From a virus, in IMG/VR virus record IMGVR_UViG_3300008450_006804, positions 1 through 33,238 of that record: a stretch of 33,238 nt of DNA; one strand, given 5' to 3'. Below are positions 1 to 33,238 of this stretch, piece after piece (the first letter of the stretch is position 1; each line of letters starts with the position of its first letter). The position numbers and the translations under genes were made by a program. Below the pieces are notes generated by a model. The model had not been told where the DNA came from. It did not search any database and saw only the letters and a list, made by a program, of their open reading frames with translations.

Positions 1-1
1 A

Positions 2-3000
2 AGTGATGATCCATGGGGACCACAAGGTAACTTTGCTGGTGACAAGCACGTTGATGTTGGCGGTGTCACTATGAAAATAATTCAAGTGGGTGATATAGTC
101 AAGTACCTTGGCCAGAAAGCGGAAGTTGTTGCCTTGTCTAAAGATCGTAAACGTGCCCGAATCACAATTCAAAAAGGCATGGGCGGTATCACAAAAGATG
201 TCAACACCAGTGATCTAAACCAATTTGGTCAAGGTGTGGAGGAAGGCTTGGCTCAAGACGAGTCTGAACAAAGTCATGGTTGGGTTGCTGATTCCATTGA
301 CGAAATAAACTATAACACATTTGAAGTTCATCTTACAAATACACGCAGTGGTGAATCTGCTGACTTAGTTATTCGCCCAGTGGACATGATGCGTATCAGT
401 GGAAAACTACAGATAGAAACTATAGATGTTCGTGATCTCGCAACAGGTGACACTCAAAGTTGGACCACTGAAATGCCCGACCCCCAAGGTGCTATTGTAG
501 ATGCCATCGATGCTTTGTTCTGGGACAATCCGCAACTGAATAAAAAACTATACGCTATTATAGATGCTCATAGTAAAAAAGGCCAAGACATGCTTCCTGG
601 GCAAAAAAATAGAGCTAAGGTAGGCATGGCTGCTCCAGCAGATCAGTTCATAGCTGGTCAAGATGCTATTGCCAAAGCCAAAGGCACTGTAAAAGAATTT
701 GATGCCCAGGGCTTTCAACAACGATATACACTATACAAAGATGGCTACGAAATAGAAAAATTTGGCGACATGGATGATGCCATAGAATATGCTGAAGATG
801 ATCGCAGAGACGGAGACGATCCCTTGGCAGTGTACAAAATTGTAGATATCAACAAACAAGTTGTTTGGGATAGCAATCCTTACGAAAAGCCATCGCGCAT
901 ACAGTTGAGAAAACCAGAGCAAGGTGTGGCGGAGGCAGTTCATCCAGATGTAGTGTCTAAAGAATATTTCAATGACCCCACTCGAAATGTTAGAATGGGC
1001 GACTTTGAGTTCAATGCCCGAACATTCACTGGCGCAATGGCGGACCCAAACGCAAGGGGTTTACAGATTAGAGCATATGATCCCAAACGTCCAAAAGGTC
1101 AAAATTTAGTCGGCTCATCAGACTTCATTGTGAAATCTGATAAAAAAGGCAATCAATGGTTAGAAAGTGATGATGTTGAAGTAAATGACGAATACAGAAG
1201 CAAAGGTGTTGCAACCATGATGTATGCTTTTGCTAAAAGTTTAGGCAATGACATCAAGGCTAGCCCATACCAAAGCAAGGCCGGTTCTGACATGTGGAAG
1301 AAGTGGGGTAGTGATGCCAAATATCTTGTAGGTGAGCAAGGTGTGGCGGAAGGCTTGGAAAACTTCTTGCCGAACGATGTAAAGATTGCAATCAATTTCA
1401 ACAGTAAAGATCCTGTAGCCGGCCTTGGAAAAATTTGGGAAATTGTCCAGGATGGTAAAATTCGTTTTTATTTAAGCAATGGACACAGAGATGCACTCAA
1501 CAAACTTCTGTCAAAGCCCATCGCTTCCAAAGAAGATTGGAACCTGTTAAAGAAACAAATGAAAAATGTACTGGTTAGACAGCAAGGTGTGGCGGAAGGA
1601 GTGAATGATACCGTCTATCCCAACGCAGAAGTAATCAAAAGCAAGAATGGCCGGCCAGTGGGTGAGATTTACCAAGATGGTAACAGTTGGGGGTGCTTCC
1701 ATTATCGAGCAGACCGTGGCTACGATATGATTGACAGCAGAGAAGATGCCATTCAAGCACTGAAAGACTTACACGCTGAAACAGGTCGCAGTGGTCCAGA
1801 CTACACCTTCAAAGGTGTGGCAGAAGGCTCAACAGATGATCCTCGTTTCCAAAAGATGATGGGCAACATACAGCAATCTACTCCCAACCCAGTTGGTGGA
1901 TATGTGGCAGTCAGCTATGCCAGTGAACGACCTTCAAAAAAAATCAAAGGTGTTACATACAACGGTAAACCAATGCCCAGCACTGTTGATCCTGAAGGAT
2001 TTGCAAGCAGTAAAATAAAATTCACACCTGATCAAATTGAAGCAAAACTAGCAGGAATTGGCCAAAAATACGGGTGGGACTCAATTGATCCAGGACACGG
2101 CCAAGGCTACGACGAATTGTATTTTGATACCAGTACCAAATATACATCAGCTACGCAACGCAAACTTGCTACAAACATAGTCAAGACTGTTAACGAAATT
2201 AATAAATTCTTCAATGACATAAACAGAAGCTTACAAGCCACAGGATTGCCAGGATACAAAGTAAATGTATGGCAAGGTATGGGAGAAAATGGCAACATAA
2301 ATCAATATGAAGATCTATCTCATATTACTAATATTGCCAAGGGCCAGACAGCGAAGCCTGATGCCGGTCCGGCCATTGGTAAAATGATCCTCAAGCACTT
2401 ACCAAGTTACGAAGCCGAAAAAGATGAATTAGGATATGATTCACAAGATTTTCAAGATGCCAGAAATATTGCAAATATTTACATCACCAAAGGCGAACGT
2501 GCCGGGCTCCAAGCACAGCATGATTATGACGAAGTTAGTGATATGATTGACGAATTGCTAAGTGATGCTGGTGGTGATGATTTAAGAACTATTTGGGACC
2601 TTGACGAGCAAGGTGTGGCAGAAGGCTCCGAGTGGGAAACAAGACACGATGAGTTTGTTACAGTGGGTGATAGAGCAACTCCTGAACAGATAAACAAAAT
2701 TGTCAGTGCTTTAGGTGTTGCTGCTAAACAGGCCAGCAGCAAGCGTGGATTTCTAAATCAAATTGTTGGCAAGCAGTCGAATGGTGATTTAGCACGAATG
2801 GCACATGGTGCTGAAACACTGGCAAAGAACATACAACGAAATAGAAATGCTAAACTTGGAACAGACGAAAGAAAAGAACTTGGTCAACATTTGGTTTATG
2901 CTGTGAGTTTGTTGAAAAGAATAAGTGGCGAGCATGGTGTAGAGGAAGCACAGCTCGACGAAAAGTGTTGGGACACACATCGTCAAGCCGGTATGAAAAA

Positions 3001-4015
3001 GAAAGGCAACCGCATGGTGCCTAACTGTGTGCCCAAAGAAAGCATCGAGGAGATGGCCGGCAAAACAAATCCTGATGCAGTTCGTAGAATACAACAACTG
3101 CTTAATAAGAAATTTGACGCTAATTTAGACATTGATGGGATATTAGGACCGTTGACTTTAAAAAGCATAAAGAAATTTCTACCAAAATCCTCAGAGAAGC
3201 AAGCTCCGAATCCTGAAAAAACAACGGCTGTTCAAGGTAAACAAGTAAAAGAAGAAAAATGTCCACATTGCGGTGGCGAGATGGTCAGCGAAGAACTGAT
3301 CAATGAAAAGAAAGATTCTTGCTACTATAAAGTAAAGAGTCGTTATAAAGTTTGGCCCAGTGCTTATGCAAGTGGTGCTTTAGTTAAGTGCCGTAAAAAA
3401 GGCGCAAAGAACTGGGGTAATAAATCAGAAGATGTGGCAGAAGGCTTGAACGAAATGGATAAAACACAAACTCCGCCAGGACGAGATGGTGATATCGATT
3501 GGACTAAGAAACAAATACACTTGGGCCCAGAGCACACAATGAAAGCCAAAGATGTTGCCAAACACGCTCTAAAGATATTAAACAAGACAATGAAAAAGAG
3601 TCATGCCGATACACCGAAGAAGAAAGGTGTGGCGGAAGAACAGCTTGATGAAAAATGGAGTCAAAAATACAAAGACAGTATTAATTGTAGCAACCCCAAA
3701 GGCTTCAGTCAGAAGGCTCATTGCGCCGGCGAAAAGAAAAATGAAGACATTGTCGAAGGCAAAGAATATTATACAGTAACAGGCACCGACTCAGTGTCAT
3801 TGCGTAGAGATTTTAATATGGCCAAAGATCGCAATGGCTGGTATCTTAAAGAAGGCGCTACACCTAAACAAAAATTAGAAGCATTCCGAGCATTTGGTAG
3901 TCCAAAATTAAAAGAATTTAATCTAGCTGCATTCAGTGGCGGTACTCAGACCAAAGGTGAGGACAATGTTATCAGTCCCGTGGGATCACAGACCAGAGCT
4001 CAATACAAAAAATGA
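2..4015 (+). CDS. Giant modular protein (5'-partial), candidate virion polyprotein
   Basis: The frame is open from base 2, with no ribosome binding site before the ATG at 71, so the true start probably lies left of the window. Residue numbers here count from that ATG (1314 aa). Unrelated modules are separated by a recurring QGVAEG-like linker, with its Glu at residues 58, 288, 427, 509, 585, 851, 959, 1124, 1189 and 1229. Recognisable pieces are a GNAT acetyltransferase-like module (about 300-420, RSKGVATMMYAFAKSLG), a peptidoglycan-binding-like helical repeat (about 999-1037, DGILGPLTLKSIKKF), a CPHC zinc-ribbon-like pair (C1064, C1067) and three short basic Cys peptides near the C-terminus. 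The linker (hydrophobic-x-Glu then Gly/Ala) resembles the cleavage rule of T4-type prohead proteases, so processing inside the capsid is possible; that is inference. No overall function is recognised. Confidence 0.75.
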   Translation, partial: SDDPWGPQGNFAGDKHVDVGGVTMKIIQVGDIVKYLGQKAEVVALSKDRKRARITIQKGMGGITKDVNTSDLNQFGQGVEEGLAQDESEQSHGWVADSIDEINYNTFEVHLTNTRSGESADLVIRPVDMMRISGKLQIETIDVRDLATGDTQSWTTEMPDPQGAIVDAIDALFWDNPQLNKKLYAIIDAHSKKGQDMLPGQKNRAKVGMAAPADQFIAGQDAIAKAKGTVKEFDAQGFQQRYTLYKDGYEIEKFGDMDDAIEYAEDDRRDGDDPLAVYKIVDINKQVVWDSNPYEKPSRIQLRKPEQGVAEAVHPDVVSKEYFNDPTRNVRMGDFEFNARTFTGAMADPNARGLQIRAYDPKRPKGQNLVGSSDFIVKSDKKGNQWLESDDVEVNDEYRSKGVATMMYAFAKSLGNDIKASPYQSKAGSDMWKKWGSDAKYLVGEQGVAEGLENFLPNDVKIAINFNSKDPVAGLGKIWEIVQDGKIRFYLSNGHRDALNKLLSKPIASKEDWNLLKKQMKNVLVRQQGVAEGVNDTVYPNAEVIKSKNGRPVGEIYQDGNSWGCFHYRADRGYDMIDSREDAIQALKDLHAETGRSGPDYTFKGVAEGSTDDPRFQKMMGNIQQSTPNPVGGYVAVSYASERPSKKIKGVTYNGKPMPSTVDPEGFASSKIKFTPDQIEAKLAGIGQKYGWDSIDPGHGQGYDELYFDTSTKYTSATQRKLATNIVKTVNEINKFFNDINRSLQATGLPGYKVNVWQGMGENGNINQYEDLSHITNIAKGQTAKPDAGPAIGKMILKHLPSYEAEKDELGYDSQDFQDARNIANIYITKGERAGLQAQHDYDEVSDMIDELLSDAGGDDLRTIWDLDEQGVAEGSEWETRHDEFVTVGDRATPEQINKIVSALGVAAKQASSKRGFLNQIVGKQSNGDLARMAHGAETLAKNIQRNRNAKLGTDERKELGQHLVYAVSLLKRISGEHGVEEAQLDEKCWDTHRQAGMKKKGNRMVPNCVPKESIEEMAGKTNPDAVRRIQQLLNKKFDANLDIDGILGPLTLKSIKKFLPKSSEKQAPNPEKTTAVQGKQVKEEKCPHCGGEMVSEELINEKKDSCYYKVKSRYKVWPSAYASGALVKCRKKGAKNWGNKSEDVAEGLNEMDKTQTPPGRDGDIDWTKKQIHLGPEHTMKAKDVAKHALKILNKTMKKSHADTPKKKGVAEEQLDEKWSQKYKDSINCSNPKGFSQKAHCAGEKKNEDIVEGKEYYTVTGTDSVSLRRDFNMAKDRNGWYLKEGATPKQKLEAFRAFGSPKLKEFNLAAFSGGTQTKGEDNVISPVGSQTRAQYKK
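230..3760 (+). repeat. Ten interspersed GVAE-G linker repeats
   Basis: The linker codons lie at 230-247, 920-937, 1337-1354, 1583-1600, 1811-1828, 2609-2626, 2933-2950, 3431-3445, 3623-3640 and 3749-3760. The core at DNA level is GGTGTGGCGGAAGGC with few changes. Gly is always GGT where present and Val is GTG in all but one of those copies. The copies separate modules of about 40 to 266 residues that do not resemble each other. The last copy (IVEG) and the one at 3431 (DVAEG) are degenerate. Confidence 0.85.
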
Positions 4016-4440
4016 GAAACTTAATCAATATCATGGAAGCTGTCAATAAAGGGTGTCCTGTGGCCACTCATAATATTGATGTGAATTTAAAAAATAGACA
4101 GGCCGCTATAGACAAGTATAATTACGGACCAGCTAATCCTGACAAGCCCGATGACTACTGGAATAAATCTGCTAAAATTTTTAATGTAACACCTGCTACT
4201 GCAAAGACTATGCTTTGTGGTAATTGTGCAGCATTTGACGTCAGTGACAGTATGCGTGACTGTATTGCCGATGGCATCAAAGGGTCAGAAAAAAATGTAG
4301 ACGCAAATGCCAGCATAAATTTAAGTGATCTAGGATATTGCAATTTTTTACATTTTAAATGTGCAGGTAGCAGAAGTTGTAAATCTTGGATCACAGGCGG
4401 CCCTATAACGGAAAAAGACAAAGGAAAAAAGGCGGATTAA
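4012..4440 (+). CDS. Cys-rich protein, HiPIP-like
   Basis: 142 aa, starting inside the last codons of the giant protein gene (ATGA overlap). Cysteines fall at 69, 72, 84, 110, 117 and 123. The CGNCAAF and GYCNF segments recall high-potential iron-sulfur proteins (CxNCxxF and GxCxxW), although the spacing between the third and fourth cysteine is longer than in true HiPIPs. It may bind an Fe-S cluster or zinc. There is no signal peptide or membrane segment. It precedes an iron-binding Dps-like gene by one base. I recognise it only as a type of Cys-rich protein seen in marine T4-like phages; the function is unknown. Confidence 0.7.
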   Translation: MRNLINIMEAVNKGCPVATHNIDVNLKNRQAAIDKYNYGPANPDKPDDYWNKSAKIFNVTPATAKTMLCGNCAAFDVSDSMRDCIADGIKGSEKNVDANASINLSDLGYCNFLHFKCAGSRSCKSWITGGPITEKDKGKKAD

Positions 4441-4441
4441 A

Positions 4442-4876
4442 ATGGATGAATTAATTAAAGCAATGAAAATTGCATTTGCAACAGAATTTAGTTTCTATCT
4501 TAAAGCACATTTCTATCACTGGAATGTAGAAGGACCTGACTTCCAAGAATATCATAGTTTGTTTGGCGGTATCTACGAAGAAGTATATGGCAGCATTGAT
4601 AATTTTGCTGAGAACATCCGTAAGCTAGGCAGTTATACTCCAGGTAGCTATACTCGCTTTAGTATGCTATCGCAGGTCAATGACGAAATTGAAGTGCAAC
4701 CTGCTATGACGATGATTCAAGAATTGTTGTCAGACAGCGACAAAGCTTCAAAACTATTTAAAATGGTTTACGACTTAGCTGAACGTGAAGGCAAACACGG
4801 TATCAGTAACTTTTTAGCAGAACGTATGGACGCACACGACAAACATAGTTGGATGTTGAGAGCCAGTCTAAAATAA
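4442..4876 (+). CDS. Dps-like ferritin family protein
   Basis: 144 aa, a little shorter than typical Dps (about 160-170). Dps proteins form 12-subunit cages that oxidise and store iron and can bind DNA. Aligned by spacing to the E. coli ferroxidase ligands (H51, H63, D67, D78, E82), this protein has H26, H38, G42, D53 and E57, so four ligands fit and the Asp67 position is Gly. The HWNVEGPDF segment is the family signature. There is no long basic N-terminal tail, so DNA binding by the usual route is unclear. It sits between a Cys-rich protein and a diiron desaturase. Confidence 0.85.
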   Translation: MDELIKAMKIAFATEFSFYLKAHFYHWNVEGPDFQEYHSLFGGIYEEVYGSIDNFAENIRKLGSYTPGSYTRFSMLSQVNDEIEVQPAMTMIQELLSDSDKASKLFKMVYDLAEREGKHGISNFLAERMDAHDKHSWMLRASLK

Positions 4877-4881
4877 GCTCA

Positions 4882-5589
4882 ATGACTGAATTTTTATATC
4901 TTTTGTTAACAACCCATATTACCATAATATGTGTCACTGTTTTTTTACATCGGGGACAAGCACACAGAGGATTAACATTTAGTCCCTTACTCAGTCATTT
5001 AATGAGATTCTGGTTGTGGCTGACCACAGGCATGATTACTAAACAGTGGGTTGCTATACATCGTAAACATCACAAAGACACAGACGTAACAGGCGACCCC
5101 CACAGTCCAGCTATATACGGTATAGTTCGTGTATTATTTGGGGGAGCATTTTTATATCATCATGCCAGTAAAGACACAGTAATGGTAAATCAATTTGGCG
5201 TAGGCACCCCCGATGATTGGTTAGAGAGAAATGTCTATGCCAAACATAGCCGTTTAGGAATTACTTTGTTATTGCTGTTAAATTTACTTTGGTTTTCCTG
5301 GTGGGGATTATTAATATGGGTAATACAAATGATCTGGATCCCGTTTTGGGCAGCAGGAGTTATTAATGGAGTCGGACACTGGGCAGGATACACTAATGGT
5401 AGTACAAAAGATCATAGTCGTAATATTAGTAACATTGGTATTATTGTTGGTGGCGAAGAACTTCATAATAACCATCACCTAGAACCGGCCAACCCTAAAT
5501 TAAGTCGTCGTTGGTTTGAAATTGATATAGGTTGGATGTGGATACAAATTTTTAAATTTACAGGGTTATTAAAAATAAGGACACTGTAA
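4882..5589 (+). CDS. Membrane fatty acid desaturase
   Basis: 235 aa from the ATG at 4882, six bases after the Dps stop. An earlier in-frame ATG at 4849 would overlap Dps and adds only a polar stretch. Three histidine boxes for the diiron centre are present: H23xxxxH28, H60xxHH64 and H195NNHH199. Hydrophobic segments at about 4-22, 36-52 and 125-165 fit the acyl-lipid/acyl-CoA delta-9 desaturase fold in the membrane. The sequence around the boxes (RFWLWLTTGMITKQWVAIHR, PFWAAGVINGVGH) looks like betaproteobacterial desaturases as I remember them, suggesting capture from a host. In phage it would alter host membrane unsaturation; that role is inferred. Confidence 0.88.
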   Translation: MTEFLYLLLTTHITIICVTVFLHRGQAHRGLTFSPLLSHLMRFWLWLTTGMITKQWVAIHRKHHKDTDVTGDPHSPAIYGIVRVLFGGAFLYHHASKDTVMVNQFGVGTPDDWLERNVYAKHSRLGITLLLLLNLLWFSWWGLLIWVIQMIWIPFWAAGVINGVGHWAGYTNGSTKDHSRNISNIGIIVGGEELHNNHHLEPANPKLSRRWFEIDIGWMWIQIFKFTGLLKIRTL

Positions 5590-6155
5590 TGAAAATCAAC
5601 GAAGTAAATTCTCTTTCTTTAAAAGGTAGTTTGGGTGGCAATCTAACTGAGAATAAGTTTTGGGCGTTCACTGAGCTCAGTGAAATTAAAAATAATTTTG
5701 ATACTATTTACATATTAGGCAGCTGGTATGGAAATGCTGGCTTGTTACTCAGCATGGATCCTAGATTCGAATTCGACGAAATTATTAACGTTGAAAAAAA
5801 TAAAAATATGTTAAAGGTCAGCGGTCAACTTGCAAAATTACAAAAAGACACTAGGATAAAATCCATGCATAAAGATGCTAATCTTTTGGACTATAGACGT
5901 TTAGGCTCCGATGGATTGGTAGTTAATTTTAGTTGTACTAATATTTCTGGCGATAATTGGTTTGATCGCATACCCGACGATACTATGGTGTTGTTATCAG
6001 GAAGAAACAATGACCCAGGCGCTGTGCATAAATTCAATAGCGTAGAAGAATTTTCTTCTACTTATCCATTAACCAAAATTTTGTTTTCTGGTCAAAGAAC
6101 TTTCAAAGATCCCGAAACTGAATACGATGCGTATTTGGTAATTGGAACAAAATAG
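5589..6155 (+). CDS. Class I SAM methyltransferase-like protein
   Basis: 188 aa, start overlapping the desaturase stop (TAATG), with AAGGA at 5577-5581. The segment DTIYILGSWYGNAGLLL near residues 38-54 followed by an acidic EIINVEKN strand about 20 residues later fits motif I and the acidic loop of a Rossmann-fold methyltransferase. The glycine-rich loop is divergent (GSWYGNAG), so SAM binding is likely but not certain. The substrate is unknown. It ends this gene group, before a promoter-bearing gap. Confidence 0.6.
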   Translation: MKINEVNSLSLKGSLGGNLTENKFWAFTELSEIKNNFDTIYILGSWYGNAGLLLSMDPRFEFDEIINVEKNKNMLKVSGQLAKLQKDTRIKSMHKDANLLDYRRLGSDGLVVNFSCTNISGDNWFDRIPDDTMVLLSGRNNDPGAVHKFNSVEEFSSTYPLTKILFSGQRTFKDPETEYDAYLVIGTK

Positions 6156-6190
6156 ACCTGTGCCTTAGGACCGGGTGGGCGGCTACTGCC

Positions 6191-6219
6191 TTGACTTATA
6201 CAATTCGCTACTGTATAAT
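6191..6219 (+). promoter_or_regulatory. Sigma70-type promoter
   Basis: TTGACT (6191-6196), 17-base spacer, TATAAT (6214-6219). This is an almost ideal vegetative promoter in a 98-base gap that otherwise holds no gene. The predicted start of transcription is near 6226, about 28 bases before the next ATG. It would open the transcript for the 6254 gene and possibly those after it. Confidence 0.7.
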
Positions 6220-6253
6220 CTAGAGTGTAGCAACTTTTTAAACTTCAACTATT

Positions 6254-7348
6254 ATGATAATTTGGTTCAATTGTAAAATCACAGATCAACGACTTAACCC
6301 CCAAAGTATAATTAGATACAATCTTCGAGACGATAACAGGTTTGATATCGCAAAATATAGTTTTGCCAGCTTTGCGCCTTTGGAGCCCTTGACCAGCAAG
6401 TTTATTTTTAATCTAGAACTAGCGGACAGTCACAGTGGTCGACAAGAAGAAATGGAAACTTGGCTTCGAGGAATTTTTCCTGCTGACAAATTAAGTATTC
6501 ATTGGTACAGAGCAAATAATATTGCTCAATGGCAGGAAATTAAAGAAGAAATTGATCAAATTGGGGATGACTTAATTTTCCCTGCTGGCAACGAAGATCA
6601 CATTTTCTTAGACAGTGATATCGAAGTATTCAAACGTGGGCTAGAACTTATTAAACAAGATCCCTATCCTTATGCTACATTGATGACCAGTCATTATCCA
6701 GAAAGCATCAGGGCTGCACATTATTTCAAAGGTACTCCCAGCAGTTGTGGTAACTATGTTAGTTATGAAATGGTTAACAACGATGCTATTCGGGTTATGA
6801 AGAAAGAATATTTTGAATGGTATCTAGACACCGCAAAAAATTCTAACGCATTGCTTTTCAGAACTGAGCACTGGAACAATATTGGTATTTTATCCAATAA
6901 GCTATATATTCCCACTAAAGAACAGTTCAGACATTTTGATGGTTACGCTCACGTACAAGTAGGCGCAGATACTTGCCCTCCATTGGAGATTCCCACTGGG
7001 TTTTTTGATGGCATGACTATTCGTTATGGTCACAGCGACAGGCAATCAGATGCTGTTAATATTAACCCAATGGCCGAACAACTTTATACAGTTGATCACG
7101 AAAAAGGCGCCGACTATCGATATACTCTGGATGAGTTACCTCTATTCTGGAAATCGTATATTAAACAAACAGATACGTCCGCTGACGTTGATCAATCAAA
7201 AATGAATCAGGCCTACGACACACATCTACTACAAATGACCAGAGTAAATGTAAACTGGTTTCACGTAGGCGCCCGGTTTGATGAATCTAATTATCCTCCG
7301 GCAAGTTGGATCAATAATCACACAAAAGAATACTTGTTCTACGAGTAA
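6254..7348 (+). CDS. Conserved phage-type protein, possibly glycosyltransferase-like
   Basis: 364 aa. I do not recognise the family securely. The segment EDHIFLDSDIEVF (about residues 113-125) contains a D-S-D preceded by hydrophobic residues, as in GT-A glycosyltransferase DxD motifs, and the protein is rich in Trp, Tyr and His, but no other motif confirms this. The start is the first ATG after the promoter at 6191-6219 and has no Shine-Dalgarno sequence, so it may be translated from a short unstructured leader. No signal peptide or membrane helix is visible. Confidence 0.65.
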   Translation: MIIWFNCKITDQRLNPQSIIRYNLRDDNRFDIAKYSFASFAPLEPLTSKFIFNLELADSHSGRQEEMETWLRGIFPADKLSIHWYRANNIAQWQEIKEEIDQIGDDLIFPAGNEDHIFLDSDIEVFKRGLELIKQDPYPYATLMTSHYPESIRAAHYFKGTPSSCGNYVSYEMVNNDAIRVMKKEYFEWYLDTAKNSNALLFRTEHWNNIGILSNKLYIPTKEQFRHFDGYAHVQVGADTCPPLEIPTGFFDGMTIRYGHSDRQSDAVNINPMAEQLYTVDHEKGADYRYTLDELPLFWKSYIKQTDTSADVDQSKMNQAYDTHLLQMTRVNVNWFHVGARFDESNYPPASWINNHTKEYLFYE

Positions 7349-7362
7349 ATTTAATATATAAT
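7334..7362 (+). promoter_or_regulatory. Candidate sigma70-type promoter for the DsbA-like gene
   Basis: TTGTTC (7334-7339), 17-base spacer, TATAAT (7357-7362). The -10 is perfect and the -35 weak (three of six). Predicted start near 7369, just before the AGGAG ribosome binding site at 7371-7375. It overlaps the end of the preceding gene. Confidence 0.5.
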
Positions 7363-7380
7363 ACATTTTTAGGAGCATAT

Positions 7381-7647
7381 ATGAGCGATTACAATCGAAG
7401 TTTTAATGGCGACGCAAAAATTAAGTTGACTCAACTTATCAATGAAGGTATGACTGTTCTTCAAGAAATTGAAGACTTGAATACCGGTCTAAACGAAACT
7501 ATCAAAGCTATTGCAGAAGAATTAGAGATTAAACCTGCTACATTAAAAAAAGCCGTTAAAATTGCACACAAAGCTAAACTAGGCGAAACTAATCGAGATC
7601 ACGACGAACTTAATACTATTTTGGAAACAGTGGGCAAGACTCTTTGA
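7381..7647 (+). CDS. dsbA: DsbA-like late-transcription DNA-binding protein
   Basis: 88 aa with a good AGGAG site six bases upstream. The all-helical layout and the segment IKAIAEELEIKPATLKKAVK match what I remember of DsbA proteins of T4-like cyanophages. In T4, DsbA binds double-stranded DNA near late promoters and stimulates late transcription. The protein is charged and lacks membrane segments. Its stop overlaps the TTG start of the next gene. Assignment rests on remembered family pattern, so the symbol is tentative. Confidence 0.6.
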   Translation: MSDYNRSFNGDAKIKLTQLINEGMTVLQEIEDLNTGLNETIKAIAEELEIKPATLKKAVKIAHKAKLGETNRDHDELNTILETVGKTL

Positions 7648-7934
7648 ACGATTTGTTGTATAATACCTTTGCATGGATTCGTGATGACTGGCGTAGTAAT
7701 CGCTTCCGTTTTACTGTTGAGTTGCTTGCTTGGTCTATTAGTATTGGGTGTTCTATTACTATGGCAGCCACAGTCCCGAATCCCCCTTTACTTGCGTTGT
7801 ATCCTATTTGGATTCTTGGCTGCTCTATGTATGCTTGGGCTGCTTACACTAGGAAGTCGTTTGGTATGCTGGCTAACTACATCTTGCTAACTACCATAGA
7901 TACTGTTGGACTAATAAGGATGATCACAAATTGA
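7644..7934 (+). CDS. Small three-helix membrane protein
   Basis: 96 aa read from a TTG codon that overlaps the preceding TGA (TTGA junction). Three hydrophobic segments lie at about 23-42, 47-66 and 73-92, after an N-terminal region rich in Asp and Arg ([14 protein letters not shown]). No enzyme motif is visible. It ends with another TTGA junction into frr, so the three genes 7381-8491 are translationally coupled. Function unknown; a loose resemblance to PnuC-type transporters is too weak to assign. Confidence 0.65.
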
Positions 7935-8491
7935 GCTACAATGATATTAAATCACAAACTGAATCTAAGATGTCCAAAGGTATTGATTCATTCAAATCAA
8001 CAATTAGTAAGGTCCGTACAGGAAGAGCCAGTACTAGTCTATTAGAACATCTCCTAGTAGATTACTACGGTAACCCTACTCTTATTAGTCAAGTGGCTAG
8101 CTTAACATTGGTTGATGCCAGAACCATTTCGGTTACTCCCTGGGAAAAAACTATGCTAGTACCTGTAGAAAAGGCTATCAGAGAATCCAATCTAGGACTT
8201 AATCCGTTAAACAAAGGCACAGTTATTCTTGTGCCGTTGCCGGCATTATCAGAAGAACGGCGAAATGAAATGATAAAAATTGTTAAATCCAATGGAGAAG
8301 ATGCTAAAATAGCTATTCGTAATCACAGACGTGATGCCAATGAGCAATTAAAAAAATTATCTAAGGCCAAGGAAATCACTGAAGATCAAGAAAAACAGGG
8401 CCAAGCTCATGTACAAAAATTAACAGATCGATTTATTGTAGAGATTGATCATTTGGTTAATACCAAAGAAAAAGAATTACTTAAAATTTAA
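7931..8491 (+). CDS. frr: Ribosome recycling factor
   Basis: 186 aa, the full length of bacterial RRF (about 185). RRF works with EF-G to split the post-termination ribosome. Signatures are [14 protein letters not shown] (about residues 28-41), the [15 protein letters not shown] strand region, [29 protein letters not shown] and [13 protein letters not shown], in the correct order for both the three-helix bundle and the inserted domain. No key region is missing. It starts at TTG overlapping the previous stop. The [11 protein letters not shown] and [13 protein letters not shown] stretches resemble betaproteobacterial RRFs as I recall them. RRF is rare in phages; it may keep translation running after host takeover. 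Confidence 0.95.
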
Positions 8492-8499
8492 AGAATTAG

Positions 8500-11166
8500 A
8501 TGAGCTACGTAGACGCATTATTTGATAAACAAAAAGATCGTATTCACGTGGTAGAACGGGTGAATGGTATTCGAGAATATAAAGAATATCCAGTTAACTA
8601 CATATTCTATTATGACGACCCTAGGGGTAAACATAAAACTATTTATGGGACTCCTGTGACCAGATTTGCTACCCGTAATGGCAAGGAATTTCAAAAAGAG
8701 TTACGGATGCAGAATGGCAAAAGACTATGGGAAAGCGATTTCAAACCTGTGTTCAGATGCCTTGAAGAAAACTATCTCGGTGCTGAACCTCCTAAGTTGC
8801 AAACAGCATTCTTCGACATTGAAGTTGACTTTGATCCCCAGCGGGGATTTAGTCCAGTGTCCGATCCGTTTAATAAAATCACTGCTATTAGTATCTATTT
8901 GGATTGGCTGGATAAACTAGTAACGTTGGCTATTCCCCCAAAGTCAATGAGTTGGGAAACTGCGGAAGAAATTTGTGCTAAATTCAGTGACTGTTATATC
9001 TTCGACAGAGAAGAAGATATGTTAGACACATTTCTTAATCTCATCGACGACGCAGACATCTTAAGTGGGTGGAACAGCGAAGGCTATGACATTCCATACA
9101 CTGTTGGCCGTATTACTCGTGTTTTAAGCAAAGACGACACAAGGAGACTTTGTCTGTGGGGACAATTTCCCAAGCAAAGGGAGTTTGATCGATTCGGTGC
9201 TACTAATATTACTTTCGATTTAATCGGAAGAGTTCATTTGGACTATATGCAGTTGTATCGAAAGTACACCTATGAAGAACGCCATAGCTATAGTTTAGAT
9301 GCTATTGGAGAATATGAGTTAGAAGAGCGTAAAACTGCCTATGAAGGCACATTGGATCAATTATATAATAAAGACTTTGAAACATTTTTAAAATACAACA
9401 GGCAAGATACTCGCTTGCTTGCCAAACTAGACAAGAAGCTACGTTTCTTGGATTTAGCTAATACCATTGCTCACGATAACACGGTGTTATTGCAGACAAC
9501 AATGGGCGCAGTTGCAACTACAGAACAGGCAATTATCAATGAAGCACACAGTCAAGGATTGGTCGTTCCTAACAGGAAGGGCAGAGAAGAAGATGGAGAC
9601 ACCCAAGCGGCAGGTGCCTATGTTGCTTATCCCAAAGTCGGTATGCACAAATACATCGGAGCCATTGACATCAACAGTCTCTATCCCTCAGCCATTCGAT
9701 CTCTTAACATGGGGCCAGAAACAATCGTAGGACAGTTACGTCCTGTGATGACAGATCGTTATATTAAAGAAAAAATGGATGGAGGAGACAGCTTTGCGGC
9801 CGCATGGGAAGGCTTGTTTGGTAGTTTAGAATATGAAGCAGTAATGAAGGGCGATCCTGGAGTAGAGATTACCATCGACTGGGAGGCAGATGGCACCAGT
9901 GATGTATGCAGTGCTGCTGATGTATGGCGTATTATATTTGACAGTAATAAGCCTTGGATATTGAGTGCCAATGGCACTATTTTTACTAGTGAGCACAAAG
10001 GTATTATTCCAGGTCTACTAGAAAGATGGTATGCTGAACGTAAACAAATGCAGGCCAAACTTAAAGAATCCACTACGCCCGAAGATCAAGAGTATTGGGA
10101 TAAACGACAGCTGGTTAAGAAAATTAATCTAAACAGTTTGTATGGTGCTATTCTTAATCCTGGATGCAGATTCTTCGATAATAGAATTGGTCAAAGTACT
10201 ACGTTAACTGGACGAGCTATTGCCAAACACATGGACAGTTTTGTCAACGAATGTATATTTGGCAAGTACGATCATGTGGGAGATTCTATTATCTACGGTG
10301 ACACTGATTCTGTTTACTTCAGTGCGTGGCCGGCTGTGCAAGCAGATGTCGAAGCTGGTCGGATGGAATGGAACAAAGACATTGCTGTTCAATTGTACGA
10401 CAGTATCGGAGAACAAGTTAATCAAAGCTTTCCTGGTTTCATGGAAAAAGCATTTCATTGCCCTCGACAAAATGGATCCATTATTAAAGGTGGCCGAGAG
10501 CTGGTAGCTATTTCTGGTCTGTTTATTAAGAAAAAACGATATGCTGTTCTTATCTATGATAAAGAAGGCAAACGGTTGGACGTCAAAGGCGCAGAAGGCA
10601 AGGTAAAGGCCATGGGCTTGGACTTAAAAAGAAGCGACACTCCAAAAGTAGTGCAAGACTTTTTAAGTGAAATTTTATTAGATGTGCTTACAGGTGCCGA
10701 ACGCGAATCTATTATTGAAAAAGTAAAAGAATTTAAAATTAAGTTTCAAGAACGTCCAGCTTGGGAAAAAGGAACTCCTAAACGAGTTAATAACTTAACC
10801 AAGTATACTGCCGAAGAAACCAAGCAAGGTAAAGCAAACATGCCTGGGCATGTACGGGCGGCTATGAATTGGAATAATCTGCGTCGTATGCACAGTGACA
10901 ACTACAGTATGCAAATCGTAGACGGTATGAAAGTTATTGTGTGCAAAGTCAAAAATAATCCACTGGGATATACCAGCGTGGCTTATCCTACAGATGAAAC
11001 ACACATTCCTCAATGGTTTAAAGACTTGCCTTTCGACGATAGTCTAATGGAGGCAGGTATTGTGGATCAAAAAGTAGAAAATTTGTTAGGTGTATTGAAT
11101 TGGGAAATTTCAGAAAACACAGACATCAATAGTACATTTGATACATTGTTTAGTTTTTCTGATTAA
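8500..11166 (+). CDS. 43: Family B DNA polymerase (T4 gp43-like)
   Basis: 888 aa replicative polymerase with proofreading. Exonuclease motifs: Exo I D106-I-E108, Exo II N192...Y-D197, Exo III Y299xxxD303. Polymerase motifs: A at D390 (DINSLYPS), B at K541xxxN545-S-x-Y548-G, and C Y599-G-D601-T-D603-S. A KKRYA-type segment follows (KKKRYAVLIYDKEG). All catalytic residues are present and there is no intein or split, unlike some T4-like relatives. The gene starts eight bases after frr. Its partner clamp gene is at 12189. Confidence 0.97.
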   Translation: MSYVDALFDKQKDRIHVVERVNGIREYKEYPVNYIFYYDDPRGKHKTIYGTPVTRFATRNGKEFQKELRMQNGKRLWESDFKPVFRCLEENYLGAEPPKLQTAFFDIEVDFDPQRGFSPVSDPFNKITAISIYLDWLDKLVTLAIPPKSMSWETAEEICAKFSDCYIFDREEDMLDTFLNLIDDADILSGWNSEGYDIPYTVGRITRVLSKDDTRRLCLWGQFPKQREFDRFGATNITFDLIGRVHLDYMQLYRKYTYEERHSYSLDAIGEYELEERKTAYEGTLDQLYNKDFETFLKYNRQDTRLLAKLDKKLRFLDLANTIAHDNTVLLQTTMGAVATTEQAIINEAHSQGLVVPNRKGREEDGDTQAAGAYVAYPKVGMHKYIGAIDINSLYPSAIRSLNMGPETIVGQLRPVMTDRYIKEKMDGGDSFAAAWEGLFGSLEYEAVMKGDPGVEITIDWEADGTSDVCSAADVWRIIFDSNKPWILSANGTIFTSEHKGIIPGLLERWYAERKQMQAKLKESTTPEDQEYWDKRQLVKKINLNSLYGAILNPGCRFFDNRIGQSTTLTGRAIAKHMDSFVNECIFGKYDHVGDSIIYGDTDSVYFSAWPAVQADVEAGRMEWNKDIAVQLYDSIGEQVNQSFPGFMEKAFHCPRQNGSIIKGGRELVAISGLFIKKKRYAVLIYDKEGKRLDVKGAEGKVKAMGLDLKRSDTPKVVQDFLSEILLDVLTGAERESIIEKVKEFKIKFQERPAWEKGTPKRVNNLTKYTAEETKQGKANMPGHVRAAMNWNNLRRMHSDNYSMQIVDGMKVIVCKVKNNPLGYTSVAYPTDETHIPQWFKDLPFDDSLMEAGIVDQKVENLLGVLNWEISENTDINSTFDTLFSFSD

Positions 11167-11180
11167 TAATCAGACTTTTT
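11158..11180 (+). terminator. Intrinsic terminator-like hairpin at end of polymerase gene
   Basis: TCTGATT (11158-11164), loop AAT, AATCAGA (11168-11174), then C and five T. The 7-bp stem has only two G-C pairs, so termination may be partial. It overlaps the last codons of the polymerase gene and precedes the methyltransferase ATG by a few bases. Confidence 0.5.
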
Positions 11181-11183
11181 AAA

Positions 11184-12143
11184 ATGAAAATAAGCGAACT
11201 AGTAAGAATAAAAGAACAGCTATTGGAGTTTCAATCTCCAACTTTTTCAGCTTTCATTGAATCTAAATTTAAAGAAACATCAATATATGTAGATAACATG
11301 TTAAGTTCTTTTGTATTCGGAGACATAAAAAACAACCTTGCTGGCCAATTGACTCAGCTAGGTTCGCATATTACAAAAACAGACGAATTAATAACTAACT
11401 TGATACAGTATGTTGAAAAGTTAATCCAAGAACAAGTTAAAGAATTTTACAAAGAAGGCTATCTAATAAATGGAGTAGAATTTGCTAGCGAAACTGATGT
11501 ACATAATGAAAGACAATACAGAACTGTAATTTGTGACGACGATGTTAAACAAACTGTAATAACAAACATAAGAAATCACACTAACTCTAAATACCCGGCT
11601 TTAGAAATTGGACCTGGAGATGGGCAATGGACTGAATATATGGTAGCAGGGGACCCTTTGTACATTGTGGATATTCATCCAGAATTTATAGAATCCACAA
11701 AATCTAAGTTTCCTATAGAATATCAAAGAAGATTAAGAACATACCTTGCGGGCTGGGATGGACTTCCTAAAAACGATTTAAGTATGCTTCCCCAAAATCA
11801 ATTTAGTTTTATATTTGCATGGCAGGTCTTTGACTTTTTTCCATTAGATAAAACTAAATTATATTTAGAACAATGCTTTAATTTATTGCGCCCGGGCGGC
11901 GTAATGATGTTTAGCTATAATAATTGTGAATTTAGTAATGCGGCTGTTTATGCTGAAACTGGTTTTAAGAGTTGGATGCCTAAAAAATTATTAATCAATT
12001 CTTGCCAGGAATCGAATTTCGAACTGCTAGACACCAATGATTCATTGTCAGGGGTCCATTGGATTAAAATTAAAAAACCTGGCGAACTTAAAACGGTAAA
12101 AGCCGGACAGTCCATGGGTGAAATTATTCACCGTAGAACTTGA
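11184..12143 (+). CDS. Class I SAM-dependent methyltransferase
   Basis: 319 aa. An N-terminal helical region of about 100 residues is followed by a Rossmann methyltransferase domain: motif I E141-I-G-P-G-D-G147, then acidic YIVDIHPEF, FIFAWQVFDFFP as the motif IV region and NLLRPGGVMMFSY as the post-motif strand. The target is not predictable; the motif IV region is not the DPPY of amino-methylating DNA enzymes, so DNA N6/N4 methylation is unlikely. It lies between polymerase and clamp, behind a weak terminator, and lacks a clear ribosome binding site. Confidence 0.8.
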   Translation: MKISELVRIKEQLLEFQSPTFSAFIESKFKETSIYVDNMLSSFVFGDIKNNLAGQLTQLGSHITKTDELITNLIQYVEKLIQEQVKEFYKEGYLINGVEFASETDVHNERQYRTVICDDDVKQTVITNIRNHTNSKYPALEIGPGDGQWTEYMVAGDPLYIVDIHPEFIESTKSKFPIEYQRRLRTYLAGWDGLPKNDLSMLPQNQFSFIFAWQVFDFFPLDKTKLYLEQCFNLLRPGGVMMFSYNNCEFSNAAVYAETGFKSWMPKKLLINSCQESNFELLDTNDSLSGVHWIKIKKPGELKTVKAGQSMGEIIHRRT

Positions 12144-12147
12144 TTTT

Positions 12148-12155
12148 TCTAAATA
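12148..12155 (+). promoter_or_regulatory. Weak T4-like late promoter motif before the clamp gene
   Basis: TCTAAATA differs by one base from the T4 late motif TATAAATA and sits 33 bases before the clamp ATG, with GGAGA between. It could also be chance in an AT-rich gap. Confidence 0.3.
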
Positions 12156-12188
12156 ACTTATATACACTAACACATTATTGGAGAACAT

Positions 12189-12920
12189 ATGAAAGACCAC
12201 CTATTAGACATCGTGCAACATACTCATGGACTGGGAGTTATTGACCTAGTTAAGATTGTAGGCACAGAAAATGAAACCATACTAGAAGCAATTGCAGAAA
12301 ATCGCAGTGTTATTCTACAAGCTAAATTTAAAGGACCAATTGCAGAATTTGTTGGTACTTTTGGAATGCCAAATTTGGGCAAGTTAAACACTGTGCTTAA
12401 TATTCCAGAGTATAAAGAAAATGCAGTTATCACTGTCAGCACTCAAGATAAAAACGGAGAAGCTGTTCCAGTGGGTGTTCATTTTGAGAATAAGTCGGGA
12501 GACTTCAAAAACGACTATCGTTTTATGAGCGCTGAAATTGTCAATGATAAACTTAAAACTGTTCGTATGAAGCAAGTTGCATGGAACATCGACATCGTTC
12601 CCAGTGCAGCCAGTATTCAACGTCTTAAATTTCAAGCCAGTGCAAACAGCGAAGAAAACAATTTCATTGCTAAAACAGAAAACAGTGACTTAAAATTTTA
12701 CTTCGGTGACCACAGCAGTCACGCAGGTAATTTTGTTTTCCAGTCTGGGGTCAGCGGCAAATTATCTAAAGCGTGGGCATGGCCTGTTGCAGTGGTCATC
12801 AGCATTCTTAGCTTGCCCGGTGACAAGACTTTTAAAATCAGTGACGAAGGTGCGGCAATGATCACTGTAGACAGCGGTATTGCAGAGTACAACTATATTC
12901 TACCAGCACAGACCAAGTAA
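12189..12920 (+). CDS. 45: DNA polymerase sliding clamp (gp45-like)
   Basis: 243 aa, close to T4 gp45 (228 aa). In T4 the trimeric clamp tethers the polymerase and also activates late transcription with gp33 and gp55. Supporting segments are FVGTFGMPNLGKLNTVLNIP in the first domain and the C-terminal AAMITVDSGIAEYNYILPA, the usual end of phage clamps. The ribosome binding site is GGAGA nine bases upstream. The stop codon overlaps the start of the DpdA-like gene (TAATG), so the two are coupled. Confidence 0.85.
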   Translation: MKDHLLDIVQHTHGLGVIDLVKIVGTENETILEAIAENRSVILQAKFKGPIAEFVGTFGMPNLGKLNTVLNIPEYKENAVITVSTQDKNGEAVPVGVHFENKSGDFKNDYRFMSAEIVNDKLKTVRMKQVAWNIDIVPSAASIQRLKFQASANSEENNFIAKTENSDLKFYFGDHSSHAGNFVFQSGVSGKLSKAWAWPVAVVISILSLPGDKTFKISDEGAAMITVDSGIAEYNYILPAQTK

Positions 12921-14482
12921 TGGCGACCTACGACGATTTAACTAGTAAACAAAAAGACTATGCAGTCTTTTTGCCTGCTCTAAGCAGTTTTTATAGTAGG
13001 GATGTTAGTAAACAAAGACTTGATCCCAACTACATAGACCCTGCTCGTGTGCCTGCAAAGTTTGAAAATGGCATCGAAGGTATGAACTGGTTAAACAGCC
13101 AGCAAGGTTACTTTACCTATAAGTGGAGTTTATATTCCGCAGGACACGCAGACTTAGACGTTAACAAGCCACCGGGCAGAGATGACATGGTTCGTAATCG
13201 CGACCCTAATACATTCATTCTCGGAGACAGCGGCGGATTCCAAATTGGCAAAGGTGTATGGGAAGGCGATTGGAAAAATCCTGCTTGTCCCAAAGCACAA
13301 AAAAAGCGTGAACAAGTTTTATCTTGGATGGACGCTTATATGGATCGAGGCATGATTCTTGATATTCCTGCTTGGGTTGCACGGAGTCCAGCTGGACAAA
13401 AGGCTACAGGAATCAACACTTACATTGAGGCAGTACAAGGTACATATATCAATAACGATTATTTTATGAAGAATCGTACCGGACGCTGTAAGTTCTTAAA
13501 CGTTCTACAAGGCGAAAATCATACTGAAGCAGACGACTGGTATGATCGTATGAAAAAGTATTGCGACCCAAAACAGTACAGTCAACCATTTGAAGGTTGG
13601 GCCATGGGTGGTCAAAATATGTGCGATGTGCATTTGCTGTTACGCAGGCTAGTTGCTCTACGATTTGACGGTCTACTTGAACCGGGACTGCACGATTGGA
13701 TGCACTTTCTGGGCACAAGTAAATTAGAATGGGCCACTTTGTTAACTGACGTACAAAGAGCCATTCGTAAATATCATAATGAAAACTTTACTATTAGCTT
13801 TGATTGTGCAAGTCCTTTCCTTGCAACTGCTAACGGTCAAATTTACTACAATGTAACCACAGAGGACCGTAGCAAGTGGAGTTACCATATGCAAGCCAGT
13901 GTGGATAATAAAAAATACTCCACTGATACTCGATCATTCCGAGATGCCATCTTGCAAGATGGCATCATGGATACTTTCTTAGAAAGTCCTTACAGTGAAC
14001 GTATGACTATCAAAGACGTTTGTATTTACAAACCCGGAGACTTAAATAAAATTGGTAAAGAAGGTCGTACATCCTGGGATAGCTTTAGTTACACGTTGCA
14101 AATGGGACATAATGTGTGGACACACATACATGCAGTTCAGGAAGCTAATCGACAATACGATGCAGGAAATTATCCCGAAATGTTAGTATCAAGCACTGCC
14201 GACAAAAAGAATTTCAGACAGTATGATCGTAACTTTTTTAGGGATATTGTCAATGATATATTTGCTACCAGTGATAAAGGTAAAGCGGAAAGTCTTATTG
14301 AACATTACAACAAATATTGGATGAACATTGTGGGAACTCGAGGAGCAGTGGGTAAGAAAACTGTTAATGCCGGGACTATGTTTAATACTTTATTTGAAAT
14401 GGAAGACTTAGATTTATATCATCGCGACGACAGTGGATTAGACGAATCTAAATTAGACGAATTGGAGGCCGACAATGTATAA
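12920..14482 (+). CDS. dpdA: DpdA-like 7-deazaguanine DNA transglycosylase
   Basis: 520 aa. It has tRNA-guanine transglycosylase (TGT) family hallmarks: D103-S-G-G-F-Q108 for base binding, LQGEN at Q197-G198, A228-M-G-G-Q232, and FDCASP with D295 at the nucleophile position (compare FDCVxPTR of TGT). It is longer than bacterial TGT (about 375 aa) and lacks the C-terminal zinc site, as phage DpdA enzymes do. DpdA swaps guanine in DNA for preQ0 or a related 7-deazaguanine, which blocks restriction. Genes folE, queD and queE in this window supply the precursor. Queuosine tRNA modification is the alternative, but length and context favour DNA. A perfect 24-bp palindrome lies inside (13943-13966). 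Confidence 0.85.
   Translation: MATYDDLTSKQKDYAVFLPALSSFYSRDVSKQRLDPNYIDPARVPAKFENGIEGMNWLNSQQGYFTYKWSLYSAGHADLDVNKPPGRDDMVRNRDPNTFILGDSGGFQIGKGVWEGDWKNPACPKAQKKREQVLSWMDAYMDRGMILDIPAWVARSPAGQKATGINTYIEAVQGTYINNDYFMKNRTGRCKFLNVLQGENHTEADDWYDRMKKYCDPKQYSQPFEGWAMGGQNMCDVHLLLRRLVALRFDGLLEPGLHDWMHFLGTSKLEWATLLTDVQRAIRKYHNENFTISFDCASPFLATANGQIYYNVTTEDRSKWSYHMQASVDNKKYSTDTRSFRDAILQDGIMDTFLESPYSERMTIKDVCIYKPGDLNKIGKEGRTSWDSFSYTLQMGHNVWTHIHAVQEANRQYDAGNYPEMLVSSTADKKNFRQYDRNFFRDIVNDIFATSDKGKAESLIEHYNKYWMNIVGTRGAVGKKTVNAGTMFNTLFEMEDLDLYHRDDSGLDESKLDELEADNV
13943..13966. repeat. Perfect 24-bp palindrome inside dpdA
   Basis: GATGCCATCTTG (13943-13954) is followed directly by its exact reverse complement (13955-13966). 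It encodes part of RDAILQDGIMD. By chance a 24-base perfect palindrome is expected about 0.002 times in a window of this size, so it may be a binding or recombination site, or a strong RNA hairpin in the message. Confidence 0.9.
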
Positions 14483-14687
14483 AGAACGCATTAAACATTT
14501 AACAGAATCTCATCGTGTATTGGATGAGCGTATCACTGCACACGAACGTGATCATCCAGGCACCGAAAATCAAACAGTGCAAGAATGGAAAAAACAAAAA
14601 CTTGCATTTAGAGACGAAATTCGACGACTAGAACGGTTACAGTGGGAACACGATCATGACACCGTTAACTTTGACGATGATCGATAA
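14475..14687 (+). CDS. DUF465-like small coiled-coil protein
   Basis: 70 aa, preceded by GGAGG at 14464-14468, overlapping the dpdA stop by eight bases. The sequence is highly charged and helical, with HLTESHRVLDERITAHE and KKQKLAFRDEIRRLE, matching the two-helix DUF465 (YdcH/SlyX-like) pattern. Function unknown. Its last codons carry the -35 box of the next promoter. Confidence 0.7.
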   Translation: MYKERIKHLTESHRVLDERITAHERDHPGTENQTVQEWKKQKLAFRDEIRRLERLQWEHDHDTVNFDDDR

Positions 14688-14699
14688 GTCTGTTATAAT
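14671..14699 (+). promoter_or_regulatory. Strong extended -10 promoter giving a leaderless transcript
   Basis: TTGACG (14671-14676), 17-base spacer, TATAAT (14694-14699) with TG one base upstream (extended -10). The predicted start of transcription, about seven bases after the -10, falls on the ATG at 14706, so the message would begin at or next to the start codon. Confidence 0.7.
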
Positions 14700-14705
14700 G
14701 TAACA

Positions 14706-15572
14706 ATGAAAAGTTTAATTGTAGGCATGGGCATCGGCCAACTCTATGAGTCGGTGCTAAAAAAACTTGGCCACACTGTCGTCACTGTTGATTTAGATAT
14801 ATCTAAAGCACAACACAAAGATGTCGACAGTGCTCTTCGAATTCACGGCCAATTTGATACAGTACATATTTGTACTCCAAATTTTACACACGTCAATATT
14901 GCCAGAAAAATTGCGGCTTGTAGTAAAATTGTATTCATCGAAAAACCTGGAGCTGCCACTGAAGAATCCTGGAAACAATTAATTAAAGACTATCCTAAAA
15001 CACGTTTTATGATGGTCAAGAACAACATGTGGCGTGACAACTTAAATGAGATGCAAGCGCACTATGTTAGTTCTAAAAACATTAATTTAAATTGGATTAA
15101 TAAAAATCGTGTGCCCAAACCAGGTAGCTGGTTTACTACCAAATCATTGGCCTACGGCGGTGTAAGCAGAGACTTACTGCCTCATCTATTAAGTTTATTC
15201 ATCGCGTTAGAACCTAACTATAAAAACACTAGCTGGGTTTATAAACAAGTATGGCAAAAGTGGACATTAGATGATCTTAAAGACAGCGATTATGGCGATG
15301 TTGACATGAGCGGTACATACGATGTGGACGACAGGGTTGAGCTTGAAGGTTACGTCAGTGATCATAAATGGGTCATCCGAGCAAACTGGCGCAATAACAG
15401 TCACGACGATATTGCAATTTATTTCGATGATTATGTTGTGCCTTTGGGGTTATGTCCTGAAAGTGCTTATAAAAATATGATTTCAGATGCTGTTAATAAT
15501 CTAAATAATAACAACTTTTGGAAAGAGCAATTTGAAATCGATTGTTGGATTCATAGAAAGATTAATTTATGA
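14706..15572 (+). CDS. Gfo/Idh/MocA-family oxidoreductase
   Basis: 288 aa, slightly short for the family (about 330-390). N-terminal NAD(P)-binding fold GMGIGQLYESVLKKLGH, then HICTPNFTHVNIARK and E79-K80-P81 of the signature EKP motif, and GGVSRDLLPHLLSLF at the catalytic Asp/His region. Such enzymes oxidise or reduce sugars and sugar nucleotides. It begins a cassette with a zinc dehydrogenase, glycosyltransferase and aminotransferase-like protein. No ribosome binding site is present; transcription likely starts at the ATG. Confidence 0.85.
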   Translation: MKSLIVGMGIGQLYESVLKKLGHTVVTVDLDISKAQHKDVDSALRIHGQFDTVHICTPNFTHVNIARKIAACSKIVFIEKPGAATEESWKQLIKDYPKTRFMMVKNNMWRDNLNEMQAHYVSSKNINLNWINKNRVPKPGSWFTTKSLAYGGVSRDLLPHLLSLFIALEPNYKNTSWVYKQVWQKWTLDDLKDSDYGDVDMSGTYDVDDRVELEGYVSDHKWVIRANWRNNSHDDIAIYFDDYVVPLGLCPESAYKNMISDAVNNLNNNNFWKEQFEIDCWIHRKINL

Positions 15573-16474
15573 ATCGCATACTACAAACCACTGGCAACGG
15601 TGAATTCATTGAAACTGAATTTGATATATCGCCGTTGGCATTCGACGAAATTTGTGTACGTTCAGTTATGACTGGCGTATGTCGCAGTGACATAGATATG
15701 ATGCTAGGCAACTTCGGTCCGTTGCCACTTCATATGCAGGGACACGAAGGGCTAGGACAAGTAATTGGTATAGGAGCAAATGTAAAAGATGTCAAATTCG
15801 GAGACTATGTTGCAACACGCGGAGAACCGGCCTACGCCGATGTTTACAACGTCAGGGACAGAGAATATGTTGTTGTTCCCGAGGCTCATCCTAGATATAT
15901 ACTGGAGCCAGTGGCTTGTGGCATTAACATTGTTCATCAACCCTTACGCGAAATTGCTGAACGAGCAGGCCCAGGACGACGACTACTAATACTTGGCAGT
16001 GGCTTTCTTGCTTGGATTGCTTACAATACTATTAAGTTAAATCATTTAGACTTTGAAATCACAGTGGTAGGCAAATCAAATAAAGAACTGTGGCAGGATA
16101 CGTTAAGCGATGACTATTCTGGTACATATGATGTTGTTATAGATTTGAGCAGCAGTACATATGTGTTTGATTGCCCCATAATAAACAACGAAGCATTGGT
16201 AGTATTTGGTTCTCAGAAGCAAGTATCAACTGATTTTGGTACATTGCTTTGGAAAGCTTGTACAATGATGTTTCCCAGTCCAAGAACAAACAAATTCCAC
16301 GACTGTATGAAACAGGCCGAATATTGGATTACCAGCGGTGATATCAATATTGACAAGTTTTGGACAAAAGGCTATAATAGAGACACTGAATGGCAACAAG
16401 CGTTCAGCGACAGCAACAACCGGCCCGCTGGGTACAGCAGAGGCTACATTTATTGGAAAAACAATGGCTCTTAA
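15569..16474 (+). CDS. Zinc-dependent MDR dehydrogenase-like protein
   Basis: 301 aa, ATGA overlap with the upstream oxidoreductase. The medium-chain dehydrogenase signature is present: GVCRSDIDMM, G-H59-E60-GLGQVIGIG and DVKFGDYVAT, followed by a nucleotide-binding segment RRLLILGSGFLAWIAY. The four-cysteine structural zinc lobe typical of alcohol dehydrogenases is absent, and the total length is shorter than usual (about 340). The likely substrate is an alcohol, polyol or sugar; its pairing with a Gfo/Idh enzyme suggests sugar conversion. Confidence 0.8.
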   Translation: MNRILQTTGNGEFIETEFDISPLAFDEICVRSVMTGVCRSDIDMMLGNFGPLPLHMQGHEGLGQVIGIGANVKDVKFGDYVATRGEPAYADVYNVRDREYVVVPEAHPRYILEPVACGINIVHQPLREIAERAGPGRRLLILGSGFLAWIAYNTIKLNHLDFEITVVGKSNKELWQDTLSDDYSGTYDVVIDLSSSTYVFDCPIINNEALVVFGSQKQVSTDFGTLLWKACTMMFPSPRTNKFHDCMKQAEYWITSGDINIDKFWTKGYNRDTEWQQAFSDSNNRPAGYSRGYIYWKNNGS

Positions 16475-16982
16475 TACAGATGCACGGCAACAAGTAGATT
16501 ATTTTGTTGGTACAGAAGTAGAAAATACTACTATGAAGGGTGAAAAGACCTTGTTTGTAGTAGGTATTAAACCCGCAGACGAAATTATCAGACTAGCAGA
16601 AGAACACAGTATTCGACACATTTATTTTGGCACTAGCCAAAGCTTTCATCCCGCCAATCCATATGATTGGGTATCGTGGGACGAAATGATTAAACCCTTG
16701 CTAATTAAAGACTATTTTGTTACACTAGACTTCGACGTACAATATTGTAAAGAAATTCACGAAGAATCGTGGTGTGAATACAAAACTTTCATTCCCATGA
16801 TCAGTGTTAAGATTCCTTACATTAAGTTATATAATTATCATGCCACAGTTAAAATTGATGATAACACTTGGGGCGATACTAATACTGGAGTGTGGTGTCA
16901 CCCACTCAATGAGTTACTAACACGCCAAGTGTATACCGACTGGAAAGACTACGTAGGTGATACTCCGGTTTTCGTTAAATGA
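16464..16982 (+). CDS. Conserved phage protein of unknown function
   Basis: 172 aa from the ATG at 16464, which overlaps the preceding stop by 11 bases; an in-frame ATG at 16338 lies deep within the upstream gene and is unlikely. Segments such as YFVGTEVENTTMKGEKTLFVVG and IRHIYFGTSQSFHP look like a conserved protein of T4-like aquatic phages that I recall only as hypothetical. It appears to be a mixed alpha/beta soluble protein. It overlaps the downstream radical SAM gene (ATGA), so the two may act together. Confidence 0.75.
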   Translation: MALNTDARQQVDYFVGTEVENTTMKGEKTLFVVGIKPADEIIRLAEEHSIRHIYFGTSQSFHPANPYDWVSWDEMIKPLLIKDYFVTLDFDVQYCKEIHEESWCEYKTFIPMISVKIPYIKLYNYHATVKIDDNTWGDTNTGVWCHPLNELLTRQVYTDWKDYVGDTPVFVK

Positions 16983-18151
16983 AGTTCGATAAACTCTGTC
17001 TTGCACCATGGGCGCATGGACTTGTGCATACTGATACAAAGCTAAGACCTTGTTGTCAGTATCCCACATCCAGTAATTACAACTTTACCGAATATAAAGA
17101 ATGGTGGAATAGCGGTCCGATGGTCGCATTGCGAAATGATTTGTTTAACGGTGTCGAACATAAGGGTTGTGCAACTTGTTGGAAAACAGAATCTGTAGGT
17201 AAAGAAAGTCTCAGACTGAGTTATAATAAGTTATTTAAAAAAACTATCAATTTAAAAAAAGTTGTAGAAAGTGAGAATGATAACTTTGTTCTTGATTACC
17301 TTCCCGTAACATGGGATCTAAGATTAGGAAATCTTTGTAACTTAAAATGCGTTATGTGTTCTCCTGTTTTTTCAGATAAGATAGCAGAAGAATATAAACT
17401 CAATGAAAATAAAATTCTTAAATTAAATTTAAAAAATTTTAATAATTCTGAAGACAAAGATATTGTACATAATTGGACTGAAATTGAATCTGGTAAAGAT
17501 TTTTTAAAAGAAATTCAAGCTGACGTCAAGTGGATTAAGTTTCAAGGTGGAGAGCCATTAAGTATTAAATCTATTAGAGAGTTTTTAGAAAATTTAAATA
17601 AAGATTGCGTTGTTGATGTTTGCACTAATGGTACTATAGCCGATGATAATTTTTTAAATACTCTTAAAAAGTTTAAAAAAGTTACTGCTAGTATCAGTTT
17701 AGAATCAGTGTCCGCGGAAAATAATATCATAAGGTATGGATCCGACATTGAAAAAATTTTAAACAACATCGAAAAGTTTAAATTATTGCCCAACCTTGAA
17801 ATACAACTTAATCATGTCATGCAGATTACCAGTATTTCTAATCTAGTAGATATTATTAAGTATGCTGAACAGAATAAGTTTCATTTATCACTAATTCCAT
17901 TGGAGCACCCATCTTTTTTATCACTTAACAGTTGTTCAAAAAAATTCGTAGACAAGTTAATAGACGATGTTAACCAATTGGTTATCAGTCATCCAAAAAA
18001 TCAGTATATTAAATCGTTTTTAATAAAACTTGCAGAACGACACCAATTTAGTTTACAACAAAATAAAAGTCTGTTAGAATATGCAGAATACTTAGATTCT
18101 ATCAGACCGTTAAAGTTTAAACCACTAATTATATCATTTATTGAGGAATAA
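16979..18151 (+). CDS. Radical SAM protein, twitch/SPASM type
   Basis: 390 aa. The central cluster motif is C120xxxC124xxC127 in GNLCNLKCVMC, followed by KFQGGEPL (the GGE motif binding SAM) and a beta/alpha barrel. An N-terminal region with C7, C25, C26, C64 and C67 (LCLAPW, RPCCQY, CATCW) looks like an auxiliary cluster segment seen in twitch-type radical SAM proteins of phages. The substrate is unknown. It belongs to the sugar-type cassette by position. Local sequence is notably richer in A and T than its neighbours, which could reflect separate origin. Confidence 0.85.
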   Translation: MKFDKLCLAPWAHGLVHTDTKLRPCCQYPTSSNYNFTEYKEWWNSGPMVALRNDLFNGVEHKGCATCWKTESVGKESLRLSYNKLFKKTINLKKVVESENDNFVLDYLPVTWDLRLGNLCNLKCVMCSPVFSDKIAEEYKLNENKILKLNLKNFNNSEDKDIVHNWTEIESGKDFLKEIQADVKWIKFQGGEPLSIKSIREFLENLNKDCVVDVCTNGTIADDNFLNTLKKFKKVTASISLESVSAENNIIRYGSDIEKILNNIEKFKLLPNLEIQLNHVMQITSISNLVDIIKYAEQNKFHLSLIPLEHPSFLSLNSCSKKFVDKLIDDVNQLVISHPKNQYIKSFLIKLAERHQFSLQQNKSLLEYAEYLDSIRPLKFKPLIISFIEE

Positions 18152-18152
18152 T

Positions 18153-18596
18153 ATGAATCAAGAAAATCGTGAACAAGCAAATTCTGTTATGAGTCATGCA
18201 GAAAGAAAGATTTGGGTAACTTTTCGCAAAGAAGGAATTCATTGTTATCCAGCGGCAGCAACTGATCCCATGCTAGCAACCGGAGACGAATATGATGTAA
18301 GTTTTCTGGGCTCTCCCCATCGACATATATTTCATTTCAAAGTTTGGATTGATGTGCTACATAATGATCGGGACATAGAATTCATTCAATTTAAACGATG
18401 GTTAGAAAATCTTTACAAAGACGGAACTCTTAAACTTGATTACAAGTCCTGTGAAATGATGTCCGATGATCTTTATATTCAAATTACTGCAAAGCATCCA
18501 GGGAGAGCAGTCTGGATTGAAGTCTCCGAAGACGGTGAAAACGGAGCCCTCATCAAATACGAAACTCACCAACCCATTCAACGTATTAAAATTTAA
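18153..18596 (+). CDS. Conserved phage protein of unknown function
   Basis: 147 aa from ATG 18153, with GAGGA five bases upstream; a TTG at 18141 is in frame but lies before that site. The sequence HAERKIWVTFRKEGIHCYP and PHRHIFHFKVWIDVLHNDRDIEF is typical of a conserved T4-like cyanophage protein with no assigned role, and it is dense in aromatic residues and histidine. Soluble, with no membrane segment. Confidence 0.75.
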   Translation: MNQENREQANSVMSHAERKIWVTFRKEGIHCYPAAATDPMLATGDEYDVSFLGSPHRHIFHFKVWIDVLHNDRDIEFIQFKRWLENLYKDGTLKLDYKSCEMMSDDLYIQITAKHPGRAVWIEVSEDGENGALIKYETHQPIQRIKI

Positions 18597-18607
18597 GGAA
18601 AGTTATA

Positions 18608-18817
18608 ATGGCGCAGCCTAAATACATCGAAAAATATCTTCGCATGAAACCAGAAGTTGATAGAATTTTTGCCGATCTCGATGGTTATCGAGATTATTGC
18701 AGGTTTAATATGTTAAAATTTGACGAGAAGGATTTGTATAAATCTGAACAATATCGCAAATTTGAAAAACATCGTAACTGGCAAAATAGACAGCTCGACA
18801 GACAACTTGATGCTTAA
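18608..18817 (+). CDS. Small charged phage protein
   Basis: 69 aa with AAGGA nine bases before the ATG. It is highly charged and probably helical, rich in Lys, Arg and Asp with YRDYCRFNMLKFDEKDLYK in the middle. It looks like a small conserved protein of T4-like phages; function unknown. The glycosyltransferase gene begins two bases after its stop. Confidence 0.65.
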   Translation: MAQPKYIEKYLRMKPEVDRIFADLDGYRDYCRFNMLKFDEKDLYKSEQYRKFEKHRNWQNRQLDRQLDA

Positions 18818-18819
18818 CG

Positions 18820-19914
18820 ATGTCAAACGTATTTCTAATAGACTTAGAATCTGTTGAAACTAGGTACACTGCTCAATGGAAAAAGCATGTACCTTCTCTT
18901 TTACGAAAGGCAGGACACAATGTTCAAGTTATTTCTGGCCCTACGGATATCCCTAGTGCAACCACTCCTGGTGCTTTTCTTAACTTTGGTGGGACTAATA
19001 TCTATAAGTCTAGTCAAGTTGAACAAATTGGTCGACTATTTTGTGCTGGACGCATTCAAGCTGGCGACCATTTTCTTTTTACTGATGCTTGGCATCCGGG
19101 CATTATAAATCTAAAGTACATGAGTGAGCTGTTGAACATTCCAGTAGTTACACACGGACTATGGCATGCTGGATCGTATGATCCTCAAGACTTCCTCGGA
19201 CGTCTTGTTGGTGCTAAAAGATGGGTCAGACATGCTGAGAAGAGTTTCTTCTACGCATTCGATCACAACTACTTTGCCACAGACTTTCATGTAAAATTAT
19301 TCTTTGACGAATTACTAGAAGATGGCTGGCCTACAGAAAATCCATGGTATGAAGAAGACTTTGCTGAACGCTACGACAGTGGAAAGATTGTACGCTCAGG
19401 CTGGCCCATGGAATATATGGTTGATGTTCTGGAAAACTATAATACTAATCCCAAGCGTGATCTTATTGTGTTCCCGCATCGCATTGCACCTGAGAAACAA
19501 GTCGAGATCTTTCGTGACTTGGCTAAACAATTACCCCAGTATGAGTTTGTTGTCTGCCAGGATCAGCAATTAAGCAAACATGAATATCACAAGTTGTTAG
19601 GCCGTGCTAAGATTGTGTTTAGTTGCAGTCTTCAGGAAACTTTAGGTATAGGTTGTTACGAAGGTGCGCTAGTGGATGCCATTCCAATGGTGCCCGACAG
19701 GTTAAGCTATAAAGAAATGTATCCCGATATTTTTAAATATCCGTCGCACTGGACTGAAAGTTGGGATCAATATATCACTAATCGGTCTAATCTGTGTTTT
19801 GCTATTATGCAACATATGGATCATTATGAAAATCGATTGCCACAATTAAAAGTCTTGTCAAAGCATCTAACTGATAATTTTTTTAGTGCAAATGAACTCC
19901 TTAAACGCATTTGA
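18820..19914 (+). CDS. GT-B fold glycosyltransferase
   Basis: 364 aa. The C-terminal half has the group 1 glycosyltransferase pattern: DLIVFPHRIAPEKQVEIF, YEFVVCQDQQ, and SLQETLGIGCYEGALVDAIP with the acidic E of the nucleotide-sugar site. The N-terminal half (GHNVQVISGP, FTDAWHPG) fits the acceptor domain. Substrate unknown: cell-surface glycan, virion protein or modified DNA base are all possible. Position between the DpdA-like gene and folE makes a DNA role worth testing. Confidence 0.75.
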   Translation: MSNVFLIDLESVETRYTAQWKKHVPSLLRKAGHNVQVISGPTDIPSATTPGAFLNFGGTNIYKSSQVEQIGRLFCAGRIQAGDHFLFTDAWHPGIINLKYMSELLNIPVVTHGLWHAGSYDPQDFLGRLVGAKRWVRHAEKSFFYAFDHNYFATDFHVKLFFDELLEDGWPTENPWYEEDFAERYDSGKIVRSGWPMEYMVDVLENYNTNPKRDLIVFPHRIAPEKQVEIFRDLAKQLPQYEFVVCQDQQLSKHEYHKLLGRAKIVFSCSLQETLGIGCYEGALVDAIPMVPDRLSYKEMYPDIFKYPSHWTESWDQYITNRSNLCFAIMQHMDHYENRLPQLKVLSKHLTDNFFSANELLKRI

Positions 19915-20503
19915 TAGAATTTATCAATTTGAACAAGAATTAGCTGAGTTCACTGGAGCTCCGTACGCAATCATGACTGATTGCTGCACCCACGCCATTG
20001 AGTTATGTTTACGGTATGACAAAGTAAAGACAGTTAGTTTTACGCCTTATACCTACATTAGTATACCCATGCTGATGCATAAACTTGGCATTAATTACAC
20101 ATACTTAAATCACGAATGGCAGCAGTGGGTCGGGGAATATCCTTTCATTAATACTAGAGTTTGGGATAGTGCCAGACGTCTCGAGGAAGGAATGTATCGT
20201 CCCGGAATGATGCAGTGTTTAAGCTTTGGTCATGACAAACCATTGCATATTGGCCGCGGCGGAGCTATTCTGTTAGATGACAAAGCTGCATATGATTCTA
20301 TTATTTTAATGCGCTATGACGGCAGGGACCTAAATAATAGACCATGGACTACTCAAAAAGAGTTCAAGGTCGGCTATCACTACAAGCCAACTCCCGAAGA
20401 AGCAGAATGGGGATTGGCATTAATGAAGGGAATAAGAGTTGACAAACCTGTCCCTAAACATGTAGAATATGCTGATCTAAGGCAATTTACTATTACGGAT
20501 TAA
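19892..20503 (+). CDS. Short DegT/DnrJ/EryC1 aminotransferase-like protein
   Basis: 203 aa from ATG 19892 (a GTG at 19886 is also in frame), against about 370 aa for the family. It begins correctly with FEQELAEFTGAPYAIMTDCCTHAIEL and contains SFGHDKPLHIGRGGAIL, where K116 sits at the PLP Schiff-base lysine. The C-terminal domain that completes the fold is mostly missing. Full-length members transfer an amino group to keto-sugars. The shortened form may be a distinct phage lineage or need a partner. It overlaps the glycosyltransferase end by 23 bases. Confidence 0.75.
   Translation: MNSLNAFDRIYQFEQELAEFTGAPYAIMTDCCTHAIELCLRYDKVKTVSFTPYTYISIPMLMHKLGINYTYLNHEWQQWVGEYPFINTRVWDSARRLEEGMYRPGMMQCLSFGHDKPLHIGRGGAILLDDKAAYDSIILMRYDGRDLNNRPWTTQKEFKVGYHYKPTPEEAEWGLALMKGIRVDKPVPKHVEYADLRQFTITD
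20439..20468 (+). promoter_or_regulatory. Candidate internal promoter for folE
   Basis: TTGACA (20439-20444), 18-base spacer, TAGAAT (20463-20468). It lies within the end of the aminotransferase gene; predicted start about 30 bases before the folE ATG. Confidence 0.35.
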
Positions 20504-20504
20504 T

Positions 20505-21251
20505 ATGACACAAAAAGAAACAGGTTTAGATGCTATGGCAGGTGATGGCGGTTATCGAGAAGAAAAATATCTAGGTAACTATCTTCGAGCTAAAATGAAG
20601 CGAGACGGAAAACGATTCTGGGCCGGTGATAACATTAGTGACTATCTGCACGACAGCGACAAAGAGCACTTAATTAACGAAGCAACAGAAGCTTTTGAAC
20701 TAGTATTGGATCGGTTACTTATCGACCGTGAAACTGATCCTAATAGCAAAGGCACAGCAAGGCGACTTGCAAAAATGTATTTTAATGAAATAATGGCAGG
20801 CCGATATGAATCGCCTCCAGATTGTACAGCATTTCCAAATGACAGTGAGGATAGATATGAAGGCATGTTGGTTGTTCGTAGTGAGTTGCGTAGTATGTGT
20901 AGTCATCATCACCAACCCGTTGCTGGCGTTGCTTATATTGGCATTATTGCCGCTGAGAAACTTATTGGCTTATCGAAGTACACACGTATCGCGCAGTGGT
21001 GTGCAAGACGAGGTACTCTCCAGGAGGAACTTTGTAATGATATTGCTAGGGAAATTCAAAAGGCCACGGGTGCAAAAGATGTAGGTGTTTACATACAAGC
21101 AACTCATGGTTGTTGCGAAAATCGTGGCATCATGGCACATAGCTCGCTGACTCAGACTACTGTGCTCAAAGGTGCTTTTAAGGACGATCCTGGCACTAAG
21201 AAAGAGTTTTTCGACAATATTAAACTACAACAGGACTTTGCACCCCGATAA
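20505..21251 (+). CDS. folE: GTP cyclohydrolase I
   Basis: 248 aa. FolE converts GTP to dihydroneopterin triphosphate, the first step of 7-deazaguanine (and folate) synthesis. Zinc and active-site residues are present: C132-S-H134-H135, GLSKYTRIAQWCARR, and H201-G-C203-C204 with CENRGI following. The N-terminal extension of about 60 residues includes FWAGDNISDYL. With queD, queE and dpdA in the same window it most likely feeds preQ0-type DNA modification rather than folate. It starts one base after the preceding stop. Confidence 0.95.
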   Translation: MTQKETGLDAMAGDGGYREEKYLGNYLRAKMKRDGKRFWAGDNISDYLHDSDKEHLINEATEAFELVLDRLLIDRETDPNSKGTARRLAKMYFNEIMAGRYESPPDCTAFPNDSEDRYEGMLVVRSELRSMCSHHHQPVAGVAYIGIIAAEKLIGLSKYTRIAQWCARRGTLQEELCNDIAREIQKATGAKDVGVYIQATHGCCENRGIMAHSSLTQTTVLKGAFKDDPGTKKEFFDNIKLQQDFAPR

Positions 21252-21268
21252 TTTTTAATAGTAAACAA

Positions 21269-21276
21269 GATAAATA
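21269..21276 (+). promoter_or_regulatory. T4-like late promoter motif GATAAATA
   Basis: GATAAATA matches the NATAAATA late motif of T4-like cyanophages. It lies in the 46-base gap after folE, 21 bases before the ATG at 21298, with AAAGG between. Confidence 0.5.
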
Positions 21277-21297
21277 TCAGATATAAAGGTGATTGAT

Positions 21298-21639
21298 ATG
21301 CAATTTGAATGGAAAGTATTAACTGATGTTAGGGCAGAAAATGGTATTGTGCAGTCTGCGTTGTATGGCTGTTTTTGCAGGGACGGACAGTTTATGAAAG
21401 AGTCACTGAACACCATGACTTTTACACACGATCCAGCTAATTCAGTGCCCTACGATCAAGTAACTAGAGAACTAATTCTGGAATGGATCTTGGCTAACTT
21501 AGGCTCTGCAGAAGTAACTCGTGTGCAAAATTATGTGTCAGATCTAATTACTGCCGAACAAACTTTACATGCAGAACAATTGGCAGCTCGACAAGCAGCA
21601 GAGTCAGTGCCCGCTGAAGATCAAACTACCCAAGAATAA
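21298..21639 (+). CDS. Small conserved phage protein
   Basis: 113 aa from the ATG at 21298, chosen over a GTG at 21289 because AAAGG (21285-21289) is correctly spaced from the ATG. Beta-rich N-terminal half (FEWKVLTDVRAENGIVQSALYG) and an acidic, Ala/Gln-rich helical tail. It resembles small proteins of unknown function in T4-like marine phages. A late-type promoter motif lies just upstream. Confidence 0.7.
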   Translation: MQFEWKVLTDVRAENGIVQSALYGCFCRDGQFMKESLNTMTFTHDPANSVPYDQVTRELILEWILANLGSAEVTRVQNYVSDLITAEQTLHAEQLAARQAAESVPAEDQTTQE

Positions 21640-21669
21640 AGTTATTTCAACTTTAACATCTGTCTTATC

Positions 21670-21703
21670 AAAATTTGAGGATATCTAGCCTCAATTGAAT
21701 TTT
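21670..21703 (+). terminator. Imperfect hairpin, possible terminator or regulatory stem
   Basis: TGAGG (21676-21680) pairs with CCTCA (21689-21693), and outer AAAATT (21670-21675) pairs with AATTTT (21698-21703) across a four-base bulge. The T-rich 3' side would allow weak termination. It fills most of the gap between two small genes. Confidence 0.35.
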
Positions 21704-21721
21704 AATCAAAGGAACCTAATC

Positions 21722-21931
21722 ATGGCAACAAAAACAGTGAGCAAACTCGGCGATAAATTAACAAAAGTAAATGAATCATTTACAATTAATATGTATGACA
21801 ATGGATTCATGGTAGAAGTTGGTGGACGCAATAAAAAAGGCGACTATGTCAATGCTAAAATTTTATGTAACACATTAGATGAAATGCTGGCATTGGTCAA
21901 AGAAGCTGGTGAAATGGACAGGGATAGTTAA
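21722..21931 (+). CDS. Small phage protein of unknown function
   Basis: 69 aa from the ATG at 21722, with AAAGGAA seven bases upstream; an upstream in-frame ATG at 21695 lacks such a site. Compact alpha/beta protein (FTINMYDNGFMVEVGGRNKKG, then a helix LDEMLALVKEAGEM). Function not recognised. Two bases separate it from the next gene. Confidence 0.65.
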   Translation: MATKTVSKLGDKLTKVNESFTINMYDNGFMVEVGGRNKKGDYVNAKILCNTLDEMLALVKEAGEMDRDS

Positions 21932-21933
21932 TC

Positions 21934-22353
21934 ATGGCTGTTTGGAAAATCACTAACTTACATAAAAAGAATGCCGTCGAGCGTCAATTCTGGACTAAGG
22001 ATGGTATCACTGTAACCAAAGACGAAGGGTTTCGATGGGGAACTTGGACCTGCGACAGCGACGAGCGTCCTGACATTGACTTAACTAATCCAGAAGGGTA
22101 CGATGTACTTTGTACAGATTACGATTGGGAAATGGAAGACATGAATGATGGTTGTTGGGTAGAATGGACATTTCCCGATGACATGGATGAAGAAGAACAA
22201 GAACGTATTCAGGCTCTATGGGACGAAGATTGGTACGAAGGCATGGAAAGCGATGGGTGGACTAACGATGACTCTGAACACTGGATTTATGGTCCTATCC
22301 AATTAACAAATGTAGACACAGGCGAAGAATTTTCCGGAGAAAAAGATGACTAA
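21934..22353 (+). CDS. Very acidic, Trp-rich conserved phage protein
   Basis: 139 aa. Asp and Glu dominate, with many tryptophans, for example EGFRWGTWTCDSDERPDIDL and EWTFPDDMDEEEQERI. It resembles a conserved T4-like phage protein known only as hypothetical. The charge density would suit a DNA-mimic inhibitor of a DNA-binding host protein, but nothing in the sequence proves that. It overlaps the next gene by eight bases. Confidence 0.7.
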   Translation: MAVWKITNLHKKNAVERQFWTKDGITVTKDEGFRWGTWTCDSDERPDIDLTNPEGYDVLCTDYDWEMEDMNDGCWVEWTFPDDMDEEEQERIQALWDEDWYEGMESDGWTNDDSEHWIYGPIQLTNVDTGEEFSGEKDD

Positions 22354-22627
22354 CTGGTTAAGAAAAAAACTTAAAAACTTTTTATATCCCGATAATGAAG
22401 CAGAATTAGTTCCTTCTAGACTGTCAGTAACCAGTGGCGATGACATTCAGGAAGATAACACTCTAAGATTCACTGTAACTCCTGCCAGAGGAGGAATCAT
22501 TGTATCTGTTCGAAATTATAATAGAAAAAGAGACACTTCGGAAAATACTGTTCACGTTATTCACGACGATGAAGATGTTGCAAAGCATGTGTCCGAAATT
22601 GTCAGTCTGAGTCTGTTACGTAATTGA
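22346..22627 (+). CDS. Small phage protein of unknown function
   Basis: 93 aa. Basic amphipathic N-terminus (WLRKKLKNFLYP) followed by a beta-rich part (LRFTVTPARGGIIVSVRNY) and a C-terminal helix. The start overlaps the acidic protein's end. No known family recognised. Confidence 0.6.
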   Translation: MTNWLRKKLKNFLYPDNEAELVPSRLSVTSGDDIQEDNTLRFTVTPARGGIIVSVRNYNRKRDTSENTVHVIHDDEDVAKHVSEIVSLSLLRN

Positions 22628-22652
22628 CAATAATTAAAATATTCAGTAAAAT
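22624..22652 (+). promoter_or_regulatory. Sigma70-type promoter for the cupin gene
   Basis: TTGACA (22624-22629, perfect), 17-base spacer, TAAAAT (22647-22652). Predicted start near 22659, giving a 25-base leader with AAGGA before the ATG at 22684. Confidence 0.65.
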
Positions 22653-22683
22653 ATCACAGTAATGTTTTATTGAAGGATGCATC

Positions 22684-23133
22684 ATGCTACTTAAATTACT
22701 TGAACGTTTTGACCGAAAACGTATTGTAATGGATCGTGTTAACGACGAACCATATCTAGAACGATACTATTTGTTTCTTAAAGACCGAAAGCGTTTTCCT
22801 TTCAATGTATTTTTGCATAAATTTCTAAAGTCAGACCCTGATGATGTTCATGATCACCCTTGGCCTTACTTCACTTTGATTCTTCGCGGTGGATATTGGG
22901 AATGGATTCCTCAGTTTAATTCAAAAGGCGAAAAAGTTGGAGAGCTGTCTGTATGGCGAGGACCAGGTCATTTCAGAATTTGTAAAGCAACTAGTTATCA
23001 CAGAATCGAACTTGACCCAACTGTAACTTGCTGGACTTTATTTTGCCCGGGCCCACAACAAAAAGACTGGGGCTTTCTGAGCAAAGGTCAATGGGTGCAG
23101 TGGGAACAATACTTAGCCAGTAGAGCAAAATGA
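22684..23133 (+). CDS. Cupin-fold phage protein
   Basis: 149 aa. DDVHDHPWPYFTLILRGGYWEW carries the HxH of cupin motif 1 followed by the typical strand and Gly-rich turn, and YHRIEL provides the motif 2 histidine, so a metal-binding beta barrel is likely. The sequence has many aromatic residues. Substrate unknown. It has its own promoter and AAGGA site and overlaps the next gene (ATGA). Confidence 0.75.
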   Translation: MLLKLLERFDRKRIVMDRVNDEPYLERYYLFLKDRKRFPFNVFLHKFLKSDPDDVHDHPWPYFTLILRGGYWEWIPQFNSKGEKVGELSVWRGPGHFRICKATSYHRIELDPTVTCWTLFCPGPQQKDWGFLSKGQWVQWEQYLASRAK

Positions 23134-23468
23134 TAGCATTACCTCCAGGTTGCACTGTAGTATATCCTATATGGATAGACATCAATAGTTTAACTAAAAA
23201 TATAATTGATTGGTACGAACAAATTGGTGGTCGACAAAAAGTTGATACATATTGGAATCATCGCGGGCATGAACATTCTAATGTATATGTAGCATACGGT
23301 CGTGGCAAATGGTGCCATCATCATCAAAACGGCGAAGGCGGCACCAGGTTGCATTTTAACGGAGAAGATGCTAGTATTGCATCTATGTTTATTATAAAAT
23401 TTTTAGACAGCGTAATTAATCACAATCTTAAAGAACACATGGAAAGAATAGAAAATGAATATTACTAA
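23130..23468 (+). CDS. His-rich phage protein of unknown function
   Basis: 112 aa, ATGA overlap with the cupin gene. Several histidines cluster (WNHRGHEHSNVYV, KWCHHHQNGEGG), suggesting metal binding or simply a conserved loop. The C-terminal half is helical. It overlaps the phosphoribosyltransferase gene by 14 bases. No family recognised. Confidence 0.6.
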   Translation: MIALPPGCTVVYPIWIDINSLTKNIIDWYEQIGGRQKVDTYWNHRGHEHSNVYVAYGRGKWCHHHQNGEGGTRLHFNGEDASIASMFIIKFLDSVINHNLKEHMERIENEYY

Positions 23469-23976
23469 TAAAGAATATCAAGGTCTTGTTGCAAAGATTT
23501 GTAGAGATATTGCTAACAGTGGTTGGCGCCCAGATTACATTGTGGGCATGGTACAAGGTGGTATTGTACCGGCTGTAATGATTGGTAATTATTTTAATAT
23601 TCCAGTGAACACTTTAAGCAAAAAAGAAAGTAACTTGTGGATGGCCGAGGATGCATTCGGTTACGTGACAGCAACGACTACTCCGAGACCCACTGATGCA
23701 ATTACCACAGATCCCAGTACACGCAAAAACATTTTGATTGTCAATGATATTAATGATACAGGCAGGACAATTAATAATTTGATGGAAGACTGGCGTTCTG
23801 GATGTTTACCCAGCGACCCAGCCTGGAAAGACATTTGGAACAACAATGTTAAGTTTGCGGTGATTTATGATAATGTCAGTAGCAAATCAAAAGTTACCGT
23901 AGATTTCTGCGGAGAAGAAATCTCTAAGAGCAAAAAAGAACGTATGGTATTTCCTTACGAGAATTGGTGGAGATAA
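23455..23976 (+). CDS. Phosphoribosyltransferase
   Basis: 173 aa. The PRPP-binding loop is N97-D98-I-N-D101-T102-G103-R-T, preceded by hydrophobic ILIV, and an upstream YIVGMVQGGIVPAVMIG supplies the pyrophosphate loop of type I enzymes. It is most like hypoxanthine/xanthine-type PRTases. It could salvage purines or handle a modified base; the neighbour queD makes a link to 7-deazaguanine metabolism possible but unproven. The stop codon is embedded in a late promoter motif. Confidence 0.85.
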   Translation: MNITNKEYQGLVAKICRDIANSGWRPDYIVGMVQGGIVPAVMIGNYFNIPVNTLSKKESNLWMAEDAFGYVTATTTPRPTDAITTDPSTRKNILIVNDINDTGRTINNLMEDWRSGCLPSDPAWKDIWNNNVKFAVIYDNVSSKSKVTVDFCGEEISKSKKERMVFPYENWWR

Positions 23977-23979
23977 ATA
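23972..23979 (+). promoter_or_regulatory. T4-like late promoter motif GATAAATA before queD
   Basis: GATAAATA overlaps the end of the phosphoribosyltransferase gene. A start about six bases downstream (near 23985) would place the queD leader aptamer at the extreme 5' end of the transcript. Confidence 0.5.
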
Positions 23980-23986
23980 CTTGCTC

Positions 23987-24030
23987 AGAGGACTTTAGGC
24001 ATTCATCCCTCTATAAAAATTCTGCATGCC
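23987..24030 (+). promoter_or_regulatory. preQ1-I-like riboswitch aptamer in the queD leader
   Basis: P1 stem AGAGG (23987-23991) pairs with CCTCT (24008-24012). A single C (24007) sits before the 3' strand, as does the ligand-pairing C in preQ1-I, and the A-rich tail ATAAAAA follows (24013-24019), identical to the Bacillus subtilis aptamer as I remember it. Downstream bases pair back into the loop: TAG with CTG (24022-24024), or a 5-bp GGCAT (23998-24002) with ATGCC (24026-24030), giving an H-type pseudoknot. The loop between the two P1 strands is longer than in the classical type, so it may be a variant. It lies 34 bases before queD. Confidence 0.6.
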
Positions 24031-24063
24031 ATCAAACTTGCTACCTAATAAAGGAGACTAGAG

Positions 24064-24570
24064 ATGGCAAATCTACAACCCGTACTTTACAAGTACACAT
24101 CAACAAAAGAATATCACGACGCTTTTCCTTGTGCTTACAGACAATGGCGTGCGGATAGTCACTGTAATTTAATTCACGGTTACAGTTTTTCAATGAAGTT
24201 TTATTTTGGCACCGACGATTTAGATGTCCGTAACTGGGCAGCGGACTACGGTGGATTAAAAGAACTTAAAAAGACATTAGAAGATCAATTTGATCATACG
24301 CTTATCGTAGCACAAGATGACCCAGACATGGAGACATTTAAATTGTTACAGGAAAAGAATATGGCTAAGATTGTTGTATTACCCAAGCTAGGCTGTGAGG
24401 GACTTAGTGACATGCTCTACAAGTATGTCAATGGCGTTTATATCCCAGAGATGTGGGGACCAGGCGAAGCTGCACGTTTGTGGTGCTATCGTGTTGAAGT
24501 TCGCGAAACACAAAGCAACATGGCGTATCGCGAAGGCCACCGTGAATGGAACGAAGACCTATTTGCATAA
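24064..24570 (+). CDS. queD: 6-carboxytetrahydropterin synthase (QueD-like)
   Basis: 168 aa, AAGGAG at 24051-24056 before the ATG. QueD turns dihydroneopterin triphosphate into 6-carboxytetrahydropterin. Visible are H18 (first zinc His), C34 (catalytic Cys), H38-G-Y40 and the catalytic F-D77-H78. In E. coli QueD the segment is HGH, so the third zinc His is Tyr here; some phage and bacterial relatives have this HGY form. The length is above E. coli QueD (about 120). It feeds QueE, 1.3 kb downstream, and has a riboswitch-like leader. Confidence 0.9.
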   Translation: MANLQPVLYKYTSTKEYHDAFPCAYRQWRADSHCNLIHGYSFSMKFYFGTDDLDVRNWAADYGGLKELKKTLEDQFDHTLIVAQDDPDMETFKLLQEKNMAKIVVLPKLGCEGLSDMLYKYVNGVYIPEMWGPGEAARLWCYRVEVRETQSNMAYREGHREWNEDLFA

Positions 24571-24575
24571 TCAAA

Positions 24576-24737
24576 TTGAAAGAGTTATGGAGACTATGGG
24601 CTAAAGCCCTGGGCGAAAAAGCAGGTAGTACAGATCATGAAGCGGATCGTATTGCTTGCATTCGTACCGCAATTGTGCTATCATATATTATAACAAACTG
24701 CTTTATTGTAGCAGGTGTAATTCGACATTGGAACTAG
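24576..24737 (+). CDS. Small single-helix membrane protein
   Basis: 53 aa read from TTG 24576, a few bases after queD; the only in-frame ATG (24546) lies inside queD. A charged N-terminus (KELWRLWAKALGEKAG, then DHEADRIACIRT) precedes one membrane helix (AIVLSYIITNCFIVAGVI) and RHWN. It resembles a small conserved T4-like phage protein I know without a function. Confidence 0.65.
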   Translation: MKELWRLWAKALGEKAGSTDHEADRIACIRTAIVLSYIITNCFIVAGVIRHWN

Positions 24738-24738
24738 T

Positions 24739-25026
24739 ATGTTTAAATTAAATCCCGGTAGTCACGAAGAAGCTTTGGGAATTCTTCAAGAAGAATGTGC
24801 GGAAGTGATAGTCGAGGTCAGCAAAATTAGAAGATTTGGCATTGACAGTGTTCATTATAAAACTGGATATAAACATGCTGAAATGTTAGAAATGGAAATC
24901 GGCGATGTGTTAGCTATGATAGATATTCTAATAGAACAGCAGATTATTAAACGAGAAAATTTAGAGTCGGCAAAAAATGCCAAAAAAGAAAAACTCAAAA
25001 AATGGTCAACTTTATATGTTAGCTGA
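24739..25026 (+). CDS. MazG-like nucleotide pyrophosphohydrolase
   Basis: 95 aa. All-alpha NTP pyrophosphohydrolase pattern: E18-E19xxE22 (QEECAEVIVEVSKI) and E53-I-G-D56 (EMEIGDVLAMIDIL) supply the magnesium-binding acidic residues. Such proteins hydrolyse NTPs or ppGpp-like alarmones; phage versions are thought to tune the nucleotide pool. It starts one base after the small membrane protein and overlaps the radical SAM gene. Confidence 0.75.
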   Translation: MFKLNPGSHEEALGILQEECAEVIVEVSKIRRFGIDSVHYKTGYKHAEMLEMEIGDVLAMIDILIEQQIIKRENLESAKNAKKEKLKKWSTLYVS

Positions 25027-25903
25027 AGATATCAGATGGTTACACGTAGAAGCTAGTAGTAAGTGCAATGCATGGTGTCCATCTTGTCCGAGAAATGTTA
25101 GCGGACACGGATTGTATCCGAATCTAACAGAACAAGATTTAGATTTATCAGTATTAAAAAAAACTGTAGAAGCGTTGCCTAACTTATATGCAGTACAGTT
25201 TTGCGGAAATCATGGAGATCCGTGTGCTGCTAAATCATTCTTAGATATGATCGATATAGTTAAATTGCATGTTAAAAAAATTCAAATACATACCAACGGT
25301 AGTATTAGAAATCAGCAATGGTGGGAAAAGTTAGCGCATAAGCTAGCCGATATCGAACATGATGTATGGTTTGGCATAGACGGATTAGCGGGTACACACG
25401 AATTATATAGGCAAGGGACTAGCTGGAATAAGATCATCGAAAATGCTACAACATTTATCGATAATGGAGGTTTCGCTACATGGCAGTTTATAACATTTAA
25501 ACACAACGAGCACCAAATAAAAGATTGCTTAAAGTTAAGTCAAAAATTAAAATTCAAAAAATTTAAATTAATAAAATCATTTAGACGAACAGAAGAAGCA
25601 AAAGATTATGTTTCAGGAAAATCATATATAACACTGGAGCCTTCCTCAGTGCTTATAAAATCAATTAAAAATCTTACTAAGAGCTCGTCGGTCAGGAAAG
25701 AAAATTGTATGCATATGAGTCAACCTAGTATATATTTAGATTCTATGGGATCCTATAGTTATTGTTGCTATTATACTTCAAATTGGGCATCGAACAAAAT
25801 AAAATTTGACTCTTTGAAAGATATTTTTTATAATACAGTAGATATAACAAGCAGTCAATGCGTTAACTCATGCGGATCATCATATGAAACTCAAAGTCAG
25901 TGA
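25016..25903 (+). CDS. Radical SAM protein next to queE
   Basis: 295 aa from ATG 25016, which overlaps the MazG-like stop by 11 bases; an ATG at 24977 is also possible. The [4Fe-4S] motif is C17xxxC21xxC24 (KCNAWCPSCPRN), with FCGNHGDP in the place of the GGE motif and IQIHTNGS after it. C-terminal cysteines (ENCMHMS, YCCYYTS, QCVNSCGSS) suggest a SPASM-like auxiliary cluster. The substrate is unknown. Its 20-base overlap with queE makes a role in 7-deazaguanine chemistry plausible. Confidence 0.85.
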   Translation: MLAEDIRWLHVEASSKCNAWCPSCPRNVSGHGLYPNLTEQDLDLSVLKKTVEALPNLYAVQFCGNHGDPCAAKSFLDMIDIVKLHVKKIQIHTNGSIRNQQWWEKLAHKLADIEHDVWFGIDGLAGTHELYRQGTSWNKIIENATTFIDNGGFATWQFITFKHNEHQIKDCLKLSQKLKFKKFKLIKSFRRTEEAKDYVSGKSYITLEPSSVLIKSIKNLTKSSSVRKENCMHMSQPSIYLDSMGSYSYCCYYTSNWASNKIKFDSLKDIFYNTVDITSSQCVNSCGSSYETQSQ

Positions 25904-26771
25904 ACTTTTCTATTCAGCACAAGGCGAAGGACGTTTTGTCGGAGTCCCCAGTGTATTCCTTCGAACCTTCGGGTGCAATTTTACTTGCAGTGGGTTTGGG
26001 TGTGCTCCGGGAGTTAAAAGCACTGAAGCAGATGATGTTGCAAAAAATGTTCATTTATACAAAGATTTTAACAGTCTCCCGCTAGTCAATACTGGGTGTG
26101 ACAGTTATGCAAGTTGGCATCCAGCTTTTAAAGAACTAAGCCCAACCATTGACACTAATCAACTAGTAGACAGTATGTTAAAACTTACACCCAATAACAA
26201 ATGGATTCAAGATAACGGGAACGATGTACATCTTGTTATCACCGGAGGAGAACCTTTATTGGGATGGCAACGTGCCTACGAAGAATTATTAAGCAATCCT
26301 AATATGTTAGATTTGCAAAATTTAACATTTGAAACAAACGGTACTCAAAAACTACTGCCATCATTTAGACAATATTTACTTAATTGGACATTAAATTCTA
26401 AATTAAATTCTAAAGGTGATCGTAGAACTAGTAACAATCTTACGTTTAGTGTCAGTGCTAAGTTAAGTGCCAGCGGTGAACGATGGGAAGATGCTATTTG
26501 CCCTGATATTGTAGCCAGCTATCAAGAATTAGGATATACCTATCTCAAATTTGTTGTGGAAACAGATGAGCATTTTGCCGAAGTAGATCGGGCAGTAAAA
26601 GAATTTAGAACTGGCGGATTTAAAGGTTCTGTATATGTAATGCCTCAAGGCGGTGTTGTTACTCCTTACGAAAAAAATCGTGTAAGAGTCGCCGATTGGG
26701 CTTGTAGTAAAGGTTACTATTACAGCCCGCGACTGCACGTCGATCTGTGGGGTAATGGGTGGGGCAAATGA
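25884..26771 (+). CDS. queE: 7-carboxy-7-deazaguanine synthase
   Basis: 295 aa, longer than most QueE (about 210-250). This radical SAM enzyme makes 7-carboxy-7-deazaguanine from 6-carboxytetrahydropterin. The N-terminal SAQGEGRFVGVPSVFLR is the QueE signature, then FGC31NFTC35. The usual third cysteine two residues later is F38; C40 or C72 (NTGCDSYASW) must serve instead. VITGGEPLL, FETNGT and FSVSAKLSASGE follow correctly, and the C-terminal PRLHVDLWGN matches QueE ends. A 12-base tandem repeat lies at 26391-26414. The stop overlaps the next start. Confidence 0.92.
   Translation: MKLKVSELFYSAQGEGRFVGVPSVFLRTFGCNFTCSGFGCAPGVKSTEADDVAKNVHLYKDFNSLPLVNTGCDSYASWHPAFKELSPTIDTNQLVDSMLKLTPNNKWIQDNGNDVHLVITGGEPLLGWQRAYEELLSNPNMLDLQNLTFETNGTQKLLPSFRQYLLNWTLNSKLNSKGDRRTSNNLTFSVSAKLSASGERWEDAICPDIVASYQELGYTYLKFVVETDEHFAEVDRAVKEFRTGGFKGSVYVMPQGGVVTPYEKNRVRVADWACSKGYYYSPRLHVDLWGNGWGK
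26391..26414 (+). repeat. 12-bp perfect tandem repeat inside queE
   Basis: TTAAATTCTAAA occurs twice head to tail (26391-26402 and 26403-26414), encoding LNSKLNSK. It probably reflects replication slippage and lies in the insertion that makes this QueE long. Confidence 0.85.
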
Positions 26772-27004
26772 TGGGCGTCGGTGCCGGATATGCCGATGAA
26801 GTTCAGTCGTACGATCCATTCGACGATCGTGCTGTATTCGAATATCGATACAGTTTAATTCCTAGGCGTTGCTATACCACCAATCGCGTAGTGTGGGGAC
26901 TAGCTATGAGAGCCCTAAGAATTATTGGCGGGCCCGGTGATCCGGTGATCGAAGTTCGATGGTATCATCGCGATGAAGCTATTTTAAAAATGTTAAAAGG
27001 ATAA
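26768..27004 (+). CDS. Small phage protein of unknown function
   Basis: 78 aa from ATG 26768, which overlaps the queE stop (ATGA); an in-frame ATG nine bases earlier is less likely. The sequence is rich in Tyr, Arg and Asp (DPFDDRAVFEYRYSLIPRRCY) with a GGPGDPVIEVRWYHRDEA segment. No known family. Confidence 0.6.
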   Translation: MMGVGAGYADEVQSYDPFDDRAVFEYRYSLIPRRCYTTNRVVWGLAMRALRIIGGPGDPVIEVRWYHRDEAILKMLKG

Positions 27005-27007
27005 CCA

Positions 27008-27439
27008 ATGAGACTATTTAATAAATTATTCAGTAAAGACCAACCTCAAGTCGTAACACCGTCTGCGCCAGAAAAAAAAGAAACTCCGTCAACACCAAAA
27101 GCACCTAAGGCTAAAAAGCCCACGCAAGTCAAGAAAACACCTAAACAAGTTGCCACCGAAAAAGGCGAACCCTATGTTAGTATAATCAGTGTAGAACTAG
27201 ATCCAGAAAACATAGGTAACGGTGCATTTGAATTAGATTGGAATGATTTTTTTGTAGCCAAGCTAGTTCGTTCTGGTTATAAGGGCAAAGATGATTCTCA
27301 GATTGTGGATCAATGGTTCCAGGATGTTTGCCGTAATGTTGTTATGGAAACATTTGAACAATACGAAGCCAATAACCCAAGGCCTGCATCCGGGATTCAA
27401 CGTAAAGACTTAGGCAATGGTCGCAGCGAAATAAGTTAA
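27008..27439 (+). CDS. Conserved phage protein with Pro/Lys-rich N-terminus
   Basis: 143 aa with AAAGG seven bases upstream. Residues 13-50 are a low-complexity Pro/Lys/Thr linker; the rest is a compact domain (EPYVSIISVELDPENIG, FELDWNDFFVAKLVRSGY, VDQWFQDVCRNVV) that I recall as widespread but uncharacterised in T4-like aquatic phages. The basic tail could bind nucleic acid. Confidence 0.75.
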   Translation: MRLFNKLFSKDQPQVVTPSAPEKKETPSTPKAPKAKKPTQVKKTPKQVATEKGEPYVSIISVELDPENIGNGAFELDWNDFFVAKLVRSGYKGKDDSQIVDQWFQDVCRNVVMETFEQYEANNPRPASGIQRKDLGNGRSEIS

Positions 27440-27449
27440 GATCAAATAT

Positions 27450-28172
27450 ATGTTCAATCATTGGAAAAAGAATACTACTCCATATAGTTGGAATCCTAAA
27501 AAAATTCAAACAAAATGGTCCGGGACCGATAATGTAGATAGATTTAAACAGAATCCTGATTTTGCTAAATGGCAAGATATCGACATAACTTACGATTTTA
27601 GTAATGAAGGATTTAGAACTTACGATTTTGACTCATTGATGGGCAAAGAAATAGATGTAGCATTGGGATGTAGTCATACTATGGGAGTTGGGTTACCAAT
27701 CGATTGGATTTGGCCTAGTCTAGTAGAAAAAAATAGACCATATCCTATGCTTAATTTAGGGCTAGGGGCAGGAACATCTGACACTGTTGCTAGAATCTTA
27801 ACTAACATTACTGGGTTATTTCAAATCAATACCGTATTCATTTTTTGGCCTAATTTCAGAAGGTTTGAAATTTATAAAGATGAAAGAGCAGATTTTATAA
27901 TACCAAACCACAGCGAATTATATCATATATGGAATATGAATCCTGATATTTCATTACAACGTTTTCATAAAAACAAATTAATTGTAGAATTATTGCACGA
28001 CCGTGTCGAGTCTATAGTCGGGCCGGTATATTCCGATGTTAAAAGTGAAGTAAAGAAACAGCTAACAGGCTACGATATTTTAGATCATGCTCGTGATGGA
28101 ATGCATTTTGGTCCTGAAACGCATAAATTAGTAGCAAAATTATTATTAGAGAAGTTGACAAATATCGAATAA
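27450..28172 (+). CDS. SGNH/GDSL hydrolase-like protein
   Basis: 240 aa. The catalytic Ser lies in GC-S75-HTMG, the oxyanion glycine and Asn region in LNLGLGAGTSD, and D216-G-M-H219 gives the Asp-x-x-His dyad of the SGNH family. These enzymes hydrolyse esters, commonly deacylating glycans or lipids. There is no signal peptide, so it probably acts in the cytoplasm or in the virion. The upstream gap is only 10 bases. Confidence 0.75.
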   Translation: MFNHWKKNTTPYSWNPKKIQTKWSGTDNVDRFKQNPDFAKWQDIDITYDFSNEGFRTYDFDSLMGKEIDVALGCSHTMGVGLPIDWIWPSLVEKNRPYPMLNLGLGAGTSDTVARILTNITGLFQINTVFIFWPNFRRFEIYKDERADFIIPNHSELYHIWNMNPDISLQRFHKNKLIVELLHDRVESIVGPVYSDVKSEVKKQLTGYDILDHARDGMHFGPETHKLVAKLLLEKLTNIE

Positions 28173-28183
28173 ACTGCTATTAT
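28155..28183 (+). promoter_or_regulatory. Strong promoter giving a near-leaderless RNase H message
   Basis: TTGACA (28155-28160), 17-base spacer, TATTAT (28178-28183) with TG one base upstream (extended -10). The predicted start near 28190 is only about three bases before the ATG at 28193, and there is no ribosome binding site. Confidence 0.65.
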
Positions 28184-28192
28184 TACTGCACT

Positions 28193-29182
28193 ATGCGATA
28201 TCTAATTGTTGACACAGCCAATACATTCTTCCGTGCAAGACACAGTGCCCATCGCCAAAGCGACACATGGGATAAACTAGGTTTTGCTATCCACGTAACC
28301 CTTGCCAGCGTAAACAAAGCATGGCGAGATCAAAAAGCGGATCATGTTGTATTCTGTCTCGAAGGCCGCAGCTGGCGCAAGGATTTCTATGAGCCTTACA
28401 AAAAGAACCGAGCAGTTGCACGAGCCGCGCTCACAGAAAAAGAAGCAGAAGAAGATAAATTGTTCTGGGAAGCTTTTGACGATCTTAAAACGTTCTTATC
28501 CGAACGCACCAATTGTACTGTTCTCCAGCACAACAGTCTGGAAGCAGATGACTTGGTGGCAGGATGGATTCAAGCACACCCTCAGGATCACCACACCATC
28601 GTAAGCAGCGACACAGACTTTCATCAGTTACTAGCCGACAATGTTAATCAGTATAATGGCGTAGCAGACGAACTACATACACTGCAAGGAATTTTTGACA
28701 AAAAGGGCAAGATGGTCATTGATAAAAAGACCAAAGAGCCTAAGAAAATTCCCGATCCCAAATTTATACTATTCGAAAAATGTATGCGTGGTGATCCCAC
28801 TGACAATGTGTTCAGTGCGTACCCCGGAGTCCGAACTAAAGGCAGTAAAAATAAAGTAGGTCTCGTTGAAGCTTATGCTGATATGGATAAAAAAGGATTC
28901 AATTGGAATAACATGATGTTGCAATCTTGGACCGACCATAATGGCGTAGAGCATAAAGTTCTCGATGATTATCAACGCAATCGTACACTAGTAGATTTGT
29001 CAGCCCAGCCCGACAATGTTAGAACATGGATCAATGAAACCATTGTTACTAACAGTATTACAAAAAATCGATCAATGGTGGGCGCTCAGTTTCTTAAATT
29101 TTGTGGCAAATATGATCTTGCTAAACTCAGCGAAAACGCTGCCGCTGTTGGCACAATTTTATCTGCAGGGTATCCTGAATGA
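28193..29182 (+). CDS. rnh: 5'-3' exonuclease, T4 RNase H-like
   Basis: 329 aa, close to T4 RNase H (305 aa). It removes RNA primers and flaps during lagging-strand synthesis. Magnesium-binding acids of the FEN family are present: D7 (LIVDTAN), E117 with D119-D120 (LEADDLVAG), D140-T-D142 and D201...D204 (GDPTDN). The helical clamp region RKDFYEPYKKNRA follows the first motif. It has its own near-leaderless promoter. The next gene overlaps by ATGA. Confidence 0.9.
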   Translation: MRYLIVDTANTFFRARHSAHRQSDTWDKLGFAIHVTLASVNKAWRDQKADHVVFCLEGRSWRKDFYEPYKKNRAVARAALTEKEAEEDKLFWEAFDDLKTFLSERTNCTVLQHNSLEADDLVAGWIQAHPQDHHTIVSSDTDFHQLLADNVNQYNGVADELHTLQGIFDKKGKMVIDKKTKEPKKIPDPKFILFEKCMRGDPTDNVFSAYPGVRTKGSKNKVGLVEAYADMDKKGFNWNNMMLQSWTDHNGVEHKVLDDYQRNRTLVDLSAQPDNVRTWINETIVTNSITKNRSMVGAQFLKFCGKYDLAKLSENAAAVGTILSAGYPE

Positions 29183-29376
29183 CAGAAATTCAAGATTTAT
29201 TAAATCAAGAAGCAACATTGGCAAATAATGGAAAACAAGACAGTGAAGAACGACAATCGATTCATACTCTGATTAGATTGAAACGACCACTGCCGGCGCC
29301 AACTTGTTTTGGCGAGGACGATTGTTCGACACATATATTAAGTATGTGCCCATGGCGCATTGACTGTGGAGATTAA
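29179..29376 (+). CDS. Small Cys-containing phage protein
   Basis: 65 aa, ATGA overlap with the nuclease. Helical N-terminus, then four cysteines (PTCFGEDDCSTHILSMCPWRIDCGD), which could bind zinc or an Fe-S cluster. The CPWRIDCG ending is, as I recall, conserved in T4-like phages. Function unknown. Confidence 0.7.
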   Translation: MTEIQDLLNQEATLANNGKQDSEERQSIHTLIRLKRPLPAPTCFGEDDCSTHILSMCPWRIDCGD

Positions 29377-29385
29377 AGGTAGACT

Positions 29386-29622
29386 ATGAACAAAGAATTA
29401 ATTAAAAAGTTTCAATTACAAGCAGGCGGCAGTCATTATCCTGGCATCAATCCGGACATGCAATTATCTTTTGCAAAACAAATTATAGAAGAATGTATTG
29501 ATGCTGTGCGTAACACAGACACCAGACATGCCTACACTACTTTCGACAAAGGGCTAATAGATGCCACTGTCGAACGGTCTATCAAGTCAATTAAAGAAAG
29601 ATTTGATTACCATGGGTTTTAA
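29386..29622 (+). CDS. Small conserved phage protein
   Basis: 78 aa with AAAGG upstream. QAGGSHYPGINPDMQLSFAKQIIEECIDAVRN is typical of a conserved small protein in T4-like phages with no known role. Mostly helical. Confidence 0.7.
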   Translation: MNKELIKKFQLQAGGSHYPGINPDMQLSFAKQIIEECIDAVRNTDTRHAYTTFDKGLIDATVERSIKSIKERFDYHGF

Positions 29623-29848
29623 AATGCATTCGAGTCGATTCAGGACTATTAGATCAAAAGATCCTAATTTTAATTTAGTAGACGGAATGCTGGTTATTCC
29701 TCGGGCCGGATTTGAAGTTGTCAAAGAATGCCCCAGAGAATACAGACTTATTATTCAAGATTGTTTAGAGCGGGGATGGCTCAAGCCTGTGGCCACTGTG
29801 TATGATCATGAATTAACTTTTGACATGTTAAAGGATATAACTCAATGA
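29612..29848 (+). CDS. Small phage protein of unknown function
   Basis: 78 aa from ATG 29612, which overlaps the preceding stop by 11 bases; ATG 29624, one base after that stop, is equally possible. Compact alpha/beta sequence (DGMLVIPRAGFEVVKECP, YRLIIQDCLERGWLKPV). It overlaps the next gene (ATGA). Confidence 0.65.
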   Translation: MGFKMHSSRFRTIRSKDPNFNLVDGMLVIPRAGFEVVKECPREYRLIIQDCLERGWLKPVATVYDHELTFDMLKDITQ

Positions 29849-30237
29849 AACTTATCGACGTAATTACTGCTGCCGAAGGTCGTGTATCTGGAGGAGACAA
29901 GTTTCAATGGAAATGTTGGGGAGACAATGCAAGATTTATGGAGTTTGCAGATATAAATGGATCCGAGTTTTGTAGTGTAGTATTCGACACTAAGACATAT
30001 GACGTGTATGACATTGAAATTTTTATCCCGGACACTGATATCTGTTTTAGATGGTTTAATCCTACATTCATCGACAGTTACATCAATGAAGCAAAAGCAA
30101 GAAACATAGATTATATGTTAGCATGGGACAGTATAAAATTTATCCCAGTGAATGATGCCCAAGTAATCATTGAATATATTAAAGATGTCATGTCTTCATT
30201 CTACGAAGATCTTGCCATACCAGAAGAAATAGCATGA
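29845..30237 (+). CDS. Conserved phage protein of unknown function
   Basis: 130 aa, coupled by ATGA overlaps on both sides. Acidic and aromatic (FQWKCWGDNARFMEFADING, DVYDIEIFIPDTDICFRWF). No enzyme motif or membrane segment is seen; similar proteins in T4-like phages are unassigned. Confidence 0.7.
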   Translation: MKLIDVITAAEGRVSGGDKFQWKCWGDNARFMEFADINGSEFCSVVFDTKTYDVYDIEIFIPDTDICFRWFNPTFIDSYINEAKARNIDYMLAWDSIKFIPVNDAQVIIEYIKDVMSSFYEDLAIPEEIA

Positions 30238-30395
30238 ACACATCTTTTAGGCTTTGGTTATCTGAATTATGGAGAGAAAATTGTGAGGAACACGATCTGT
30301 GGAAACAACCCCGCTATTCTCTACAAGAGTACTTTGCTCGCTACAAATGGTGGCTTCGCCGAGAGTATAGATTTCAACAAAGGAATAACAAATGA
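30234..30395 (+). CDS. Very small conserved phage protein (53 aa)
   Basis: ATG 30234 overlaps the preceding TGA, and its TGA overlaps the ATG of the next gene, so it exactly fills the gap. The product is Trp- and Arg-rich (RLWLSELWRENCEEHDLWKQ, then YFARYKWWLRREYRF), strongly basic at the C-terminus. The tight coupling on both ends and the composition argue that it is real. Function unknown. Confidence 0.75.
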   Translation: MNTSFRLWLSELWRENCEEHDLWKQPRYSLQEYFARYKWWLRREYRFQQRNNK

Positions 30396-30760
30396 TTGAA
30401 ACTTTTATTTTTATTCTTGTTTTGTTACAAATCAAACACTGGTACATAGACTTTGTAAATCAAAATGAAGAAGAAGTAAAACATAAAGGTATATATTTTG
30501 ACTGGTTAGGTATCAAACACAGCCTTAAGCATGGCATTGGAACGTTGGCTTGTTTATGGACCGTAACTGGATGGGCCAATATAGAGTTTGCATTTTTTAT
30601 CGGCGTGATAGATTTTATCTTGCATTATCACATCGACTGGGCTAAGATGAACTATGGTAATCGAGATATTACCACTCCTCAGTTTTGGAATCATCTAGGA
30701 CTAGATCAAATGGCACATCAATTGTGCTACATTGCATTTGCAGGACTTACAGTATTATGA
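30392..30760 (+). CDS. DUF3307-like membrane protein
   Basis: 122 aa with three or four hydrophobic segments (about 3-16, 44-62, 66-80, 104-121). Conserved-looking HSLKHG, FILHYHIDWAK and FWNHLGLDQMAHQL fit the DUF3307 pattern of membrane proteins found in phages and bacteria. Inner-membrane location is expected; function unknown. ATGA overlap on both sides. Confidence 0.75.
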   Translation: MIETFIFILVLLQIKHWYIDFVNQNEEEVKHKGIYFDWLGIKHSLKHGIGTLACLWTVTGWANIEFAFFIGVIDFILHYHIDWAKMNYGNRDITTPQFWNHLGLDQMAHQLCYIAFAGLTVL

Positions 30761-31227
30761 TTGAATTAATTGCACGACCAGTTGTTAAAAACAAATATTG
30801 GATTGTTGAGTCTGACGGAAACAAAGTGGGAACTATTCAGGCCGTGGAAAAAGGCGGATTTGTTTATGTTCACGAACAGTCTAGAGTTCAATATGCCAGT
30901 ATCAAACTACTAAGTAAAGCACACAATGTGGTCTTCGACAGTACTGTAAAAAAAGAAAAACTTACACCAGAGTATCATGAAGTATACGGTTACCCTGTAA
31001 GTAATAAACCATGGAATTTACTGTGGGACGTTAAGCACCAGTTTCCCATTTATACAAAAACTAACAAAAGTAAAAGTTATTATTGCGCTGGTTATTATAT
31101 TATTAAATTTAATAATGGATGGGTTAAAAGTTATTGCCCAAAATTTATCACATTAAACCGATACGATTTCCAAGGTCCGTTTAAAACTAAAACAGACATG
31201 CAGGACGCACTAAAGGCGGTAAAATAA
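30757..31227 (+). CDS. Conserved phage protein of unknown function
   Basis: 156 aa from ATG 30757 (ATGA overlap); an in-frame ATG at 30685 is inside the upstream membrane protein gene. Beta-rich protein beginning IELIARPVVKNKYWIVESDG, with many Lys and Tyr in the second half (KTNKSKSYYCAGYYIIKFNN). I recall similar T4-like phage proteins without function. Confidence 0.75.
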   Translation: MIELIARPVVKNKYWIVESDGNKVGTIQAVEKGGFVYVHEQSRVQYASIKLLSKAHNVVFDSTVKKEKLTPEYHEVYGYPVSNKPWNLLWDVKHQFPIYTKTNKSKSYYCAGYYIIKFNNGWVKSYCPKFITLNRYDFQGPFKTKTDMQDALKAVK

Positions 31228-31457
31228 TGAATGAAGCTAATCTAAGTCTGCATTTAAAAAATTTCAACGACAAAGTTAAACTAATGAATCAGACCGGTGG
31301 AAGAAATCTTATGCTAACTGCTAACGAAGCAAGAAGTCTTCATAATGATTTGTTTGATTTGCTAAATCATTGTTCTACATTAAGCAAACAACTTGCAGCA
31401 GCGAAATCGGGGGACTCGGTAATCAGTATTGCAGTAGATGGTGGGGGATTTAAATAA
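31227..31457 (+). CDS. Small conserved helical phage protein
   Basis: 76 aa, start overlapping the preceding stop (TAATG). Helical (LHLKNFNDKVKLMNQT, LTANEARSLHNDLFDLLNH) ending in a Gly-rich tail. It resembles small unassigned proteins of T4-like cyanophages. Confidence 0.7.
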   Translation: MNEANLSLHLKNFNDKVKLMNQTGGRNLMLTANEARSLHNDLFDLLNHCSTLSKQLAAAKSGDSVISIAVDGGGFK

Positions 31458-31473
31458 TCTACGTACATTAAGA

Positions 31474-31481
31474 GATAAATA
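31474..31481 (+). promoter_or_regulatory. T4-like late promoter motif GATAAATA
   Basis: GATAAATA in a 42-base gap, 18 bases before the ATG at 31500; a near copy GATAAATC lies at 31491-31498. There is no ribosome binding site between. Confidence 0.5.
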
Positions 31482-31499
31482 TTATTAGTTGATAAATCT

Positions 31500-31787
31500 A
31501 TGAGCAGACCTAAACCAAATGTATTAATCGAACATGTAAATAAATCTACCTATAAGAGTGAGCAAATTCTCAGTAGTGAAGGTATCTGGGCAGTGTTTTA
31601 TGATAATCAACCAATCAATTTGAAAAGCGGTAACATGCTAGTCAATTATCCAGGCCCTAAATATAAAAAGACTTCGTTCTCAAATAAAGGGCATGCCATT
31701 AATCTTTGCAAAAAACTAAACATTTTGTTCAAAACAGATTTATTTTCTGTAGTTTTAATGAAAAGTGGTAACAAAATCTACCCCTAA
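31500..31787 (+). CDS. Conserved phage protein of unknown function
   Basis: 95 aa. Basic protein with IWAVFYDNQPINLKSGN and YPGPKYKKTSFSNKGHAINL, a segment I remember from T4-like aquatic phages without an assigned role. No Shine-Dalgarno sequence is present before the ATG. It lies behind a late-type promoter motif and overlaps the next gene. Confidence 0.7.
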   Translation: MSRPKPNVLIEHVNKSTYKSEQILSSEGIWAVFYDNQPINLKSGNMLVNYPGPKYKKTSFSNKGHAINLCKKLNILFKTDLFSVVLMKSGNKIYP

Positions 31788-32139
31788 ACGGTTTACGCAA
31801 ACTCAATTAACTCAGATGTTTGCTGAAATGTCAAAGCAACATCCCAGTAAGTTAAATTACATTATTTGGAATAATCCCAAAGACCCCAGCAGTCTAAGAT
31901 TAAGCCTTGCTGGATTTAAATTTCTCTCCGCAGATCTCAAATTAAAATCTTATAAATTTGAATTTGATCAACCTTTGGCCAATAAACATTTACTTCAACT
32001 TGAGCGATTCTTTCAAGGTATGTATTATCTTATCGGTGCCCATAAAATTGTAGTTTTTGACGAGCAAGAAGCTGCCATGTTAAGCCTTATGGACGGCGAT
32101 CTCAAAAAATATCTAGCTAATCTAGAAAATAATACTTAA
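31765..32139 (+). CDS. Conserved phage protein of unknown function
   Basis: 124 aa from a GTG at 31765 inside the preceding gene; the first ATG (31818) would give 107 aa and is a fair alternative. C-terminal HLLQLERFFQGMYYLIGAHKIVVFDEQEAAML looks like a conserved helical domain in T4-like phages. Followed by a terminator-like hairpin. Confidence 0.65.
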   Translation: MVTKSTPKRFTQTQLTQMFAEMSKQHPSKLNYIIWNNPKDPSSLRLSLAGFKFLSADLKLKSYKFEFDQPLANKHLLQLERFFQGMYYLIGAHKIVVFDEQEAAMLSLMDGDLKKYLANLENNT

Positions 32140-32151
32140 TTAGTACTACAA

Positions 32152-32178
32152 TTGTTGTAAAAATACAACAACATTTTT
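32152..32178 (+). terminator. Intrinsic terminator-like hairpin
   Basis: TTGTTGTA (32152-32159), loop AAAA, TACAACAA (32164-32171), then CA and five T (32174-32178). The 8-bp perfect stem with T-run ends the transcript from the upstream genes, directly before the next promoter. Confidence 0.6.
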
Positions 32179-32210
32179 GGTTGCTCGAAATTCCCAATTT
32201 TGCTATAATA
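32174..32210 (+). promoter_or_regulatory. Extended -10 promoter with internal dyad, copy 1
   Basis: -35 TTGCTC (32181-32186), 17-base spacer, TATAAT (32204-32209), with TG one base upstream of the -10. Within the spacer lies the inverted repeat AAATT-CCC-AATTT (32188-32200), a candidate operator. The whole 37-base block recurs exactly at 32536-32572. Predicted start near 32216. Confidence 0.7.
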
Positions 32211-32239
32211 TTGATATTGTAGTTAACAAGGAGTTCAAA

Positions 32240-32524
32240 TTGAACCAAATGACCCAGATTCAGCAAGTTAATCAAGCTATCATGTTCGGTAATTTTACCG
32301 ACACTGAACTGTCCAGCATCCTCAGTGCCGTGCAATTTGCCAAGTCCCAACTTCGTAAAGATAAAATCCGTTCTATCAAGTTGGGCGATAATGTTCGTTT
32401 TACTAGTACTAAACGCGGTATGACTATTACTGGCACCGTAGACAAGATTGCCATTAAATTTGTAACGGTTCGTAGTCCGCAGGGCCTGTGGAAAGTACCT
32501 GCTAACATGCTGGAAGTTGTATAA
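32240..32524 (+). CDS. Conserved phage protein of unknown function
   Basis: 94 aa from TTG 32240, chosen because AAGGAG (32228-32233) is six bases upstream; the ATG at 32249 is too far from it. The C-terminal half (KLGDNVRFTSTKRGMTITGTVDKI, RSPQGLWKVPANML) looks like a small SH3-like barrel. Known to me only as an unassigned T4-like phage protein. It is flanked by identical promoter blocks. Confidence 0.7.
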   Translation: MNQMTQIQQVNQAIMFGNFTDTELSSILSAVQFAKSQLRKDKIRSIKLGDNVRFTSTKRGMTITGTVDKIAIKFVTVRSPQGLWKVPANMLEVV

Positions 32525-32540
32525 AAACAACACATTTTTT
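32516..32540 (+). terminator. Terminator-like hairpin after the TTG-start gene
   Basis: GTTGT (32516-32520), loop ATAAAA, ACAAC (32527-32531), then ACA and six T (32535-32540). Shorter than the hairpin at 32152 but in the same place relative to the duplicated promoter. Confidence 0.45.
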
Positions 32541-32572
32541 GGTTGCTCGAAATTCCCAATTTTGCTATAATA
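32536..32572 (+). promoter_or_regulatory. Extended -10 promoter with internal dyad, copy 2
   Basis: Exact 37-base copy of 32174-32210: TTGCTC (32543-32548), 17-base spacer carrying the AAATT/AATTT dyad (32550-32562), TATAAT (32566-32571). It serves the gene at 32605, which has CGGAG before its ATG. Confidence 0.7.
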
Positions 32573-32604
32573 ATGGCATACAGTAACAAAACGGAGTAAA
32601 CGAA

Positions 32605-33030
32605 ATGGCTTATGTCTCTCAAGAACGTAAACAATCCCTGGCCCCTGCTATCAAGGCTGTCTTGAAAAAGTACGGCGTCAAAGGTTCTTTGTCGATTCGG
32701 ACTCATTCGTCTTTGGTTCTGACTATCAAGTCGGGAAAGATGGATTTTGTTGAAAATTTTATCGAGACTGACAGCAAAGTCCTGCATGGTCGCAAAATGT
32801 CTCAAGACCAAATTGATCACATCCGTAAGAATCAATCCGTGGATGTCAATCCTTATTGGTATCATGAACACTTTTCAGGCAAGGCCAAAGACTTCTTGAA
32901 AGAAGTGCTGGCTGCTATGAACAAAGGCAATCACAACAATTCAGACGCCATGACTGACTACTTCGATGTGGGCTGGTACGTGGACGTGAACATTGGTCGT
33001 TGGAACCAACCCTATGTCTATGTTGCATAA
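32605..33030 (+). CDS. Conserved phage protein of unknown function
   Basis: 141 aa. Soluble alpha/beta protein (KKYGVKGSLSIRTHSSLVLT) with a His/Trp/Tyr-rich C-terminal half (VNPYWYHEHFSGKAKDFLKE, VGWYVDVNIGRWNQPYVYV). Codon use has more C and G at third positions than the AT-rich genes before it. Own promoter copy and ribosome binding site. No family recognised beyond phage hypothetical. Confidence 0.7.
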   Translation: MAYVSQERKQSLAPAIKAVLKKYGVKGSLSIRTHSSLVLTIKSGKMDFVENFIETDSKVLHGRKMSQDQIDHIRKNQSVDVNPYWYHEHFSGKAKDFLKEVLAAMNKGNHNNSDAMTDYFDVGWYVDVNIGRWNQPYVYVA

Positions 33031-33038
33031 TAACAACA
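33021..33038 (+). other. Short hairpin at gene end
   Basis: TGTTG (33021-33025) pairs with CAACA (33034-33038) across eight bases that include the stop codon. No T-run follows. It resembles the GTTG/CAAC hairpins at 32152 and 32516. Confidence 0.35.
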
Positions 33039-33065
33039 GACAATAATTCAAGTTTCAGATATAAT
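33037..33065 (+). promoter_or_regulatory. Sigma70-type promoter for the AAA ATPase gene
   Basis: CAGACA (33037-33042), 17-base spacer, TATAAT (33060-33065). Predicted start near 33072, before AAAGGAG (33081-33087) and the ATG at 33095. Confidence 0.5.
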
Positions 33066-33094
33066 ATACTTTTACATCACAAAGGAGTTTTTAA

Positions 33095-33238
33095 ATGGCT
33101 AAAGAGACTGTAACCGAAAGCCGCACTGTTACCAGCGATGGTGCTCGTCGTGCTATTCTTAAATGTTTCAAGAAAAAGCGTCCGGCTTTTCTTTGGGGCC
33201 CCCCAGGCATTGGCAAGTCTGAGGTGATTGAAAGTATT
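33095..33238 (+). CDS. MoxR-like AAA ATPase, 3'-partial
   Basis: Only the first 48 codons are in the window. After a basic lead-in (RRAILKCFKKKRPAF) comes the Walker A loop LWGPPGIGKSE, typical of MoxR/dynein-related AAA+ ATPases that T4-like phages carry. AAAGGAG is seven bases upstream, the best ribosome binding site in this end of the window. Such ATPases often pair with a VWA-domain protein encoded nearby, which would lie to the right. Confidence 0.8.
   Translation, partial: MAKETVTESRTVTSDGARRAILKCFKKKRPAFLWGPPGIGKSEVIESI

Follow-up and report, generated by a model that had tools for sequence, protein, structure and literature searches.

This locus raises the question of why one viral gene joins many unrelated protein modules through nearly identical short linkers, and whether these linkers are sites at which the chain is cut. 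The window, which is the whole stretch of 33,238 nucleotides analyzed here, opens with an ORF (2-4015, + strand) that runs across its 5' end and represents a 5'-truncated gene copy. An identical gene, 1566 aa at full length, was found on contig L123, where it begins at MNLFDIFESNEQ, a point 229 residues upstream of nt 2, and has the N-terminus MNLFDIFE/S (here and below the slash marks the proposed cut). Since this start lies further upstream, the ATG at nt 71 is rejected as the gene start. The cut sites proposed in a sequence-only reading of the window (E58, E288, E427, E509, E585, and E851) are the same sites as those described here, but had been counted from that ATG. T4-type late promoters (ATAAATA) are present near two polyprotein genes; since they are absent near gp23 and near the L123 gene, the promoter motif was left out of the argument. 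The genes and modules are as follows.

2..4015, + strand: modular polyprotein gene, 5' end cut by the window, full length in L123
2..244, + strand: module 2, C-terminal part; its upstream part (L123) is a GNAT domain above the Pfam cut-off
245..934, + strand: module 3, acidic, charge about -17
935..1351, + strand: module 4, GNAT-like acetyltransferase fold (fold and profile)
1352..1597, + strand: module 5, basic
1598..1825, + strand: module 6, also present in L122 and L124
1826..2623, + strand: module 7, conserved, 266 aa, exchanged as a linker-bounded block of ~818 bp (L125/L126)
2624..2947, + strand: module 8, basic
2963..3307, + strand: module 10, Cys-rich KCWDTH..NCVPK peptide, weak peptidoglycan-binding-like part, then CPHCGG
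3308..3442, + strand: module 11, basic Cys peptide YKVWPSAYASGALVKCRK..NWGNKSE, homolog in virion protein S-CREM2 gp160
3443..3637, + strand: module 12, basic
3653..3757, + strand: module 14, short Cys peptide
3758..4012, + strand: module 15, basic, C-terminal (..SPVGS..), recurrently the last module in relatives
4012..4440, + strand: next gene, overlapping the polyprotein stop (ATGA), homolog in L330

The modules are mutually unrelated, as had been claimed, except that the full-length gene has two GNAT-like modules. Fold and profile bear out the GNAT-like assignment; the peptidoglycan-binding-like one stayed below threshold (PF01471, E=0.0017, 18.9 vs 23 bits). Pfam matches of the window ORF to PBP-Tp47_c and YkcB_C were weak and chance-like and were discarded. 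The predicted structure of module 7 is of low confidence (pTM 0.51) and gave no convincing PDB match. Polyproteins of relatives include sigma-70 region 4 and cytidylyltransferase modules. The earlier term "effectors" is partly supported, by these and by the GNAT fold; most modules carry no recognized function.

The modules are separated by ten linkers that fit [VI]-x-E/[GAE]. Counted from nt 2, these end at E81, E311, E450, E532, E608, E874, E982, E1147, E1212, and E1252; three extra boundaries of the same type, QLDE/K twice and LINE/K once, flank Cys-rich basic peptides.

233..247, + strand: linker GVEE/G
923..937, + strand: linker GVAE/A
1340..1354, + strand: linker GVAE/G
1586..1600, + strand: linker GVAE/G
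1814..1828, + strand: linker GVAE/G
2612..2626, + strand: linker GVAE/G
2936..2965, + strand: double linker, GVEE/A then QLDE/K
3296..3310, + strand: linker LINE/K, of the L/I-x-E type
3431..3445, + strand: linker DVAE/G
3626..3655, + strand: double linker, GVAE/E then QLDE/K
3746..3760, + strand: linker DIVE/G

All ten repeated linkers noticed earlier are present, and the motif [GDSN][VI][AEVD]E[GA] occurs far above chance, 9 times in the protein versus a mean of 0.14 (maximum 2) over 2000 shuffles. Strictly GVAE-like linkers were found in about 100 non-redundant virus ORFs among those fetched, although recent common descent limits the independence of the linkers counted. These ORFs hold 439 modules in 184 clusters, a rough figure because compound modules led the single-linkage method to lump 172 modules into one cluster. 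An origin by chance or artefact was rejected because the linkers occur in many independent contigs, their DNA motif matches in frame only (135/135), and bacterial genomes are near chance level (18 hits in 257 Gb).

The linker residues are constrained, above all at the glutamate. Among 155 one-residue variants of QGVAEG, the P1 Glu was altered in only 2 and V was replaced only by M, while P5 and P1' are free to vary. Homology breakpoints between polyproteins lie near [LIVMF]-x-E at 290 of 581 ends versus 123 at random, and the hydrophobic-x-D control gave 28 versus 48; the enrichment persists when only non-V sites distant from V[AE]E are taken. A module marked by YKVWPSAYASG has Glu at the same position at its start in 33 of 35 copies, and isolated cyanophages keep Glu at equivalent module boundaries despite different linkers.

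From these and the following observations we infer, with a probability of roughly 0.7, that the gene encodes a swappable array of proteins for the interior of the head; an N-terminal signal would direct the chain there and the prohead protease would release its parts. The modular array with hydrophobic-x-Glu linkers proposed from the sequence is confirmed; its packaging as effectors freed by a protease is partly supported. The virus would be a T4-like myovirus. The short N-terminal peptide (MNLFDIFE/S) would act like the capsid-targeting sequence of T4 internal proteins and direct the chain to the prohead core, and during head maturation a gp21-type protease would cut after Glu at the QGVAE/G linkers and a few L/I-x-E sites. 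Some 13 small proteins, many of them basic, would be left in the head alongside the DNA and would probably be injected. The near-identical, in-frame DNA repeats of the linkers would serve as recombination seams, so that modules are gained, lost, and swapped between phages as cassettes.

Conservation at the DNA level and cassette exchange had both been overlooked in the first reading. Among loci selected by protein, codon choice in the linkers is frozen, with GCG in 39 of 45 cases versus a background of 8% and GTG in 39 of 45 versus 23%. Blocks of DNA up to 99.8% identical (e.g., 507 bp) lie between linkers in otherwise unrelated genes, and 57 of 155 block ends fall near linkers versus 8 at random. 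Modules bounded by the same linker DNA have thus been swapped between related viruses. Recombination alone could account in part for the frozen DNA. The strongest alternative is that the chain stays whole as a multidomain virion or injected protein similar to polyvalent proteins, its GVAEG linkers being in-frame recombination scars or flexible joints. In its favour, synonymous sites of the linkers are frozen, more than peptide selection alone demands, the linker-bounded exchange is direct, and polyvalent proteins hold 2-15 domains per chain (PMC5512222). Nevertheless, we consider an intact chain unlikely: the P1 Glu and hydrophobic P3 are retained while P5 and P1' drift, unrelated linkers at equivalent boundaries retain hydrophobic-x-E, including those of cyanophages with other DNA, and gp21 and targeting-like N-termini co-occur.

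The release by a prohead protease is consistent with the head genes of relatives. The window, being a fragment of 33,238 nt, holds neither gp21 nor gp23. The search suggested earlier for a gp21-type protease (Peptidase_S77) was successful in related genomes with these linkers: of 30 linker-bearing contigs, 9 have both gp21 (PF03420) and gp23 (PF07068), seven of these being 167-357 kb long, and the long relative G031 (PolB 86%) has linkers plus gp21-gp22-gp23. The expected motif was likewise found in the major capsid protein, the gp23 propeptide of linker-bearing relatives ending in L-x-E/[NST]. The cut motif of T4 gp21 is L/I-X-E (PMC9026906), and its preference for L/I at P3, where the commonest linker has V, counts against the gp21 model. 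Cutting by another protease, of the host or the phage, or cutting after injection of modules packaged in one piece, draws on this difference and on the fact that our tests address the motif class rather than the enzyme. We regard it as improbable, since the same genomes carry gp21 and a gp23 whose propeptide ends in L-x-E, and scans of the polyproteins reported no peptidase family.

Targeting to the head is suggested by the N-termini. By a relaxed test, targeting-like N-termini were found in 57 of 93 polyproteins (36 are without one) versus 299 of 1115 other ORFs (p=3e-11), and control patterns with D and Q in place of E gave no enrichment. The next gene in the window (4012..4440) starts with the capsid-targeting-like MRNLINIME/AV, and L329 has such N-termini on consecutive genes. 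In cyanophage S-CREM2, a strict pattern shows similar N-termini to be enriched among proteins detected in virions (of 7 genes that match it, 6 were detected, p=4e-4); a loose pattern (hydrophobic-x-E at positions 6-14) was not significant (p=0.06). S-CREM2 gp160 consists of modules homologous to polyprotein modules, and it has been detected in virions by mass spectrometry (PMC10665884), with 7 peptides and 13% coverage, from which cleavage cannot be read. PHROG 727 was matched by the window ORF (E=9.8e-27) and by the full-length copy (1.7e-39). In the cultured jumbo relative PA5oct (gp23 about 64% identical), no such polyprotein was found among the virion proteins detected by mass spectrometry and examined, and targeting-like starts are scattered, e.g., MKKVFE/A; this phage weighs neither for nor against the model. 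The gene could instead encode a structural protein of the tail, neck, or baseplate in which short joints recur, as the cyanophage homolog's position in S-SM2 and RN05-S (between terminase genes and adjoining tail-fibre-like genes) and "structural protein" labels giving no location would suggest. This is very improbable in view of the targeting-like N-termini of the cluster, the wholesale swapping of modules between phages, and the enzyme-like modules (GNAT, sigma-70 region 4).

If the head-internal array is real, it is a new route by which a diverse set of proteins enters a phage head in a single targeting step, and repeats acting as both protease site and seam would explain the fast turnover of that set. 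Since linkers mark module borders, a large stock of unannotated phage proteins, candidates for injection with possible roles in anti-defence and host take-over, could be listed and tested individually. A functional hypothesis is also provided for cyanophage cluster T4-GC 119 / PHROG 727, annotated as "unknown function".

That cluster (S-SM2 SSM2_109) shares homologous C-terminal modules and hydrophobic-x-E joints with the present gene; its linkers are diverse (IEE/G, LDE/K, LNE/K), whereas here a near-identical QGVAE/G DNA repeat is used. Its interpretation as a polyprotein was not found in the literature searched, and wider searches gave no mention of GVAEG in this sense and no description of such polyproteins. 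Polyvalent proteins also have many disparate domains per chain, and their delivery with DNA has been predicted and their processing proposed (PMC5512222). Their processing was ascribed to zincin-like metallopeptidases, whereas the prohead protease acting at linkers is proposed here; domain scans of the polyproteins reported no zincin, and GNAT and sigma-70 region 4 were seen in relatives. The ejection proteins of phiKZ and SPN3US (PMC5694885) lie inside the head, where a protease related to gp21 cuts them after Glu, as we propose here; their motif is S/A-x-E or A-x-E and a propeptide is removed, while here many modules would come from one chain. The closest likeness is to T4 IPI, IPII, IPIII, and Alt (PMC9026906), which have a short N-terminal propeptide ending in hydrophobic-x-E for capsid targeting; the T4-type propeptide of 10-19 aa has its counterpart here, MNLFDIFE/S with 8 residues being slightly shorter. 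The gp21/gp22/gp23 head genes and many small basic products that vary among phages are also common to both. The organisms matched by tblastn include no T4 or E. coli phage. Injected T4 internal proteins block GmrSD restriction (PMC12373910). In T4, each internal protein has its own gene and one N-terminal cut, whereas here a dozen or more modules lie in one chain with internal sites, namely the ten GVAE-type linkers and the L/I-x-E boundaries. This variation on the T4 theme, with DNA-conserved linkers as recombination seams, is new. It is slightly better than an even bet that such cassette arrays, in which a short DNA repeat is both prohead-protease site and seam, are widespread in large T4-like phages; they would resemble integrons, except that the cassettes are translated as a single polyprotein and parted by head maturation.

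The window, a 33.2-kb virus fragment (G000), carries a polyprotein gene followed by an overlapping gene (a slash marks the putative cut site).

2-4015, + strand, polyprotein ORF, 5' end open at the window edge
4012, start of a gene beginning MRNLINIME/A, overlapping the polyprotein stop, with a homolog in the related contig G033

A full-length copy of the polyprotein gene is present in a related contig (L123) with 100% identity; it encodes 1566 aa starting with MNLFDIFESNEQ, and the window ORF enters this protein at residue 230. The residue numbers of the sequence-only reading are right when numbering starts at the ATG of nt 71, but this ATG is ruled out as the true start by the full-length copy, which begins further upstream. 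The ten linkers noticed in that reading are borne out: ten [VI]-x-E/[GAE] linkers are found in the window ORF, together with three additional boundaries of QLDE/K or LINE/K type, and [GDSN][VI][AEVD]E[GA] occurs nine times against 0.14 expected from shuffles.

Linker-bearing polyproteins are a kind, extending beyond this single gene. The DNA motif GARCAAGGTGTGGCNGARGG matches at least 119 viral contig stretches, and all matches in the fetched stretches (135/135) have the identical reading frame (EQGVAEG) within open frames; in bacterial and archaeal genomes totalling 257 Gb, the linker DNA pattern has 18 matches against approximately 7.5 expected, an estimate from equal base frequencies. At least two strict linkers are present in about 100 non-redundant ORFs, which, when split at linkers, gave 439 modules (at least 25 aa) in 184 similarity clusters, mostly of single occurrence, a count that is approximate, since compound modules join groups together. 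The GNAT-like module recognized from sequence (module 4, window 935-1351) is likewise upheld by a predicted GNAT fold (pTM 0.74) with 37 PDB matches at E<=0.001, the top-ranked of those listed being N-acetyltransferases; a second GNAT, upstream in the full-length gene, is above the Pfam cut-off. Domains in other arrays are sigma-70 region 4 (E=1e-17), cytidylyltransferase, GP88, LysM, DUF6321 and DUF5661. The sigma-70 region 4 module, in L330:1543-5208 (contig 3300017917_001562; Pfam E=1.2e-17), is a possible transcription take-over factor within its array. Basic Cys modules of three related loci (L116, L016 and L091) match DUF5872 (sub-threshold) and DUF6321; DUF5872 also comes up in work on a virus of a eukaryotic alga (PMC12085832), so giant viruses may share such peptides.

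In its variation, the linker behaves as a protease site would. In the 155 variants that differ from QGVAEG at one residue, P1 Glu is altered in 2, P3 Val in 5 (every time to Met), P4 in 9, P2 in 17, P5 in 57 and P1' in 65, a profile that reads as hydrophobic-x-Glu, near the L/I-x-E motif of T4 gp21 (PMC9026906). Homology breakpoints between polyproteins lie near [LIVMF]-x-E at twice the frequency seen for random positions, an excess partly built in because alignments tend to extend through a shared linker; this share is limited by the hydrophobic-x-D control, where breakpoints between polyproteins were not concentrated, and by the excess at non-V sites distant from V[AE]E. Glu stands exactly at the start of the YKVWPSAYASG module in 33 of 35 copies, and its downstream border in many copies is SVEEG, GVEEA, SILEG, DVAEG or SMAEG; in the homologous proteins of isolated cyanophages (gene cluster T4-GC 119), the corresponding borders are IEE/G, LDE/K, VSE/A and LNE/K. 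The site class is therefore kept while the sequence changes.

At the nucleotide level, the linker also behaves like a DNA seam. At loci picked by protein patterns containing no linker, Ala is encoded by GCG in 39 of 45 linkers (8% in the rest of these ORFs) and Val by GTG in 39 of 45 (23% in the rest), a bias that peptide selection does not require. For nucleotide blocks common to otherwise unrelated polyprotein genes, a linker lies within 20 nt of the end in 57 of 155 cases and of the start in 63 of 169, against 8 and 9 at random, counts that are not all independent since some contigs are near-duplicates. One block (L079/L127; 507 bp, 99.8% identity) has a linker at both bounds, and the block of window module 7 (1826-2623; L123/L125; 818 bp, 90.5% identity) is likewise bounded by linkers. 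This pattern is cassette exchange at linkers, by ordinary homologous recombination or by a dedicated enzyme. It would suit the strongest rival, an intact multidomain protein whose linkers are recombination scars, which has to be weighed against the site class kept at differing borders.

The gp21-like protease and the capsid motif that the sequence-only reading proposed to look for were both found in relatives. Among 30 linker- or module-bearing contigs, gp21 (PF03420) is present in nine and gp23 (PF07068) in those same nine, seven of which are 167-357 kb; the remaining contigs may be fragments. The propeptide of gp23 ends with L-x-E/[NST]A[ST]AG or similar. The next rival, a chain cut by a different protease, is to be read against this shared motif class and the 9/30 count. 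In G031, the longest relative found via DNA polymerase (86% identity), the gene order at 190-194 kb is core protein-gp21-gp22-gp23 and the linkers are located at 302-308 kb, where the polyprotein sits in a gene row with starts MYAHELYE/A, MKSLDFLNE/G, MSDIRRLLE/S, MTNMRKLLE/A and MKLFDFFE/S; in G033, the gene after the polyprotein, homologous to the window gene at 4012, begins MRNYIQIME/A. Propeptides of T4 internal proteins (10-19 residues) have the same hydrophobic-x-E ending (PMC9026906). Targeting-like starts are found in 57 of 93 polyproteins versus 299 of 1115 other ORFs from these loci (p=3e-11); in control patterns for polyproteins, D and Q were not enriched and K was weakly enriched.

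Several neighbouring genes were recorded. A Dps/ferritin-like gene (window 4442-4876; Pfam Ferritin E=2e-21) adjoins the polyprotein cluster, as in G031 and G033. Upstream of the polyprotein, L123:310-3063 encodes a Pro/Ala-rich candidate head-targeted protein of 917 aa with LysM and the start MSDIKKLLE/I, and L329:12634-15246 joins cytidylyltransferase and cytidine/dCMP deaminase domains in a single protein starting MYAHELYE/A. Elsewhere in the window, candidates recognized by eye are a tRNA-guanine transglycosylase/DpdA-like protein (12920-14482), FolE (20505-21251), QueD (24064-24570) and QueE (25884-26771), which suggest 7-deazaguanine DNA modification, and a ribosome recycling factor homolog (7931-8491).

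The published virion proteome of a cultured relative, Synechococcus phage S-CREM2 (PMC10665884, Table 3), which reports presence in virions without cleavage-site resolution, contains gp160, composed of three modules each homologous to modules of the full-length polyprotein gene, and gp137, whose genome position is that of T4-GC 119. The non-structural proteins detected in virions of this phage start with MKDFDSFLEE, MKDLHSFLTE, VKRFDAFLTE, MQTFSMFFSE and MKNFSSFLTEA. Six of the seven S-CREM2 genes matching a strict N-terminal pattern are virion-detected (p=4e-4); with a looser pattern the association was not significant (p=0.06). The last main rival, that the polyprotein is a tail protein, is set against the targeting-like starts. 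The Cas9-annotated, virion-detected gp12 of S-CREM2 (OR473000; L198:7704-10313) has a capsid-targeting-like segment, RFASFMAE/A, near its N-terminus, and the SAM hydrolase, kinase and cytidylyltransferase of the virion have similar N-termini.

From the polyprotein anatomy and the T4 example, we propose that the N-terminal peptide would target the chain, that gp21 would cut after Glu in head maturation, and that about 13 small proteins would be released within the head and probably injected. We give this polyprotein reading a probability of roughly 0.7; injection alone is somewhat less secure, though still favoured. Injected T4 internal proteins block type IV restriction (PMC12373910), and their example suggests a possible anti-defence role for the polyprotein modules. 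T4 internal proteins are basic (PMC9026906), as are many modules of the window gene.
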